DNA of 64,000 bases from Acidimicrobiales bacterium (lineage in GTDB: Bacteria > Actinomycetota > Acidimicrobiia > Acidimicrobiales > Aldehydirespiratoraceae): assembly GCA_022425325.1 (NCBI GenBank), contig JAKMFW010000071.1, positions 1-64,000 of the forward strand, in the 5' to 3' direction. Under the pieces are notes generated by a model. It was not told where the DNA came from. It saw only the letters and a list, made by a program, of their open reading frames with translations, and did not search any database. The position numbers were made by a program, and so were the translations under genes. Position 1 is the first letter of the stretch; the number at the start of each line of letters is the position of its first letter. Below are positions 1 through 64,000 of this stretch, piece by piece.

Positions 1-109
1 CGCTCGGTGGGGCGGGGATGGGATCGCCGACCCACTGTTCGCCGTCCCAGTACCGGACGGTGTTCGGCGGATCGCCTTCGGCGGGGTAGTGGCCAGGGGG
101 TTGACTCAT
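1..109 (-). CDS. DUF2510-like N-terminus, partial at left edge
   Basis: A gene leaves the window at position 1; only its first 36 codons are visible, read from ATG at 109. The peptide begins MSQPPGHYPAEGDPP and then has RYWDGEQW followed by a Pro-rich stretch. The aromatic WDG-x-x-W signature is typical of the small actinobacterial DUF2510 domain, which usually sits at the N-terminus of membrane or secreted proteins. A Shine-Dalgarno AGAGGA lies 6 nt before the ATG. The gene diverges from the carbonic anhydrase. The rest of the protein is outside the window, so no function is given. Confidence 0.6.
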   Translation of the reverse strand, partial: MSQPPGHYPAEGDPPNTVRYWDGEQWVGDPIPAPPS

Positions 110-158
110 GTCGAGTCCTCTCGAAGAGGTGGCGTGTTCAGGTCAAAAGTAGTGCACC

Positions 159-164
159 TACAGT
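159..164 (+). promoter_or_regulatory. -10 element, leaderless carbonic anhydrase
   Basis: TACAGT ends 7 nt before the GTG at 172. Transcription would begin at or next to the start codon, which supports choosing this GTG over the long in-frame upstream extension. Confidence 0.5.
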
Positions 165-171
165 GGGGGTC

Positions 172-678
172 GTGGCCTCTGACGACTTCTCCCCGGTAAC
201 CGACGACCTTGTCGCTCGAAATCGCGCCACGTCAGCGTCGGCTCGTTCCGGTCTGCCGGCCGCGCCGGCGCTCAAGGTCGCAGTCGTTGCCTGCATGGAC
301 GCGCGGATGGACATCCACGAGATCCTGGGACTCGACAACGGCGACGGCCACATCATTCGCAACGCAGGCGGGATCATCACCGACGACGTCATCCGCTCGC
401 TGTGTCTTTCCCAGCGTGCGCTCGGCACCCGCGAGATCATCCTGCTCCACCACACGAAGTGCGGCGTGTGCGGCGTGATCGAAGAGGAGTTCCGAGCCGA
501 ACTTGAAGCCGAGTACGGCGTCGTCCCGGAGTGGTCTTCTGGCGGTTTCAGTGATCCGTACGACGACGTGCGCCGTTCGATCGAACTCCTCAGGGCCTCG
601 CCCTTCGTTCCGCACACCGACCATGTGCGGGGCTTTGTCTACGACGTCGACACCGGCCTGATCGATCCGGTCGACTGA
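172..678 (+). CDS. beta-carbonic anhydrase
   Basis: Interconverts CO2 and bicarbonate with a Zn ion. The 168-residue protein fits the short beta class such as M. tuberculosis Rv1284. Visible active-site residues are Cys41 and the Asp43-Arg45 dyad in ACMDAR, then His94 and Cys97 in LLHHTKCG, with the same spacing as in Rv1284. The reading frame is open further upstream to position 7, but that part is Arg-rich and unlike the family. The GTG at 172 follows a -10 element by 7 nt and gives a family-length N-terminus, so it was chosen. The gene ends 2 nt from the convergent M28-like gene, with no terminator between them. A cytosolic role in CO2/bicarbonate supply is likely. Confidence 0.9.
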   Translation: MASDDFSPVTDDLVARNRATSASARSGLPAAPALKVAVVACMDARMDIHEILGLDNGDGHIIRNAGGIITDDVIRSLCLSQRALGTREIILLHHTKCGVCGVIEEEFRAELEAEYGVVPEWSSGGFSDPYDDVRRSIELLRASPFVPHTDHVRGFVYDVDTGLIDPVD

Positions 679-680
679 TC

Positions 681-1778
681 TCAGACCCCATCGAGCAAGG
701 CGTCGACGGCGTTCGCAACGGCGTCGGCGACCAACGCGAGTGATGCCGCGCTCGTCACCTGCGCCGTCGTGTCCTCCGGTGTGTGGAACGCAACACCGCT
801 GCCGGTGAAGGACAGCATCGGCACGTTGAGGTCGCAGAACACCTCCGACTCGCCGAGCCATGACTCGGTCTCCGGACGGAAGATGAACGCCGCCGGTTCG
901 AGTGCTGCGCCGATTCGCTCAGCGGATCCACCGCCGGCATCGGTCATGGCGAGTCGGGTCGGGATCAGGTGCCGGCTGCCGTCGTCGGCCGGTTCGTCGA
1001 CGGCGATCGACGCACCGACATGGATCACGGCAACCGGTCGCTCGCCGTGCTCGGCACGCCGGGCGGCGACCCACTGGCGCACCCCGAGATAGTCGAGTTC
1101 GTGCCCGCCGGTTGCGAGGACGAGCAGCGGCCGGTCGGCGAACCGCTCGACGAGCTCGAGGAGCACGGCGACCCCGGTGCCACGCTCACCGGCGCAGCCG
1201 AACCAGCCGGTGAGCGGCGTCGTGATCAGCAGCGGTGGGCCCTCGAGGTCGTTGCGGGCCTCGAGGTTGGTCGTGAGCGCCGGCTCGATCCACGCATCGA
1301 GGCGGAGCCGGACCGTGTCGGCGGCGTTGAGCCGCGCATGGTCGCGGCCGGCGACGAGCACGGTCGGACGGCCGTCGTGGGCACGGGCCTCTCGGTTGAC
1401 CGCCACGAGCGAACCGTCGGGATGCTCGGTGGCGATCACCAGTGCGGCGGTGGCGGCGGCGTCTGTCGTGTGGTCGAGGTCGTGATCGCGGCCTCCGGCG
1501 TGGGCGTCGGCCAACACGACCTCGACATCCGTGGTGTCGATTGAGCCGGTCCACTCGTAGAAGAACGGAAGGTGGTCGATCTCGACCCCGTCGGCGGTCA
1601 GGGTCGACTCGGTGACGTAACGGTCGAATGGCGCATCGATGCGGGTCGTGCTGAGCCCGAGCGCCGCGAAGCGGCCTTCCATCCAGTCGACGACGGCCCG
1701 GTCGACCTCCGTCCCGGCCCGATGAATGCCGAACCTCTCGTAGGTCTCGACGATGTGTCGGAGTTCCTCCCCCTGCAT
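681..1778 (-). CDS. M28-like zinc-peptidase-fold protein
   Basis: A 365-residue protein without a signal peptide. The middle has the M28 aminopeptidase pattern: a GTGVAVLLELVERF helix follows the place of the usual G-A-x-D-N-x-S-G motif, then LVLATGGHELDYLG where M28 enzymes have the Glu-Glu motif. The C-terminus has FHTPEDT, the final His motif of the family. Several metal ligands look changed: the first H-x-D is not evident, and D-N is replaced by E-R. Catalytic peptidase activity is therefore uncertain. ATG at 1778 was chosen because longer forms would run through the divergent cupin gene. A weak -10 (CATGAT on the minus strand, 1785-1790) sits 6 nt upstream. Confidence 0.65.
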   Translation of the reverse strand: MQGEELRHIVETYERFGIHRAGTEVDRAVVDWMEGRFAALGLSTTRIDAPFDRYVTESTLTADGVEIDHLPFFYEWTGSIDTTDVEVVLADAHAGGRDHDLDHTTDAAATAALVIATEHPDGSLVAVNREARAHDGRPTVLVAGRDHARLNAADTVRLRLDAWIEPALTTNLEARNDLEGPPLLITTPLTGWFGCAGERGTGVAVLLELVERFADRPLLVLATGGHELDYLGVRQWVAARRAEHGERPVAVIHVGASIAVDEPADDGSRHLIPTRLAMTDAGGGSAERIGAALEPAAFIFRPETESWLGESEVFCDLNVPMLSFTGSGVAFHTPEDTTAQVTSAASLALVADAVANAVDALLDGV

Positions 1779-1838
1779 CGGCTCATCATGAACGGGAGTG
1801 GCGTTCGGCGCCAACGGGAACCGCGACGACAACGCGCC

Positions 1839-1844
1839 TACCAT
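1839..1844 (+). promoter_or_regulatory. -10 element, cupin gene
   Basis: TACCAT ends 7 nt before the ATG at 1852. The spacer CGAGGGT could also act as a weak ribosome binding site, so this start may be leaderless or have a minimal leader. Confidence 0.5.
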
Positions 1845-1851
1845 CGAGGGT

Positions 1852-2211
1852 ATGCAGTTCTTGTGCCAGCCATCCCAGTTCACCGACGAGTCCGAGGCGC
1901 TCGCCATGGCCGAGGCCCGAGGTGAGCACCCGGTTGCGCTCGACATCGACGCCGTGGAGAACGAGTTCCATTGGCACGACTTCCAGTCGACGACCTACAT
2001 CGTCAGCGGTGAGCTCACGATCGACGTCCGTGACACCGGCGAGCGGTTCGTGTGCGGTCCGGGCACGGTCATCTCGGCCGAGACGCCGCACATCGTCCAC
2101 CGGGAGACGAGCGACGGGTACCGCGCCGTCTTCGGTTTCGATCGCAACCCGCGTGAGCTGACGATGCCGATCGACAAGCCGGCCGATACCCACCCATCGC
2201 TCAGCGCCTGA
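1852..2211 (+). CDS. small cupin-domain protein
   Basis: A 119-residue single-domain protein. The segment EFHWHDFQSTTYIVSGEL matches the first half of a cupin barrel (metal-ligand His residues, then the conserved strand and GEL turn). CGPGTVISAETPHIVHRE matches the second half, with the later His. Such proteins bind a metal or small ligand and act as sensors, isomerases or dioxygenases; nothing here selects one role. ATG at 1852 starts the protein just ahead of the cupin fold and has a -10 element 7 nt upstream. It is divergent from the M28-like gene, with about 70 nt between the start codons. Confidence 0.75.
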   Translation: MQFLCQPSQFTDESEALAMAEARGEHPVALDIDAVENEFHWHDFQSTTYIVSGELTIDVRDTGERFVCGPGTVISAETPHIVHRETSDGYRAVFGFDRNPRELTMPIDKPADTHPSLSA

Positions 2212-2248
2212 TCGCCTACCGCCGGGCGCGACTCGTCCGGCTACGTCC

Positions 2249-3652
2249 TCAGAGCTCTGGCGTGAGGTGGTGGTGCGGACGGGCAGCTTCCATCGCTGCG
2301 GCCACCTCGAGGAGTTCACGATCGGCGCCCGGACGGCAGACGAGTTGGAGGCCGGCGGGTAGACCATCGTGGAACCCGGCGGGGATCGAGATTGCGGGGC
2401 ACTCGGTGGCGGTGATCACGCAGCACGACATCATCCAACCGAGGTAGTCCGGCATCGCCTGACCGGCGACCTCGGTGGGGAACTCCAAGTCGGCAGGGAA
2501 GGGCAGCACCTGCGTCGTCGGCAGCGCCAGCACGTCGACCCGATCGAAGAGCTCGGTCACCGTTTCGCGGAGTCCGACGCGAAGCCGTTCCATCTCCATG
2601 ATGTCGTCGACGGTGAGTGCGAGGCCGTACGCCATGTTCTCGCGGATCGTGTCCTTGAGTTCGTGGTGGCGATCGGCGGGGATGTCGGCGGCGAGTTGGC
2701 GAAAGCCGAGGCCCCGCACGACCCGGAAGATCTGTTCGGCACCGGGAAGCACGACACCCAATTCGACGAGTTCACCACCGGCGTCGGTCGCGACGTCGGC
2801 GGCCGCCCGGGCGAGCGCCATCGGGGCGTCATCACAGGCGAAGGCGCCGTTGATATCACCGATCCAGCCGACCGTCGCCGACATGGTCGTGGGCAGCGTC
2901 GAGGCGAAGCTGCTTGGGTCGTCGGTGAGTGCAAGCGGATCGCGCCGGTCCGGCCCGGCGAGCGCGGAAAGGACGAGTGCGACATCCCCGACCGTGCGGC
3001 CCATGGGCCCCTGGACCGACAGTCGGGCAAGGCGGTGGGTCGTCGGGTCGGCCAGTGGCACCCGGCCGATGCTCGGGCGCAGCCCGACGATGTTGTTGAA
3101 GGCGGCGGGATTCCGGAGTGAACCTCCGAGGTCGCTGCCGTCGGCGATCGGCACCATGCGAGTGGCGAGCGCCACGGCGGCGCCCCCGCTGCTTCCACCG
3201 GCACTGCGGCTGAGCTCCCAAGGATTTCGGGTGAGTCCGTGGACGGGATTGAACGTGTGGCTCCCGGTACCGAACTCCGGTGTGTTGGTCTTACCGATGA
3301 TCACCGCGCCGGCGGCTTGCAAGCGTGACGCAATGAGGCCGGAGGTGCGTGCCGGCCGAGTCGAGGTCACGGTCGAGCCCGACGAGGTCGGGAGCCCGGC
3401 GACATCTTCGAGGTCCTTCACCGCTACGGGCAGGCCGTGCAACGGCCCCGCCGGTTGCGACAGTGCGTCGAGCTGAGCGGCATCGGCGAGGATCGCCTCG
3501 CGTGCCCGCCGTACCGGGATCGCATTGACGGTGCTGTCGACCTCGTCGATCCGATCGAGGTGCGCTTCGACGACATCGACCGACGTGATCTCGCGTCGCC
3601 GGAGCCGTTCGGCGAGTTCGGTGGCGGTGGCGGCGACCAGCGGATCCAGCAC
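2249..3652 (-). CDS. amidase-signature family amidase
   Basis: Hydrolyses a carboxamide to acid plus ammonia; the substrate cannot be read from sequence. The 467-residue protein carries the complete Ser-cisSer-Lys triad: Lys79 in LPVAVKDLED, Ser154/155 in AGGSSGGAAVA and nucleophile Ser178 in GSDLGGSLRNPAAFNN. No GatB or GatC gene is nearby, so it is more likely a stand-alone amidase than GatA. The frame stays open upstream through the tRNA-Pro gene, which is artefactual. GTG at 3652 has the -10 sequence CATACT 6 nt before it and places the start at the usual family N-terminus. Confidence 0.88.
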   Translation of the reverse strand: MLDPLVAATATELAERLRRREITSVDVVEAHLDRIDEVDSTVNAIPVRRAREAILADAAQLDALSQPAGPLHGLPVAVKDLEDVAGLPTSSGSTVTSTRPARTSGLIASRLQAAGAVIIGKTNTPEFGTGSHTFNPVHGLTRNPWELSRSAGGSSGGAAVALATRMVPIADGSDLGGSLRNPAAFNNIVGLRPSIGRVPLADPTTHRLARLSVQGPMGRTVGDVALVLSALAGPDRRDPLALTDDPSSFASTLPTTMSATVGWIGDINGAFACDDAPMALARAAADVATDAGGELVELGVVLPGAEQIFRVVRGLGFRQLAADIPADRHHELKDTIRENMAYGLALTVDDIMEMERLRVGLRETVTELFDRVDVLALPTTQVLPFPADLEFPTEVAGQAMPDYLGWMMSCCVITATECPAISIPAGFHDGLPAGLQLVCRPGADRELLEVAAAMEAARPHHHLTPEL

Positions 3653-3658
3653 CCGCCG

Positions 3659-3664
3659 AGTATG
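3659..3664 (-). promoter_or_regulatory. -10 element, amidase
   Basis: CATACT on the minus strand ends 6 nt before the GTG at 3652, with no Shine-Dalgarno between; a leaderless start is likely. Confidence 0.5.
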
Positions 3665-3683
3665 GCAGTGTCGATCGTGGCCC

Positions 3684-3722
3684 GAAAACGGCCGGATCCC
3701 CGCCGCGAGGACGGGGATCCGG
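3684..3722 (-). terminator. terminator of tRNA-Pro
   Basis: On the minus strand, CCGGATCCCCG and CGGGGATCCGG form an 11-bp perfect stem with a 9-nt loop, followed by CCGTTTTC. It lies 12 nt after the tRNA-Pro CCA end and before the amidase promoter. Confidence 0.75.
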
Positions 3723-3734
3723 ATCAGCGTGAAA

Positions 3735-3811
3735 TGGTCGGGCAGGCGGGATTTGAACCCACGACCTCCTCGTCCCGAACGAGGCGCGCTACCAACCTGC
3801 GCCACTGCCCG
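3735..3811 (-). tRNA. tRNA-Pro (CGG)
   Basis: A 77-nt cloverleaf on the minus strand. The acceptor stem CGGGCAG/CTGCCCG is perfect, the D stem is GCGC/GCGC, the anticodon stem is CCTCG/CGAGG, and the T loop is TTCGAAT. The anticodon loop TTCGGGA gives CGG, reading CCG proline codons. CCA is encoded after discriminator A. A factor-independent terminator follows. Confidence 0.95.
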
Positions 3812-3836
3812 TGGTGCGACTGAAAAGGGTATCGCC

Positions 3837-4217
3837 TCAGGCCGACGACGGCTCCTGGGCAACCAACGATTCGACGGCGCGCAGGATCTGGAAGGCGTTG
3901 AGCGGCTTGACGAGGTGGGTGTCGGCCCGGGCTTCGTTGGCGAGGAACGTGTCGACCTCTCGGTCGAGGAGGAGGGCGACCGGCCGAGGCTCGATATCGC
4001 CCATCTCCTCTCGTTGCCGCACGGCGAGGCATGCGGCAACGCCGCCCATGTTGCCGATCTGGAGGTCGAGCAGCACCAGGCCTGGATCGACCTGCATGAT
4101 GGCCGGCACGACGTCGACGCCTGCCCGCACACGGTGCAGGAGATGAGCTCCGGCGACGGCAGCTTCGACCTCGTCGGCGAGGGCGTCGGAATCGGTGGCG
4201 AGAAGGATGTCCGTCAC
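3837..4217 (-). CDS. stand-alone response-regulator receiver domain
   Basis: A 126-residue single receiver domain with no output domain. It has the phosphoacceptor Asp in LVLLDLQIGN and the Lys-Pro pair in THLVKPLNAF. The early acidic pocket is represented by TDSD near the N-terminus, only partly like the usual D-D. It may act as a phospho-relay or binding switch, and a divergent STAS antagonist gene lies about 100 bp away, which hints at a shared stress circuit. GTG at 4217 is supported by TACCAT (minus strand, 4225-4230) 7 nt upstream. Neighbour on the 3' side is tRNA-Pro, 25 nt away. Confidence 0.8.
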   Translation of the reverse strand: MTDILLATDSDALADEVEAAVAGAHLLHRVRAGVDVVPAIMQVDPGLVLLDLQIGNMGGVAACLAVRQREEMGDIEPRPVALLLDREVDTFLANEARADTHLVKPLNAFQILRAVESLVAQEPSSA

Positions 4218-4224
4218 GCCACGG

Positions 4225-4230
4225 ATGGTA
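4225..4230 (-). promoter_or_regulatory. -10 element, receiver-domain gene
   Basis: TACCAT on the minus strand, 7 nt before the GTG at 4217, with no ribosome binding site; leaderless-type start. Confidence 0.5.
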
Positions 4231-4301
4231 CACGGCGGCCCCCTTCGGCCCACGTTCCGGGGGATGCAGAGGGGCGCGTGTCCCGTTCGCCGGAACGGGG
4301 T

Positions 4302-4307
4302 TACCAT
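4302..4307 (+). promoter_or_regulatory. -10 element, STAS gene
   Basis: TACCAT ends 6 nt before the GTG at 4314, with no Shine-Dalgarno. The ATG inside this element is out of frame with the gene. Confidence 0.5.
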
Positions 4308-4313
4308 GCGGCC

Positions 4314-4664
4314 GTGCTTGAGATCCGTGTAGATCGTCCCGAGGGTGCCGATTACGCCCAGCTCAGCCCTGAGGGCGAGCTCGATGCGTACTCGGTCGCG
4401 GCCTTCCGTGAGGCCTTCGCCGAGCTCGGCGAAGAGGCCCGCCTGATCGTCAACCTCGGCGGGGTGCAGTTCATGGATTCCGCCGGTCTCGGTGCGCTCA
4501 TCGGCGGTATCCGAAAGGTGCGGGAGAACGAGGGTGTCATCGCCGTGTTCTGCGACCGGGCCAACATCACCCGTCTCCTGCACACCACCGGCTTCGATCG
4601 CATCGTGCCGGTCTGTGAGGATCTCCCGTCGGCAGTCGCCTCGCTCGACGAACCCCAGAGCTGA
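4314..4664 (+). CDS. STAS-domain anti-sigma factor antagonist
   Basis: A 116-residue single STAS domain of the SpoIIAA/RsbV type, which binds an anti-sigma kinase and so frees a sigma factor. The conserved phosphorylatable Ser lies in MDSAGLGALIGG, preceded by the strand LIVNLGGVQF. The N-terminus LEIRVDRPEG and the length are normal for the family. No anti-sigma kinase gene lies next to it; the nearest potential partner is the receiver-domain gene on the other strand. GTG at 4314 was chosen for its -10 element 6 nt upstream and its fit to the family N-terminus. Confidence 0.88.
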   Translation: MLEIRVDRPEGADYAQLSPEGELDAYSVAAFREAFAELGEEARLIVNLGGVQFMDSAGLGALIGGIRKVRENEGVIAVFCDRANITRLLHTTGFDRIVPVCEDLPSAVASLDEPQS

Positions 4665-4706
4665 TCCGGCGCAGGGCACGCCCGCGTCGAGCGACCGATC
4701 GAGATC

Positions 4707-5801
4707 TCAGCTGGTCGCTGACGGCGCGTCGGCCGTGAGCAGGTCGGCGACGCGACCCAGACCGTCAAGGTCGTGCACGTCGTCGTTCAACATCGGCACT
4801 CGCACCAGCACGGCATCGGGCGCGCTTTCGGCCAGGTCGGCGACGCGAGCCTCGTCGTCGGCTGCGGCAGTGGCGAGGTCGGCGAGAGCGGTCGCCGCGC
4901 CGGCGCCAGGTGAGCCGGCGAGCTCGGCCTCGATCATCGCCGCCCGTTCCGTGCCGACGCCGGTGGCAGGCAGCATGCGGTTGACCACCACGCCCGAGGC
5001 ATCGAGGCCGGCGGCTCGGATCCGGTCAAGGAAATAGCGGGCCTCGTCGAGGGTGTCGCTGCGGGGCGAAGCGACGAGCACGAACGCGGTGCGGTCGTCG
5101 CCGAGGAGCTCGAGGGTCGATTGGGCCCGGTCGCGAAAGCCGTCTTCCATTCCCTGGAACGCCTGGAAGAACGCCACGGCTTCGTCGACGACGGCGGCGC
5201 CCACCACGCGGGCGAGTTGGCGCAGCACGCCTTGCGCAGCCCGGTTGGCGACGCCGATCAGCCCCTTGTTGGAGGCGGTGACGACCTTGTAGATCGGATT
5301 GTCGAGCAGTCGGGTGAGGAGTTTCGGTGCCTCGAGGAACGCGAGGGCGTCGCGAGTGGGCGGCGTGTCGACGACGATGAGATCCCACTCCCCGCTGCTG
5401 GAGAGTTCCGAGAGCTTTTCGACCGCCATGTAGTCCTGGGTGCCCGAGAGGGTGCCGCTGACGTTCTTGTAGAAGCGGTTGCCGAGGATGCGATCGGCTT
5501 GCGCGTCGTCGCGGGCGTGCCGACGTACGACCTCGTCGAACGTCGACTCCGTGTCGAGCATGAGCGCCGCAAGGGTGCCGTCCCACGGCCCGTCGATCAC
5601 GGTGGGGGTGTTCGAGAGTTCGCCGATACCGAGCGAGTCGGCGAGACGTTTTGCCGGGTCGATCGTCACCACACAGGCGCGGCGGCCGGCGGTCGCGGCG
5701 GCGAGGGCGGTGGCGGCCGACGTCGTGGTCTTGCCGACGCCACCCGTGCCGCAACAGATCACGACCTGGCTCTCGGCGAGAAGTTCGGCGAAGCCCGTCA
5801 C
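4707..5801 (-). CDS. Get3/ArsA-family ATPase, second of pair
   Basis: A 364-residue P-loop ATPase of the anion-transporting/Get3 class. It has the deviant Walker A GTGGVGKTT (residues 18-26), the switch segment VVTIDPAKRLADSLG, and DLIVVDTPPTRDALAFL for Walker B/switch II. The GTG start overlaps the TGA of the upstream paralogue by 4 nt (GTGA), so the two are translationally coupled. In mycobacteria an equivalent pair (Rv3679/Rv3680) lies beside whiB4; here a WhiB gene is 1.6 kb away. Family members dimerise and sort membrane proteins or act in redox/antibiotic tolerance; the client here is unknown. The C-terminus ends 42 nt from the convergent STAS gene. Confidence 0.85.
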   Translation of the reverse strand: MTGFAELLAESQVVICCGTGGVGKTTTSAATALAAATAGRRACVVTIDPAKRLADSLGIGELSNTPTVIDGPWDGTLAALMLDTESTFDEVVRRHARDDAQADRILGNRFYKNVSGTLSGTQDYMAVEKLSELSSSGEWDLIVVDTPPTRDALAFLEAPKLLTRLLDNPIYKVVTASNKGLIGVANRAAQGVLRQLARVVGAAVVDEAVAFFQAFQGMEDGFRDRAQSTLELLGDDRTAFVLVASPRSDTLDEARYFLDRIRAAGLDASGVVVNRMLPATGVGTERAAMIEAELAGSPGAGAATALADLATAAADDEARVADLAESAPDAVLVRVPMLNDDVHDLDGLGRVADLLTADAPSATS

Positions 5802-6778
5802 TCGTCGCCCTCCTCGGGAAGTGCTTCGATGGCGGCGGTGAGTACGGAGGCGAGTTCGGCGATCTCGCCGGGCCCGATCGACGAACCGAAGCGATGCGGC
5901 AGGCAGATCTGATCGAGCGGGAGCAGGGCACCGAGCCGGTCGAGCTGTTCGCGCTGGAGACGGAGTCGACCGGCACGGAAATCAGCGGCGGCGGCGAGCG
6001 CGGTGCGCTCGTTGTCGGTGAGGTCGAGGTCCGCCCCGGCCGCAAGGGTGGCGAGGTCGTGGTCGAGGTCATCAAGGTCGGGCAGCACGCTGTTGACCAC
6101 AGCGGGGCCAAGATGCACCCCGAGGTCCTCCTCGATGGCGAAGCTCGTCTCGATCATTTCGTTGACCGGTGTCTCCTCGGGGATGGTCACCAGCATCACC
6201 TTGCAGCGGTCCGGGTCGCCGATCATCTCCAGGACCTCGACGGCTTGGCGGTGCAGCACACCTGTCTTCGCCGCGTCTCGGACGCCGGCGGGGGAGCGAA
6301 GGAAGCCGACGGCGTGCCCGGCGGCGGGAGCATCGATGACGATGAGGTCGTACGCGCCCGCTTCTTCGAAGGCCTTGATGCGGCCGAGGATGAGGAGATC
6401 CTTGATGCCCGGTGTGGCCGTGGCCACCACCTCGAGCAGGCCGGTTGTGGCCATCCGGCCCACCAATCGCTTGAACCCGTGAGTCTCGAGCCACTCCATG
6501 AGGGCGGCGTCAGGGGTGATCGACTTCAGGGTGATCGAGCCGTGACGAACACCATCGATCTCCGTCTCCTCGAAGACGGTCGATTCCTCGTAGCCTTTGG
6601 GTTCAGCACCGAACAACGATGCTGCGCCGGAACGGCCAGCCACCTCCACGAGGAGGACGGACTGGCCGGCACGAGACGCAGCGGTGGCCACTGCCGCCGC
6701 CGTGACCGTCTTCCCGACACCCCCCTTGCCCGCAACGATCAGGACATTCGACGATGAGAAGAAATGGCTGGGATGCAT
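5798..6778 (-). CDS. Get3/ArsA-family ATPase, first of pair
   Basis: A 326-residue paralogue of the following gene and first in the two-gene operon. It shows the deviant Walker A GKGGVGKTV near the N-terminus (residues 17-25), LLVEVAGRSGAASLFG after it, and DLIVIDAPAAGHAVGFL as switch II. The two members differ at switch I and switch II, so they probably form a functional heteropair. ATG at 6778 was chosen because AGGAGG lies 4 nt upstream on the minus strand; the frame continues upstream but without a better start. Its likely -10 is the minus-strand reading of the TAGCCTA box at 6864-6870, giving a leader of about 80 nt. Confidence 0.85.
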   Translation of the reverse strand: MHPSHFFSSSNVLIVAGKGGVGKTVTAAAVATAASRAGQSVLLVEVAGRSGAASLFGAEPKGYEESTVFEETEIDGVRHGSITLKSITPDAALMEWLETHGFKRLVGRMATTGLLEVVATATPGIKDLLILGRIKAFEEAGAYDLIVIDAPAAGHAVGFLRSPAGVRDAAKTGVLHRQAVEVLEMIGDPDRCKVMLVTIPEETPVNEMIETSFAIEEDLGVHLGPAVVNSVLPDLDDLDHDLATLAAGADLDLTDNERTALAAAADFRAGRLRLQREQLDRLGALLPLDQICLPHRFGSSIGPGEIAELASVLTAAIEALPEEGDE

Positions 6779-8178
6779 TTCCCTCCTCGCCGCTGCCTTC
6801 CTTGACCGGGAGTTCATCGGCCGACGGTGGGGGCGGTCGGCCGTCGTCGCTTCGACGCCGCGTTAGCCTATCGGTCGCCTTCGTGGCGCTCCTCGTCGGG
6901 GCACTGTCCGCCATGAGCCCCGCTCGAGCCCAGAACCAGGCGCAGGATACGACCAACGAGCCACTCGTTTTCGACGTGGTGCAGATCTCCGGGTTCGTCG
7001 ACCGCATCGTGGCCGACTTCATCGAGACGTCGATCGACAACGCCGAAGCCGGCGGCAGCGGCGGCCTGATTCTTCAGGTCAACAGCACTCGGGCGGTCGT
7101 CTCCGACGAGCGTTTGGTCGAACTCGCCGAGAAGATCAGCGAGGCCGAGGTGCCGATCTACGCCTGGGTCGGGCCGTCCGGTGCCGATGCCCGAGGCACG
7201 GTCGCACAGTTGATCGCAGCAACCGACGAAATCGGTGTCGCCGTCGGTGCCGAGTTCGGCGAGACGGGCGAACTCGTCATCCCCGAGGCGCTGCTGATGC
7301 CGTCGTTCGTCGAGGTCGCCGAGTCCTTGCGCGGGAACACCGTCGACGAGGAGACCGTCATCACCTTCGGTCTCGCCGACCGGGACTCGCCAACCCTCGC
7401 CTTCTTCGCCCTCGATCTGCCGGGCTTTGCCTCCGAGATCGACACGAGCGGCGATGACGCCGTGCGCGTGCCTGTCTCGCCGGTGCGCTTCTCGAAGCTG
7501 TCGCTCTTCGACGGTTGGATGCACACGTTCGCCAGTCCGGCGATGACCTACCTGTTGTTCCTGATCGGCGCCGCACTGCTGATCTTCGAGTTCTATACCG
7601 CCGGTGTCGGTATCGCCGGGGTGCTCGGCGCGGGTTGCTTCGTCATCGGCTGCTACGGCCTTGATGTCCTGCCGACCCGTCCCTGGGCGCTGGCACTGCT
7701 GATCATCGCCATGCTCGGCTATGCGGTTGATGTCCAGACCGGGGTGGCCCAACTGTGGTCGGTGATCGCCACGGCGTGTCTCGTTGTGGGTTCGCTGTTC
7801 CTGTTCGATGGGTTTGCGATCTCTTGGATCACCTTGCTCGCCGGCATCGTCGGCATCTCGGTGTCGATGATCTCGGGCATGCCGGCCATGATCCGCACGC
7901 GTTTCGGCACACCGACGATTGGCCGCGAGTGGATGATCGGCACGATGGGCGAGGCTGCCGAGGACATCAAACGTGAGGGCGTCGTCACGATCGACGGCGC
8001 ACCATGGAAGGCGCGTGTCAATCGCACCACGCCGATCGCCAAGGGAGATCCGGTCCGGGTCGTCGCCATCGAAGGGCTCTATCTGGAGATTGAACCCGAG
8101 GAGGGTGGTGCCCGCGACTATCGCGAGATGCGCGGCAACCGCGGCGACGACGCCGGGGCCGACACCGACAGCGACTGA
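6754..8178 (+). CDS. NfeD-like membrane protein with degenerate protease domain
   Basis: A protein of up to 474 residues: signal-peptide-like LRRR then a hydrophobic core ending SPARA, a ClpP/SppA-like domain, four or five membrane segments (from MTYLLFLIGAALLIFEFY on), and a C-terminal NfeD OB-fold. NfeD proteases use a Ser-Lys dyad; the place of the usual PSGARAASAGTY loop reads GPSGADARGTVAQL, so the catalytic Ser appears lost. The start is uncertain. ATG at 6754 overlaps the divergent ATPase gene by 25 nt. GTG at 6883 fits the TAGCCTA -10 box but would remove the basic residues ahead of the signal peptide. A role in membrane quality control is inferred from the family. Confidence 0.72.
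   Translation: MRRNGWDAFPSSPLPSLTGSSSADGGGGRPSSLRRRVSLSVAFVALLVGALSAMSPARAQNQAQDTTNEPLVFDVVQISGFVDRIVADFIETSIDNAEAGGSGGLILQVNSTRAVVSDERLVELAEKISEAEVPIYAWVGPSGADARGTVAQLIAATDEIGVAVGAEFGETGELVIPEALLMPSFVEVAESLRGNTVDEETVITFGLADRDSPTLAFFALDLPGFASEIDTSGDDAVRVPVSPVRFSKLSLFDGWMHTFASPAMTYLLFLIGAALLIFEFYTAGVGIAGVLGAGCFVIGCYGLDVLPTRPWALALLIIAMLGYAVDVQTGVAQLWSVIATACLVVGSLFLFDGFAISWITLLAGIVGISVSMISGMPAMIRTRFGTPTIGREWMIGTMGEAAEDIKREGVVTIDGAPWKARVNRTTPIAKGDPVRVVAIEGLYLEIEPEEGGARDYREMRGNRGDDAGADTDSD
6864..6870. promoter_or_regulatory. possible shared palindromic -10 box
   Basis: TAGCCTA reads TAnnnT on both strands: TAGCCT forward and TAGGCT reverse. It lies between the divergent Get3-like operon and the NfeD-like gene and could serve both directions. 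The forward use would require the later GTG start of the NfeD-like gene. Confidence 0.35.
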
Positions 8179-8312
8179 TCGTCGTGCACCGTTTGTGACG
8201 TTGCCTGGAGTGTTTCAGGCGCACAACGGGCATGGAACCGCCTGTTCTGGACTGAAAACAGTGTGCCAGCACGCTCTGTGGTCGGTTTATGCCCAAATCC
8301 CACCAAAAGCGT

Positions 8313-8339
8313 TTGTGGCCGATGTCCCAAGCTGATAGT
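8313..8339 (+). promoter_or_regulatory. putative whiB promoter
   Basis: TTGTGG (8313-8318) and GATAGT (8334-8339) are 15 nt apart, about 40 nt before the whiB ATG. The spacing is short, so the assignment is tentative. The rest of the 199-nt gap 8179-8377 shows no gene. Confidence 0.35.
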
Positions 8340-8377
8340 CACTTTTGTGCAGTCGGGAGTCGTCGTCAGGAGTTGGT

Positions 8378-8632
8378 ATGGCGCTCACCACCAGTCAAGC
8401 GGAGTGGCAGTTCAAGGCAGCATGCCGCGGACCACAAGCTGCCGTCTTCTTCCCGCCCACCACCCCGGAGCGTCGCGACGAGAAGCGTTTCCGCGAAACG
8501 ATCGCCAAGGGGATCTGTGAGGAGTGCTGCGTCCGCGACGAATGCCTCGACTATGCGATGAAGATTCGTGAGCCGCACGGCATCTGGGGCGGCCTCTCCG
8601 AAACCGAACGCCGGCACCTCGCCAACGCCTGA
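8378..8632 (+). CDS. WhiB-family iron-sulfur transcription factor
   Basis: An 84-residue WhiB protein, an actinobacterial regulator that holds a redox- or NO-sensitive 4Fe-4S cluster and typically binds the primary sigma factor. Cluster ligands are Cys16 and the C-x2-C-x5-C set Cys47, Cys50 and Cys56; an extra Cys51 is present. GIWGGLSETERR is the family turn, followed by a very short C-terminus with few basic residues. ATG at 8378 is set by AGGAG 7 nt upstream. Proximity to the Get3-like pair recalls the mycobacterial whiB4 neighbourhood, but the subfamily cannot be fixed from sequence alone. Confidence 0.93.
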   Translation: MALTTSQAEWQFKAACRGPQAAVFFPPTTPERRDEKRFRETIAKGICEECCVRDECLDYAMKIREPHGIWGGLSETERRHLANA

Positions 8633-8655
8633 ACCGTCACCACTCGACGGGCTGC

Positions 8656-10374
8656 TCAGCCCTGGGGCAGGCGCGGCCCGGCGATCCGGAGATCACCGCG
8701 ACGACGGGTCACGCCCGTCTCGTCGAGTCGGGTGATCAACGGGATCGCGAACTTGCGCGTGGTGCCCCACGCATCGCGGGCCTCGGCGACGGTGATTCCA
8801 TCGGGCTGGTCGGTCAACAACCGAGCCACCACCCGGGCCGCCTCGTCGATGGCGCTCGCGGCGAAGACGACACCACCTTCCTGCACGAGTGCGCCGCGTC
8901 GGACGAGTTCGCGAATCTCGGCCGGGTCGGCGTCGTCGAGGTCCGGAGGTGCAAACGGATCGGCTTCGAGTCGAGCGACCAGATCGCTGTCGGCTAGGAC
9001 ATCGATCGAGTTGGCGGCCCGGGCCCGGGCTCCATCGATAACGATGTCGTCGAGCGCCTCGAGCACGGCTCGCTCGAACTCGTCGAGCGGAGCAATGTCG
9101 AGTCCGAGATCCCCTGCGTGCGCAACGGCTTTGCGGAGTTCGTCGGCCGTGGCGGCCAAGGCGGCGGGATCGACCGCCCACCGGCCGACGTCGGGCGTGC
9201 GGTGTTCGCCGGTGAGTCGGCGCAGGTGGTCGACGTCGACGCGGCCCCGCTCACGGACCACCCGCTCGACGTCGCGATCGGGATTCGCCTGCGACGCCGG
9301 AACGATCGGATCGACGTCGAGGATCTCGCCACCGCCGAGCGTGACCCCCTGACCCGACTCGCGGAGGATGAAGCGGTCGCCGGGCACGAGCGGGAGGCCG
9401 ATCGGCAGATGCATCCGCACCGCTCCGGTGGCTCCCGGTTCGATCGCATCGGGGCCGAGCACGCGAACGCGGACGGGGTGCTCGCCGGAACCGAGGTAGA
9501 GCAGGTGCGCCCCGCGCCGAGTCACCGGCCGGTCGAGCGATTCCAGCACTCGCAGACTGGCGTCGATCGTGCGGGTGACATGCCAGTCGTCAGGTCGCAC
9601 GAGCACGTCACCGCGGCGGAGCTGGTCGTGGGAGACGCCGGAGAGGTTCGCGGCGACGCGGTTGCCGGGCCCGACCTTCGTGCGGTCGGCGTACTGGCTT
9701 TGCAACCCGCGCACCCGGACGGTGGTGTGCTGCGGCAGCACGGACAGCTCGTCCTCGACCCGCACCATCCCGCCGGTGAGCGTTCCGGTGACGACCGTGC
9801 CGGCGCCCTTGGCCGCGAACACGCGATCGATCCACAGGCGAGGCTTCTTGTCATCCCTTGCCGTTGGAGTGACGTCGAGGAGGTGATCGAGCGCGGCGTT
9901 GAGGTCGTCGATGCCGTGCCCGTCGATCGCGTCGACAGGCACGATGGGGGCGTCGGCCAGGAAGGTGCCCTCGGTCCGGTCGGCGATCTCCATCTGGGCG
10001 ATCGTGGCCAGTTCATCGTCGACGTGGCCGACCTTGGTCAGCGCGACGATGCCGTGGCGGATGCCGAGCAGGCTGAGGATGCGAAGGTGCTCCTCGCTTT
10101 GGGGTTTCCAGCCCTCGGTTGCGGCGACGACGAAGATGCATGCGTCGACACCACCGACGCCGGCGAGCATGTTCTTGAGAAAGCGGACGTGGCCGGGCAC
10201 GTCGATGAACGAGACGCCCCGACCCGACGGCAGTTTCGTCCCGGCAAACCCGAGATCGATGGTCAGGCCACGAGCCTTTTCTTCCTCGAGCCGATCCGGG
10301 TCGGTGCCGGTGAGCGCCTTGATCAGCGTGGACTTGCCGTGGTCGACGTGACCGGCGGTGGCGACGACGTGCAT
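8656..10374 (-). CDS. selB: selenocysteine-specific elongation factor SelB
   Basis: GTPase that delivers Sec-tRNA to UGA codons marked by a SECIS element. The 572-residue protein begins with the G1 motif AGHVDHGKST, then DVPGHVRFLKNM (G3) and an ALTKVGHVD segment where TKxD-type G4 specificity motifs lie. The EF-Tu-like domains follow. The C-terminal part holds the winged-helix repeats that bind SECIS RNA, ending TRRRGDLRIAGPRLPQG; the length is at the lower end for SelB. Its ATG shares one nucleotide with the selA stop (TGATG), so selA and selB are coupled. No selC, selD or selenoprotein gene is visible in the window. Confidence 0.95.
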   Translation of the reverse strand: MHVVATAGHVDHGKSTLIKALTGTDPDRLEEEKARGLTIDLGFAGTKLPSGRGVSFIDVPGHVRFLKNMLAGVGGVDACIFVVAATEGWKPQSEEHLRILSLLGIRHGIVALTKVGHVDDELATIAQMEIADRTEGTFLADAPIVPVDAIDGHGIDDLNAALDHLLDVTPTARDDKKPRLWIDRVFAAKGAGTVVTGTLTGGMVRVEDELSVLPQHTTVRVRGLQSQYADRTKVGPGNRVAANLSGVSHDQLRRGDVLVRPDDWHVTRTIDASLRVLESLDRPVTRRGAHLLYLGSGEHPVRVRVLGPDAIEPGATGAVRMHLPIGLPLVPGDRFILRESGQGVTLGGGEILDVDPIVPASQANPDRDVERVVRERGRVDVDHLRRLTGEHRTPDVGRWAVDPAALAATADELRKAVAHAGDLGLDIAPLDEFERAVLEALDDIVIDGARARAANSIDVLADSDLVARLEADPFAPPDLDDADPAEIRELVRRGALVQEGGVVFAASAIDEAARVVARLLTDQPDGITVAEARDAWGTTRKFAIPLITRLDETGVTRRRGDLRIAGPRLPQG

Positions 10375-11663
10375 CAGGTGGTGCTCGTGAGCGAGCGGAG
10401 CGCGCCGGCGACGACCTCGTCGTCGTCGGGATGGATCGTGCGCAGATCGAGCACGGTCGTCTCGCCGGCGGAACGGTCGCCGTGGTCGACGCGGGCGATG
10501 ATCGGGTGGTCGAGTCCACGCAGCGCCTCGCGCTGGTCGCCTTCGACCGCGACACCGATCGAGGGGATCTCCACGCCGGGAAGCGTGCCACCGCCGGGCG
10601 TGGACATGACGTCGACGATCTCGCCGACTCCGTAGGCATCGGCCCGCTCGCGGAGTTGGTCGACGGTGAGCGAAGCCATGCGCCAGAACGGGATCGCATC
10701 GCCGTCCTCGGCCAGGTAGGCGAGCGCCGTCGCCTGCAGAGCGGCCAGCACGAGCGAACCGGGCCGAAGCGCCCGGGCTAACGGATGCGCGGCGCACTTC
10801 CGGACGAGTTCGGCGTCGCCCGCGATGATCCCGGCCTGCGGTCCGCCGAAAAGCTTGTCGCCGGAGAACATCACGAGGCCGGCCCCGCCATCGAGGGTCT
10901 GGCGGGCGGCGGGCTCGTCGGCCAGCCAGCCGGGCGGATCCCCCTTCAGCCATGGGCACCGGCTGTCGAGGAAGCCCGAGCCGATGTCGGCGACGAGCGG
11001 TGCGTCGAGTCCGGCGAGTTGGGCCGTCGTGGGCGCCTCGGTGAAACCGACGATCGTGTAGTTCGACTGGTGGACCCGCAACACGACGGCGACATCGTTG
11101 TTGGGGTCGTCGATGGCGCTGCGGAAGTCGTCGGCGCGTGTGCGGTTGGTCGTGCCGACCTCGATGAGGTTGGCGCCGGACCGGGCCATCACGTCGGGGA
11201 TTCGGAAACCACCGCCGATCTCGACCAGTTCGCTGCGGCTGACGACGACGTCCCTGCCTTCGGCAAGACCTCCGAGACCGAGCAGGACGGCAGCGGCGCA
11301 GTTGTTGACGATGATGGCGTCCTCGGCGCCGCAGGCCTTGGCGATCAGCGCGCCGGCGGTGGCCATGCGCGAACCGCGCTGGCCGGTGGTGAGGTCGAGC
11401 TCGAGGTTGGTGTAGCGCTCGGGCTGCTCCCACGCCATCGGCGCCCGCCCAAGGTTGGTGTGCAGGATCGTGCCGGTTGCGTTGATGACGGGGCGCAGCA
11501 TCCGCCGGCTCGTGGCAACCGCGATCGACCGCGCAGAATCGGGGGCGCCGGCCGCAATTGCGGCACGCGCCGCGTCGACCAGCATCGGGTGCGGAAGGCC
11601 GACGTCCGCGATCGACCGTGCCAGCTTGTCGACGGACGGTGGACGATCGGCAGGGGCGCTCAT
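10374..11663 (-). CDS. selA: L-seryl-tRNA(Sec) selenium transferase SelA
   Basis: Pyridoxal-phosphate enzyme that converts Ser-tRNA(Sec) to Sec-tRNA(Sec) with selenophosphate. The 429-residue protein has the PLP lysine in MFSGDKLFGGPQAG (Lys270), the NATGTILHTNLGRAP motif near residue 61 and the usual N-terminal tRNA-binding extension. It is the first gene of selA-selB. A minus-strand -10 element TAAGCT (11671-11676) lies 7 nt before the ATG, without a Shine-Dalgarno. Confidence 0.95.
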   Translation of the reverse strand: MSAPADRPPSVDKLARSIADVGLPHPMLVDAARAAIAAGAPDSARSIAVATSRRMLRPVINATGTILHTNLGRAPMAWEQPERYTNLELDLTTGQRGSRMATAGALIAKACGAEDAIIVNNCAAAVLLGLGGLAEGRDVVVSRSELVEIGGGFRIPDVMARSGANLIEVGTTNRTRADDFRSAIDDPNNDVAVVLRVHQSNYTIVGFTEAPTTAQLAGLDAPLVADIGSGFLDSRCPWLKGDPPGWLADEPAARQTLDGGAGLVMFSGDKLFGGPQAGIIAGDAELVRKCAAHPLARALRPGSLVLAALQATALAYLAEDGDAIPFWRMASLTVDQLRERADAYGVGEIVDVMSTPGGGTLPGVEIPSIGVAVEGDQREALRGLDHPIIARVDHGDRSAGETTVLDLRTIHPDDDEVVAGALRSLTSTT

Positions 11664-11670
11664 CGATGGC

Positions 11671-11676
11671 AGCTTA
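11671..11676 (-). promoter_or_regulatory. -10 element, selA-selB
   Basis: TAAGCT on the minus strand, 7 nt before the selA ATG; a leaderless-type start for the operon. Confidence 0.5.
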
Positions 11677-11730
11677 GAGCGCTGGTTCCCGCCGGGACCC
11701 AGGCGCGTCTGGGAGCCCCGGAGTGGGTCC

Positions 11731-11736
11731 TACGCT
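11731..11736 (+). promoter_or_regulatory. -10 element, fxsA
   Basis: TACGCT ends 6 nt before the GTG at 11743. The spacer GAGGGG is purine-rich but too close to the start for an ordinary Shine-Dalgarno. Confidence 0.5.
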
Positions 11737-11742
11737 GAGGGG

Positions 11743-12249
11743 GTGTTCCGCATCCTCGCCATCCTCTTCCTCGTCGTCCCGATCCTGGAGATCTGGGTCC
11801 TGATCCAGGCAGCAGAGGTGGTCGGTGGCGTCAACGCGATCGCCTTGATGATTCTGATCTCTGCGGCGGCCGCCTTCCTCGTCCGGCGCGAAGGGCTCGG
11901 CTTGCTCATGCGCTTCCAGCAGCGTGTCAACGCCGGGGAGTTGCCCACCAAGGAACTGCTCGACGGCTTGCTCGTCGCGATGGCCGGCGCCTTGATGCTC
12001 ACGCCGGGCTTCGTCACCGACGCAGTCGGCCTGCTGTGTCTGCTCCCGCCCTCTCGGGCGATCATCCGGACCGTTCTCATCGCCCGCTTCGGGTCGCGCA
12101 TGACGGTGACCGGTCCGGGCTTCGGCGGTGCGCCTGGTGCCGGTTTCGGTGGTCCCGGCTTTCCGGGCGGTGAGGTACCCGGCGACATCATCGATGTCGG
12201 CGATGCCGACTACGACCGCCCTGAGGATCCGCCCGAACTCGAGCGCTGA
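11743..12249 (+). CDS. fxsA: FxsA-family membrane protein
   Basis: A 168-residue inner-membrane protein. Hydrophobic segments are FRILAILFLVVPILEIWVLI, the VGGVNAIALMILISAAAAFLV stretch, and one after LLDGLLVAMAGALMLTPGFVTDAVG, which contains the family's TPGF-x-T-D motif. The tail is Gly/Pro-rich, then acidic. FxsA is known for relieving phage T7 F exclusion in E. coli when overexpressed; its normal role is unclear. GTG at 11743 follows a -10 element by 6 nt. The 3' end overlaps the convergent mrp gene by 40 nt. Confidence 0.85.
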   Translation: MFRILAILFLVVPILEIWVLIQAAEVVGGVNAIALMILISAAAAFLVRREGLGLLMRFQQRVNAGELPTKELLDGLLVAMAGALMLTPGFVTDAVGLLCLLPPSRAIIRTVLIARFGSRMTVTGPGFGGAPGAGFGGPGFPGGEVPGDIIDVGDADYDRPEDPPELER

Positions 12250-13448
12250 ACAGTGGCGTCCGCCGGCTCGGTGCTCGATTCGTTCTCGTCGAGCGCATCG
12301 AGTGCGGCCATGGCAGCGTCGAGCATGCGAGCACTGCAGCCGGCCATCTCGACCGGTGGCACGTACTCCTCGGCGAGCACCCGGGCGATCGCCCGGAGCT
12401 GCTCGGCCGCCGGTGTCTCGCCGAGCGCAGCAGGATCGCCCTGGTCGCCGTTGACGCTGACCGCCGGCTCGATCGGGACCTGCCCGAGGAGAGGCGCACC
12501 GATGTCGTCGGCGAGTTGCTGGCCGCCGCCCTCACCGAACAGCGAGTGGCGCGAACCATCAGGCGCCACGAACTCACTCATGTTCTCGATGACGCCGACG
12601 ATTCGCAGATAGTTCTTCGCTCCCATGTCGGCGACGCGGGCCGCGACTTTCTGGGCGTTGAGTGCCGGCGTCGTGACGATCAGCATCTCGGCCCGGGGCA
12701 GCATCTTGGCGAGGCCCATCTGCACATCGCCGGTGCCGGGTGGCATGTCGATCAGGAGGTAGTCGAGATCGCTCGGCCAGGCGACGTCCTGACAGAAGTG
12801 CTGGACGGCCCGATTGAGCATGAGGCCGCGCCACATGAGGGCGGAGTCCTCCTGGTCGACGAGGAAGCCCATCGACACGACTTCCAGGCGGCCCGTGCCG
12901 ATCTCGCGCACGAGTGGCTGGATCTTGCCGTCCTTGGAGACGAGGTCACCGTCGACGCCGAGCATGCGCGGGACCGAGAACCCCCAGATGTCGGCGTCCA
13001 TCACTCCGACGGCGTACCCCTGCTCGGCGAGTGCCGCCGCCAGGTTGGTGGTGATCGACGATTTGCCGACCCCACCCTTCCCGGAGGCGACCATCACGAC
13101 CTTGGTGGTCGAAGGAATGCTCGTATCGGGTGCGTTCTGGCTGACGTTGAAGCGGGCCTTAGCCATCGCCTCGGACCGTTCGTCCTGGGTGAGCTCGCCC
13201 CAGTCGATCGTGACCCGGGTGACCCCGGGCAACGAGGTCAGTCGAGCGCGAATGTCCTTTTGGATCTGGGCGCGCAGGGGGCAGCCGCTCGTGGTGAGGT
13301 CGATCTGGAGACGGACCCATCCGTCGTCGGTGACGGTGGCACCCTTGGCCATGCCGAGCTCGACGATGTCGCTTCCGAGTTCGGGGTCGATCACGCCACG
13401 CATCAGACCCATGACGTAGTCGGGGGTGGGGGGAGACGTCGTGGCCAC
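12210..13448 (-). CDS. mrp: Mrp/NBP35-family iron-sulfur carrier ATPase
   Basis: A 412-residue protein: N-terminal DUF59/MIP18-like domain (GVIDPELGSDIVELGMAKG), then a P-loop ATPase with VASGKGGVGKSS and YLLIDMPPGTGDVQ. Family members carry and transfer Fe-S clusters in the cytosol. The C-x-x-C that follows ENMS in E. coli Mrp is absent here (ENMSEFVAPDGSRH), so cluster binding, if any, must use other residues. ErpA, another Fe-S carrier, is encoded divergently 160 bp away. GTG at 13448 is supported by TATCCT on the minus strand 7 nt upstream. The gene overlaps fxsA tail to tail. Confidence 0.9.
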   Translation of the reverse strand: MATTSPPTPDYVMGLMRGVIDPELGSDIVELGMAKGATVTDDGWVRLQIDLTTSGCPLRAQIQKDIRARLTSLPGVTRVTIDWGELTQDERSEAMAKARFNVSQNAPDTSIPSTTKVVMVASGKGGVGKSSITTNLAAALAEQGYAVGVMDADIWGFSVPRMLGVDGDLVSKDGKIQPLVREIGTGRLEVVSMGFLVDQEDSALMWRGLMLNRAVQHFCQDVAWPSDLDYLLIDMPPGTGDVQMGLAKMLPRAEMLIVTTPALNAQKVAARVADMGAKNYLRIVGVIENMSEFVAPDGSRHSLFGEGGGQQLADDIGAPLLGQVPIEPAVSVNGDQGDPAALGETPAAEQLRAIARVLAEEYVPPVEMAGCSARMLDAAMAALDALDENESSTEPADATVQRSSSGGSSGRS

Positions 13449-13455
13449 GTCGATC

Positions 13456-13461
13456 AGGATA
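13456..13461 (-). promoter_or_regulatory. -10 element, mrp
   Basis: TATCCT on the minus strand, 7 nt before the GTG at 13448; a leaderless-type start. Confidence 0.5.
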
Positions 13462-13545
13462 GGCGTCGTGTGGCCTGCCGAAAGCGGCCGGGCAGATTCG
13501 CGTGGCGTGGGGTCGCCCCACTTCCACCAACCGAAGACGGACCGA

Positions 13546-13551
13546 TACACT
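13546..13551 (+). promoter_or_regulatory. -10 element, erpA
   Basis: TACACT, about 57 nt before the erpA ATG. No convincing -35 is seen. Unlike its neighbours, this gene then has a leader and a proper Shine-Dalgarno. Confidence 0.35.
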
Positions 13552-13607
13552 CGGAGTTCACGGTTCGACGATCCCGTCGCATCTCCGTCCTTCAGGAGGA
13601 ACCCACC

Positions 13608-13928
13608 ATGATCATGCTCACCGACAACGCCGCTTCGAAGGTCAACGAGCTCATCAGCGCCGAAGGTGAAGACGGGCTCGCCCTGCGCGTGGCCGTTCGC
13701 CCCGGCGGCTGCTCGGGCTTCTCCTACGAGATGTACTTCGACACCGATCGCGCCGCCGATGACATCACCAAGGACTTCGGTGGCATCGACGTCGTCGTCG
13801 ATTCCCAGTCGGCCCAGCTGCTCGAGGGCGCAACCCTCGACTACAAGGACGGCCTCCAGGACGCCGGCTTCTCGATCGATAACCCCAACGCCCAGCGCAC
13901 CTGTGGCTGCGGCCAGTCGTTCAGCTGA
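13608..13928 (+). CDS. erpA: A-type iron-sulfur carrier ErpA/IscA-like
   Basis: A 106-residue A-type carrier that accepts Fe-S clusters from a scaffold and passes them to target proteins. The three conserved cysteines are Cys35 in RPGGCSGFSY and Cys99/Cys101 in the C-terminal TCGCGQSF. AGGAGGA lies 7 nt before the ATG at 13608. The start two codons later (ATG at 13614) would also give a complete domain. The gene is transcribed away from mrp and is followed by a strong terminator. Confidence 0.92.
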   Translation: MIMLTDNAASKVNELISAEGEDGLALRVAVRPGGCSGFSYEMYFDTDRAADDITKDFGGIDVVVDSQSAQLLEGATLDYKDGLQDAGFSIDNPNAQRTCGCGQSFS

Positions 13929-13962
13929 ACCCGATCCCCGCGATCGGGCCACGGCCCTGACC

Positions 13963-13996
13963 AACGCCCTGCTTCGGCGGGGCGTTTGTCGTTTTC
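13963..13996 (+). terminator. terminator after erpA
   Basis: AACGCCCTGC and GCGGGGCGTT pair over 10 bp (one G-T) around a TTCG tetraloop, followed by TGTCGTTTTCC. It lies just before the convergent lipoprotein gene ends at 14007 and may stop transcription from both sides. Confidence 0.8.
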
Positions 13997-14006
13997 CGAC
14001 CGCTGG

Positions 14007-14885
14007 TCAGACGAGCGAGAGCGCGTCGCGGAGCTCGCTGCGATCGAAGGTGGTGTCGAGCCGGGCGCGGATCGAGTTGTCGGCGGCGGCGACGAAGATG
14101 GCGGGCTCGAACGGGAGCGCCATGGCGTTCACGGCTGGTGTGAGTTCAGGGAAGCCGCCGGCCGCGAAGTCCGACGGGTCGACGTAGACCTCGGCGTGGA
14201 TCACATTGAGGTCGGTGCGATCACCGGCCTCCTCGATCAAGAGGTCGACGACGGGACCACAGATGTCGGTCTGACAGAACCCGGGTGTGGAGATCAGCAG
14301 CACGGTGGGCTTGTCGTTGGCAACGGCGTCGACGAGATCGATCTCGTGGAACGCACAGTCGACCGCCCGGGTGCAGATCGGGGTGACCCCCTTGGGGTCG
14401 TCGACGGTAGGGGTCGGTGCCGATGGAAGCAGATCACCGACCTGAGGGATCTCGATGTCGACCCGATCGGCGACGAGGAACGGCACGGGCTCGACGGCGG
14501 GATGGTCGGGCAACTCGGCGACGAACTCACCAGGGGCGTCGAAGGTCATCACGAGCGGGAAATACGGCGTGATGATGCCCTCGGTGCGGCGGGCGACCAT
14601 GGTCTCGAGGGCGACCGTGTCGCCCTGACGGATGCGCACGGCGAGCTCGGCGGGTGCGGATTCACGCATGACATCGATCTCGTCGCGCACGAGGAACGTG
14701 AGCCGCTGTGCGATGCCTGCCACGAGGATCGGTGCCTGCCGAAAGCCGTCGGGGAACGCTGGTGTGAGGAAGCTGAGGTTCTCGCTCGGAACGGCGGGTT
14801 GCGTGTCGGAACCGCAGGCGATCAGCGCGATCGATCCGGTGGCGAGACCACCCAGGAGGAATGAACGACGGGGGAGGCCCTGCAC
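14007..14885 (-). CDS. Tat-type lipoprotein with thioredoxin-like segment
   Basis: A 292-residue exported protein. The N-terminus has LPRRSFLLGG followed by a hydrophobic stretch and the lipobox-like ALIAC, consistent with twin-arginine export and lipid anchoring at about Cys24. The C-terminal half has TVLLISTPGFCQTDICGPVV, a thioredoxin-like strand with C-x4-C, then VIHAEVYVDPSDF; the spacing differs from classical C-x2-C, as in Sco1-like or AhpC-type folds. The function is unknown; a membrane-attached thiol or metal-handling role is possible. GTG at 14885 has TAGCGT (minus strand) 8 nt upstream. Confidence 0.75.
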   Translation of the reverse strand: MQGLPRRSFLLGGLATGSIALIACGSDTQPAVPSENLSFLTPAFPDGFRQAPILVAGIAQRLTFLVRDEIDVMRESAPAELAVRIRQGDTVALETMVARRTEGIITPYFPLVMTFDAPGEFVAELPDHPAVEPVPFLVADRVDIEIPQVGDLLPSAPTPTVDDPKGVTPICTRAVDCAFHEIDLVDAVANDKPTVLLISTPGFCQTDICGPVVDLLIEEAGDRTDLNVIHAEVYVDPSDFAAGGFPELTPAVNAMALPFEPAIFVAAADNSIRARLDTTFDRSELRDALSLV

Positions 14886-14893
14886 GAGACACA

Positions 14894-14899
14894 ACGCTA
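14894..14899 (-). promoter_or_regulatory. -10 element, lipoprotein gene
   Basis: TAGCGT on the minus strand, 8 nt before the GTG at 14885. The divergent gene uses an identical TAGCGT about 50 bp away. Confidence 0.45.
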
Positions 14900-14947
14900 A
14901 CCGCCGTCCGAGGTCGGAGGACGAGCCGTGGTCGTATCGACGACCGC

Positions 14948-14953
14948 TAGCGT
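14948..14953 (+). promoter_or_regulatory. -10 element, 2Fe-2S/molybdo fusion gene
   Basis: TAGCGT ends 8 nt before the GTG at 14962; no Shine-Dalgarno is present. Confidence 0.45.
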
Positions 14954-14961
14954 CGGGGTTC

Positions 14962-16509
14962 GTGACCGGTACGTCGCAGGAGAGCGTTGAGATCATCGTC
15001 AATGGGGAGACCGTGGTTGTCGCTGACACCACGGCGACCCTGCTCGACGTCCTGCGGGGGCGCGCAGGCATGGTGTCGGTCAAGGACGGGTGTTCGCCGC
15101 AGGGTCAGTGCGGATGTTGCACCGTCCTCGTCGATGGTCAGCCGCGCGTCTCGTGCGTGACCCCCGTCCGCCGCGTGCGGGGCCGTGAGGTCACGACCGT
15201 CGAGGGTCTGGCGCCCGATGTCCGCGCCGCCTGGGGCGAGGCGTTTGCCGCGACTGGTGGCAGCCAGTGTGGTTTCTGCACACCGGGCATCGTCTGCCGT
15301 TTCGAGGGTCTGCGGGCCAAGGAGATTTCCCACGATGACCGTGCCAAGGCAGCCGATGCCTTGCTCGCCCACATGTGTCGGTGCACCGGATGGCAACCAG
15401 TGCTCGATGCCTGGAAGGTCTTCGGCACACCGGTGACCTTGGGCGACGCCGAGGCCGCGGCGACGCGGGCGGAGATCGAGGGCGGGGTCGCCCAGTCGGT
15501 CGGACCGCACGTCGCACTCGGCGAGGGCGGCTTCAGCGATGACATCGCGCCACCGGGCGCGCTGGTCGCCGTGCCCGACGGCGATGGGTGGGCCGTCGCT
15601 GAGACCCGCGCTGCGGCGCTCGCCGCCGCCGGAAAGATTCAGGGCCGCCGAACGACCGCCGACTATCCGCCACCGATCGAGCTCCCCGAGGGGGACTTCG
15701 ACGCAGTGCTCCGGACCACCTGGACCGAACCGGCCTACCTCGAGACCGATGCGTCCTGGTGTGAGCCCGGTGGCGAGCCGGCGTCGCTGCTGGGCAACGG
15801 TGGGGCGTTCGGCGGGAAGCTCGAGTCCGGACTCGGCGAGGTCGCCCGCCGACTGGCCGACGAGCACGGCCACCCGGTTCGGGTGCTGCTCGCCCGCGAG
15901 GACGTCGTGCGCACCGGGCCGAAGCGCCCCCCGATCGCCGGTGGGATGAACGCCGACGGCTCCGGTCTCCTCCGCGTTGCCCGCACGCCCGGGATCGTCG
16001 AGGCCATCGCAAGGGTCGCCCCCGACGTCACCGTCGAGGAAGTCGACGTGGTCGGTCCGCCGACGTCGGCGGCCATCCGCGGCGCCGGTTGGCTCGAGGC
16101 GGCCGTGTTGCTCGCTGCCGCGCGCGGCGAGGTCGTTTGGATCACGGAGCCGACCGGGGGAGAGGCCACCGCCTCGATCGCCGCCGACGGCACGATCGAA
16201 GTGCAGGTTCGAGCCGGTGATCCGCTCGATGAGACCACGCTGCGCTCCTACTGCACCGGAGCTGCGCACATGGGGCTCGGACTCGTGCGAAGCGAGTCGA
16301 TTGCGGTCGATCCCGAGACCGGTGAGATCCATGACCTCACCATCCGGTCCTTCGGTGTCGTTCGCGCCGTCGACACACCGACGATCGAGATCGATGTACT
16401 GGCCGACGAGCGACCGGCCGTCAACGGCTCCGATGCGGTGATGGCTGCCGTCGCGGCGGCGGTGTGGCTGGCCGAGGGCACACCGACGGCGTGGCCGACG
16501 TCCCGGTAG
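14962..16509 (+). CDS. fusion of CoxS-like 2Fe-2S domain and reduced molybdo-oxidase domain
   Basis: A 515-residue protein. Residues 8-155 are a complete xanthine-dehydrogenase/CO-dehydrogenase small subunit: plant-type cluster ligands Cys44, Cys50, Cys53 and Cys65, then the second cluster in QCGFCTPG (Cys103, Cys106) and MCRCTG (Cys139, Cys141). The remainder carries shrunken motifs of the molybdenum-cofactor subunit: GNGGAFGGK, VRVLLAREDVVRTGPKRPP and AIRGAGWLEA. This part is only about 350 residues instead of the usual 700 or more, and the end (VNGSDAVMAAVAAAVW) has Asp near where a catalytic Glu is expected. No FAD subunit or second large subunit is adjacent. Substrate and activity are unknown. 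Confidence 0.75.
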   Translation: MTGTSQESVEIIVNGETVVVADTTATLLDVLRGRAGMVSVKDGCSPQGQCGCCTVLVDGQPRVSCVTPVRRVRGREVTTVEGLAPDVRAAWGEAFAATGGSQCGFCTPGIVCRFEGLRAKEISHDDRAKAADALLAHMCRCTGWQPVLDAWKVFGTPVTLGDAEAAATRAEIEGGVAQSVGPHVALGEGGFSDDIAPPGALVAVPDGDGWAVAETRAAALAAAGKIQGRRTTADYPPPIELPEGDFDAVLRTTWTEPAYLETDASWCEPGGEPASLLGNGGAFGGKLESGLGEVARRLADEHGHPVRVLLAREDVVRTGPKRPPIAGGMNADGSGLLRVARTPGIVEAIARVAPDVTVEEVDVVGPPTSAAIRGAGWLEAAVLLAAARGEVVWITEPTGGEATASIAADGTIEVQVRAGDPLDETTLRSYCTGAAHMGLGLVRSESIAVDPETGEIHDLTIRSFGVVRAVDTPTIEIDVLADERPAVNGSDAVMAAVAAAVWLAEGTPTAWPTSR

Positions 16510-16515
16510 GCGAGG

Positions 16516-18225
16516 TCAGCGGGGGTCGCCCTGTGGCCCGCGGATCAGACGACCCGGTGTCTCGCCGGTGAACTGATCGTCGAGCACGGTGACGGCACCG
16601 CGGCACACGGTTGCGCCGTAGCCCTCGGCCCGTTGCACATAGCGCTTCGCGCCGGTCGGCAGGTCGTCAACGAGATGCGGAAGCTCGACCGCCAGGCCGT
16701 CGAGATCGATCACGTTGACGTCGGCCCGCATGCCCGGAGCGAGCAGGCCACGGTCGTGGAGTCCGTACATCTCGGCGGTCTGACGGGTCTGGCGATGCAC
16801 GAGCCACTCGATCGGCATCTGGTCGCCACGCGCACGGTCGCGGGCCCAGAACTGCAGCATGAAGGTCGGCATGCCGCCGTCGGCGATCGTGCCGCAGTGG
16901 GCACCCGCATCGGCGAGACCCATGCGGGTGTGGGGATGCTGATGGAGCTCCCACAGGTGATCGAGGTTGTGGTTCGAGTAGTTGAAGAGCGGGTAGTAGA
17001 GGAGGCCCCTCCCGTTCTCCGACATCATCTGGTCGTAGGCGACCTCGGCCGGCTCGACCCCCCGTGCTGCGGCGAGCCCTGCGCATGTCGCCGCCGGGTC
17101 GGGTTCGTAGTCGGCTTCGCCGGAGAACGGGTAGAGCTTGTCCCAGCTGCGGGTGATCGATGCGATGAAGTCGCTCCAGACAGCGGGCACCTCGGTGGTG
17201 AGCGCAGCACGCACGTCGGGTCGGGCGAGTTCCTCGAGGCGCTCGTGTTCGGGCAATTGGCCGATGAGTCCCCAGGTGGGGCACAGCATGAACGGGTTGA
17301 CCGTCGCCGACCACGACTCGAGGATGCCGACCGGCCGACCCGACACTTGGGCGAGGATGTTGAGCCCGTCGGCCTGGGCCTGCTCGAGCAGCCGGAGGTC
17401 CTCTCGCCACAGGTCCGGTGCGTAGTCGGGCTGGTTGAGGTTGAACACGACCGGTTGGCCGGTGATCCGGGCAACGGCGCGCATCCACGAGAACGAGTCG
17501 GGCACCTCGGGATGGTGGGTGGCGGTCTGGAAGACGCCATGGCCGACCTCGGCGATCGAACGAGCGATCGCAAGGAGTTCGTCGTCGGTGGCGAACGTGC
17601 CGGGCACGAGTTCGCCGTCGACCGCCTTGTGCAGTGGTGTGCGTGAGGTGGAGAAGCCGAGCGCACCGGCCCGGAGTCCCTCGCCGACGAGTTCCGCCAT
17701 TGCGTCGATGTCGTCGGGGGTGGCGTCGTCGATCGCTCGCTCGCGCATGACATAGGCGCGCAGTGCGCCATGGGGCACCTGGGTGCCGAGGTCGAGTACC
17801 CACTGGCGGGCATCGAGGTCGTCGAGGTACTCGGGGAAGGTCTCCCAGCCCCACTGGATGCCGTCGGTCAGGGCCGCCCCGGGGATGTCCTCGACGCCTT
17901 CCATCAGTTGGATCAGGAAGTCGCGCCGATCCGCGGCGGCCGGCGCAAAGCCGACACCGCAGTTGCCCATCACCGCCGTGGTGACGCCGTGCCACCCGGA
18001 CGGTGTGAGCTCGGGGTCCCAGGTCGCCTGCGCGTCGTAGTGGGTGTGCGTGTCGACGAACCCGGGGGTGACGAGGCGGCCGTGGGCGTCGATCTCGCGT
18101 CGCCCGGCGCTGATATCGGAGCCGATCTCCGTGATCGTCTCGCCGTCGATGGCGATGTCGGCGGCCCGGGCCGCAGCGCCGGAACCGTCGATGACCTGAC
18201 CGTTGCGGATGACGAGATCGTGCAT
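16516..18225 (-). CDS. N-acyl-D-amino-acid deacylase-type amidohydrolase
   Basis: A 569-residue metal-dependent amidohydrolase. DTHTHYDAQATWD supplies the H-x-H metal site, GVTTAVMGNCGVGFAP is the strand with the conserved Cys seen in D-aminoacylases, and GLADAGAHCG carries the catalytic Asp. The small beta-sandwich formed by both ends (MHDLVIRNGQVIDGSG; LLAPGMRADVNVIDLD) is intact. The family hydrolyses N-acyl-D-amino acids, hydantoins or related amides; the true substrate is not known. ATG at 18225 follows TACGAT (minus strand) by 6 nt. It converges with the molybdo fusion gene (6-nt gap) and diverges from mftF. Confidence 0.85.
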   Translation of the reverse strand: MHDLVIRNGQVIDGSGAAARAADIAIDGETITEIGSDISAGRREIDAHGRLVTPGFVDTHTHYDAQATWDPELTPSGWHGVTTAVMGNCGVGFAPAAADRRDFLIQLMEGVEDIPGAALTDGIQWGWETFPEYLDDLDARQWVLDLGTQVPHGALRAYVMRERAIDDATPDDIDAMAELVGEGLRAGALGFSTSRTPLHKAVDGELVPGTFATDDELLAIARSIAEVGHGVFQTATHHPEVPDSFSWMRAVARITGQPVVFNLNQPDYAPDLWREDLRLLEQAQADGLNILAQVSGRPVGILESWSATVNPFMLCPTWGLIGQLPEHERLEELARPDVRAALTTEVPAVWSDFIASITRSWDKLYPFSGEADYEPDPAATCAGLAAARGVEPAEVAYDQMMSENGRGLLYYPLFNYSNHNLDHLWELHQHPHTRMGLADAGAHCGTIADGGMPTFMLQFWARDRARGDQMPIEWLVHRQTRQTAEMYGLHDRGLLAPGMRADVNVIDLDGLAVELPHLVDDLPTGAKRYVQRAEGYGATVCRGAVTVLDDQFTGETPGRLIRGPQGDPR

Positions 18226-18231
18226 GATCCG

Positions 18232-18237
18232 ATCGTA
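18232..18237 (-). promoter_or_regulatory. -10 element, amidohydrolase
   Basis: TACGAT on the minus strand, 6 nt before the ATG at 18225; a leaderless-type start. Confidence 0.5.
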
Positions 18238-18296
18238 GGGGACCGACGGGCTCACCTGTCAGGTGTGGCGCCGCTCCGCATGGCGGCGGTCGACGC

Positions 18297-18302
18297 TACC
18301 GT
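18297..18302 (+). promoter_or_regulatory. -10 element, mftF
   Basis: TACCGT ends 8 nt before the ATG at 18311; no Shine-Dalgarno is present. Confidence 0.5.
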
Positions 18303-18310
18303 CGTCGGCG

Positions 18311-19741
18311 ATGACCGTCCGTCGCCCTGCACCTGCCGGGCTCCGCCTCGTTGCCGACCCGTCGCTCGTTCGGCGCGACAGCGGCCGGGTGCTGGTCGGT
18401 GGCTCACCGTTCCGGATGATGCGCTTGAGTGAGGCCGGTGCTCGGACGGTCGATCGATGGATCGACGGGGCGCCGGTACGGACCGGCGCAGAGGCGACAC
18501 TTGCCCGGCGACTCCTCGATGCCGGCTCGATGCATCCGGTGGCGTCGCCAGCCGCTGACCGAGACGCCACCGTCGTCACCCCCGTGAGGGACGAACCGGC
18601 CCTCACCACCCTCCCGACGGGTGGTCGCCCGACCATCGTCGTCGACGACGGTTCGCGCCCGCCGATCGGCCCGATCGATGGTGTCCGGGTGATTCGGCGT
18701 GATGTCAGCGGCGGTCCGAGCGTGGCTCGGACCGACGGCCTTGCGCTCGCCCGGGCCGAGGGCGCCGAGTTCGTTGCCTTCGTGGACGCCGATGTCACCG
18801 TCGATCCCGAGGCGGATCCCACCGGCTCCGACTGGATCGACCGATTGCTCGGGCACTTCGACGATCCGGCCGTTGCGGCGGTGGCGCCCCGTGTCGTGTC
18901 GGCGCCCGGTGACACCATCCTCGCGGCGTACGAGGAGACCTTCTCGCCCCTCGACCTCGGCAACGCTCCGTCGCTCGTCGCGCCGGGTCGGCGGGTCTCC
19001 TACGTCCCCACGGCGGCGCTGATCGTCCGAGTGGCAGCGATCGACGCGGTCGGCGGATTCGACAAGGCGCTGCGGTACGGCGAGGACGTCGATCTGGTCT
19101 GGCGGCTCGCCGCCGCCGGGCACACCGTCCGCTACGACCCGTCCGTCGAGGTGCAGCACCGTCCTCGGTCGTCGTGGAGCGCCTGGTTCTGGCAGCGCAT
19201 GTCCTACGGTTCGGCTGCGGCCCCCCTCGCCAGTCGACACGGTGACGCGATCGCGCCCAGCCGAGCACCGGTCGAGTTGTACGGAACGATCGCCGCTGCC
19301 GTGGTCGCACCGGGAGCACTCGTCGCAGGCGCGGCCGCCGCAACGGTCACCGCAGCCCAGATCCGCGTCCGCCGAGCGCTCGGGGAACATCACCAGCCGG
19401 CCGCCGTGAACGGAGCAATGGCCCAGGCATTCGGCTCCACCGTCGCCGCGATCCCACGTGCGTGGGCCCCGTTGGCGCTCGTCGCCGCTGCGGCCGGACG
19501 GCGGCCACGGCGACGACTTGCCGCGATGGTGGTGACCGCCGCCGCCGTCGAGGTGCTGCAGTGCCGCCCGGCGGTCGGCCCCTTCCGGGCGACGACGGCC
19601 CGACTCGTCGACCACCTCGCCTACGGCGTCGGTGTCTGGCAGGGCGTCGTGCGTGAACGTTCGTTGACGGCTTTGCGCCCCGCTCGCAGCGAGAACGGGG
19701 TTCGGAGCACGGATGCCTCGGCGTCTACCGTCACGCCATGA
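18311..19741 (+). CDS. mftF: mycofactocin-type glycosyltransferase MftF
   Basis: A 476-residue GT2-family glycosyltransferase with the MftF layout: an N-terminal domain with VLVGGSPFRMMRLSEAGAR, then the GT-A domain (TVVTPVRDEP, FVAFVDADVTVDPE as the DxD region, GGFDKALRYGEDVDLVWRL), and hydrophobic C-terminal segments ending DHLAYGVGVWQGVVRERSL, very close to the mycobacterial protein. MftF adds glucose units to the redox cofactor mycofactocin at the membrane. None of mftA-mftE is nearby, so the gene is an orphan in this window. ATG at 18311 follows a -10 element. The next gene starts inside its stop codon (ATGA). Confidence 0.85.
   Translation: MTVRRPAPAGLRLVADPSLVRRDSGRVLVGGSPFRMMRLSEAGARTVDRWIDGAPVRTGAEATLARRLLDAGSMHPVASPAADRDATVVTPVRDEPALTTLPTGGRPTIVVDDGSRPPIGPIDGVRVIRRDVSGGPSVARTDGLALARAEGAEFVAFVDADVTVDPEADPTGSDWIDRLLGHFDDPAVAAVAPRVVSAPGDTILAAYEETFSPLDLGNAPSLVAPGRRVSYVPTAALIVRVAAIDAVGGFDKALRYGEDVDLVWRLAAAGHTVRYDPSVEVQHRPRSSWSAWFWQRMSYGSAAAPLASRHGDAIAPSRAPVELYGTIAAAVVAPGALVAGAAAATVTAAQIRVRRALGEHHQPAAVNGAMAQAFGSTVAAIPRAWAPLALVAAAAGRRPRRRLAAMVVTAAAVEVLQCRPAVGPFRATTARLVDHLAYGVGVWQGVVRERSLTALRPARSENGVRSTDASASTVTP
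19726..19731 (+). promoter_or_regulatory. internal -10 element before serine hydrolase gene
   Basis: TACCGT lies inside the last codons of mftF and ends 6 nt before the ATG at 19738, so the downstream gene may have its own leaderless transcript. Confidence 0.4.
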
Positions 19742-20850
19742 CCTCGATCGTCCAATCCCGCCTCGACGCCCTCGTCGCCCGCTGCCGTCGTGAAGTCGAC
19801 GAGGGCCGCCTGCCCGGCTACCAACTCGCCGTCGGCTTTGAGAACGAGATCGTCTACGCAGAGGCCTACGGCGATGCAGCCGACCGCAACCGCTTCCACA
19901 CCTACTCGGCGGTGAAGCCGACTGTCAGCCTCACCGTGCTCGAGCTCGCAGCCGAGGGGTTGCTCGATGTCGACGCCACCGTGGCGTCCGTGCTGCCCTC
20001 GTTCGGGGAGAACGGCAAGCACGCCATCACGCTCTCACAGGTCCTGCTCCACGCCGGTGGCTTTCCGACCGCCCCGATCGGTGCTGAGGCGATCGATCGG
20101 CAACAGCGGCTCGAGCGGTACGCAAGCTGGCACACCACCTGGGAGCCGGGCACTCGCTTCGAGTACCACCCGTCGCAGGCGCACTGGGTTCTTGCCGACA
20201 TGATCGAAGAGGTGGTGGGCCGCCCGTACGCCGATGTCATCACCGAACGCCTCATGACCCCGGCCGGTCAGCCTCGCTGGCTCGCGATCCCCGAGGACGA
20301 GCAGGGCGACATCAAGGATGTGTTCGACGTCGGCGACCCGATCGACCCGGCGGAGTTCAAGGCGCTCCATGGTGTCGACATGCCCGAGACCGAGGTCACC
20401 AACGAGGCCCTGAGGGTGTTCAACGACCCGATGGTCCGTGCCGGTGGGCACCCGGGTGGGGGCGGTATCGCCTCGGCGTCGTCGATGGCCGGGTGGTACC
20501 AGGCGATCCTCCACGACCGCGGCGACATCTTGCGCCCGGAGGTCAAAGACGACGCGCTGCGCACGATCCGCCAGACGCACCCCGATCCGCTCGGCACCCG
20601 CGCCAACCGCACCCATGCCTTCACGATCGCGGGCGCCGATGACCAGAAAGCGCTCCGCGGCCACGGCCACGCATCGAGCGAGTGGGCCTTCGGTCATGGT
20701 GGAGCGAAGGGTCAGATCGGCTGGGCTGACCCGGCGACCGGTATCTCGCTCGGCTTCATGACCCACGGCCTTGACCGCAACGATCTCGTCGTCGGGCGTC
20801 GAGGGATTGCGATCTCCTCGAAGGCCGGCGTGCTCACGACGCCGGAGTAG
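19738..20850 (+). CDS. beta-lactamase-class serine hydrolase
   Basis: A 370-residue serine hydrolase of the class C beta-lactamase/esterase family, without a signal peptide, so cytosolic. The nucleophile motif S-x-x-K is SAVK (Ser57-Lys60) and the tyrosine motif is FEYHPS (Tyr143). The C-terminal HGG-like motif is FGHGGAKGQIGW. Substrates of such cytosolic members are usually esters rather than beta-lactams, but nothing here decides. The ATG overlaps the mftF stop by 4 nt and also has its own -10 box. The 3' end overlaps the convergent MFS gene by 17 nt. Confidence 0.85.
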   Translation: MTSIVQSRLDALVARCRREVDEGRLPGYQLAVGFENEIVYAEAYGDAADRNRFHTYSAVKPTVSLTVLELAAEGLLDVDATVASVLPSFGENGKHAITLSQVLLHAGGFPTAPIGAEAIDRQQRLERYASWHTTWEPGTRFEYHPSQAHWVLADMIEEVVGRPYADVITERLMTPAGQPRWLAIPEDEQGDIKDVFDVGDPIDPAEFKALHGVDMPETEVTNEALRVFNDPMVRAGGHPGGGGIASASSMAGWYQAILHDRGDILRPEVKDDALRTIRQTHPDPLGTRANRTHAFTIAGADDQKALRGHGHASSEWAFGHGGAKGQIGWADPATGISLGFMTHGLDRNDLVVGRRGIAISSKAGVLTTPE

Positions 20851-22021
20851 CGCTCCCGGTCGGAGCGTTCGCCCGCACGGCCGCCCACATCGCCGCCATC
20901 ATCAGCACGACGACGAGCGAAACCCAGCCGAGCGCCTCCTGACTGGTTTGGTCGGCGAGCAGGCCGATCACGGCGGGCACGATGATCGCGCCCGCCGAGG
21001 AGGTCGCCAGCTGATACCCGACGATCCGAGCGGCTCGATCCGCCCCGAGATAGATCGGGGTGCGGTTGACGACGGCCGGGAACATCACCGAGAAGGCGAA
21101 GCCCAAGAGTGGTAACGCAAAGCCGCCGAGCCCACCGGGGTCGGCCGCGAAGATGGCGGCGGCGACGACCGCAAGCGCCGACGCCCGACTCATGATCACC
21201 TCGGGCGCCACCCGGTCGCCGCCGAATGCGAGCAGGAAACGACCGACGGTGAGACCGCCCCAGTACGAGGCGACGAAGACGCTGGCCAGCACTTCGTCGG
21301 TGCCGCGAGCTTCGCTGAGCAGAGTGAAGCTCCATTGGCCGGCGGAGACCTCCACCCCGACGTAGAGGAAGAACCAGCCGAGCACGAGGGCGAGCAGGTA
21401 CGGCGGCGCCTCCACCGTTCGGCCTCGGGTTGCCTCGACGTCGGGTGCGTCGGGCGTGTCGTCGAAGCCTTCCCTGGCCAGCGGCGACGCCACGACGATG
21501 CCGGCCTGCAACACGGCGAAAATCCAGAACGGCACCCCCCAACGATCGCCGCCGGCGACGAAGGCGGCAGCAACGAGTGGACCGGCCGATGCGCCGACCC
21601 CGTAGAAGCCGTGGAGCAGGCCCATCGCTCGTTGTCCGCGTTTCACGGCGATCCAGGCGTTCACGGCGGAGTCGAGCGTTCCGTTGCCGAGGCCGAGGAG
21701 TGCGAAGCCGACGAGCGTTGTCGCCCACGACGAACCGAGCCCGATGATCCCGAACGCCAGTGCGGCCAGGGTCGAGCCCATCCGGAACACCGTCGTCATG
21801 CCGAACCGTTCGCTGAGGTGACCCGACGCCACCGAGGCGATCAGGTAGCCCCCGGAGAGGCAGGCGAAGACCTGACCGAACGAACCGTCATTGCGTCCGA
21901 AGTCGTCGCGGAGGTCAGGCCAGACCGTGCCGATCGCCCCGTCGGTCAAGCCGAGCAGGACGAAGGCGCCAAGGCCGATGAGGATCGCCCTCTGGGGTGG
22001 GGTGGCAAAGCGGCCGGACAC
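20834..22021 (-). CDS. MFS transporter
   Basis: A 395-residue integral membrane protein with about 12 hydrophobic segments and the MFS loop motif SGHLSERFGMTTVFRMG after the second helix. The N-terminal part contains LTDGAIGTVWPDLRDDFG, the family's first-helix region. It resembles fucose permease/sugar-type or drug-efflux MFS proteins, but the substrate is not deducible. GTG at 22021 has a weak CAGACT box 6 nt upstream on the minus strand. It shares 17 nt at its 3' end with the serine hydrolase gene. Confidence 0.85.
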   Translation of the reverse strand: MSGRFATPPQRAILIGLGAFVLLGLTDGAIGTVWPDLRDDFGRNDGSFGQVFACLSGGYLIASVASGHLSERFGMTTVFRMGSTLAALAFGIIGLGSSWATTLVGFALLGLGNGTLDSAVNAWIAVKRGQRAMGLLHGFYGVGASAGPLVAAAFVAGGDRWGVPFWIFAVLQAGIVVASPLAREGFDDTPDAPDVEATRGRTVEAPPYLLALVLGWFFLYVGVEVSAGQWSFTLLSEARGTDEVLASVFVASYWGGLTVGRFLLAFGGDRVAPEVIMSRASALAVVAAAIFAADPGGLGGFALPLLGFAFSVMFPAVVNRTPIYLGADRAARIVGYQLATSSAGAIIVPAVIGLLADQTSQEALGWVSLVVVLMMAAMWAAVRANAPTGSATPAS

Positions 22022-22057
22022 CGGTGCAGTCTGCCGACTCGCCCGCCCGGATACTGA

Positions 22058-22831
22058 TTACGTCCGACCCCGTGCGCGGAGATACTCCTGCCCGACCGCT
22101 CGCGATTCCGGGTCGTGCATGGCGTTGATGAGGGCGTCGGCATCGCTCCAAGCGGTGCCGGTCGACACGAGCGCTTCCGCCGCCGCGTCGACCGCCTTCA
22201 GGGTGGCCCGCAGGGTGAGCCGGGACTTCGCGGCCAGGTTCTCGGCGAGGCTCTGCGCCTCGACGAGGTGCTCGCCGTCGGCGGCGATCGTGTTCAGCAT
22301 CCCGAGCGCTTTCGCCTCGGCGGCGCTGAACGGTCGGCAGGTGAGGACCAGTTCTCGGGTTGCGGCTGGACCGATCTCGCGCACAAGTCGCTGGATTCCA
22401 CCCCACGCGAGCGGGATGCCGAGGTCGACCTCCGGGATCGAAAAACGCGTGGACTCGGCGGCGATCCGCAGATCGCATGCCGCCGCCAACACCACACCGC
22501 CGCCGACACAGTGTCCGTGCACGGCCGCGATCGTGACCGCCTGCATCGCCTCGATCGCCTCCGCCATCTCGCGTCCGGCGTCGGCTGCATCACGCGGCAG
22601 CGTTCCGGCCGGATCGCCAAAGCTCGCAAGGTCGGCGCCGGCGCTGAAGGCCCGACCGGCGCCGTGCACGATCACCACCCGCACCTCGTCGCGCGCATCG
22701 AACCAGTCGGCCGCCGCCACGAGCTCACGCAGGCACGTGGTCGACAACGGGTTCAGCTGCGCTGGTCGGTTCAACTGGATGCGGCCGATCGTGTCGTCGA
22801 CCGACACGGCCAGGGTCTCGAAGTTCGCCAT
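22058..22831 (-). CDS. enoyl-CoA hydratase/isomerase family protein
   Basis: A 257-residue crotonase-fold protein. GRAFSAGADLASFGD is the first oxyanion-hole and CoA-binding segment, and HGHCVGGGVVLAAACDLRIA is the family signature with the second oxyanion residue. The position of the usual catalytic Glu reads PEVDLGIPLAWGG, so hydratase activity is possible but the reaction class is open. It lies upstream of the MFS gene on the same strand with a 36-nt gap. ATG at 22831 was preferred to an upstream ATG; CATCGT on the minus strand (22838-22843) lies 6 nt before it. Confidence 0.87.
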   Translation of the reverse strand: MANFETLAVSVDDTIGRIQLNRPAQLNPLSTTCLRELVAAADWFDARDEVRVVIVHGAGRAFSAGADLASFGDPAGTLPRDAADAGREMAEAIEAMQAVTIAAVHGHCVGGGVVLAAACDLRIAAESTRFSIPEVDLGIPLAWGGIQRLVREIGPAATRELVLTCRPFSAAEAKALGMLNTIAADGEHLVEAQSLAENLAAKSRLTLRATLKAVDAAAEALVSTGTAWSDADALINAMHDPESRAVGQEYLRARGRT

Positions 22832-22837
22832 GACGAG

Positions 22838-22843
22838 ACGATG
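22838..22843 (-). promoter_or_regulatory. -10 element, enoyl-CoA hydratase gene
   Basis: CATCGT on the minus strand, 6 nt before the ATG at 22831; a weaker match than most of the series. Confidence 0.35.
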
Positions 22844-22905
22844 CCACGGCCGGAGGGGTGGTTTCGACCCATCCACTCGACCACACCGGGGATTCGGGAA
22901 CGGGG

Positions 22906-22934
22906 TTGGGAACCACGAGGAGTCGTGGCATCAT
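22906..22934 (+). promoter_or_regulatory. promoter of the tRNA-Thr/tRNA-Met unit
   Basis: TTGGGA (22906-22911) and CATCAT (22929-22934) are spaced by exactly 17 nt. Transcription would begin about 25 nt before tRNA-Thr. Confidence 0.5.
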
Positions 22935-22963
22935 TTGCAACGCTCTGGCCCCGGCTGGAGCAG

Positions 22964-23036
22964 GCTCCCTTAGCTCAGTCGGCAGAGCGTCTCCATGGTA
23001 AGGAGAAGGTCGTCAGTTCAATTCTGACAGGGAGCT
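22964..23036 (+). tRNA. tRNA-Thr (GGT)
   Basis: A 73-nt cloverleaf: acceptor GCTCCCT/AGGGAGC, D stem GCTC/GAGC, anticodon stem TCTCC/GGAGA with loop ATGGTAA giving anticodon GGT, T stem GTCAG/CTGAC with loop TTCAATT. Discriminator T; CCA is not encoded. Confidence 0.95.
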
Positions 23037-23064
23037 CGTCGGTTCGACTCGCCTGCCGAACCAT

Positions 23065-23141
23065 GGCGACGTAGCTCAGTTGGTGAGAGCGCTCGACTCA
23101 TAATCGAGAGGTCGACAGTTCGAATCTGTCCGTCGCTACCA
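23065..23141 (+). tRNA. tRNA-Met (CAT), elongator type
   Basis: A 77-nt cloverleaf: acceptor GGCGACG/CGTCGCT with a G-T first pair, D stem GCTC/GAGC, anticodon stem CTCGA/TCGAG with loop CTCATAA, T loop TTCGAAT, CCA encoded. The closed first pair and the lack of an initiator-type anticodon stem (GGG/CCC) argue for elongator Met; a CAT anticodon could also mark tRNA-Ile2. Confidence 0.9.
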
Positions 23142-23172
23142 CCCGAAACCGTTCGACCCGAGGAGGCGCAGG

Positions 23173-23835
23173 ATGGCCCAGCAGCGCCGTCGTCTTCGGA
23201 TCGTCACGGATTCGACACGTAACCCGGGGCGGTCCCAGAGGTCCAAATCCTCCGAGACCGACATGGCCGCGCTGGTCGATCGGGCCGCCGACGGCGAGCG
23301 TGAAGCGTTCGACGAGTTGGTCCGCCTCACCCATCGCGACGCATTCGGCCTCGCCCTACGACTGACCGGCAACGAGGAAGACGCACGAGACGTGGTGCAA
23401 GACGCCTACCTGAGGGCTTACCGCAGCATCGGCCGGTTCCGTGGCGATGCGCGCTTCAGCACCTGGCTCTACCGCATCGTCGCCAACACCTCGTCGACGC
23501 ACCTCACCAAGCGCAGCCGTCATCGCCACGACGAGTTGGTCGACGACACCCAGATTGTCGACCAACGGCCCGATATCGACCCCGTCGTCGCCGCTGAGAC
23601 CGGCGAACTGCGAAACGAACTCGACGCCGCCATCCGCGACCTCCCGCCGCGTCTGCGGGCCGTCGTCGTGCTGCGCGACGTCTATGACCTCTCACACGAC
23701 GCGATCGCCGACGAACTCGGCATCTCCGTCAGTGCCGCCAAAGTCCGCCTGCACCGTGCTCGCCGTCGCCTTCGCGAGCAGGTGTTTCCCCTTCCCGGGG
23801 AGAACCCGACCGGAGCAACGATCCATGCCCGTTGA
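23173..23835 (+). CDS. ECF RNA polymerase sigma factor
   Basis: A 220-residue group 4 sigma factor. Region 2 runs from FDELVRLTHRDAFGLALRL to RFSTWLYRIVANT with the -10-recognition helix. Region 4 has LPPRLRAVVVLRDVYDLSH and the helix-turn-helix ELGISVSAAKVRLHRARRRL. GGAGG lies a few nt before the ATG at 23173, only 31 nt after tRNA-Met. The next gene overlaps by 11 nt and encodes a zinc-type anti-sigma candidate, the standard arrangement for a stress-responsive pair. Confidence 0.93.
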   Translation: MAQQRRRLRIVTDSTRNPGRSQRSKSSETDMAALVDRAADGEREAFDELVRLTHRDAFGLALRLTGNEEDARDVVQDAYLRAYRSIGRFRGDARFSTWLYRIVANTSSTHLTKRSRHRHDELVDDTQIVDQRPDIDPVVAAETGELRNELDAAIRDLPPRLRAVVVLRDVYDLSHDAIADELGISVSAAKVRLHRARRRLREQVFPLPGENPTGATIHAR

Positions 23836-24208
23836 CCCCACGATCGACGACCCCGAACAGGTCACCCTGCTCGACCAATGCGCTCGGTTCGCAGACGAAC
23901 TCGCCGCCGATGACGGCGTGTTGTCGAGTGACGCCGCCGCCCACGTCGCCCAATGCCTGCGCTGCCAGGCCGAGATCGCCAACTTCAAACGCATGCGTCG
24001 CATGATGCGAAGCCTTGCCGACCACGACGATGTCGAGGTCTCCGGTCTCGAGCACCGCATCCTCGTTGCGCTCGACGCTGCGGACGGCACCTTGTCTGCC
24101 CGCGTCCCGGCGGTCACCGCCGCCGCCACCATCGGCGGCGTCGCTGCGGCGGCGGGGGTCATCGCGCTTGCCATCCGGCACCATCGCGTCGTTCGACTCG
24201 CCGGCTGA
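23825..24208 (+). CDS. putative zinc-binding anti-sigma factor
   Basis: A 127-residue protein starting inside the end of the sigma gene (11-nt overlap). HVAQCLRCQAE supplies the H-x3-C-x2-C core of the ZAS anti-sigma fold, preceded by a short N-terminal helix. A single hydrophobic stretch, TAAATIGGVAAAAGVIALAI, near the C-terminus would anchor it in the membrane, leaving a short basic tail. It would bind the ECF sigma factor and release it on a signal, possibly thiol oxidation. The call rests on the motif and the overlap; sequence similarity was not tested. Confidence 0.7.
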   Translation: MPVDPTIDDPEQVTLLDQCARFADELAADDGVLSSDAAAHVAQCLRCQAEIANFKRMRRMMRSLADHDDVEVSGLEHRILVALDAADGTLSARVPAVTAAATIGGVAAAAGVIALAIRHHRVVRLAG

Positions 24209-24291
24209 TCCGTCGTTCCAACCTGCGATGTCCCGTGCGTTCGACGCCACGAGCGCGAGATCTCGCCGGTCGGGAACGCTGATGCCGGTGG

Positions 24292-24297
24292 TAGCCT
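24292..24297 (+). promoter_or_regulatory. -10 element, tRNA-Trp/secE unit
   Basis: TAGCCT lies 15 nt before tRNA-Trp. No clear -35 is seen at 17 nt. Confidence 0.4.
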
Positions 24298-24312
24298 CGC
24301 TGATGCCTTCTC

Positions 24313-24385
24313 AGGGGCGTGGCTCAATTGGTAGAGCACCGGTCTCCAAAACCGGCGGTTGGGGGTTCGAGTCCCTCCGCCCCTG
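24313..24385 (+). tRNA. tRNA-Trp (CCA)
   Basis: A 73-nt cloverleaf: acceptor AGGGGCG/CGCCCCT, D stem GCTC/GAGC, anticodon stem CCGGT/ACCGG with loop CTCCAAA giving anticodon CCA, T loop TTCGAGT. Discriminator G; no encoded CCA. Its place directly before secE is the common bacterial arrangement. Confidence 0.96.
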
Positions 24386-24442
24386 CATGACGAGGTCGTC
24401 AACCGGCGATCTCTTCGAGTACCAACCCGAGGACCTGCACCC

Positions 24443-24742
24443 ATGTCGATGAACCGACAGCAAAAGCGGATGCTCCAGAAGCAAGGAGAGATCGACGCCG
24501 ACGGCGCACCGGTCCGCTCCCGCAACGCGCCTTCCGGCGCATCACCCCAGGAACGCACCAGCCCCGGACAGTTCCTGCGCGAGGTCCGGGCCGAGCTCCG
24601 GAAGGTGGCTTGGCCGACCCGCGAAGAGACGTTCAACTACTCGATCGTCGTGTTGATCACCATCATCATCGTGGGCGCAATGATCTACGGGCTCGACTGG
24701 TTGTTCTCGACCTTCATCCTCGAGCTCTTCGACAACAACTGA
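24443..24742 (+). CDS. secE: preprotein translocase subunit SecE
   Basis: A 99-residue SecE of the short, single-helix type. The amphipathic segment QFLREVRAELRKVAWPTREE clamps SecY and is followed by one membrane helix (YSIVVLITIIIVGAMIYGL). A polar 35-residue N-terminus precedes it. GAGGA lies 9 nt before ATG 24443; a second ATG two codons on is possible. It precedes nusG by 5 nt, and secY is 30 kb downstream. Confidence 0.95.
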   Translation: MSMNRQQKRMLQKQGEIDADGAPVRSRNAPSGASPQERTSPGQFLREVRAELRKVAWPTREETFNYSIVVLITIIIVGAMIYGLDWLFSTFILELFDNN

Positions 24743-24747
24743 GTTTC

Positions 24748-25527
24748 ATGACTGACGACACCACCATCGAACCCAAGGCCGCCGACGAGGCGTCCGACGC
24801 CGACACCCCTGCCGACGCCGCGCCCGTCGGTGCCGGCCTCGCCAACGAGTGGACCGGCGGCGAAGCGATGTCGGGCCGACCCGAGACCGAGACCGGCAGT
24901 GCCGATGTCGAGGTCCTTGATGAGGACGCCCTGCTCGACGCCGGTGAGGACGACGACGAGGAGCGCTACATCTCGCCGTTCGATCGTCCCGGCAAGTGGT
25001 TCGTGCTCCACACCCAGTCGGGCTACGAGAAGAAGGTCAAGCAGAACCTCGAGGCCCGCATCGCCTCGATGAACATGGAGAACCGCATCCACGAGGTCGT
25101 CATCCCGACCCGTGAGGTTCCCGAGTTCAAGAACGGCAAGAAGGTCATGACCGAGAAGAAGCTCTTCCCGGGCTACCTCCTCTGCCGCACGGTGCTCGAC
25201 GACGACGCCTGGTACGTGATCCGCAACACCCCGGGTGTCACCGGCTTCGTCAACCAGGGCGGCAAGCCGTCGCCGATGCGTCGCAAGGATGTCGAGAACT
25301 TCCTCGGTGTCGAAGCGGACCGCAAGCAAGAGCAGTCCAAGAAGTCCAAGCCCATGTTCGAGTACTCGATGGGCGAGACGGTTCGGGTGAAGGAAGGCCC
25401 CTTCGCCGACTTCTCCGGCGAGATCATCGAGATCAACGAGGATCAGCTCAAGGTCAAGGTGCTCGTCAACATCTTCGGGCGTGAGACTCCGGTCGAGCTC
25501 GAATTCGCCCAGGTCGCTCGGCTCTGA
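24748..25527 (+). CDS. nusG: transcription termination/antitermination factor NusG
   Basis: A 259-residue NusG. The NGN domain starts near residue 82 (GKWFVLHTQSGYEKKVKQ) and binds the RNA polymerase clamp. The KOW domain (ETVRVKEGPFADFSGEI) near the C-terminus contacts Rho or S10. About 80 residues of Asp/Glu/Ala-rich sequence precede the NGN domain, longer than the compact 181-residue E. coli protein, as seen in other actinobacteria. It follows secE in the same transcript and precedes rplK by 110 nt. Confidence 0.96.
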   Translation: MTDDTTIEPKAADEASDADTPADAAPVGAGLANEWTGGEAMSGRPETETGSADVEVLDEDALLDAGEDDDEERYISPFDRPGKWFVLHTQSGYEKKVKQNLEARIASMNMENRIHEVVIPTREVPEFKNGKKVMTEKKLFPGYLLCRTVLDDDAWYVIRNTPGVTGFVNQGGKPSPMRRKDVENFLGVEADRKQEQSKKSKPMFEYSMGETVRVKEGPFADFSGEIIEINEDQLKVKVLVNIFGRETPVELEFAQVARL

Positions 25528-25637
25528 GCGCTCGCCGCCCTCGGGCGGTCCCGTCAACATTTCTGCGCGTCACCGGTTGGCGCGCGTGCACAACCGGCCC
25601 AGACTTGTGGGTCCGCATTTCTCGCTAGGAAGCACTC

Positions 25638-26063
25638 ATGGCCAAGAAGCAGGTCGCTGCAGTCGTCAAGATCCAGATCCCCGCCGGGCAGGCCTCGCCT
25701 GCGCCGCCCGTCGGTACCGCGCTCGGTCCGCACGGTGTCGCGATCATGGACTTCTGCAAGGACTACAACGCGAAGACTGAGGACAAGCGCGGTCAGATCG
25801 TTCCGGTCGAGATCACGATCTACGAGGACCGTTCGTTCTCGTTCATTCTCAAAACCCCGCCAACCCCGTTCCTGATCCGACAGGCCGCCGGCCTCGAGAC
25901 CGCCGCCAACAACCCGGGCCGCGAGGTCGCTGGCACGATCACCAAGGCCCAGGTCGAGGAGATCGCCAACACCAAGATGCCCGACCTCAACGCCATCGAT
26001 CTCGAGGGCGCAATGCTGCAGGTCGAAGGCACCGCCCGCTCGATGGGCATCAAGGTCGTCTGA
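25638..26063 (+). CDS. rplK: 50S ribosomal protein L11
   Basis: A 141-residue L11, the normal length. [18 protein letters not shown] is the conserved N-terminal motif that contacts the thiostrepton site of 23S rRNA. The C-terminal RNA-binding domain ends [16 protein letters not shown] precedes the ATG. A small GC hairpin (CCGCCC/GGGCGG) lies shortly after nusG in the 110-nt gap; no strong promoter was identified, so rplK may be read through from the secE-nusG transcript. Confidence 0.97.
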
Positions 26064-26163
26064 ATCTCGTTGACCTCGGTCAGCACCACAACCGGAACCA
26101 CATCGGTTCCCCGCTCGCTCCGGAACACCTCACCGGACGGCGTGAACAGAGAGGGAGCCAATC

Positions 26164-26865
26164 GTGGCGAAAGACAAGCAGTACCGCGACAACGCGCAGA
26201 AGTTCGATCGTGATCGTCTGCACAGCGACGAAGAGGCCATCGGCATCATCAAGTCGCTCGGTACGAAGAAGTTCGACGAGACCGTCGACATCGTGGTCTG
26301 TCTCGGGGTCGATCCCCGCAAGGCCGATCAGATGATCCGCGGCACCGTGGCCCTCCCGGCGGGTACCGGCAAGGACGTCCGCGTTGCGGTGTTCGCCCAG
26401 GGCGAGGCCGCCACGGCCGCTCGTGAGGCCGGTGCGGAGTTCGTCGGCGCCGACGATCTCGCCGCCGAGATCGAGGGTGGCATGACCGACTTCGACGTGG
26501 CGATCGCGACGCCGGACATGATGCCCACCGTCGGCAAGCTCGGTCGCGTGCTCGGTCCCCGCAGCCTCATGCCGAACCCCAAGACCGGCACGGTCACCCC
26601 TGACGTCGTCAAGGCGATCAACGAGTTCAAGGGCGGCATGGTCGAGTACCGCACCGACCGTTTCGCCAACGTGCACGTGCCGATCGGCAAGGCGTCCTTC
26701 GGCGAGGAGGCGCTCCTCACCAACCTGCGGGCGCTCATCGGTGAACTCGAGCGGGTCAAGCCGGCTTCATCGAAGGGCAAGTACGTCAAGAAGGTCGTCG
26801 TCTCGACCACCATGGGCCCCGGCGTCCGGATCGAGCCGTCCGCCATCGGTACCACCGAGGACTGA
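26164..26865 (+). CDS. rplA: 50S ribosomal protein L1
   Basis: A 233-residue L1, the stalk protein near the E site, with [21 protein letters not shown] as the recognisable family core. GTG at 26164 is preceded by GAGAGGGAGCC. The 100-nt gap after rplK shows no promoter, so the pair is probably one transcript. L1 usually represses its own operon by binding the leader mRNA; no site was pinned down here. Confidence 0.97.
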
Positions 26866-26869
26866 TCGT

Positions 26870-26897
26870 TTGGCTTTTCCCCGGGTACTCGTAGCCT
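26870..26897 (+). promoter_or_regulatory. rplJ-rplL promoter
   Basis: TTGGCT (26870-26875) and TAGCCT (26892-26897) are 16 nt apart, starting right after the rplA stop. They would start a leader of about 260 nt before rplJ. Confidence 0.55.
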
Positions 26898-26903
26898 GGG
26901 ATC

Positions 26904-27164
26904 CACATAGCCCGGGCTTCGGCCCGTGGTGTTCATGATCTGCTCACCCGAAGACCTCCGGTGCGCTCGCTGCAAGGCGAGAACCAATGGGCACCGTCCC
27001 CGCAGTTCCGACTGTGGGAGACCCGCCCGCCGGACGAGGAAAGAGCTCCGCTGACCGTCCCCATCTCACGTGTGGGCTGTCGACTGGGCGCTTACCGAAT
27101 TTCGGTGGGCGCCCACCGCTCTTTTCAACCGGAAAAGAGCCCGACAGCAAACAAAGGAGGTGAG
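26904..27164 (+). promoter_or_regulatory. L10-type leader of rplJ-rplL with competing helices
   Basis: This gene-free leader of about 260 nt (start inferred from the promoter) is where the L10(L12)4 complex is known to bind and repress its own mRNA in bacteria. Visible structures are a CGGGC-TTCG-GCCCG hairpin at 26913-26926 and an 8-bp perfect hairpin GCTCTTTT/AAAAGAGC at 27118-27140. A second AAAGAGC at 27040-27046 could pair with the same GCTCTTT. The strand therefore has two alternative partners, as in an attenuator. The leader ends with the very strong Shine-Dalgarno AAGGAGGTGA. Confidence 0.65.
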
Positions 27165-27890
27165 ATGGGAGACCCGAATACGGACAAGGCTGCAATTGTC
27201 GCCGAGGTGCGTGAGAAGCTCGACGCCAGCGATGGCGCGTTGCTGACCGAGTACCGAGGCCTGGATGTGCCTGCCTTGGCTACACTCCGCAAGGAGCTTC
27301 GTGCTGCTGGTGGTGAGTACAAGATCTACAAGAACACCCTCGTGCGCATCGCTGCGCGTGAGCAGGATCTTGATCTTGACGATCTGCTGACCGGCCCGAC
27401 CGCTGTTGCGTTCGTGAACGCCAAGGAAGACGGTTCTGCGGGCGACGCGGCTGCGGTCGCGAAGGCCCTGAAGGAGTTCGCAAAGTCCAACGAGAACCTT
27501 GTTCTCAAGGGTGGCGTGCTCGATGGTGCCGTGCTCAGCGCGGACGACATCAAGGCGCTTGCCGAACTTCCATCCCGCGACGTCCTGCTCGCCCAGATCG
27601 CCGGACTTCTGCAGGCCCCGCTTGCAGAATTCGTCGGCCTTTTGGACGCCGTGCCGCGAGAGTTCTCGTACGCACTGCAGGCCCTCATCGACAAGGGTGG
27701 CGCCGGCGAAGCCGGTGCTGCCGCTCCCGCGGAGGCATCCGATGACAGCAGCGACGATGACGCTGCCGAGGAAGCCGCCGAAGAACCCGCCGAGGCAACC
27801 GCCGAGGCAACCGAAGACAACGTCGCCGACGCAGGTGACACCGAAGATTCCGCCGGCGAAGCCGACGGCGACAACACTGAGGAGGAGTAG
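27165..27890 (+). CDS. rplJ: 50S ribosomal protein L10
   Basis: Base of the L12 stalk. The 241-residue protein has a normal core ([33 protein letters not shown]) and the C-terminal helix that binds L12 dimers around [17 protein letters not shown]. It then carries about 60 extra residues rich in Ala, Glu and Asp, ending DNTEEE, where typical L10 has 165-175 residues in all. The last codons GAG GAG GAG before TAG also form the Shine-Dalgarno of rplL. The start is fixed by AAGGAGG 4 nt upstream. Confidence 0.96.
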
Positions 27891-27892
27891 CC

Positions 27893-28276
27893 ATGGCTAC
27901 GACTGAAGAGATTCTCGATGCGATCGGCGGCATGACCGTCCTTGAGCTGAGCGAACTGAAGAAGGCGTTCGAAGAGCGCTTCGACGTCACCGCAGCGGCC
28001 CCGGCCGCCGTGATGGCGGCCCCGGCCGGCGGCGGCGACGCCGGTGGCGCTGCAGCGGAGGAGAAGTCGGAGTTCGACGTCGTCCTCACCAGCGCCGGCG
28101 ACAAGAAGATCCAGGTGATCAAGGAAGTCCGCGGCATCACCAGCCTCGGTCTGAAGGAAGCCAAGGAGCTTGTCGACAACGCCCCGAAGCCGATCCTCGA
28201 GGGTGCCTCGAAGGAAGACGCCGAGAAGGCCAAGGAGGCCCTCGAGGCTGCCGGTGGCACCGTCGAACTCCAGTAG
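27893..28276 (+). CDS. rplL: 50S ribosomal protein L7/L12
   Basis: A 127-residue stalk protein that recruits translation GTPases. It has the N-terminal dimerisation domain ([20 protein letters not shown]), an Ala/Gly hinge and a C-terminal domain with [20 protein letters not shown]. It starts 2 nt after the rplJ stop, using the GAGGAG of the rplJ tail, and is followed by a strong terminator. Confidence 0.97.
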
Positions 28277-28324
28277 TTCCCGGTTCCTTGGGCACACCCT
28301 CGGGTGTGCAGCCTGAACGAAACC

Positions 28325-28359
28325 GCGCCGGCCTCTCGGGGCCGGCGCTTTCGTTTTCC
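28325..28359 (+). terminator. terminator after rplL
   Basis: GCGCCGGCC and GGCCGGCGC form a 9-bp perfect stem with a 6-nt loop, followed by TTTCGTTTT. It closes the rplJ-rplL unit before the phosphatase gene. Confidence 0.85.
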
Positions 28360-28386
28360 GGTGGGTGGTGCGGCAACACCACCGCG

Positions 28387-28392
28387 TAGGGT
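28387..28392 (+). promoter_or_regulatory. -10 element, phosphatase gene
   Basis: TAGGGT ends 7 nt before the GTG at 28400; no Shine-Dalgarno. A leaderless-type start lying between two leadered ribosomal/RNA polymerase units. Confidence 0.5.
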
Positions 28393-28399
28393 GCGGGTC

Positions 28400-29398
28400 G
28401 TGAGCGACACCCCCTCCGCCCCTATCTCCCATCTCAATGTCTGGCCGGTCGGCGACGAACTCGTCGTGACCTGGCGTGGTGGCGGGCCGGCAATCAACGT
28501 TTTCGTGTCCGACGACCCGATCGATGCAGGCACTGATGTCCGGGCCCCGGATGGTCCCAACCAGGTCACGGTGCCGCGCCGAGAGCAGACCTATGTGCAC
28601 CTTTTCGACCCCGAGCACGGCTTCACCGTGGTGGGGGAGCGACTGCTTGCGATGGACGGCGTGATGAACTTCCGGGATCTCGGTGGCTATCCGACTGTCG
28701 ACGGCGGAGCCACCCGTTGGGGTCAGGTCTTCCGGAGTGCTCGCCTCAACGAGACCAGTGACGCCGACCTTGATCGCATCGAACGTCTCGGCATCACCAA
28801 GGTCTTCGACCTCCGCACGCAGGCCGAGGTCGACAACGAACCCGACCGTCTGCCCGACAGCGTCGAGCATGTCCATTTGCCGATGTCGTCGAGCGTCGCC
28901 CTGCAGAAGGGGCTTTTCGAGCGAATCCTTGATCGGGACATGACGAGTTTCACGAAGGCGGACATGGCCGAGGGCTATGTCCGCATGCTCGAGAGCTTTC
29001 CGGAGCACCTTGGGCAGATGGCGCACGCCGTCGCGGACGGCGAGAAGATCCTGTTCCACTGCACCGCCGGCAAGGATCGCACCGGCATCACCGCGATGTT
29101 GCTGCTCGGACTTGCGGAGGTCGGCGATGGCCATGTGCTCGACGATTACGAGATCTCGGCTCGGCATCAGCCCGAGGGGCGCATCGACGCCTTCACCAAG
29201 ATGCTGACCGACGAGGGCATCGACCCCGACCCGTTCGACCTCGATGCAATGCTCGGTTCCCCGCGGCCGGTCATGCGAATGACGATCGACTCGCTGCGCG
29301 ATCGATGGGGTGGGGTGGAGGGCTATGCCGACTTCTTGGGGCTCGACGCCGGCCGCCGGGCGGCAGCCCGCGCCAATCTGCGTTTCGCCCAGCCCTGA
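28400..29398 (+). CDS. tyrosine-protein phosphatase family protein
   Basis: A 332-residue protein. The first ~75 residues resemble a small beta-sandwich; then comes a phosphatase domain starting GVMNFRDLGGYPTVDGG, with the P-loop HCTAGKDRTG (nucleophile Cys221). The layout matches the Tyr/lipid phosphatases of the MptpB/LipA type (pfam DSP3-like Y_phosphatase3). The substrate may be phosphotyrosine or a phosphoinositide-like lipid; not decidable here. It sits alone between rplL and rpoB with its own -10 box, and is not part of the ribosomal operons. Confidence 0.85.
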   Translation: MSDTPSAPISHLNVWPVGDELVVTWRGGGPAINVFVSDDPIDAGTDVRAPDGPNQVTVPRREQTYVHLFDPEHGFTVVGERLLAMDGVMNFRDLGGYPTVDGGATRWGQVFRSARLNETSDADLDRIERLGITKVFDLRTQAEVDNEPDRLPDSVEHVHLPMSSSVALQKGLFERILDRDMTSFTKADMAEGYVRMLESFPEHLGQMAHAVADGEKILFHCTAGKDRTGITAMLLLGLAEVGDGHVLDDYEISARHQPEGRIDAFTKMLTDEGIDPDPFDLDAMLGSPRPVMRMTIDSLRDRWGGVEGYADFLGLDAGRRAAARANLRFAQP

Positions 29399-29444
29399 TG
29401 CCGTCACCGGCTGCTGGATCGCCGGGTTCGGTAGCCGAGGATCC

Positions 29445-29473
29445 TTGACCCATCGCGATTGATTCCCTACTCT
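29445..29473 (+). promoter_or_regulatory. rpoB promoter P1
   Basis: TTGACC (29445-29450) and TACTCT (29468-29473) with a 17-nt spacer, the best promoter match in the window. It would give a leader of about 220 nt before rpoB. Confidence 0.7.
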
Positions 29474-29565
29474 GCGCGTCTGTTGCGGCCTTCGGGTCCC
29501 AATCGCAGCACCGCCTTATGTGTTCGAATCGAACACAGTCGGTGTTGACTTGGGTTGTCGGGGAG

Positions 29566-29594
29566 TTGTCGCACCGGCATCTGAGCACTAGCTT
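29566..29594 (+). promoter_or_regulatory. rpoB promoter P2
   Basis: TTGTCG (29566-29571) and TAGCTT (29589-29594) with a 17-nt spacer, giving a leader of about 100 nt. Together with P1 it makes a tandem promoter. No gene was seen in the 303-nt gap 29399-29701. Confidence 0.6.
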
Positions 29595-29701
29595 GAGTGA
29601 CAACGTGGTCGTCGTTGCGCGTTCTTCCGCTTTTTCCGAGCGGGTTTGCGCGCACTGATGGCCGCTTGGCGACCTTTTCCACCCAACTCCTGGGAGTCTC
29701 A

Positions 29702-32700
29702 GTGACCACACGCGCTGCGCAACGCGAACGGTACTCATTCGGCAATCTGGAGGAAGTTCTCGAACTTCCCGATCTGATCGCCGTCCAGCGGGAGAGCTTC
29801 CAGTGGCTCCTCGACGAGGGCCTGGCCCAGACCTTCCGCGACATCTCGCCGATCAAGGACTTCACCGAGACCCTTCAGCTGGAGCTCGAGTTCGATCCTG
29901 ACGACGAGGATCTGCGTCCGCCGCCGAAGTACTCGGTGGAGGAGTGCAAGGAAAAGGACATGACCTACGGCGCGCCGATCTTCGTGCGCGCTCGCTTCAT
30001 GAACGCCAACACCGGCGAAATCAAGGAGCAGACGGTCTTCATGGGCGACTTCCCCATGATGACCGACAAGGGCACCTTCATCATCAACGGCACCGAGCGT
30101 GTCGTCGTGTCCCAGCTCGTCCGCTCGCCGGGCGTCATCTTTCAACCGGGTGAGCGGTTCCGCCTGCGTAACCTCAGCAAGCACCAGCTCGTCACCGGCA
30201 CGATCCACCCCTACCGCGGCGAGTGGATCGAGATGGATGTCGAGCAGAAGCCGGGCAAGGACGTCACCGCCGGCGCCCGGGTCGCCCGCAAGCGCCGCAT
30301 CTCGCTGTTCACCCTGCTCCGCGCCCTCGGTTACGACGAGGAGAACGAGCCGGGCTTCCTCGATCGGTTCGTCCAGCACTTCGACTTCCTCGAGGGGCAG
30401 TGGGAGAAGGACCGCGAGATCGCCCCGACCCAGGAAGAGGCGCTGCTCGAGATCTACAAGCGGGCGCGTCCAGGTGAGCCGCCGACCGTCGAGTCGGCTC
30501 GTGCCTACTTCCGCAACGCCTTCTTCGAGCCCCGCCGCTACGACCTCAGCCGTGTCGGTCGGTACAAGCTGAACCGCAAGCTCGGCCCCGAACTCGACTT
30601 CTTGACCGAGCAGTTCGGTCTCGACCTCGAGCGTCCCGAACACGATCAGTCGGTGCTCGCCCAGGCGGAGATGTTGGCCGCCACCACCTACCTCCTCAAC
30701 CTCGCCAAGGGGGAGCCGGGCTACCGCCTTGACGACCAGGACCACTTCGCCAACCGCCGCATCCGCAGCGTCGGCGAGCTGATCCAGAACCAGGTCCGCA
30801 TCGGCCTCAGCCGGATGGAGCGGGTCGTGCGTGAACGCATGACCACCCAGGACGTCGAGGCCATCACCCCGACGACCCTGATCAACATCCGCCCGGTTGT
30901 GGCGGCGATCAAGGAGTTCTTCGGCACCTCGCAGCTGTCGCAGTTCATGGACCAGGTCAACCCGTTGTCGGGCCTCACCCACCGTCGTCGTCTTTCGGCG
31001 CTCGGGCCGGGTGGTCTGTCCCGCGAGCGGGCCGGCTTTGAAGTCCGCGACGTCCACTTCTCCCACTACGGCCGCATGTGCCCGATCGAGACGCCGGAGG
31101 GCCCCAACATCGGCCTGATCGGCGGCCTGGCCTCGTTCGCCCGGGTCAACCCGTTCGGGTTCATCGAGTCGCCGTACCGCGTCGTCAAGAACGGCAAGGT
31201 CACCGACGAGATCGTCTACCTCACCGCAGATGAGGAAGAGGAGTACGTCGTCGCCCAGGCCAACGCCCCGCTCGACGCCAAGGGCAACTTCCTCAACGAT
31301 CGCGTGCTCGTGCGTCGCTCGCCGCAGGCGGCGAGCCTGCAGGACCTTCGCCTCCAGTTGGAGCAGGAAGTGTTCTTCGGTGCGACCACCGAGATCTCGT
31401 CGGTGCCGCCGGAAGAAGTCCAGATGATGGACGTCTCACCGAAGCAGATCATCTCGGTCGCCACCGCCCTGATCCCGTTCCTCGAGCACGACGACGCCAA
31501 CCGTGCGCTGATGGGCGCCAACATGCAGCGCCAGGCCGTCCCGTTGCTGCGAGCCGAGGCGCCCTACATCGGCACCGGCATCGAGGGACGCTGCGCCAGC
31601 GACGCCGCCGACATGCTGCTCGCCGAGGACGACGGCACCGTCGTCGAACTCGACGGCGACCACATCGTCATCGAGTACAAGAAGCTCGGTCAGAAGACCC
31701 TGCGTCTCAAGAAGTTCGACCGCTCGAACCAGGACTCCTGCATCAACCAGAAGGTCCGGGTCGCCGAAGGCGACAAGGTCAAGAAGGGCGAGCTTCTCGC
31801 CGACGGTCCGTCCACCGATCACGGTGAGCTGGCGCTCGGCAAGAACCTGCTCGTCGCCTTCATGCCCTGGGAGGGCTACAACTTCGAGGACGCCATCATC
31901 CTTTCCGAGCGCCTGGTGAAGGACGACGTGCTGACGTCGATCCACATCAAGGAGCACGAGATCGATGCTCGCGACACCAAGCTCGGCGCCGAAGAGATCA
32001 CCCGGGACATCCCGAACCTGAGCGAGGAGATCCTCGCCGACCTCGACGAACGCGGCATCATCCGCATCGGTGCCGAGGTCGGTCCGGGCGATGTGCTCGT
32101 CGGCAAGGTCACCCCGAAGGGTGAGACCGAGCTCACTCCGGAGGAGCGTCTGCTCCGCGCCATCTTCGGCGAGAAGGCCCGCGAGGTGCGCGACACCTCG
32201 ATGAAGGTCCCGCACGGCGAGGTCGGCAAGGTCATCGACGTCAAGGTGTTCGACCGCGACGACGCCCACGAGCTGCCGCCCGGCGTCAACCAGATGGTGC
32301 GGGTCTATGTCGCCCAGAAGCGCAAGATCAGCGTCGGCGACAAGCTCGCCGGTCGCCACGGCAACAAGGGCGTCATCTCGAAGATTCTTCCGATCGAGGA
32401 CATGCCCTACACCGCCGATGGCCAGCCGGTCGATATCATCCTCAACCCGCTCGGTGTTCCGTCTCGAATGAACGTCGGTCAGGTGCTCGAGGCTCACCTC
32501 GGCTATGCCGCACGTTGGGGCTGGGACATCAACGGTGAGAAGGTCGGCGACGCTCCGGTGCGCGGCACCGAGACCAAGACCCGCCCCACCACCAAGCCCT
32601 CGATCTTCATCGCCACCCCGGTGTTCGACGGTGCGAAGTGGGACGAGAAGGAACTCGCCGGCGACAAGCCGGTGATCGTCGACATCCTCGACAACCTCAA

Positions 32701-33292
32701 CCCCGAGTCCAACGACGGCGAGACCCGCCTGGTCCAGACCGACGGCAAGCAGACCTTGTTCAACGGTCGCACTGGTGAGGCCTTCGACAACCCGATCATG
32801 ACTGGGTACGTCTACATCTTGAAGCTGGCGCACCTCGTCGACGACAAGATCCACGCCCGTTCGACCGGTCCGTACTCGATGATCACCCAGCAGCCGCTCG
32901 GTGGTAAGGCCCAGTTCGGTGGCCAGCGTTTTGGTGAGATGGAGGTGTGGGCGCTTGAGGCGTACGGCGCTGCCTACCTGCTGCAGGAACTGCTCACCAT
33001 CAAGTCCGACGACGTTCTCGGCCGCGTGAGGGTCTACGAGGCGATCGTCAAGGGCGAGAACATTCCGGAGCCCGGCATCCCCGAGTCCTTCAAGGTGCTC
33101 ATCAAGGAGATGCAGGCGCTGTGCCTCAACGTCGAGGTGCTCTCGCACGACGGTCAGGAGATCGAGATGCGCGAGCTCGACGAAGAGACATTCCGCACGG
33201 TCGAGGAGCTGGGGATCGACATCTCACGGCCCGAACGTGGATCCGACGAAGAAGACGCAGCCCGCGCCGCCGCTCGTGCGGCCCGCGTCTGA
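29702..33292 (+). CDS. rpoB: RNA polymerase beta subunit
   Basis: A 1196-residue beta subunit. It starts at GTG 29702 (GGGAG 7 nt upstream), as in other actinobacteria, with [20 protein letters not shown]. The rifampicin-site cluster reads [17 protein letters not shown] then [13 protein letters not shown]. Compared with E. coli numbering, Asn518 is Val (codon 30956-30958, residue 419) and Lys527 is Arg; Asp516, His526 and Ser531 are unchanged. Catalytic and switch regions such as [18 protein letters not shown] and [13 protein letters not shown] are present. rpoC follows after 28 nt in the same transcript. Confidence 0.98.
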
Positions 33293-33320
33293 GCCCAACA
33301 AGAACTGAGAGAGGACAGTC

Positions 33321-37241
<3,921 letters not shown>

Positions 37242-37261
37242 TTCGTCGGTGAGTTCGGAAG

Positions 37262-37295
37262 CGGCGGGGCCCACGGGTCCCGCCGTTCCGCGTTT
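37262..37295 (+). terminator. terminator after rpoC
   Basis: CGGCGGG (37262-37268) and CCCGCCG (37279-37285) form a 7-bp stem around a GC-rich loop, followed by TTCCGCGTTTT. Moderate strength; it separates rpoBC from the rpsL promoter. Confidence 0.6.
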
Positions 37296-37311
37296 TCGCG
37301 CGGCGCGCGGG

Positions 37312-37340
37312 TTGAGGTTCCCTCGTTCCGCTCCTAGCCT
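37312..37340 (+). promoter_or_regulatory. rpsL (str operon) promoter
   Basis: TTGAGG (37312-37317) and TAGCCT (37335-37340) with a 17-nt spacer, giving a leader of about 90 nt before rpsL. Confidence 0.6.
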
Positions 37341-37436
37341 TTACCGCTGGCCTTGACGCGCGTGCCGCGGGCACCGCTGTGTCGGCCGTCTTCGCAACTT
37401 TCGTTCACCCTGTTCTCTCATCGAGGAAGCATTTCC

Positions 37437-37808
37437 GTGCCCACCATTCAGCAGCTGGTCCGCAAGGGCCGTGAGACCAAGCGTCGCAAGGAAGCCACCC
37501 CGGCACTCAAGGGCGCCCCGCAGCGTCGTGGCGTTTGCACCCGCGTCTACACCGCCACCCCGAAGAAGCCGAACTCGGCGCTTCGCAAGGTCGCCCGTGT
37601 GCGTCTCACCTCCGGCACCGAAGTCACCGCCTACATCCCCGGTGAGGGCCACAACCTGCAGGAGCACTCGATCGTGCTCGTGCGCGGCGGCCGTGTGAAG
37701 GATCTTCCCGGTGTCCGCTACAAGATCGTCCGTGGCACGCTCGACACGTCCGGCGTGCGCGACCGTAAGCAGGCCCGCAGCCGTTACGGCGTGAAGAAGG
37801 AAGGCTGA
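37437..37808 (+). CDS. rpsL: 30S ribosomal protein S12
   Basis: A 123-residue S12 of the decoding centre. The loops [13 protein letters not shown] and [11 protein letters not shown] keep the lysines (E. coli Lys42 and Lys87) whose substitution gives streptomycin resistance, so the sequence is of the sensitive type. GTG start with GAGGAAG about 9 nt upstream. First gene of the rpsL-rpsG-fusA-tuf-rpsJ unit. Confidence 0.97.
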
Positions 37809-37810
37809 TC

Positions 37811-38281
37811 ATGCCGCGCAAGGGCCCCGCAACCCGCCGGGAGATCGTCGGCGATCCGATCTACAAGTCGGTTCTCGTCACCCAGTTCGTCAACAAGATC
37901 CTGCAGCGCGGCAAGCGCAGCACCGCCGAGCGCATCATGTACGACGCTCTCGACCTCGTGCAGGAGAAGACGGGCGACGACCCCGTCGCTGTGCTGAAGC
38001 GTGCGGTCGACAACGTCCGCCCCCAGCTCGAGGTTCGCAGCCGCCGTGTCGGTGGCGCGACCTACCAGGTGCCCGTTGAGGTCCGTCCCCGCCGAGCCAC
38101 CACGCTCGCCATCCGTTGGATGGTCGGCTTCTCTCGTGACCGTCGTGAGCGCACGATGGCCGAGCGCATGGCCAACGAGATTCTCGATGCCAGCAACGGC
38201 ATCGGCGCGTCGTGCAAGCGTCGTGAAGATCTCCAGAAGATGGCGGAAGCCAACAAGGCCTTCGCCCACTACCGCTGGTAG
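37811..38281 (+). CDS. rpsG: 30S ribosomal protein S7
   Basis: A 156-residue S7, normal length, which organises the 3' domain of 16S rRNA. The core [16 protein letters not shown] and [20 protein letters not shown] is standard. It starts 2 nt after the rpsL stop. In E. coli S7 represses this operon; the hairpin downstream at 38323-38362 may be relevant. Confidence 0.97.
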
Positions 38282-38322
38282 CGCTCCGACGGAAGTCTCT
38301 GCACGAGCACTACTCTTTTCCT

Positions 38323-38362
38323 ACGACCGGGCAATGAGCTTCAGCTGAAGCGGCCCGGTCGT
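38323..38362 (+). other. nested hairpin between rpsG and fusA
   Basis: ACGACCGGGC (38323-38332) pairs perfectly with GCCCGGTCGT (38353-38362). Inside it lies the 14-nt palindrome GCTTCAGCTGAAGC (38338-38351). No T-run follows, so it is not an ordinary terminator. It sits in the 129-nt gap before fusA and could regulate translation or processing. Confidence 0.5.
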
Positions 38363-38410
38363 GGTGTGTCCCCGCACCGAACCATTTCCACCTGAGGAAG
38401 ACCCAGATCC

Positions 38411-40504
38411 ATGGCTGAGAAGCGAACCCCCCTCGCCAAGACCCGCAACATCGGGATCATGGCGCACATTGACGCCGGTAAGACCACCACCACCGAGCGC
38501 ATCCTCTACTACACCGGTCGTTCGTACAAGATCGGTGAGGTTCACGACGGTGCCGCCACGATGGACTGGATGGAGCAGGAGCAGGAGCGTGGCATCACGA
38601 TCACCTCTGCTGCCACGCACTGCATCTGGGACGACCACCGCATCAACATCATCGACACCCCGGGCCACGTCGACTTCACCGTCGAGGTGGAGCGTTCGCT
38701 TCGTGTGCTCGACGGTGCTGTCGCCGTGTTCGACGGTGTGGCCGGCGTGGAGCCGCAGACCGAGACGGTCTGGCGCCAGGCTGATCGCTACAACGTGCCC
38801 CGCATGTGCTTCGTCAACAAGATGGACCGCACCGGCGCCGACTTCTACTTCTGCCTGGACACCATCAAGGACCGCCTCACGACCAACGTGGCTGTGCTGC
38901 AGCTCCCGATCGGCGCTGAGAGCGACTACTCCGGCACCATCGACCTTGTCCGCATGAAGGCTCTCGTTTGGCCGATGGGCACCGACGAGAAGGATCTCGG
39001 CGCCACCTACGACATCGTCGACATCCCCGACGAGATGGCCGAAGATGTTGCGCTCTACCGCAGCGAGCTGCTCGACACCCTCGCTGACTTCGACGAGGAC
39101 ATCATGATGAAGGTCCTCGAGGACGAAGAGATCACCGAAGACGAGATCAAGTCGGCCATCCGTACCGGCACCCTCGAGCACGGCCTCGTTCCGGTTCTCA
39201 ACGGCACCGCCTTCAAGAACAAGGGCGTTCAGCCGCTGCTCGACGCTGTCGTCGATTACCTGCCCTCGCCGCTCGACGTCCCCGCTATCACCGGTGAGGA
39301 CAAGGCCGGCAACCCGGCCGAGCGCAAGGCCGACGACTCCGAGCCGTTTGCCTCGCTTGCGTTCAAGATCATGACCGATCCCCACGTCGGTCGTCTCACT
39401 TACTTCCGGGTCTACTCCGGCACGTTCCAGAAGGGCGACACGGTCCTCAACACCCGCACGTCAAACAAGGAGCGCGTCGGTCGCATCCTCGAGATGCACG
39501 CCAACGACCGTGTCGACAAGGACTCCGTGTCCACCGGAGACATTGCTGCGGGCATCGGTATCAAGAACACCCGTACCGGCGACACCCTGTGCGACCCGGC
39601 TCACCCGATCACCCTAGAGAACCTCGACTTCCCGGCCCCGGTGATCGAGGTCGCCGTCGAGCCGAAGTCCAAGGCCGATCAGGAGAAGATGAGCAAGGCG
39701 CTCCAAGCGCTGTCTGAAGAGGACCCCACTTTCCAGGTCACGACGAACGAGGAAACGGCGCAGACCATCATCGCCGGCATGGGCGAGCTCCACCTCGAGG
39801 TGCTCGTCGACCGCATGAAGCGCGAGTTCAAGGTTGAGGCGACGGTCGGCAAGCCGCAGGTCGCTTACCGCGAAACCATCACCCAGGAAGTTCCTGAGTA
39901 CACCTACACCCACAAGAAGCAGACCGGTGGTACCGGTCAGTTCGCGGTGATCTCGGCGACCCTCGCTCCCAATCCGGGTGGCGAGTACGAATTCGAATCC
40001 AACATCACCGGTGGTGCCATTCCGAAGGAATACATCAAGCCGGTCGATGCAGGTATCCAGGAAGCCATGAGCAACGGCGTTCTCGCCGGCTTCCCGACCG
40101 TTGACATCAAGGTCGTGCTCGAAGACGGCAAGACCCATGATGTGGACTCGTCGGAAATGGCATTCAAGATCGCTGGCAACGCTTGGTTCCGTGAGGTCGC
40201 CCGCAAGGCGAAGCCCACGCTTCTCGAGCCCGTCATGGCTGTTGAGGTCGTCACCCCCGACGATTATCTCGGCGATGTCGTCGGCGATGTGAACTCTCGT
40301 CGCGGTCAGGTGCAGGGCACCGAGCAGCGCGGCAAGAACCAGGTCGTGAACGCACTCGTGCCGCTCTCCGAGATGTTCGGATACAGTACGGATCTGCGTT
40401 CACGCACGCAGGGGCGGGCTACATACACGATGCAGTTCGATTCGTACCAGCCCACGCCTGCAAACGTCCAGGAAGAGATCGTCGCCCGCGTCCGCGGCGA
40501 GTGA
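38411..40504 (+). CDS. fusA: elongation factor G
   Basis: A 697-residue translocase GTPase. It has [13 protein letters not shown] (G1), [11 protein letters not shown] (switch I), [15 protein letters not shown] (G3) and [12 protein letters not shown] (G4), then domains II-V including [18 protein letters not shown]. The length is standard. It is preceded by TGAGGAAG. tuf follows after 47 nt without a visible promoter. Confidence 0.98.
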
Positions 40505-40551
40505 TCGTCTCCTAACCCCAATTCACGAAGACAAAGACAAGGAAATACGTC

Positions 40552-41739
<1,188 letters not shown>

Positions 41740-41746
41740 GCATCTG

Positions 41747-42067
41747 ATGGCTTCAGGACAGAAGATCCGCATTCGGCTGAAGGCCTACGACCACGAGGTC
41801 ATCGACCAGTCGACGAAGAAGATCGTCGAGACGGTGAAGCGCACGCAGGCCGAACTGTCGGGTCCGATCCCGCTGCCGACCGAGAAGCACCGTTTCACGG
41901 TCATCAAGGGTCCGTTCAAGGACAAGGATTCTCGGGAGCATTTCGAGATGCGCATCCATAAGCGCCTTCTCGACATCCTGGATCCTTCGCCCAAGACGGT
42001 GGACTCGCTGCAGCGGCTTGATCTGCCTGCTGGCGTCGACATCGAGATCAAGATTCAGCAGGCCTAG
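41747..42067 (+). CDS. rpsJ: 30S ribosomal protein S10
   Basis: A 106-residue S10 (also NusE, partner of NusG/NusB). [20 protein letters not shown] and the loop [18 protein letters not shown] are typical. Normally S10 heads the operon continuing into rplC; here it ends the str-type unit, 7 nt after tuf, and is closed by a perfect terminator. rplC begins 3.6 kb further on. Confidence 0.97.
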
Positions 42068-42090
42068 TCGCCCGCTGCGATCAAAGCGTG

Positions 42091-42126
42091 AAGAACCCCG
42101 GGCTTCGGCCCGGGGTTCTTGTTCGT
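42091..42126 (+). terminator. strong terminator after rpsJ
   Basis: AAGAACCCCGGGC and GCCCGGGGTTCTT form a 13-bp perfect stem with a TTCG tetraloop (42091-42120), followed by GTTCGTTTTC. It cuts rpsJ off from all downstream ribosomal genes. Confidence 0.92.
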
Positions 42127-42201
42127 TTTCGATGAATTGTCGAGGAGACGTCCGCCGAGCTCTGCGAGGCCGCTCTGCCGATTTGTGTCAGGATCTCCTG
42201 A

Positions 42202-42230
42202 TCGACCTGCGCGCTGGCCTTTCGTACACT
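42202..42230 (+). promoter_or_regulatory. fabH promoter
   Basis: TCGACC (42202-42207) and TACACT (42225-42230) with a 17-nt spacer, giving a leader of about 25 nt before the fabH ATG. Confidence 0.55.
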
Positions 42231-42262
42231 CCCAGCGAACGGTCTCTTGGGGGAGAGCAGCG

Positions 42263-43366
42263 ATGACGAAGACCCGCGCCACAATCACCGGCTGGGGCAA
42301 GTGCGTGCCGCCGGTGAAGCTGACCAACGCCGATCTCGAGCAGATGGTTGACACAAGCGATCAGTGGATCGTCGAACGCACCGGCATGCACGAGCGCCGC
42401 ATCAGCCATGTCGAGGTCACCGATCTTGCCGAAGTTGCTGCGAAGCGGGCGCTGGCAGCGGCCGGCGTTGAGCCGACCGATATCGATCTTCTTGTGCTCG
42501 CCACGGTCACGCCGGAAATCACGCTTCCGAGCAACGCCTGCTTCTTGCAGGAGCGACTCGGCGCAGTCAACGCTGCTGCATTCGATCTGAATGCAGCATG
42601 CAGCGGCTTCGTGTACTCGACGGCGGTCGCCTCGTCGATGATCGAAGCGGGTATCGCCCAGCGCGCCCTCGTGATCGGGGCCGAAAAGCTGCACTTCTTG
42701 ATGGACTACCATGACCGCAACCACTGCATTCTTTTCGGTGACGGCGCCGGTGCGGCGATCTACGAGGCCTGCGCCGACGGCTCCGGTGTGCTTGCCAACG
42801 ATCTCGGTGCGGACGGCAAGGCTGGCCAGGCGATGGTGTCGCCTGCGCTTGGCACCCGTGGCCAACTCGACCGACCCCGTGATCCCGCTATCGACAGGCT
42901 CCATTTCGAAGGCCAGACGGTCTTTAAGCACGCCGTGCGAGGCATGGAGGGATCGGTGCGCCGAACCCTCGACGAGGCAGGCCTCAGCGTCGACGATGTC
43001 GACCTGGTCGTGCCTCACCAGGCCAACTTCCGCATCATCGAAGCGACCTGTAATCGGCTCGGTGTGCCGATGGAGAAGGTTGTGCTGAACATCGCCGACC
43101 ACGGCAACACCTCGGCTGCGTCGATTCCTATGGCGCTGAACGACGCCCTTGCCGACGGCCGAATCCAGCCCGGGGCGACCGTGTTGTTCACCGCGTTCGG
43201 TGGCGGTCTCACTTGGGGCTCCAACGTCATGGTGTGGGGCGATCGGATTGAGCCGGTGGCAACGAGCGACGCTGACCTGCCACCGACCGACAAGACGGTG
43301 TTCGACCTGCTCGAGACGAACCGGGCGTTCTTTGCGCCTTTCCACCAGGCCAGCTCCGGTTCCTGA
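42263..43366 (+). CDS. fabH: 3-oxoacyl-ACP synthase III (FabH/KAS III family)
   Basis: A 367-residue thiolase-fold condensing enzyme. The Cys-His-Asn triad is complete: Cys113 in NAACSGFVYS, His252 in VPHQANFRII and Asn282 in ADHGNTSAAS. It would start fatty acid synthesis from acetyl-CoA or a branched CoA, although KAS III-like starters of other pathways look the same. It has about 35 C-terminal residues beyond a typical 320-330-residue FabH. No other fab gene is adjacent, so a dedicated role is possible. GGGAGA lies upstream of ATG 42263. It sits in the segment separating rpsJ from rplC. Confidence 0.9.
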   Translation: MTKTRATITGWGKCVPPVKLTNADLEQMVDTSDQWIVERTGMHERRISHVEVTDLAEVAAKRALAAAGVEPTDIDLLVLATVTPEITLPSNACFLQERLGAVNAAAFDLNAACSGFVYSTAVASSMIEAGIAQRALVIGAEKLHFLMDYHDRNHCILFGDGAGAAIYEACADGSGVLANDLGADGKAGQAMVSPALGTRGQLDRPRDPAIDRLHFEGQTVFKHAVRGMEGSVRRTLDEAGLSVDDVDLVVPHQANFRIIEATCNRLGVPMEKVVLNIADHGNTSAASIPMALNDALADGRIQPGATVLFTAFGGGLTWGSNVMVWGDRIEPVATSDADLPPTDKTVFDLLETNRAFFAPFHQASSGS

Positions 43367-43521
43367 ACCCGTAACCGGGACCAGAGTCATCTCTTCTGCA
43401 TGGCCCTCGTCCCGGCACGGTGTGACCTCCGGCAGTTCCTTCTCAAGGGGTGGGTCGAGTGTCCCGTTGTGGTCCTGAGGTGTTGCGGAGTTGACCTCCG
43501 TGCAGGAAAGGACCTTTCAGG

Positions 43522-44211
43522 ATGACCATTCGGGTGTTTCTTCTCGACAGCCACGAATCCGTTCGCGAAGGATTGCGAGCCGTGCTCGACCGTGAGGACG
43601 ACATGGAGATCGCCGGTGAGGCTGACACGGCTACCGCCGGCCTCGCTCGAATCGAGGCCACCCGGCCAGACGTCGTGCTCGCCGATCTCATGCTTTCCGA
43701 CGGCGGCGGCCTCGGTGTTTGCCGCCGCATCAAGGCCCGCAGGCCCGGGGTGGCTTGCCTCGTTCTCGGTGCCCACGGCAGCGACGGCGCACCGTCAGTG
43801 GCCGACCGCGCCGATGCCCCAGGCTTTTTGCTCACCCGAAACACCAGCCGGGCCTTGTTGCGGTTGATTCGGTATGTCGCCACCGGCGGCTCATCGGTCG
43901 ATCTGGTCCGTTCTGGTGGACTCGATGAGCGTTTCCGTGCCAGTGAGTTCGATGACGACGATGTGCCGGCTCTCCGCGGCTTGAGCCCGCAGGAACGTCG
44001 ACTGCTCGACCATCTGGCTGAGGGACTCACCAATCCTCAGATCGCGGAGCGTATGAATCTCGCCGAGAAGACGGTGAAGAACTATGTGTCGAATCTGCTG
44101 CGCAAGCTCAATGCAGAGAGCCGAACGGAAGCCGCTGTGTTCGTCACCAACCTGTGGGTCGACGGGCAACGTCGTCGCGGACTCGCCGGTGGTGTCCCCA
44201 ATCCCGTGTAG
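43522..44211 (+). CDS. DosR/NarL-family response regulator with degenerate receiver
   Basis: A 229-residue regulator. The C-terminal LuxR-type HTH (LTNPQIAERMNLAEKTVKNY, then VSNLLRKLNAESRTEAAVF) is very close to mycobacterial DosR/DevR. The receiver keeps Asp55 in VVLADLMLSDGG but the acidic pair is Asp9-Ser10, the switch Thr/Ser is Gly83 (LVLGAHG), and the conserved Lys is Thr105 (GFLLTRN). Phosphorylation-independent or altered signalling is inferred. No histidine kinase gene is adjacent. An AAAGGA lies upstream of ATG 43522. The 155-nt gap after fabH shows nothing else. It converges with the transporter gene, 15 nt apart. Confidence 0.88.
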   Translation: MTIRVFLLDSHESVREGLRAVLDREDDMEIAGEADTATAGLARIEATRPDVVLADLMLSDGGGLGVCRRIKARRPGVACLVLGAHGSDGAPSVADRADAPGFLLTRNTSRALLRLIRYVATGGSSVDLVRSGGLDERFRASEFDDDDVPALRGLSPQERRLLDHLAEGLTNPQIAERMNLAEKTVKNYVSNLLRKLNAESRTEAAVFVTNLWVDGQRRRGLAGGVPNPV

Positions 44212-44226
44212 GCCCCCATCGCTCCG

Positions 44227-45399
44227 TCAGGTGATGCGCCGCCCGCGCCGGGTGGCGCTTTCTGTGAGGGCGTCCTCTTCCACCTCGAAATGCTGCCGGT
44301 AGCCGGAGATGAACGCCTGCATCGTGGCGGCGAATGGCAGGGCCAGAAGCGCACCGACGACACCGAGTAGCGCGGAGCCGACCAGCACGGAGCCGTAGGC
44401 CACGGCGACGTGTATTTCCATCGTCTGGGCGGTGACCTTTGGGGCGAAGAGATAGTTCTCGATCTGTTGATAGGCGAGGACCACGAGGAGGACGAAGAGG
44501 CCGGTCCGGGGTGTGTCAATCAGGGTGATCAGGATCGGCAGGGCGCCGGCGATGTACGTGCCCACCACGGGGATGAACTGGCTCATGATGCCGACCCAGA
44601 GGGCCAGCGGTACCGAGAACGGCACGTTCAGCATTTCGAAGGCGATCCAGTGGGCGATCGCCGAGAGCACCGCCAACACGCCCCGAGAGAAGATGTAGCC
44701 ACCAGTTTTCTCGATTGCGAGATCCCACACACTCAGCACGGCGCGCTGGCGGGCTGGAGGAAGAAACGAACAGACGGTCCGGCGGAGTTTCGGGCCTTCG
44801 GCCACGATGTAGAAGGCGAACAGCAGAACCGTGAACGTCTGGAACAAGACGTTGACGACGGTTGTGCCGAGATTCACGACATCGTCAGCGAAGCGGTTGG
44901 CGAGATCTGCGGCGCCGCCACCGTCGACGAACTCCTCGGTGACGCGTGAGAGGTCGATGTCTTCGTCGACGTTGTCGCGCAGCCATGACTCGGCGTCTTC
45001 CACATAGCGCGGTGCCTCGTCGATGAAGTTGTTGATCTGGGTCGCCAACGTGGTGCCAATCGCGGCCGAGAACCCGACGATGCCGACGAAGATCAGGAGG
45101 TACATGATCCAGACGCCGAGGCCGCGGCGGACGCCCCACCGCTCGAGCTTGTTGACCGCTGGCTCGATTGCAAAGCCGAGGAACAGGCTGACCAACACGA
45201 TGATCAAGAAGCCGCGGAGGTTTCGCAGCATGCCGGTCCCGACGTAGGTGACTGCCCAGCCAACCCAAAACAGGGTGATCGCCTTGATCACCCAGCGGGG
45301 CACCTTGGTGTTGCTTCCCCCGTCGGCGTTGTTGCTTGCCTCGTCCGTGATGGCCTCCTCGGGCTCGTCCGTCGGGTTGAGGTCACCATGGTCGGCCAT
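44227..45399 (-). CDS. AI-2E/PerM-family transporter
   Basis: A 390-residue membrane protein with about eight hydrophobic segments and the characteristic long hydrophilic stretch in the middle (NNFIDEAPRYVEDAESWLRD). The C-terminal core has SQFIPVVGTYIAGALPILI and LLGVVGALLALPFAATMQAF, the family's conserved region. Family members export AI-2, act as Na+/H+ antiporters or have unknown substrates. It is the only minus-strand gene in the whole 24-64 kb ribosomal region. ATG at 45399 follows TAAGGT (minus strand) by 8 nt. Confidence 0.88.
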   Translation of the reverse strand: MADHGDLNPTDEPEEAITDEASNNADGGSNTKVPRWVIKAITLFWVGWAVTYVGTGMLRNLRGFLIIVLVSLFLGFAIEPAVNKLERWGVRRGLGVWIMYLLIFVGIVGFSAAIGTTLATQINNFIDEAPRYVEDAESWLRDNVDEDIDLSRVTEEFVDGGGAADLANRFADDVVNLGTTVVNVLFQTFTVLLFAFYIVAEGPKLRRTVCSFLPPARQRAVLSVWDLAIEKTGGYIFSRGVLAVLSAIAHWIAFEMLNVPFSVPLALWVGIMSQFIPVVGTYIAGALPILITLIDTPRTGLFVLLVVLAYQQIENYLFAPKVTAQTMEIHVAVAYGSVLVGSALLGVVGALLALPFAATMQAFISGYRQHFEVEEDALTESATRRGRRIT

Positions 45400-45407
45400 G
45401 GACCTGC

Positions 45408-45413
45408 ACCTTA
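45408..45413 (-). promoter_or_regulatory. -10 element, AI-2E-family gene
   Basis: TAAGGT on the minus strand, 8 nt before the ATG at 45399. It is about 30 bp from the oppositely oriented rplC promoter. Confidence 0.45.
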
Positions 45414-45443
45414 CTCGCATCGCAATTTCGCGCTGAGCGCCCG

Positions 45444-45472
45444 TTGGTTTGCGGTGGTTCTGCCGTTAGCCT
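45444..45472 (+). promoter_or_regulatory. rplC (S10-type operon) promoter
   Basis: TTGGTT (45444-45449) and TAGCCT (45467-45472) with a 17-nt spacer. It starts the long ribosomal operon independently of rpsJ and yields a leader of about 185 nt. Confidence 0.6.
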
Positions 45473-45557
45473 GCAGTCTTCGTGTGTCTGGACGTGTCCG
45501 GATGCCCGCAATCGACGTCTGTGCAGGCCTCCGGGAACCACACGGCACAACCGATCC

Positions 45558-45590
45558 AACGCTCCGCCGGGCCTGCCCGTGCGGAGCGTT
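45558..45590 (+). promoter_or_regulatory. long hairpin in the rplC leader
   Basis: AACGCTCCGC (45558-45567) and GCGGAGCGTT (45581-45590) pair over 10 bp. An inner CGGG/CCCG stem extends the helix to about 14 bp with one bulge. No T-run follows. In E. coli the S10-operon leader binds L4 for autoregulation; this hairpin is in the matching place but its role is inferred. Confidence 0.5.
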
Positions 45591-45664
45591 CGCGTGAGTC
45601 CCTCCGGGATCCACCTTTCGATGCAGCGAGGGCCCGCTCTCGCTACGAACCACAGGAAGCAACC

Positions 45665-46303
45665 ATGGCCACCAAGGCGATCGTCGGCGAGAAAGTCGGC
45701 ATGACGCAGGTCTGGGACGAAGACAACCGTGTCGTCCCGGTCACCGTGCTGCGTGTCACGCCGTGCCGTGTCGTTCAGGTCAAGACACCTGAGACCGACG
45801 GCTACAGCGCCATCCAGGTCACGCTCGGCGTGAAGGATGCGAACAAGCTCACCCAGCCCGAAGCCGGGCACTTCGCGAAGGCGGGCGTTGACGCCGGCCG
45901 CAAGCTCGTCGAGCTGCGTCTCGACGACGTCAGCGAGTACACCGTCGGCCAGGAGATCTCCGCCGACATCCTCGGGCAGGGCGAAAAGGTCGATGTCACG
46001 GCGGTCAGCCGGGGCAAGGGCTTCGCCGGTGCGATGAAGCGCCACGGATTCGGCGGCGCGCCGGCCTCGCACGGTGCCCACCGCGTCCACCGCAAGCCCG
46101 GTTCCGTCGGCCAGTGCGCGACCCCCAGCCGGGTCTTCAAGGGCAAGAAGATGCCCGGACGCATGGGCAACGACAAGGTCACCACCCTCAACCTTGAGAT
46201 CGTCAAGAGCGACTCCGAGGCTGAGATCCTTCTCGTGAAGGGCTCTGTGCCCGGCGCCCGCGGCGCCACCGTCATCGTCCGCGACGCGGTGAAGGGAGCC
46301 TGA
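45665..46303 (+). CDS. rplC: 50S ribosomal protein L3
   Basis: A 212-residue L3. GEKVGMTQVWDEDNRVVPVT at the start and RGKGFAGAMKRHGFGG-PASHG-like sequence followed by HRKPGSVGQCATPSRVFKGK are the conserved core near the peptidyl transferase centre. AGGAAG lies 6 nt before the ATG. First gene of the long ribosomal operon, since rpsJ is elsewhere. Confidence 0.97.
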   Translation: MATKAIVGEKVGMTQVWDEDNRVVPVTVLRVTPCRVVQVKTPETDGYSAIQVTLGVKDANKLTQPEAGHFAKAGVDAGRKLVELRLDDVSEYTVGQEISADILGQGEKVDVTAVSRGKGFAGAMKRHGFGGAPASHGAHRVHRKPGSVGQCATPSRVFKGKKMPGRMGNDKVTTLNLEIVKSDSEAEILLVKGSVPGARGATVIVRDAVKGA

Positions 46304-46305
46304 TC

Positions 46306-46953
46306 ATGGCGAGCGTCACCATCCAGACCCAGGCCGGCAAGAGCACCGGCGAAGCCGAACTCGTCGAGACCATGTTCGGTGCCGAGCCGAACATGGCCGT
46401 CATGCACCAGGTCGTCACCGCCCAGCTCGCCGCCAAGCGGGCCGGCACCCACTCCACCAAGACCCGTTCCGAGGTCAGCGGTGGTGGCGCCAAGCCGTGG
46501 CGCCAAAAGGGCACCGGCCGGTCCCGCGCCGGCACCACCCGTGCCCCCGGTTGGGTCGGCGGCGGTATCGCCCACGGCCCGAAGCCGCGTGATTACAGCC
46601 AGAAGACCCCCAAGAAGATGATCAAGCTGGCGTTGGCCTCGGCCCTTTCGGACCGCGCTGCCGACGGCAACGTGATCGTCGTCGACAAGTGGGACTTCGA
46701 GACCCCCAAGACCGCCGACGCCAAGGCCGCCCTCAGCGCCATCGGCGCCGAAGGCAAGGTGCTGATCGTCTTCGGCGACGACGACACCAACGCCTGGAAG
46801 AGCTTCCGCAACCTCACCAACGTGCACTGCCTGCACCAGGGCGAGCTCAACACCTACGACATCCTCAACAACGACGTCGTGGTGTTCACCGAGGAGACCC
46901 TGCCCACCGGCGTCAGCAACGCTGCCGCTGCGAGCACGGAGGAAGAAGAGTGA
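46306..46953 (+). CDS. rplD: 50S ribosomal protein L4
   Basis: A 215-residue L4 of the exit tunnel. [20 protein letters not shown] is the tunnel-loop motif. L4 is the usual translational repressor of the S10 operon. The protein ends STEEEE; those codons overlap the Shine-Dalgarno for rplW, whose GTG lies within the L4 stop (GTGA). Confidence 0.97.
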
Positions 46954-47240
46954 AGGACTACCGCGACGTCCTGATTCGTCCCGTCGTCTCCGAGAAGAGC
47001 TACGGCCTTCTCGAGGAGAACGTCTACACCTTCGTCGTCGCCCCCAGCGCGTCGAAGCCCGAGATTCGCGACGCCGTCGAAGCGCTCTTCGACGTGTCGG
47101 TCGTGAAAGTCAACACCCTCAACCGTCAGGGCAAGCGCAAGCGCAACCGTCGCACCGGCGGCTGGGGCCAGCGTTCCTCGCAGAAGCGTGCCCTCGTCAC
47201 CCTCGCCGAGGGCGACTCGATCGATCTCTTCGAGGCCTGA
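46950..47240 (+). CDS. rplW: 50S ribosomal protein L23
   Basis: A 96-residue L23, part of the tunnel exit where trigger factor and SRP dock. It begins [20 protein letters not shown] and has the basic [14 protein letters not shown] loop. GTG start overlapping the rplD stop by 4 nt. Confidence 0.96.
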
Positions 47241-47242
47241 TC

Positions 47243-48079
47243 ATGGCGATTCGTAAGCGCAAGCCCACCAGCCCCGGTCGTCGATTCCAGACGAGCTCGG
47301 ACTTCTCCGAGATCACGACCTCGACCCCCGAGAAGAGCCTGCTGGCCCCCAAGTCCAAGACCGGTGGTCGCAACAACCACGGTCGTAAGACCAGCCGTCA
47401 TCGCGGCGGCGGGCACAAGCAGCAGTACCGCATCATCGACTTCAAGCGGAGCAAGGACGGCGTGCCGGCCACGGTCGCCACCATCGAGTACGACCCGAAC
47501 CGCACCTGCAACATCGCCCTCCTGCACTACCACGACGGTGAGAAGTGCTACATCCTCGCTCCCCGCGACCTCGAGGTCGGCGACAAGCTGATGTCGGGTC
47601 AGGGCGCCGAGATCCGTCCGGGCAACGCACTCCCGCTGCGCTACATCCCGGTCGGTACCACCATCCACAATGTCGAGCTCAAGGCCGGCGCCGGCGCCAA
47701 GATGGGCCGCTCCGCCGGCACCAGCATCCAGCTGGTCGCCAAGGAAGGCGATTTCGCCACCCTGCGTCTGCCCAGCACCGAGATGCGTCGTGTGCCGATC
47801 GACTGCCGCGCCACGGTCGGCGAGGTTGGCAACGCCCAGCACGAGCTCATCAAGATCGGCAAGGCCGGCCGTAACCGTTGGAAGGGCGTCAAGCCCCAGT
47901 CCCGCGGTGTGGTCATGAACCCGGTCGACCACCCGCACGGCGGTGGCGAAGGCAAGACCTCGGGTGGTCGCCACCCGGTGTCGCCGTGGGGCAAGCCCGA
48001 GGGCCGTACCCGTCGTGCCAACCAGGAATCCGACAAGCTGATCGTGCGCCGTCGCCGGACGCGCGGTTCGCGGAGGTAA
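47243..48079 (+). CDS. rplB: 50S ribosomal protein L2
   Basis: A 278-residue L2. [20 protein letters not shown] is the N-terminal RNA-binding motif, and [20 protein letters not shown] contains the conserved His near the peptidyl transferase centre. Normal length; starts 2 nt after rplW. Confidence 0.98.
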
Positions 48080-48085
48080 TCAGTC

Positions 48086-48364
48086 ATGCCGCGTAGCCTC
48101 AAAAAGGGACCGTTCGTCGACGATCATCTGCTGAAGAAGATCGATGCGCTGAACGAGACCGGTGAGAAGAAGGTCATCAAGACCTGGAGCCGCCGCTCCA
48201 CCATCATCCCCGACATGATCGGCCACACCCTGGCGGTTCACGACGGCCGCAAGCACGTTCCGGTCTACGTCACGGAGGCGATGATCGGTCACAAGCTGGG
48301 CGAGTTCGCCCCCACCCGCACGTTCAAATTCCATGCGGGTCAGGAACGAGGAGCCCGTCGCTGA
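48086..48364 (+). CDS. rpsS: 30S ribosomal protein S19
   Basis: A 92-residue S19 of the 30S head, with [18 protein letters not shown] at the start and [20 protein letters not shown] in the middle. Its TGA shares one nucleotide with the rplV ATG (TGATG). Confidence 0.97.
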
Positions 48365-48996
48365 TGGCCGGTACCAAGACCAACGAGCGCCCGGGCACCC
48401 GCGCCAAGGCGTCGTACGTCCGCAGCTCGGCCTACAAGGCCCGTGAGGTCCTCGACCTCATCCGGGGCAAGTCGTACGCCGAAGCCGCGGAGATCCTCCA
48501 GTTCTCCGAGCGGGGTATCTCCGAGGACATTCTCAAGGTGCTCGACTCGGCGGTTGCCAACGCCGAGCACAACGACAACCAGGTCGCCGAGGAGCTCTAC
48601 GTTTCGGCCTGCTACGCCGACGAGGGTCCGACCCTCAAGCGCTGGCGCCCCCGTGCTCGTGGCCGCGCAACTCGCATCCGCAAGCGCACCTGCCACATCA
48701 CGGTCATCGTGAGCCGCTACGACGACGAGGCACTCGAAGCCCTGCGCAACCGCGAAGCCGCCGCCGGCCGGTCAGGGAGCAGCCAGGCCGCCGAGGCTCG
48801 CCGCGCTCGTGTTGCCCAGTCCAAGGCCCGACAGCAGGAAGCTGACGAGGACCTCGACGACACCGAGACCACGGTCGAGGACGTCGCTGACGAGATCGTC
48901 GCCGCAACCGCCGCCGAAATGGCGGCTGCCGCCGAGGACGACAACGCCGAGGACAACGTCGCCGAGGCCGATACGTCGACCGAGGAAGAGGAGTAA
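48364..48996 (+). CDS. rplV: 50S ribosomal protein L22 with long acidic tail
   Basis: A 210-residue L22. Residues 1-115 are the normal fold ([40 protein letters not shown] is the tunnel hairpin). About 90 further residues are Ala/Asp/Glu-rich with a short basic Gln/Arg stretch, ending STEEEE. Typical bacterial L22 has 110-130 residues, so this is a clear extension. The tail end GAGGAAGAGGAG TAA is also the Shine-Dalgarno for rpsC. Confidence 0.95.
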
Positions 48997-49000
48997 GTCA

Positions 49001-49912
49001 ATGGGACAGAAGGTCAACCCGTACGGCTTCCGCCTCGGGATCACCACCGATTGGAAGAGCCGCTGGTTCGCCGATCGTCAGGAGTACGCCGACAACGTCG
49101 TCGAGGATTGGAAGATCCGCGACTACCTGCTCAACGAGCTGCCGCACGCGGCGATCAGCCGAGTCGAGGTTGAGCGCACCCGTGAGCGTCTGCGTGTCGA
49201 CGTCCACACCGCTCGTCCGGGCATCGTGATCGGTCGTCGCGGCGCTGAGGCCGACCGCCTCCGTGCCGGCCTCACCAAGATCTCGGGCAACCCGAAGGTC
49301 CAGCTCAACATCCAGGAGATCAAGCAGCCCGAGCTCGACGCTGCGCTGATCGCCCAGGGCATCGCCGACCAGCTTGCCGGTCGTGTGGCGTTCCGCCGTG
49401 CGATGAAGCGTGCGGTCCAGAACGCCCAGAAGGCCGGGGCCCTCGGTATCCGAGTCCAGTCGTCGGGCCGCCTCGGCGGTTCGGAGATGGCCCGCACCGA
49501 GTGGTACCGCGAGGGCCGTGTGCCGCTGCACACCCTGCGTGCCGATGTCGACTACGGCTTCCGCGAGGCCCGGACCACCTACGGCCGTATCGGTGTGAAG
49601 GTGTGGCTCTACAAGGGCGACATCCTTCCCTACAAGACCCAGACCGAGGACAAGGCCACCCTCGAGGCGGCGATGGCTGCCGGCGAGACGTCGGGCCAGA
49701 GCACCAAGCCCCGCAAGGTCGTGTCCAGCGCCGCTCGCAAGCGCGTCGCCACCCCCGAGACCGAGGGTGCGGACAACGAGGTCGACGAAGAGCCGGCTCC
49801 GCTCATCAAGGAAGCCGATCCCGAATTCGAGCGACTGCTCGACGAGGAGGACGCCATCGAGGCTTCCACTCGTGAGCAGTCCGAGACCCCGAACTTCCGG
49901 GCCAACGACTGA
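49001..49912 (+). CDS. rpsC: 30S ribosomal protein S3 with C-terminal extension
   Basis: A 303-residue S3 of the mRNA entry tunnel. The KH domain has [18 protein letters not shown], and the C-terminal domain ends [14 protein letters not shown] near residue 212. About 90 more residues, mixed Lys/Arg then acidic, follow; E. coli S3 has 233. ATG at 49001, 4 nt after the rplV stop, gives the standard [13 protein letters not shown] start. Confidence 0.96.
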
Positions 49913-49922
49913 GGTTTCGATC

Positions 49923-50339
49923 ATGTTGATGCCCAAGAAGGTCAAGCACCGCAAGCACCACCGTGGACGCATGAAGGGCGGCGCCAAGGGCGCCACCGAG
50001 GTCAGCTACGGCGACTACGGCATCCAGGCCCTCGAGCCCGGGTGGATCACCGCCCGCCAGATCGAGGCCGCCCGTATCGCCATGACCCGTCACATCAAGC
50101 GTGGCGGCAAGGTGTGGATCAATGTCTTCCCCGACAAGCCGGTCACCCAGAAGCCGGCCGAAACCCGCATGGGTTCGGGCAAGGGCAACCCCGAGAAGTG
50201 GGTCGCCGTCGTCCGCCCCGGCCGTGTGATGTTCGAGCTGTCGTACCACGACGAAGAGATCGCCCGCGCGGCGATCAACCGTGCCATCCAGAAGCTGCCC
50301 GTCAAGGCTCGCTTCGTGAAGCGTGAGGAGGGGTTCTGA
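49923..50339 (+). CDS. rplP: 50S ribosomal protein L16
   Basis: A 138-residue L16 near the A-site tRNA elbow: [19 protein letters not shown] start and [20 protein letters not shown] core. Ends REEGF, whose GAGGAGGGG overlaps the rpmC Shine-Dalgarno; 1-nt overlap with rpmC. Confidence 0.97.
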
Positions 50340-50563
50340 TGGCGAAGGCCAAGACCCTCGCCGATCTCGGCGACACCGATCTGCTCGAGACCCTTGCGGA
50401 CCGCAAGGAAGAGCTGTTCAACCTGCGCTTCCAGTTCGCGACTGGACAGCTCGAGAACTCGGCCCGCATGAAGCAGGTCAAGAAGGAAATCGCCCGGGTT
50501 CACACCGAACTCCGGGCCCGTGAGATCGCCGCGGCCGACGCGGCGGCGGAGGAGGCCGGCTGA
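50339..50563 (+). CDS. rpmC: 50S ribosomal protein L29
   Basis: A 74-residue L29 at the tunnel exit: two-helix hairpin with [20 protein letters not shown]. The Ala/Glu end AAEEAG encodes GAGGAGG, the Shine-Dalgarno of rpsQ, which starts in the stop (TGATG). Confidence 0.96.
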
Positions 50564-50832
50564 TGGCTGAGACCGAAACCCGCGAGAACGCCCGCAAGGT
50601 CCGAGAGGGCATCGTCGTCTCGGACAAGATGGACAAGACCGCCGTGGTCGAGACCATCGACCGTGTGCGTCACCGCCGCTACGCCAAGACCGTGCAGCGC
50701 AACAAGAAGCTCCACGTCCACGACGAGGAGAACACGCTGAACATCGGCGACCGCGTGCGTGTCCAGGAGACGCGCCCGCTGTCGAAGAACAAGCGCTGGC
50801 GTCTCGTCGAGATCCTGGAGCGTGCGAAGTGA
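50563..50832 (+). CDS. rpsQ: 30S ribosomal protein S17
   Basis: An 89-residue S17 OB-fold protein: [20 protein letters not shown], then [20 protein letters not shown]. It starts within the rpmC stop and overlaps rplN by 4 nt (GTGA). Confidence 0.97.
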
Positions 50833-51197
50833 TCCAGCAGGAATCACGCCTGCGCGTCGCCGACAACTCGGGCGCCAAGGAGGTCTTGTGCATCAAGGTC
50901 CTCGGCGGCTCGAAGCGTCGTTACGCCTCGATCGGTGACGTCTTCGTCGCCACGGTCAAGGACGCGATCCCGGGCGCTCAGGTCAAGAAGGGCGACGTCG
51001 TCAAGTGCGTCGTCGTTCGTGTCAAGAAAGAAAAGCGTCGTCCGGATGGCAGCTACATCCGTTTCGACGAGAACGCTGCGGTGCTGATCAACGATCAGAA
51101 GCAGCCGCGTGGCACCCGCATCTTCGGCCCGGTGGGCCGAGAGCTTCGTGAGAAGCAGTTCATGCGGATCGTGTCGCTGGCCCCGGAGGTTCTGTGA
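50829..51197 (+). CDS. rplN: 50S ribosomal protein L14
   Basis: A 122-residue L14, normal length, with [20 protein letters not shown] at the start and [20 protein letters not shown] near the end. GTG start overlapping rpsQ by 4 nt. Confidence 0.97.
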
Positions 51198-51508
51198 TGA
51201 AGATCATCAAAGGCGACCGCGTGGTCGTGCTCGCCGGCAAGGACAGCGGCGCTGAGGGCGTCGTCCAGAAGGCCATGCCCGAGACGGGCAAGGTCGTCGT
51301 CGAGGGCGTCAACGTCGCCAAGAAGCACCAGGCCCCGACCCGGGCCGATCAGCAGGGCGGCATCATCGACAAGGCGATGCCCATCGACGCCTCCAACGTC
51401 GCCGTGATCAGCCCGAAGGACGGCAAGGCCACCCGTGTCGGATACAAGGTCCTCGACGACGGGTCGAAGATCCGTGTCTGCAAGCGCACCGGTGAGGAGA
51501 TCAAGTGA
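51197..51508 (+). CDS. rplX: 50S ribosomal protein L24
   Basis: A 103-residue KOW protein: [20 protein letters not shown]. Start is either ATG 51197 (1-nt overlap with rplN) or GTG 51194; ATG was chosen because it gives the usual MKI N-terminus. Confidence 0.95.
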
Positions 51509-52068
51509 CCACCACGATCACCCCGCGACTGCGGACCAGGTACAACGACGAGATCCGGGCCCAGCTCAAGGACACCCTGGAACTCGACAACATCATGTTG
51601 GTGCCCAAGATCGAGAAGATCGTGCTCAACATGGGCGTCGGTGACGCCGTCGGTCAGGCCAAGCTCCTCGAGGGCGCCCTGTCCGACATGGAGACCATTG
51701 CCGGCCAAAAGCCGGTGATCACCCGGGCCAAGAAGAGCCTCGCCAGCTTCAAGCTGCGTGAGGGTCAGGCCATCGGCTGCAAGGTCACCCTCCGAGGTGA
51801 CCGGATGCACGAATTCCTCGATCGCCTCATCTCGCTGGCGATCCCGCGAATCCGTGACTTCCGCGGCCTCCCGCCGAAGTCGTTCGACGGCAACGGCAAC
51901 TACACGTTCGGCGTGACCGAACAGCTCATGTTCCCCGAGATCGACTACGACAAGGTCGACACCACCCGGGGTATGGACATCACGATCGTCACAACGGCGA
52001 AGACGAACGAGGAGGGCAAAGCCCTTCTTGATGCGTTCAACTTCCCGTTCCGACGCGAGGGGCAGTGA
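51505..52068 (+). CDS. rplE: 50S ribosomal protein L5
   Basis: A 187-residue L5 that binds 5S r[23 protein letters not shown] and [23 protein letters not shown] start in a 4-nt overlap with rplX. Confidence 0.97.
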
Positions 52069-52071
52069 CCC

Positions 52072-52257
52072 ATGGCGAAAAAAGCACTCATCCAGAAGCA
52101 ACAGAAGACGCCCAAGTTCAAGGTGCGTCAGTACACGCGTTGCCGCCGGTGCGGTCGTCCGCACTCGGTGTACCGCAAGTTCGGCCTCTGCCGGATCTGT
52201 CTGCGTGAGATGGCGCATGCCGGCGAGCTGCCGGGCGTCAAGAAGGCCAGTTGGTGA
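52072..52257 (+). CDS. rpsZ: 30S ribosomal protein S14 type Z
   Basis: A 61-residue short S14 with a zinc ribbon: C-x2-C in CRRCGRPH and C-x2-C in CRICLRE. This is the zinc-dependent (C+) form; no zinc-free paralogue is in the window. Starts 3 nt after rplE. Confidence 0.97.
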
Positions 52258-52273
52258 GGGGAGGAGCAGAACA

Positions 52274-52678
52274 ATGACGATGACCGATCCGATTTCCGAC
52301 ATGCTCACCCGCATCCGCAACGCCAACGTGGCGATGCACGACGAGGTCTCCATGCCGTCGTCGAAGCAGAAGGTGGCCCTCGCCGAGGTCCTCAAGAGCG
52401 AGGGCTACATCACCGCGTTCGCCGAGGCCGACAACGGCGACAAGCCGGGCAAGACCCTGACCATCGAGATGAAGTACAGCCCCGAGCGGGCCCGCGTCAT
52501 CTCCGGTCTGAAGCGGGTCTCCAAGCCAGGCCTGCGCATTTACCGTCAGCGCAATGAGATCCCCCGCGTGCAGGGTGGTCTCGGCGTGGCGGTCGTCTCG
52601 ACCAACAAGGGACTCATGTCCGACCGCGAAGCACGGAAGAACCGCATGGGCGGCGAAATTCTGTGCTTCGTGTGGTGA
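52274..52678 (+). CDS. rpsH: 30S ribosomal protein S8
   Basis: A 134-residue S8: [20 protein letters not shown] at the start and [20 protein letters not shown] at the end. Start ATG 52274 has GGGGAGGAG upstream; a second ATG two codons later would also serve. Confidence 0.96.
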
Positions 52679-52688
52679 GGAGGTCGCC

Positions 52689-53228
52689 ATGTCTCGAGTC
52701 GGCAACACACCCATCACCGTCCCCAGCGGCGTCGAGATCGCCATCGATGGATCCAACATCACCGTCAAGGGCTCCAAGGGCGAACTGTCCCGTGAGCTCC
52801 CCGGCGGCGTGACGGCGAATCTCGACGAGCAGACGCTCACCGTCATTCGTCCCGACGACTCCAAGGAGTCCCGGGCGTTCCACGGCCTGAGCCGCTCGCT
52901 GGTCCAGAACATGATCGTCGGCGTGAGCGAGGGCTTCGTGAAGGAGCTCCAGATCCAGGGCGTCGGTTACCGCGCGACGGCCAAGGGCTCCAACGCCCTC
53001 GAGCTGGCCCTCGGTTTCAGCCACCCCGTGAACATCGAGGCCCCGGAGGGCGTCGAGTTCGAAGTTCCTGCCCAGACCCAAATCCTGGTGAAGGGCATCG
53101 ACAAGCAGCTCGTCGGCCAGGTGGCCGCGGATATCCGCAAGTGGCGCAAGCCTGAGCCCTACAAGGGCAAGGGCATCCGCTACAAGGACGAGCGTGTGAT
53201 CCGCAAGTCCGGAAAGGCGGCCAAGTAA
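52689..53228 (+). CDS. rplF: 50S ribosomal protein L6
   Basis: A 179-residue L6 with two repeated domains: [18 protein letters not shown] at the start and [19 protein letters not shown] near the end. GAGGAGG precedes the ATG. Confidence 0.97.
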
Positions 53229-53230
53229 CC

Positions 53231-53596
53231 ATGGCAGTTTCCGCAAAGAAGCGTCGCGACGACCGCATTCGTCGCCACAACCGGGTCCGCAAGACCCTGC
53301 GTGGCACGGCTCAGCGACCGCGTATCGCCGTGTTCCGTTCCAACAAGCACATCTCCGCCCAGGTCATCGACGACATCGCCGGTGTCACCCTGGCGTCGGC
53401 GTCGACCACCGAGTCGGCCCTGCGAGGCGACGTGAACAGCAACATCGAAGCGGCCACCAAGGCCGGGGCTCTGCTCGCCGAGCGGGCCAAGGCGGCTGGT
53501 GTCGAAGAGGTCGTGTTCGACCGCGGTGGCTTCCGCTACCACGGCCGGGTCGCGGCGCTCGCCGACGCCGCCCGCGAGGGAGGACTGAAGTTCTGA
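53231..53596 (+). CDS. rplR: 50S ribosomal protein L18
   Basis: A 121-residue L18, partner of 5S r[23 protein letters not shown], and [20 protein letters not shown] near the end. Shares one nucleotide with the rpsE start. Confidence 0.97.
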
Positions 53597-54192
53597 TGGC
53601 TTTCAACGGACGTAACGAACGCGACAACCCGCGCGATGGCGGCGAAGGCCTCCGCGAGTCCCGCGTCATCAACATCAACCGAGTCGCCAAGGTCGTCAAG
53701 GGCGGTCGTCGTTTCTCGTTCACTGCGCTCGTGGTGATCGGTGACGGTGCCGGCCAGGTCGGTCTCGGCTACGGCAAGGCCAAGGAAGTGCCGCTGGCCA
53801 TCCAGAAGGGCACCGAAGAGGCCCGGCGCAACCTGTTCACCGTTCCGATGGCGGGCACGACGATCGTCCACGAGACGATCGGCGAACTCGGCGCCGGCCG
53901 GGTCATGCTGAAGCCCGCTGCTCCGGGTACCGGCGTGATCGCCGGTGGTGCCGCCCGCGCCATCCTCGAAGAGGCCGGCGTCGCCGACGTGCTGTGCAAG
54001 TCGCTCGGTTCGCCCAACCACATCAACGTGGCCCGCGCGACCATCGAAGGTCTCAAGGGTCAGCGTCGTCCCGACGAGGTCGCCCGTCTGCGTGGCCTCG
54101 ACCCCGAGGAGTTCCTCCCGGGTGCGCTGTGGACGGCCTACCAGGAGAGCGAGCGCGGCGAGCACAAGCCGAAGCTCAACGAGGAGGACTGA
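53596..54192 (+). CDS. rpsE: 30S ribosomal protein S5
   Basis: A 198-residue S5 with [20 protein letters not shown] and [20 protein letters not shown]. The KLNEED end encodes GAGGAGG, the Shine-Dalgarno of rpmD, which starts in the stop (TGATG). Confidence 0.97.
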
Positions 54193-54374
54193 TGGCGCTC
54201 AAGGTCACCCAGCTCAAGAGCAACATCGGCTGCAAGCCCAAGCAGCGAGGCACGCTTCGTGCCCTCGGTCTGCGTGGCATCGGCCGCACCAACACCCTGC
54301 CGGACCGTCCCGAGATCCGTGGCATGATCGCCCGGGTCCCGCACCTCGTGTCGGTCGAGGAGGTCGAAGACTGA
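54192..54374 (+). CDS. rpmD: 50S ribosomal protein L30
   Basis: A 60-residue L30: LKVTQLKSNIGCKPKQRGTL and RGMIARVPHLV. Starts in the rpsE stop and ends in the rplO start; its SVEEVED tail encodes GAGGAGG ahead of rplO. Confidence 0.96.
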   Translation: MALKVTQLKSNIGCKPKQRGTLRALGLRGIGRTNTLPDRPEIRGMIARVPHLVSVEEVED

Positions 54375-54868
54375 TGGGTATTCGCATTCACGATCTGGAG
54401 CCGGCCGACGGCTCCAACAAGCGTGGCAAGCGCAAGGCGCGCGGTATCGGCGGCAAGGGCGGCAAGACCGCCGGCCGCGGCACCAAGGGCCAGCGTGCGC
54501 GCAACACGGTTCCGGTCGGGTTCGAGGGCGGTCAGATGCCCTTGATCCAGCGGGTGCCGAAGCTGCGCGGCTTCACCAACCCCTTCCGGGTCGAGTACCA
54601 GGCGATCAACCTGGACACGATCGCCGAGTCGGGCCTCTCCGAGGTCACTCCGGAAAGCCTGCTTGCTCGCGGCCTTGTGTCCAAGGGCGCGCTCGTCAAG
54701 GTCTTGGGCCGTGGTGAGCTCGGTTCGGCCGTCACCGTGAAGGCCCACGCCTTCTCAAAGTCGGCGGAGGAAGCGATCACCGGCGCCGGCGGCACGGTTG
54801 AAGTCCTGCCGAAGCCATTCGGGGTTCGCCCGTCGCACGGCAGCTACAACCAGCACACCAACCGATGA
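54374..54868 (+). CDS. rplO: 50S ribosomal protein L15
   Basis: A 164-residue L15: KRKARGIGGKGGKTAGRGTK and GFEGGQMPLIQRVPKLRGF. Overlaps the rpmD stop by 1 nt. A hairpin follows before secY. Confidence 0.97.
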   Translation: MGIRIHDLEPADGSNKRGKRKARGIGGKGGKTAGRGTKGQRARNTVPVGFEGGQMPLIQRVPKLRGFTNPFRVEYQAINLDTIAESGLSEVTPESLLARGLVSKGALVKVLGRGELGSAVTVKAHAFSKSAEEAITGAGGTVEVLPKPFGVRPSHGSYNQHTNR

Positions 54869-54874
54869 TCCTCG

Positions 54875-54896
54875 GCGGGCACCTTTCGGTGCCCGC
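54875..54896 (+). other. hairpin between rplO and secY
   Basis: GCGGGCACC and GGTGCCCGC make a 9-bp perfect stem with a TTTC loop. There is no T-run after it, so it may attenuate or mark an RNA processing site rather than terminate. Confidence 0.5.
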
Positions 54897-54936
54897 TCCG
54901 GTCTGCTCCGGCTGACCGGCCGCTCAGGAGAGCCTC

Positions 54937-56262
54937 ATGCTGCAACGAGTTCTGAACATGTTCCGGGTCGCCGATCTGCGCGGCAAGATCCTGTTCTCGC
55001 TGATGATCATTGCGATCTATCGACTTGGCGCGTTCGTCCCCGCCCCCGGCGTCGATGTCGAAGCGGTCCAGTTGCTTCGCGATCAGGCCAACCAGGGCGG
55101 CATCCTGGGCTTCGTCCAGCTCTTCTCGGGCGGCGCGCTCACCCAGTTCTCGGTGTTCGCGCTCGGCATCATGCCCTACATCACCGCATCGATCATCATG
55201 CAGATCCTCGGTGTGGTGATCCCCAAGATCGAGCAGTGGCAGCAGCAGGGAGCGATCGGCCAGCGCAAGATCACGCAGTGGACCCGCTACCTGACGATCT
55301 CGATCGCCGTGGTGCAGTCGACCTCGTTCGCGTTCTTGTTCCACAGCGGTGGTCTGGTCGGCACGATCGACCTCCTGCCGGAGTTCAACGCCTGGACCGT
55401 CTTCGTCGTGGTCCTCACCCTCACCACCGGCACCGCCTTGCTGATGTGGATGGGTGAGCTCATCACCCAACGCGGCATCGGCAACGGCATGTCGCTGTTG
55501 ATCTTCACCTCGGTCGTCTCGACCCTTCCTGCCCAGGGCTCCCTGGTGCAGGCCGAGAACGGCAATGTTGCGCTGATCGTCCTGATTCTCGTGGCCATCG
55601 CGCTTCTCGTCGGCATCGTGTTCGTCGAGCAGGGGCAGCGTCGCATCCCCGTCCAGTTCGCCAAGCGGGTGGTCGGCAAGCGCATGTACGGCGGCCAGAG
55701 CACCTACATCCCGCTCAAGGTCAACCAGTCCGGCGTGATCCCGATCATTTTCGCCAGCTCGGTGCTGTACCTCCCGACCCTCGTCGCCACGGCGCTGCCG
55801 TCGACCGGGTTCTGGGGCTCGATCCAGGAATGGGTCGACGGCAACCTGGTCGACCCGACCTCGCCGGTGTATCTCGCCTTCTTCGGCTTGATGATCGTCG
55901 GCTTCGCCTACTTCTACACGGCGATCTCGTTCGACCCGGCCAAGCAGGCCGACACCATCCGCAAGCAGGGTGGCTTCATCCCCGGTATCCGCCCCGGTCC
56001 TCAGACCGAGCGCTACCTGGCCCGCATCCTGTCTCGCATCACCTTCCCGGGCGCGATGTTCATCGCCGCCGTAGCCCTCGTGCCGTCGATCCTGATCGCG
56101 GTCACGATCGGCACCGACTCCTCGTCGGGTGCCGGGGCCGGCGCTGGCGGCTTTGCGTTCGGCGGTATCTCGTTGCTGATCGCCACGGGTGTGGCGCTCG
56201 AGACGATGAAGCAGATCGACAGCCAGCTGATGATGCGCAACTACGAAGGCTTCTTGAAGTGA
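54937..56262 (+). CDS. secY: protein translocase subunit SecY
   Basis: A 441-residue channel subunit with ten membrane segments. The first begins after NMFRVADLRGKILFSLMIIA; the plug/loop region has PAPGVDVEAV; GALTQFSVFALGIMPYITAS is the family signature; and the cytosolic loop near the end has KQGGFIPGIRPG. GGAGAG precedes the ATG. adk overlaps its stop by 4 nt. Confidence 0.98.
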   Translation: MLQRVLNMFRVADLRGKILFSLMIIAIYRLGAFVPAPGVDVEAVQLLRDQANQGGILGFVQLFSGGALTQFSVFALGIMPYITASIIMQILGVVIPKIEQWQQQGAIGQRKITQWTRYLTISIAVVQSTSFAFLFHSGGLVGTIDLLPEFNAWTVFVVVLTLTTGTALLMWMGELITQRGIGNGMSLLIFTSVVSTLPAQGSLVQAENGNVALIVLILVAIALLVGIVFVEQGQRRIPVQFAKRVVGKRMYGGQSTYIPLKVNQSGVIPIIFASSVLYLPTLVATALPSTGFWGSIQEWVDGNLVDPTSPVYLAFFGLMIVGFAYFYTAISFDPAKQADTIRKQGGFIPGIRPGPQTERYLARILSRITFPGAMFIAAVALVPSILIAVTIGTDSSSGAGAGAGGFAFGGISLLIATGVALETMKQIDSQLMMRNYEGFLK

Positions 56263-56831
56263 GCGCGCTCCGCATGGTCATCCTGGGCCGTCAAGGCTCG
56301 GGGAAGGGCACGCAGTCGCTTCGCCTCGCCGCGCAGTACGGCTGTGTGCATCTCTCCACCGGCGACGTGCTTCGTGCCGCCGTCGAGGAGGGCACCGAGC
56401 TGGGCCAGCAGGCAGCCGGCATCATGAACGCCGGCGGGCTCGTCGGCGACGATGTCATGATCCCGCTCGTTGCCGAGCGAGTCGCCAAGCCCGACATCAT
56501 GTCGGGTGGCGTGTTGCTCGACGGCTTCCCCCGGACAGCCGACCAGGCCAACGGGCTCGAAGCGATGCTGGCCGACCTCGGTCAGGAACTCACGATCGCG
56601 ATCAACCTCGACGTTCCCGTCGAGGAGGTCACCATGCGAATGATGGCTCGGGGTCGTGAAGACGACACCGAAGAAGCCATCGCTCGCCGTCTGTCCCTCT
56701 ACGAGGAGCAGACGGCACCCCTGCTCGACTGGTTCGCCGAGCGTGGTCTTTTGGCCACGGTCGACGGTCTGGGCGAGGAGGACCAGGTGTTCTCCCGTCT
56801 CACGGAGGCCATCGACGGCCGAATGGCCTAG
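56259..56831 (+). CDS. adk: adenylate kinase
   Basis: A 190-residue AMP phosphotransferase. P-loop VILGRQGSGKGTQS, AMP-site STGDVLRAAVEEGTELG and DGFPRT are present. The LID domain is the short form (GREDDTEEAIARRL), without zinc cysteines. GTG 56259 overlaps the secY stop (GTGA); ATG five codons on is the alternative. No map gene follows, unlike the common secY-adk-map-infA order. Confidence 0.96.
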   Translation: MSALRMVILGRQGSGKGTQSLRLAAQYGCVHLSTGDVLRAAVEEGTELGQQAAGIMNAGGLVGDDVMIPLVAERVAKPDIMSGGVLLDGFPRTADQANGLEAMLADLGQELTIAINLDVPVEEVTMRMMARGREDDTEEAIARRLSLYEEQTAPLLDWFAERGLLATVDGLGEEDQVFSRLTEAIDGRMA

Positions 56832-56862
56832 GTGTACGCCTAGCCCATGAGGCCACAGCGGG

Positions 56863-56891
56863 TTGGTCGACTCCGGTACGTCCGGTAGCGT
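56863..56891 (+). promoter_or_regulatory. infA promoter
   Basis: TTGGTC (56863-56868) and TAGCGT (56886-56891) with a 17-nt spacer, in the gap after adk. The transcript would start about 65 nt before the infA start codon. Confidence 0.6.
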
Positions 56892-56954
56892 TGTCGATTG
56901 GCCTGCACCAAGGTCACCACGGAGATCCCGCTGGATCCCCGTGTTTTCAGGAGG

Positions 56955-56964
56955 TTCAACTCTG
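56955..56964 (+). promoter_or_regulatory. infA ribosome binding site and CTG start codon region
   Basis: AGGAGGT at 56949-56955 is followed by a 6-nt spacer (TCAACT) and CTG at 56962. No ATG or GTG lies at a proper distance; the only upstream GTG (56941) is ahead of the Shine-Dalgarno and has none of its own. Confidence 0.65.
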
Positions 56965-57186
56965 CCGAAGCCCAAAGAAGATGCCATCGTCCTCGAAGGG
57001 ACCGTTACCGAATCGCTTCCGAACGCCATGTTCCGGGTCGAGCTCGAGAACGGTCACGAAGTGCTTGCGCACATCAGCGGGAAGATGCGAATGCATTACA
57101 TCCGCATCCTTCCTGGCGATCGCGTCCAAGTGGAGCTGACCCCATACGACCTCCAGCGTGGTCGTATCACCTATCGCTACAAGTGA
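56962..57186 (+). CDS. infA: translation initiation factor IF-1, apparent CTG start
   Basis: A 74-residue IF-1 that binds the 30S A site. After the start it reads [20 protein letters not shown], and [20 protein letters not shown] is the OB-fold core; the family usually starts with Met directly before the Lys/Pro segment. The codon at that place is CTG, with an ideal AGGAGGT 6 nt before it. The in-frame alternatives are GTG 56941, adding seven residues that would translate the Shine-Dalgarno itself, or an ATG 99 nt upstream at the promoter. CTG is therefore the best start, which would make infA expression sensitive to start-codon discrimination. Confidence 0.9.
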
Positions 57187-57280
57187 GTCCCGGCCGATCG
57201 GCCCGGAATCACCCGACACACTCGACAACCCGGCCGGGTCCCGGCCACCAGATTCGGTCGCTCCGGCGGCCGGGAGCAAC

Positions 57281-57394
57281 ATGAAGGTTCGACCCAGCGT
57301 TAAGAAGATCTGTGACAAGTGCCGTGTCATTCGTCGACACGGCCGCGTCATGGTCATCTGCGAAAACCCGCGTCACAAGCAGAGGCAAGGCTGA
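57281..57394 (+). CDS. rpmJ: 50S ribosomal protein L36
   Basis: A 37-residue L36 with the zinc ribbon C-x2-C-x12-C-x4-H (CDKC, then CENPRH), the zinc-containing form. The ATG at 57281 is preceded by CGGGAGC. The 94-nt gap after infA holds GC palindromes (GGCCGATCGGCC) but no T-run. Confidence 0.95.
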
Positions 57395-57397
57395 GAC

Positions 57398-57766
57398 ATG
57401 GCACGCATTAGCGGCGTAGACATTCCCCGAGACAAGCAGGTGGGCATCAGCCTCACTTACATCTACGGCATCGGCCGGACGATTGCGGTCGACATCTGCA
57501 ACGCCACCGGTATCGACGCCACCACGCGTGTGCGTGATCTCACCGATGACGAGATCGCGAAGATCCGCGGCTTCATCGATGCCGACCTGCGGGTCGAGGG
57601 CGACCTCCGTCGTGAGGTCAGCCAGGACATCAAGCGCAAGATGGAGATCGGCTGCTACCAGGGCCTCCGTCATCGTCGTGGCCTTCCGGTCCGCGGCCAG
57701 CGCACCCACACCAACGCTCGTACGCGCAAGGGTCCCAAGAAGACCATTGCGGGCAAGAAGAAGTAG
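57398..57766 (+). CDS. rpsM: 30S ribosomal protein S13
   Basis: A 122-residue S13 of the 30S head: [20 protein letters not shown] and [20 protein letters not shown], normal length. Three nt after rpmJ. Confidence 0.97.
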
Positions 57767-57771
57767 GAACC

Positions 57772-58170
57772 ATGGCGAACCCTTCCGCCGGTGGCCGTCG
57801 GCCCCGCAAGCGTCAGAGCAAGAACGTCACGCACGGCGTGGCGCACATCAAGAGCTCGTTCAACAACACGATCATCTCGATCACTGACCAGCGCGGTGAT
57901 GTGATCGCCTGGGCGTCCGCCGGCAACGTCGGCTTCAAGGGCTCCCGCAAGTCGACTCCCTTTGCGGCCCAGATGGCCGCCGAGAAGGCCGCCCGTTCCG
58001 CTATGGAGCACGGCGTCCGGAAGGTCGACGTTCAGGTCAAGGGCCCGGGTTCGGGCCGCGAGACCGCCATTCGTTCGATCCAGCAGGCCGGCATCGAGGT
58101 GACCGGCATCAAGGACTGCACGCCGATTCCGCACAACGGCTGCCGTCTCAACAAGCGTCGGAGGGCCTGA
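57772..58170 (+). CDS. rpsK: 30S ribosomal protein S11
   Basis: A 132-residue S11 of the platform: [20 protein letters not shown] and [20 protein letters not shown]. The end [12 protein letters not shown] is standard. Confidence 0.97.
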
Positions 58171-58172
58171 CC

Positions 58173-58787
58173 ATGTCGCGCTACACCGGACCTCGCGCCC
58201 GCGTCTCGCGGCGCCTGGGAACCAACATCTGGGGCACGAAGGGCGAGACCATCGCCCTCGACAAGCGCCCGTACCCGCCGGGCGAGCATGGCCGTTCGCG
58301 TCGGCGTGGCTCGGTCTCCGAGTATCTCCTGCAGCTGCAGGAGAAGCAGAAGGCTCGCTTCAGCTACGGCCTCACCGAGCGGCAGTTCCGCAACATCTTC
58401 GCCGAGGCCTCGCGTCGGCAGGGCGTGACCGGCGAGAACATGCTGCGCTTCCTCGAGCTTCGGCTCGACAACGTCATCTACCGCGCCGGTTGGGCCGCCA
58501 CCCGCCCCCAGGCTCGCCAGTTCGTGGGTCACGGTCACGTCAACGTGAACGGCCGCCGCGTCGACATCCCGAGCTACCGCCTTCGCAAGGGTGACGTGGT
58601 CGAATTGCGTCCTGCTGCACAGGACTTCACCGTCGTACAGTGGAACCTCGACGTCTTGGATCGCACGCCCCCGGCGTGGCTCGATCGCAACGAGCAGTTC
58701 CAGGTCACCGTGCGCGAGCTGCCCATCCGTGAGCAGATCGACATCCCCGTCCGCGAACAGCTCATCGTCGAGCTCTACTCGAAGTAG
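58173..58787 (+). CDS. rpsD: 30S ribosomal protein S4
   Basis: A 204-residue S4, a primary 16S rRNA binder. It lacks the N-terminal zinc cysteines (zinc-free form) and has an S4 RNA-binding domain around RLDNVIYRAGWAATRPQARQ and GHVNVNGRRVDIPSY. Two nt after rpsK. Confidence 0.97.
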   Translation: MSRYTGPRARVSRRLGTNIWGTKGETIALDKRPYPPGEHGRSRRRGSVSEYLLQLQEKQKARFSYGLTERQFRNIFAEASRRQGVTGENMLRFLELRLDNVIYRAGWAATRPQARQFVGHGHVNVNGRRVDIPSYRLRKGDVVELRPAAQDFTVVQWNLDVLDRTPPAWLDRNEQFQVTVRELPIREQIDIPVREQLIVELYSK

Positions 58788-58798
58788 CAGAGGTACCG

Positions 58799-59737
58799 AT
58801 GCTCGTCATCCAGCGACCCACTGTCGAAGCCATCGGCGAGGCGGAGGGAAACCTCCAGCGCTTCGCCGTCGGGCCACTTGAGCCTGGTTTCGGCCACACC
58901 ATCGGCAACTCGTTGCGCCGCACGCTGCTGTCGTCCATTCCGGGCGCAGCCGTCACGCAGGTGCGCTTCGACGACGCCCTTCACGAGTTCGACACCATCG
59001 AGGGTGTTGCTCAGGACGTCACCGACATCATCCTCAACCTCAAGGACCTCGTCCTCGTGGTGCACAGCGATGAGCCGGTGACCCTGCGTCTCGACGCTCG
59101 TGGCGCCGCCGAGGTCACGGCCGCCGACATCCAGCCCCACCCCGACGTCGAGGTGCTCAACGGTGATCTCGAGATCGCCAGCCTCAACGGCAAGGGCCGG
59201 CTCGCCGTCGATCTGACTGTCCAGAACGGTCGCGGCTATGTCTCGGCCGACAAGAACAAAACCGGCACCACCATCGGTGTGATCCCGGTCGACTCGATCT
59301 ACTCGCCGGTTCGGCGTGTGTCGTTCGAGGTCGAGCCGACTCGCGTCGAGCAGTCGACCGACTACGACCGCCTCGTGCTCGAGATCGAGACCGACGGTTC
59401 GATCAGCCCTCGCGAGGCGCTTGCCTCGGCTGGCGGCACCCTGCGTGCCCTGGTGCAGCTCGTCGAGGAGATGAGCGACGAACCGCAGGGCCTCGAGCTC
59501 GGCGAAGCCGTTCAGGTCGCCTCGGGCGGCCCGGACATGGAACTCCCCATCGAAGACCTCGAACTCTCCGAGCGTCCCCGCAACTGCCTCAAGCGCGCCC
59601 AGGTCAACACCGTCGGCGAGCTGCTGCAGAAGAGCGAGGACGACCTTCTGGCCATCACCAACTTCGGGCAGAAGAGCCTCGACGAGGTCATCGAGAAGCT
59701 TGACGAGCGAGGTCTCTCGCTCCGGAATCGAGACTGA
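58799..59737 (+). CDS. rpoA: RNA polymerase alpha subunit
   Basis: A 312-residue alpha subunit. The N-terminal dimerisation domain has [20 protein letters not shown] and the C-terminal UP-element-binding domain has [20 protein letters not shown] and [19 protein letters not shown]. rplQ follows after 2 nt. Confidence 0.98.
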
Positions 59738-59739
59738 TC

Positions 59740-60093
59740 ATGCCCGCACGTCCTCGCAAGGGCGCCCGTTTCGGCGGTAGCGCTGCTCACCACAAGGCCA
59801 TGCTGGCCAACCTCGTCGCCAGCCTCATCGCGGCCGAGGCGATCACCACCACCGAAGCCAAGGCCAAGGCCATGCGTCCGGTGGCGGAGAAGATGATCAC
59901 CAAGGCCAAGAAGGGTGGCGTCCACAACCACCGCAATGTCGTGAAGTTCCTTCGCGACCGTGAGATGGCCAGCAAGCTGTTTGACGAGATCGGTCCGCGA
60001 TACGAGGACCGTCCGGGTGGCTACATCCGGATCATCAAGCTCGACCCTCGCTCGGGGGACAACGCGCCGATGGCGCGTGTCGAGCTGGTCTGA
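59740..60093 (+). CDS. rplQ: 50S ribosomal protein L17
   Basis: A 117-residue L17: [20 protein letters not shown] and [20 protein letters not shown]. Last gene of the infA-rpoA unit, closed by a strong terminator. Confidence 0.97.
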
Positions 60094-60127
60094 TCTCGTC
60101 CGGCTCCGGCCGGTTCAGAACGTTGAT

Positions 60128-60165
60128 CGAAGCGTCCCTCTCCGGAGGGGCGCTTCGCCGTTTTC
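60128..60165 (+). terminator. terminator after rplQ
   Basis: CGAAGCGTCCCTC and GAGGGGCGCTTCG pair over 13 positions (one G-T) with a TCCG loop, followed by CCGTTTTCG. Confidence 0.85.
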
Positions 60166-60201
60166 GCCGCCCGCCCGACGACGACGTCCGGGCGGTCGCC
60201 C

Positions 60202-60207
60202 TAGCCT
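60202..60207 (+). promoter_or_regulatory. -10 element, truA
   Basis: TAGCCT ends 6 nt before the ATG at 60214; no Shine-Dalgarno. A leaderless-type start just after the rplQ terminator. Confidence 0.5.
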
Positions 60208-60213
60208 GACGAC

Positions 60214-61005
60214 ATGGCCCCCCGGACCGTCGCCCCGCCCCCCGATGGGCACGCGCGCGTCCGCATGACGGTCGCCTACGACGGTGCCCCGTTCCATGGG
60301 TTCGCCACCAACCCCGATGTGCGCACGGTGCAAGACGATCTCCACGAGGCGCTGTCGAAGGTCCTGCGAGCGCCGATCTCGGTGACGTGTGCGGGGCGCA
60401 CCGACCGGGGTGTGCACGCTCGTGGCCAGGTCGTGTCGTTTGACGCCGACGCCGGTCACTTCGATGCCGTCGCCTTGACGCGAGCGCTCAACCGGATGCT
60501 CGCCCCGGAGATCTCGGTGCGTGATGTCGCGCTGGCGGCCCCGGACTTCGATGCCCGGATCTCGTGCGTGGCTCGCAGCTACCGCTATCGCGTCCTGAAC
60601 TCGGCCTGGCCCGACCCGCTCGTGCGGGACCTGGTCTGGCACGTGCGCGAGCCCCTCGAGATCGGGACCATGCAGCTGGCGGCGGATCAGATTCTCGGCG
60701 AGCACGACTTCACATCGTTTTCGAAGAAGAACAAGTCGAAGGTCAACGAGACCTTCGTCCGGACCGTGGACCGCGCGCAGTGGTGTCGTGTCGGCAACAC
60801 GGTGCAGTTGGAGATCACCGCCAACGCCTTCACCCGCCAGATGGTTCGGAGCCTCGTCGGGATGTTCGTCGAGGTCGGGCGTGGACGACGCCGACCGGAC
60901 GAGATGGGGGAGGCGCTCCGGGCGATGAGCCGGACGGCCGTGCCATCGCCGGCACCGCCGCAGGGTCTCGAACTCACCCGGGCCCATTACCCCGGCGATG
61001 TCTGA
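60214..61005 (+). CDS. truA: tRNA pseudouridine synthase A
   Basis: A 263-residue enzyme that makes pseudouridine at positions 38-40 of tRNA anticodon arms. The catalytic Asp lies in CAGRTDRGVHARGQV; RVRMTVAYDGAPFHGFATNP opens the domain and NAFTRQMVRSLVGMFVEVG is the C-terminal signature. It commonly follows rplQ. The start is set by the -10 element 6 nt upstream. Confidence 0.95.
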   Translation: MAPRTVAPPPDGHARVRMTVAYDGAPFHGFATNPDVRTVQDDLHEALSKVLRAPISVTCAGRTDRGVHARGQVVSFDADAGHFDAVALTRALNRMLAPEISVRDVALAAPDFDARISCVARSYRYRVLNSAWPDPLVRDLVWHVREPLEIGTMQLAADQILGEHDFTSFSKKNKSKVNETFVRTVDRAQWCRVGNTVQLEITANAFTRQMVRSLVGMFVEVGRGRRRPDEMGEALRAMSRTAVPSPAPPQGLELTRAHYPGDV

Positions 61006-61033
61006 CGGCCGCGGATTTCGCGCGGCGCAACGA

Positions 61034-61062
61034 TTGCTGTTGCCTGATTGCGCCCGTAGGCT
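61034..61062 (+). promoter_or_regulatory. rplM-rpsI promoter
   Basis: TTGCTG (61034-61039) and TAGGCT (61057-61062) with a 17-nt spacer, giving a leader of about 70 nt before the rplM GTG. Confidence 0.6.
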
Positions 61063-61137
61063 TGTCCGTCGGTCCTGAGCGCCCGTATTCGGCGCCGGAC
61101 GATTTGTTCTCATCCTTTCGTTCCGCGGAGGAACACC

Positions 61138-61593
61138 GTGTCCACCTACACCCCGAAGGCCAGCGACGTCGAACGCGCGTGGCACATCGTCGACGCCGAA
61201 GGCCTCGTGCTCGGCCGCCTCTCGACCGAAGTCGCCAACATCTTGCGTGGCAAGCACAAGCCGACGTACACCCCGCACATGGACATGGGCGATCACGTCA
61301 TCATCGTGAACGCTGACAAGGTCGTGCTCACCTCGGGCAAGGCCGAGAAGAAGCTCGTCCACCGTCACAGCGGCTACCCTGGTGGTCTCCGGAGCGAGAC
61401 CTATGCCGAGAAGATGGCCCGCAAGCCTGAGCAGGCCGTGATGGACACCATCCGGGGCATGATCCCCAAGACCCGCCTCGGTCGTGCGCAGATCTCCAAG
61501 CTGAAGGTCTACGCCGGTCCGACGCACCCCCATGCGGCGCAGAACCCCCAGCCGCTCGAGATCGCGCACGCCACCTACGAAGCCCGCGCCTGA
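61138..61593 (+). CDS. rplM: 50S ribosomal protein L13
   Basis: A 151-residue L13: [20 protein letters not shown], and [23 protein letters not shown] start with CGGAGGA upstream. Forms the usual two-gene operon with rpsI. Confidence 0.97.
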
Positions 61594-61613
61594 TTCGCCA
61601 CGAGGATCCTGAG

Positions 61614-62006
61614 ATGACCACTCCGCTCACCCAGACCACCGGCCGTCGCAAGCGTGCCGTCGCCCGCGTGCGTTTCCGCAACGGCTCCGGCACCGTCACC
61701 GTCAACGGCCGCCCGGTCGACGAATTCTTCCCGTCGAAGGTGCAGGTTGAAGCGCTGCTTGAGCCGCTCGCCGTCACCGAGACCAGTGAGTCCTACGACA
61801 TCGACGCCACCATTCATGGCGGCGGCACCACCGGCCAGGCCGGTGCGCTGCGCCTCGGGATCGCCCGTGGCCTTGTCGAACTCGACGCCGAGCACCGTGG
61901 CGCCCTCAAGTCGGCCGGCTTCCTCACCCGCGATCCTCGCAAGAAGGAAAGCAAGAAGTACGGCCTCAAGAAGGCCCGCAAGGCGCCGCAGTACAGCAAG
62001 CGCTGA
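61614..62006 (+). CDS. rpsI: 30S ribosomal protein S9
   Basis: A 130-residue S9: [33 protein letters not shown] and the basic tail ending KAPQYSKR that reaches the P site. Twenty nt after rplM. Confidence 0.97.
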
Positions 62007-62072
62007 TCGCGCCGCTGGTCGCGCTTCGCGCCGATCCATTGCCTTCGGCCGTCTTCGGCCGATGATGATGCC

Positions 62073-63392
62073 GTGACGTTGACCTTCGGAACCGACGGCA
62101 TGCGGGGTGATGCCCGCACCGAACTGACTCCTGCGCCCGTCCGCGCCCTTGCGCAGGCCGGAGCGGAGATCCTCGGTCACCGTGGCTTCGCTGTCGGTCG
62201 AGATACCCGCGCCTCGGGGCCGGAGCTCGCCGGTGCCGTGCATGCTGGTGTCGCCGCCGCGGGCGGCGATTCCGTCGATCTCGGCGTTGTGCCGACTCCG
62301 GCAGTCGCTCGATGGTGTGCCGATCATCAGGTTGCCGGAGCGATGATCTCGGCGTCGCACAATCCTTGGTACGACAACGGCATCAAATTCTTCGCCCCCG
62401 GCGGGTCGAAGCTCGGTGATCGGGTGCAGGACGAGATCCAGGCCCGTTTCGACGCGTTGCGGGGGTCCGAAATCGAGGCGGTCCCGACGGTCGTGGACGC
62501 CCACGACACCGCGGCCGAGTCCCACGTCGAACGCGTCGTCGCCAGCCTCGAGGGGCGCAGCCTCGCCGGACTCGTCGTCGTCGCCGATGCGGCGAACGGT
62601 GCTGCGCACGACGTCGCCCACCGGGCGCTGACCCGCCTCGGTGCCGATGTGACGATGCTCCATGCCGCTCCCGACGGCACCAACATCAACGACGGGTGTG
62701 GGTCGACCCATCCAGCGTCGTTGCAGGCCGCTGTTGTCGAGCGCGGCGCCGACCTCGGCGTCGCCTTCGACGGTGACGCAGACCGGCTCCTTGCGGTCGA
62801 CGCCGATGGTCGCCTGATCGACGGTGATCAGATCATCGCCATGTGCGCACTCGACGCCAAGGCCCGCGGCCGACTCGCTGGTGATGCGGTCGTCGTCACC
62901 GTCATGACCAACCTCGGTTTCCGGCGGGCGATGGACGACGCCGGCATCCACATTGTCGACACCAAGGTCGGCGACCGCCACGTGCTGGAGGCGCTCGATG
63001 CAGGGGGATATTCGCTCGGTGGCGAACAGTCCGGCCACGTGATCTTCCGCGAGCTCGCATCGACCGGTGATGGCCTCCTCACGGCGGTGCAACTGCTCGA
63101 CATCGTGGCGCGCCGAGGGCGCCCGCTCGGCGCGTTGGCCGACGTGGCGATGATCCGTCTGCCGCAGGTGCTGCAGAACGTCCGGGTCGCACGGCGGCCT
63201 GTCGACGTCGATGGGCCGCTCGCCCCGTTTATCGACGCGTCGCTCGCCCGCATGGCCGGCCGGGGCCGTGTGCTGATTCGACCCTCGGGCACCGAACCAC
63301 TCATCCGGGTCATGGTCGAAGCCGAAACCGATGCCGAGGCCCGGATGGAGGCCGATGGTCTCGTCGCGGCCGTCGAGTCGCTCTTCGGCTGA
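62073..63392 (+). CDS. glmM: phosphoglucosamine mutase
   Basis: A 439-residue enzyme converting glucosamine-6-phosphate to glucosamine-1-phosphate for cell-wall UDP-GlcNAc. LTFGTDGMRGDA opens the protein, AMISASHNPWYDNGIKFF holds the phosphoserine, FDGDADRL binds Mg, and RPSGTEPLIRVMVE is the phosphate-binding loop. GTG at 62073 has the weaker box GATGAT 6 nt upstream. The enzyme's substrate is made by GlmS, encoded next. Confidence 0.95.
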   Translation: MTLTFGTDGMRGDARTELTPAPVRALAQAGAEILGHRGFAVGRDTRASGPELAGAVHAGVAAAGGDSVDLGVVPTPAVARWCADHQVAGAMISASHNPWYDNGIKFFAPGGSKLGDRVQDEIQARFDALRGSEIEAVPTVVDAHDTAAESHVERVVASLEGRSLAGLVVVADAANGAAHDVAHRALTRLGADVTMLHAAPDGTNINDGCGSTHPASLQAAVVERGADLGVAFDGDADRLLAVDADGRLIDGDQIIAMCALDAKARGRLAGDAVVVTVMTNLGFRRAMDDAGIHIVDTKVGDRHVLEALDAGGYSLGGEQSGHVIFRELASTGDGLLTAVQLLDIVARRGRPLGALADVAMIRLPQVLQNVRVARRPVDVDGPLAPFIDASLARMAGRGRVLIRPSGTEPLIRVMVEAETDAEARMEADGLVAAVESLFG

Positions 63393-63479
63393 ACCTTGAC
63401 GGCCGGGTGACGGTCCTAGACTGCGCTCTGCGGATACTCGGCTCGGAACGCAGCCTGGCTTCGCGGGAGAGACACACCG

Positions 63480-64000
63480 ATGTGCGGGATCATCGCCGTA
63501 GTCCGGCGCCCTTCGACACGAGCAACGCCAACGAGCCAAGCGGTCCTTGATCTCGTCGCAGGTCAGGCCGCCCTGTTCGTCTCCGGCCCCGATGCCACTG
63601 ACACCATTGCGGGGGTCGGTGCGCGCCTTGCCGAGGCCGACGCCCTCCTGCGGGGTGTCCCCGGTCTCCGCCTCCTTCTGGCCGAGCCCAGCCTGGGCCC
63701 GGCGCTGCTGCACCACTGCGACGAACTCCTCGCTGCGGTCGAGCAGGAGGAACAGCGACTCGAGCAGGACGGCACGCTTTCGACGAGCCAACTCGAAGCC
63801 CGCAACCAGGCCCTGGTCGCCGTTCGCGATGGGGTGTGGGCGATCACCCGCGACCGACTCCGGGCCGCCGAGGTCGTCAGCCGCCTCAACGGCGGTGCGA
63901 TGCAGACCGGCTCGCTCGAGGCTTGCCTGTCGATCCACCAGGCCCTGTCGGCGATCGATCGGCTCGAGGTCCGCGGCCGTGATAGCGCCGGCCTGCACGT
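63480..64000 (+). CDS. glmS: GlmS-type glutamine-fructose-6-phosphate aminotransferase, partial, with N-terminal insertion
   Basis: Runs off the right edge; 173 codons visible. The protein starts MCGIIAVVRRP, so Cys2 becomes the N-terminal nucleophile of the glutamine amidotransferase. The next family motif, normally about 20 residues further as R-G-Y-D-S-A-G, appears only near residue 165 as LEVRGRDSAGLH. Between them lie about 130 extra residues, with a helix-rich, Glu/Gln-rich middle (LLAAVEQEEQRLEQDGTL). GGGAGAG lies about 9 nt before the ATG. Position after glmM supports amino-sugar synthesis; the insertion's role is unknown. Confidence 0.85.
   Translation, partial: MCGIIAVVRRPSTRATPTSQAVLDLVAGQAALFVSGPDATDTIAGVGARLAEADALLRGVPGLRLLLAEPSLGPALLHHCDELLAAVEQEEQRLEQDGTLSTSQLEARNQALVAVRDGVWAITRDRLRAAEVVSRLNGGAMQTGSLEACLSIHQALSAIDRLEVRGRDSAGLH

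Follow-up and report, generated by a model that had tools for sequence, protein, structure and literature searches.

A CTG start codon of the IF-1 gene infA is conserved across an actinobacterial order and may place infA under joint feedback with infC

Comparison of the infA locus in a 64,000-nucleotide stretch of DNA from an Acidimicrobiales bacterium (hereinafter, the window) with the corresponding loci of its relatives strongly supports initiation of IF-1 translation at a CTG codon, position 56962. Among the genomes whose infA start was read, 110 of 117 in the window's order and 146 of 196 in the class use a codon other than ATG, GTG or TTG. We propose, with a probability of roughly 0.65, that IF-1 starts at this CTG and that infA and infC, the gene for IF-3, are thereby held under joint negative feedback through the rejection of poor start codons by IF-1 and IF-3, a loop in which the sensitivity of infA to these factors is presumed from the pattern of codons. 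The principal competing explanation is a plain lowering of expression.

The infA locus

We take the gene order in the window to be secY, adk, infA, rpmJ, rpsM, rpsK, rpsD, rpoA, rplQ, where all names except infA come from motifs and from the usual gene order (Table 1). The infA product scored 130.9 bits against the equivalog profile TIGR00008 (cut-off 61.15), with residues 5-73 aligned to positions 1-69 of the 69 in the profile, and 100.1 bits against PF01176, for which it is the sole match in the window's genome (listed as 95.26% complete). For 11 of the 12 IF-1 sequences matched in the PDB, the alignment starts at residue 4 or 5 of the query, and in 9 of these 11 this point corresponds to chain residue 2-5. 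Because these alignments begin near both N-termini, CTG 56962 lies where the IF-1 family begins. Six bases separate this codon from the Shine-Dalgarno sequence AGGAGGT; the codons that follow it are CCG AAG CCC AAA GAA GAT, and the gene ends with TGA at 57184-57186.

Table 1. Features of the infA locus in the window
Feature	Coordinates	Strand	Basis
infA, translation initiation factor IF-1, 74 residues	56962..57186	+	TIGR00008, PF01176 and PDB IF-1 matches
infA start codon CTG	56962..56964	+	Sequence and comparison with relatives
Shine-Dalgarno AGGAGGT	56949..56955	+	Sequence
Predicted leader hairpin directly 5' of the Shine-Dalgarno	56918..56943	+	Folding z-scores
Promoter-like block TTGGTC - 17 nt - TAGCGT, putative infA operon promoter	56863..56891	+	Conserved in leaders
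rpmJ (L36), next gene after infA, ATG start, control gene	57281..57394	+	Named by motif
rpsM (S13), ATG start, control gene	57398..57766	+	Named by motif
rpsD (S4), ATG start, control gene	58173..58787	+	Named by motif

Start codons of infA in the order and the class

The search for infA covered 41 relatives (39 matched) and 247 genomes of the class (238 matched), 278 different genomes in total, and the start was tallied in 196 of these among the matches listed; the remaining 82 had no match, lay outside the listed matches or belonged to genera of which one or a few genomes were read. Starts were called by weighing the strength of the Shine-Dalgarno, the next residue and the codon itself, and the sequence contexts were also inspected. 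Many of the compared genomes are fragmented and are probably metagenome bins.

In the window's order (117 genomes from 34 families), the start is CTG in 107 genomes, TTG in 6, ATC in 3, GTG in 1 and ATG in none. The sequence-only reading of the window had proposed an alignment of infA 5' ends in related genomes, with ATG at this place in relatives as the sign of a sequencing error; the comparison showed CTG to be conserved, and the agreement among relatives rules out sequencing error or chance as its source. Two single-contig genomes in the sample (G066 and G053) both have CTG, as do 14 of the 15 loci labelled Acidimicrobiales, Acidimicrobiaceae or Ilumatobacteraceae among the 80 listed, the fifteenth (L048) having ATC. 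Elsewhere in the class (79 genomes, 28 families), 36 genomes are non-canonical (CTG 26, ATC 4, GTA 4, GTC 2) and 43 canonical (ATG 16, TTG 14, GTG 13). The canonical starts in 7 of the 117 genomes of the order and in these 43 of 79 show that the poor start is dispensable.

In 67 of the 146 non-canonical infA genes, the reading frame from the preceding stop down to the start contains no ATG, GTG or TTG, so that a canonical start is impossible at that end of the gene; the stop lies within 10 codons in 41 of the 67. The other 79 genes have an in-frame canonical codon upstream or an upstream end that was not read. Any change of the first base turns CTG into a canonical start, and only 7 of the 117 genomes of the order show one. 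Among 112 infA genes of equal length from the order, codon 1 is CTG in 103, whereas codon 11, which encodes leucine in 89 of them, varies (CTC 45, CTG 25, CTT 13, and others), and the mean share of the most frequent base at the third positions of codons 2-74 is 0.62. By this comparison, codon 1 behaves as a start and not as a leucine codon. Parsimony on an infA tree required a minimum of 7 changes between weak and canonical starts across the 196 class genomes, compared to a mean of 45 in 30 shuffles of the labels, and 3 changes within the window's order; the tree is rough given the short gene, excludes the start codon and does not include the genomes of families f67 and f85 discussed below.

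The GTA (L186, L203, L209 and L210) and GTC (L219 and L231) codons occupy the aligned start position in members of families f37, f53, f54 and f61; in L210, ATC directly precedes GTA. GTA is not known to have been described as a conserved start codon. Second copies of infA were left out of the counts in three genomes: that of G003 (L277) starts with ATG, is 77% identical and is perhaps a contaminant, and those of G021 (L280) and G031 (L271) start with CTG. The leader of the copy counted for G021 (L005) resembles one from a different genus (L003), and this copy may itself be a contaminant; the left-out copy has CTG as well. Other genomes of the class also contain second infA matches.

Non-canonical infA starts elsewhere in the phylum

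A survey of 158 genomes of the phylum, supplemented with added stretches, yielded 90 infA loci outside the class, a set that is not random because 13 of the last 20 were chosen to resample families f67, f85 and f77. Of these loci, 55 are canonical, 19 were called non-canonical, and 16, with N-terminal extensions or other contexts, were left uncalled. Family f67 uses ATT (11 genomes) or ATC (one) in all 12 genomes read, with no canonical codon upstream in 11 of the 12. In both genomes read from family f85, the start is apparently ATA (or ATT/ATC just before it), with TTG further up in one of them, and locus L388 of family f77 has CTG with no upstream alternative. Four of the 19 calls are doubtful (L387, L389, L394 and L414). 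The first three, from families f77 and f83, have possible ACG or GTT starts, with an in-frame CTG in L389 as well, and either carry canonical codons upstream or lie on stretches that end early.

Upstream alternatives and the infA leader

Two in-frame canonical codons, TTG 56863 and GTG 56941, precede the CTG in the window, and GTG or ATG is present in frame at codon -7 in all 9 genomes of the window's genus, so that in this genus the protein might start upstream as a longer IF-1 in which CTG encodes an internal leucine. The pattern of codon differences speaks otherwise. In pairwise comparisons within the genus (the pairs are not independent), non-synonymous differences outnumber synonymous ones 73 to 20 over codons -7 to -1, compared to 41 non-synonymous and 671 synonymous over infA codons 2-73, and accordingly the stretch upstream of CTG looks non-coding. 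Moreover, GTG 56941 has no Shine-Dalgarno at the usual distance in the window sequence and pairs in the stem of a predicted hairpin, whose 3' arm ends with this codon; TTG 56863 falls inside the putative promoter block; and in relatives that share the Shine-Dalgarno and CTG, a stop lies close upstream with no canonical codon in between. On the strength of the codon differences, the predicted structure and these relatives, we rejected an upstream start, which we regard as very improbable. The sequence-only reading is thus upheld in placing the start at CTG 56962, behind AGGAGGT with a 6-nt spacer and at the beginning of the family, by the sequence, the IF-1 alignments and the relatives alike, and also in denying GTG 56941 a Shine-Dalgarno of its own; it had missed the order-wide extent of the CTG start and the family hairpin that holds this GTG.

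Among 4 aligned leaders from the genus sample, the promoter-like block is conserved while its surroundings vary, which suggests that the infA transcript begins there; a sigma-70 scan reported no promoter at 56863-56891.

The hairpin adjoining the Shine-Dalgarno raises the possibility that infA is regulated through its leader, with a ribosomal protein encoded in the operon or IF-1 binding the structure or with the structure acting as a terminator, and that the start codon is secondary. The hairpin has a z-score of -4.5 when folded in a 36-nt piece and only -1.43 when folded with a longer leader. Values of -2.0 or lower, with differing stem sequences, were obtained in 16 of the 25 leaders of the window's family (the window, L003, L004, L005, L007-L013, L016, L018, L019, L022 and L280). 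Part of the structure (56924-56937) fits a terminator pattern, with one match found in the window against 0.1 expected. In leaders from several further genera of the family, no T run follows the hairpin, and RNAalifold applied to a MAFFT alignment of 16 leaders, which fails to keep the hairpin in register, did not recover it and returned just a weak stem around the Shine-Dalgarno. An Rfam search with the infA leader produced no match. The hairpin is largely confined to the window's family, whereas CTG extends over the order: it is as a rule absent from the other families, the mean z-score over 119 leaders of the order is -0.56, and no other family with at least 3 leaders has a mean below -1.2, single leaders of families f6 and f28 reaching -2.6 and -2.2. 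Control primarily through the leader is therefore improbable in our estimate.

Control genes, infC and tRNAs

In 85 loci, all located copies of rpmJ (54 of 54), rpsM (52 of 52) and rpsD (57 of 57) start with ATG, GTG or TTG, and the same holds for the copies located in a further 20 loci (19, 10 and 5, respectively). In all 30 loci read for infB, this gene starts with GTG or TTG, with an additional ATG two codons on in L347. By contrast, infC, the start codons of which were assigned by eye from the Shine-Dalgarno, begins with ATA (28) or ATC (5) in the 33 of 36 loci of the window's order where it was located, the search by motif having failed to locate it in the other 3. As judged from these sequences, the poor start is specific to infA among the tested genes, infC excepted.

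In 28 genomes of the class with a canonical infA start, infC, again called by eye, starts with ATC in 22, ATA in 3 and ATT in 1, L516 and L519 being left uncalled. Thus, infC is non-canonical even where infA is canonical, so the habit is wider in infC, with infA apparently following later in some lineages. In family f67, the apparent infC start is TTC or TTT in three genomes of genus g222 and TTA in G415 (loci L489, L493, L498 and L496), six bases past the Shine-Dalgarno; other genomes of this family have ATA or ATT near the infC start, and infC was not located in two.

These bacteria might instead tolerate poor starts at any gene, an altered initiator tRNA being one conceivable cause. We found nothing in favor of such tolerance beyond infA and infC themselves. 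The neighboring genes, where located, and infB are canonical; of the 37 tRNA matches in the genome, the 30 that could be typed have ordinary anticodons, with CAT for Met; and one altered anticodon would not serve GTA, GTC, ATC and ATT starts. Thus, with canonical controls wherever located and 30 of the 37 tRNAs ordinary, the genome shows no sign of an altered code or initiator tRNA, and general tolerance is hardly credible.

Shine-Dalgarno strength and the tuning of expression

The strongest competitor of the feedback loop is constitutive tuning: infA heads an operon of ribosomal-protein genes, the cell would need less IF-1 than ribosomal protein, and a poor codon would lower the yield with no feedback involved. 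Ribosomal-protein genes indeed closely follow infA, a poor codon would cut the yield in any genome, and some infA genes of the order do start with TTG or GTG. However, the median duplex energy of the Shine-Dalgarno is -10.3 kcal/mol for non-canonical infA in the loci of 57 relatives, compared to -5.8 for rpmJ, -6.3 for rpsM and -10.0 for rpsD, such that the infA Shine-Dalgarno is stronger than those of the first two and on a par with that of rpsD, which is nearly as strong with a canonical start; selection for a lower yield would rather weaken this element. Non-canonical infA genes also have a stronger Shine-Dalgarno than canonical ones (medians of -8.7 and -5.3), a difference that is confounded with lineage. 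Furthermore, the poor codons are found in the genes of both fidelity factors, infA and infC, and not in infB. Plain tuning appears less apt because a weak Shine-Dalgarno or TTG would be the easier route, TTG being a minority start in the order. We consider tuning unlikely, albeit the reading that deserves the most attention after feedback.

A proposed feedback loop

In the loop that we favor, an ordinary initiator tRNA would start IF-1 at CTG 56962, the strong Shine-Dalgarno would recruit ribosomes to infA, leaving the start codon as the limiting step, and IF-3, aided by IF-1, would reject complexes on any codon but AUG, GUG or UUG. With plentiful IF-1 and IF-3, initiation would be strict and little infA and infC (ATA start) would be translated; with both factors scarce, initiation would be lax and both would be made. 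The result would be joint negative feedback on two fidelity factors, with infA translation varying inversely with the activity of IF-3 and IF-1, and selection would keep the infA start codon poor. The replacement of CTG by ATC, GTA or GTC in some relatives, and by ATT or ATA elsewhere, fits selection for any rejected codon. The feedback loop had been suggested by the sequence-only reading, and it is consistent with the conservation of the start, the rarity of its exchange for a canonical codon, the ATT, ATC and ATA starts elsewhere, the habit of infC and the strong Shine-Dalgarno; of that suggestion, the codon pattern is what we observe, and the loop would be its explanation.

Several published observations bear on this scheme. 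IF-1 works with IF-3 in the fidelity of initiation (PMC4611024), IF-3 is described as tolerating no pairs other than Watson-Crick ones at the first and second positions of the codon (PMC10158994), CUG complexes are reported to be less stable than those on AUG, GUG and UUG (PMC11497404), and CUG is the annotated start of 20 genes, or 0.024%, in 69 bacterial genomes (cited in PMC9845219). Counting against our main explanation, a review gives AUU, AUC and AUA as the non-canonical starts of bacteria, and CUG is not in this list (PMC4611024). With respect to the class of genes under IF-3 discrimination, infA has, by comparison of genomes only, a start other than AUG, GUG or UUG (146 of 196, with no alternative in 67), and this start is kept across relatives (110 of 117).

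Relation to known systems

The nearest parallel is infC of Escherichia coli, which has an AUU start and is autoregulated by IF-3 (PMC5472188): in both cases, a gene for an initiation factor has a non-canonical start that is, or in infA would be, rejected by the fidelity function to which its own product contributes. The differences are that IF-1, the product in the present case, assists codon discrimination rather than performing it, and that the codon is CTG (ATC, GTA or GTC in relatives) instead of AUU.

In Streptomyces, sigR has a GTC start and is repressed by IF-3, and infC starts with ATC and is autoregulated, the starts of both having been mis-annotated (PMC5472188). Like infA here, sigR is an actinobacterial gene whose non-canonical start is retained among relatives; in contrast, it encodes a stress sigma factor, so that no loop runs through the fidelity factors, and its start is described for one genus, whereas that of infA is kept over an order. 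The main text of that study does not mention infA. The chloroplast infA genes of Chlorella and tobacco, with a UUG start (PMC9845219), resemble the present case as IF-1 genes that start with a codon other than AUG and differ in being organellar and in that UUG is canonical in bacteria and not discriminated by IF-3, according to the review (PMC4611024). We recognized no description of a non-canonical start of a bacterial infA in searches of an open-licence collection that lacks most subscription papers and preprints.

Implications

Taken more broadly, we lean slightly towards the view that in Actinomycetota infA has been put, repeatedly and independently, under the start check exerted by IF-1 and IF-3 themselves, such that the pair of infA and infC would act as a homeostat of initiation stringency in which the poverty of the codon, and not its identity, is selected. 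GTA and GTC appear as conserved infA starts in a few families. On the practical side, gene finders limited to ATG, GTG and TTG must miss infA or misplace its start in no fewer than 67 of the 196 genomes read in the class. To our knowledge, the control of the IF-1 level is far less understood than that of IF-3. The retention of a poor start across an entire order in an essential gene, along with ATT and ATA in separate families, points to a specific loop that can be tested by the change of a single codon.
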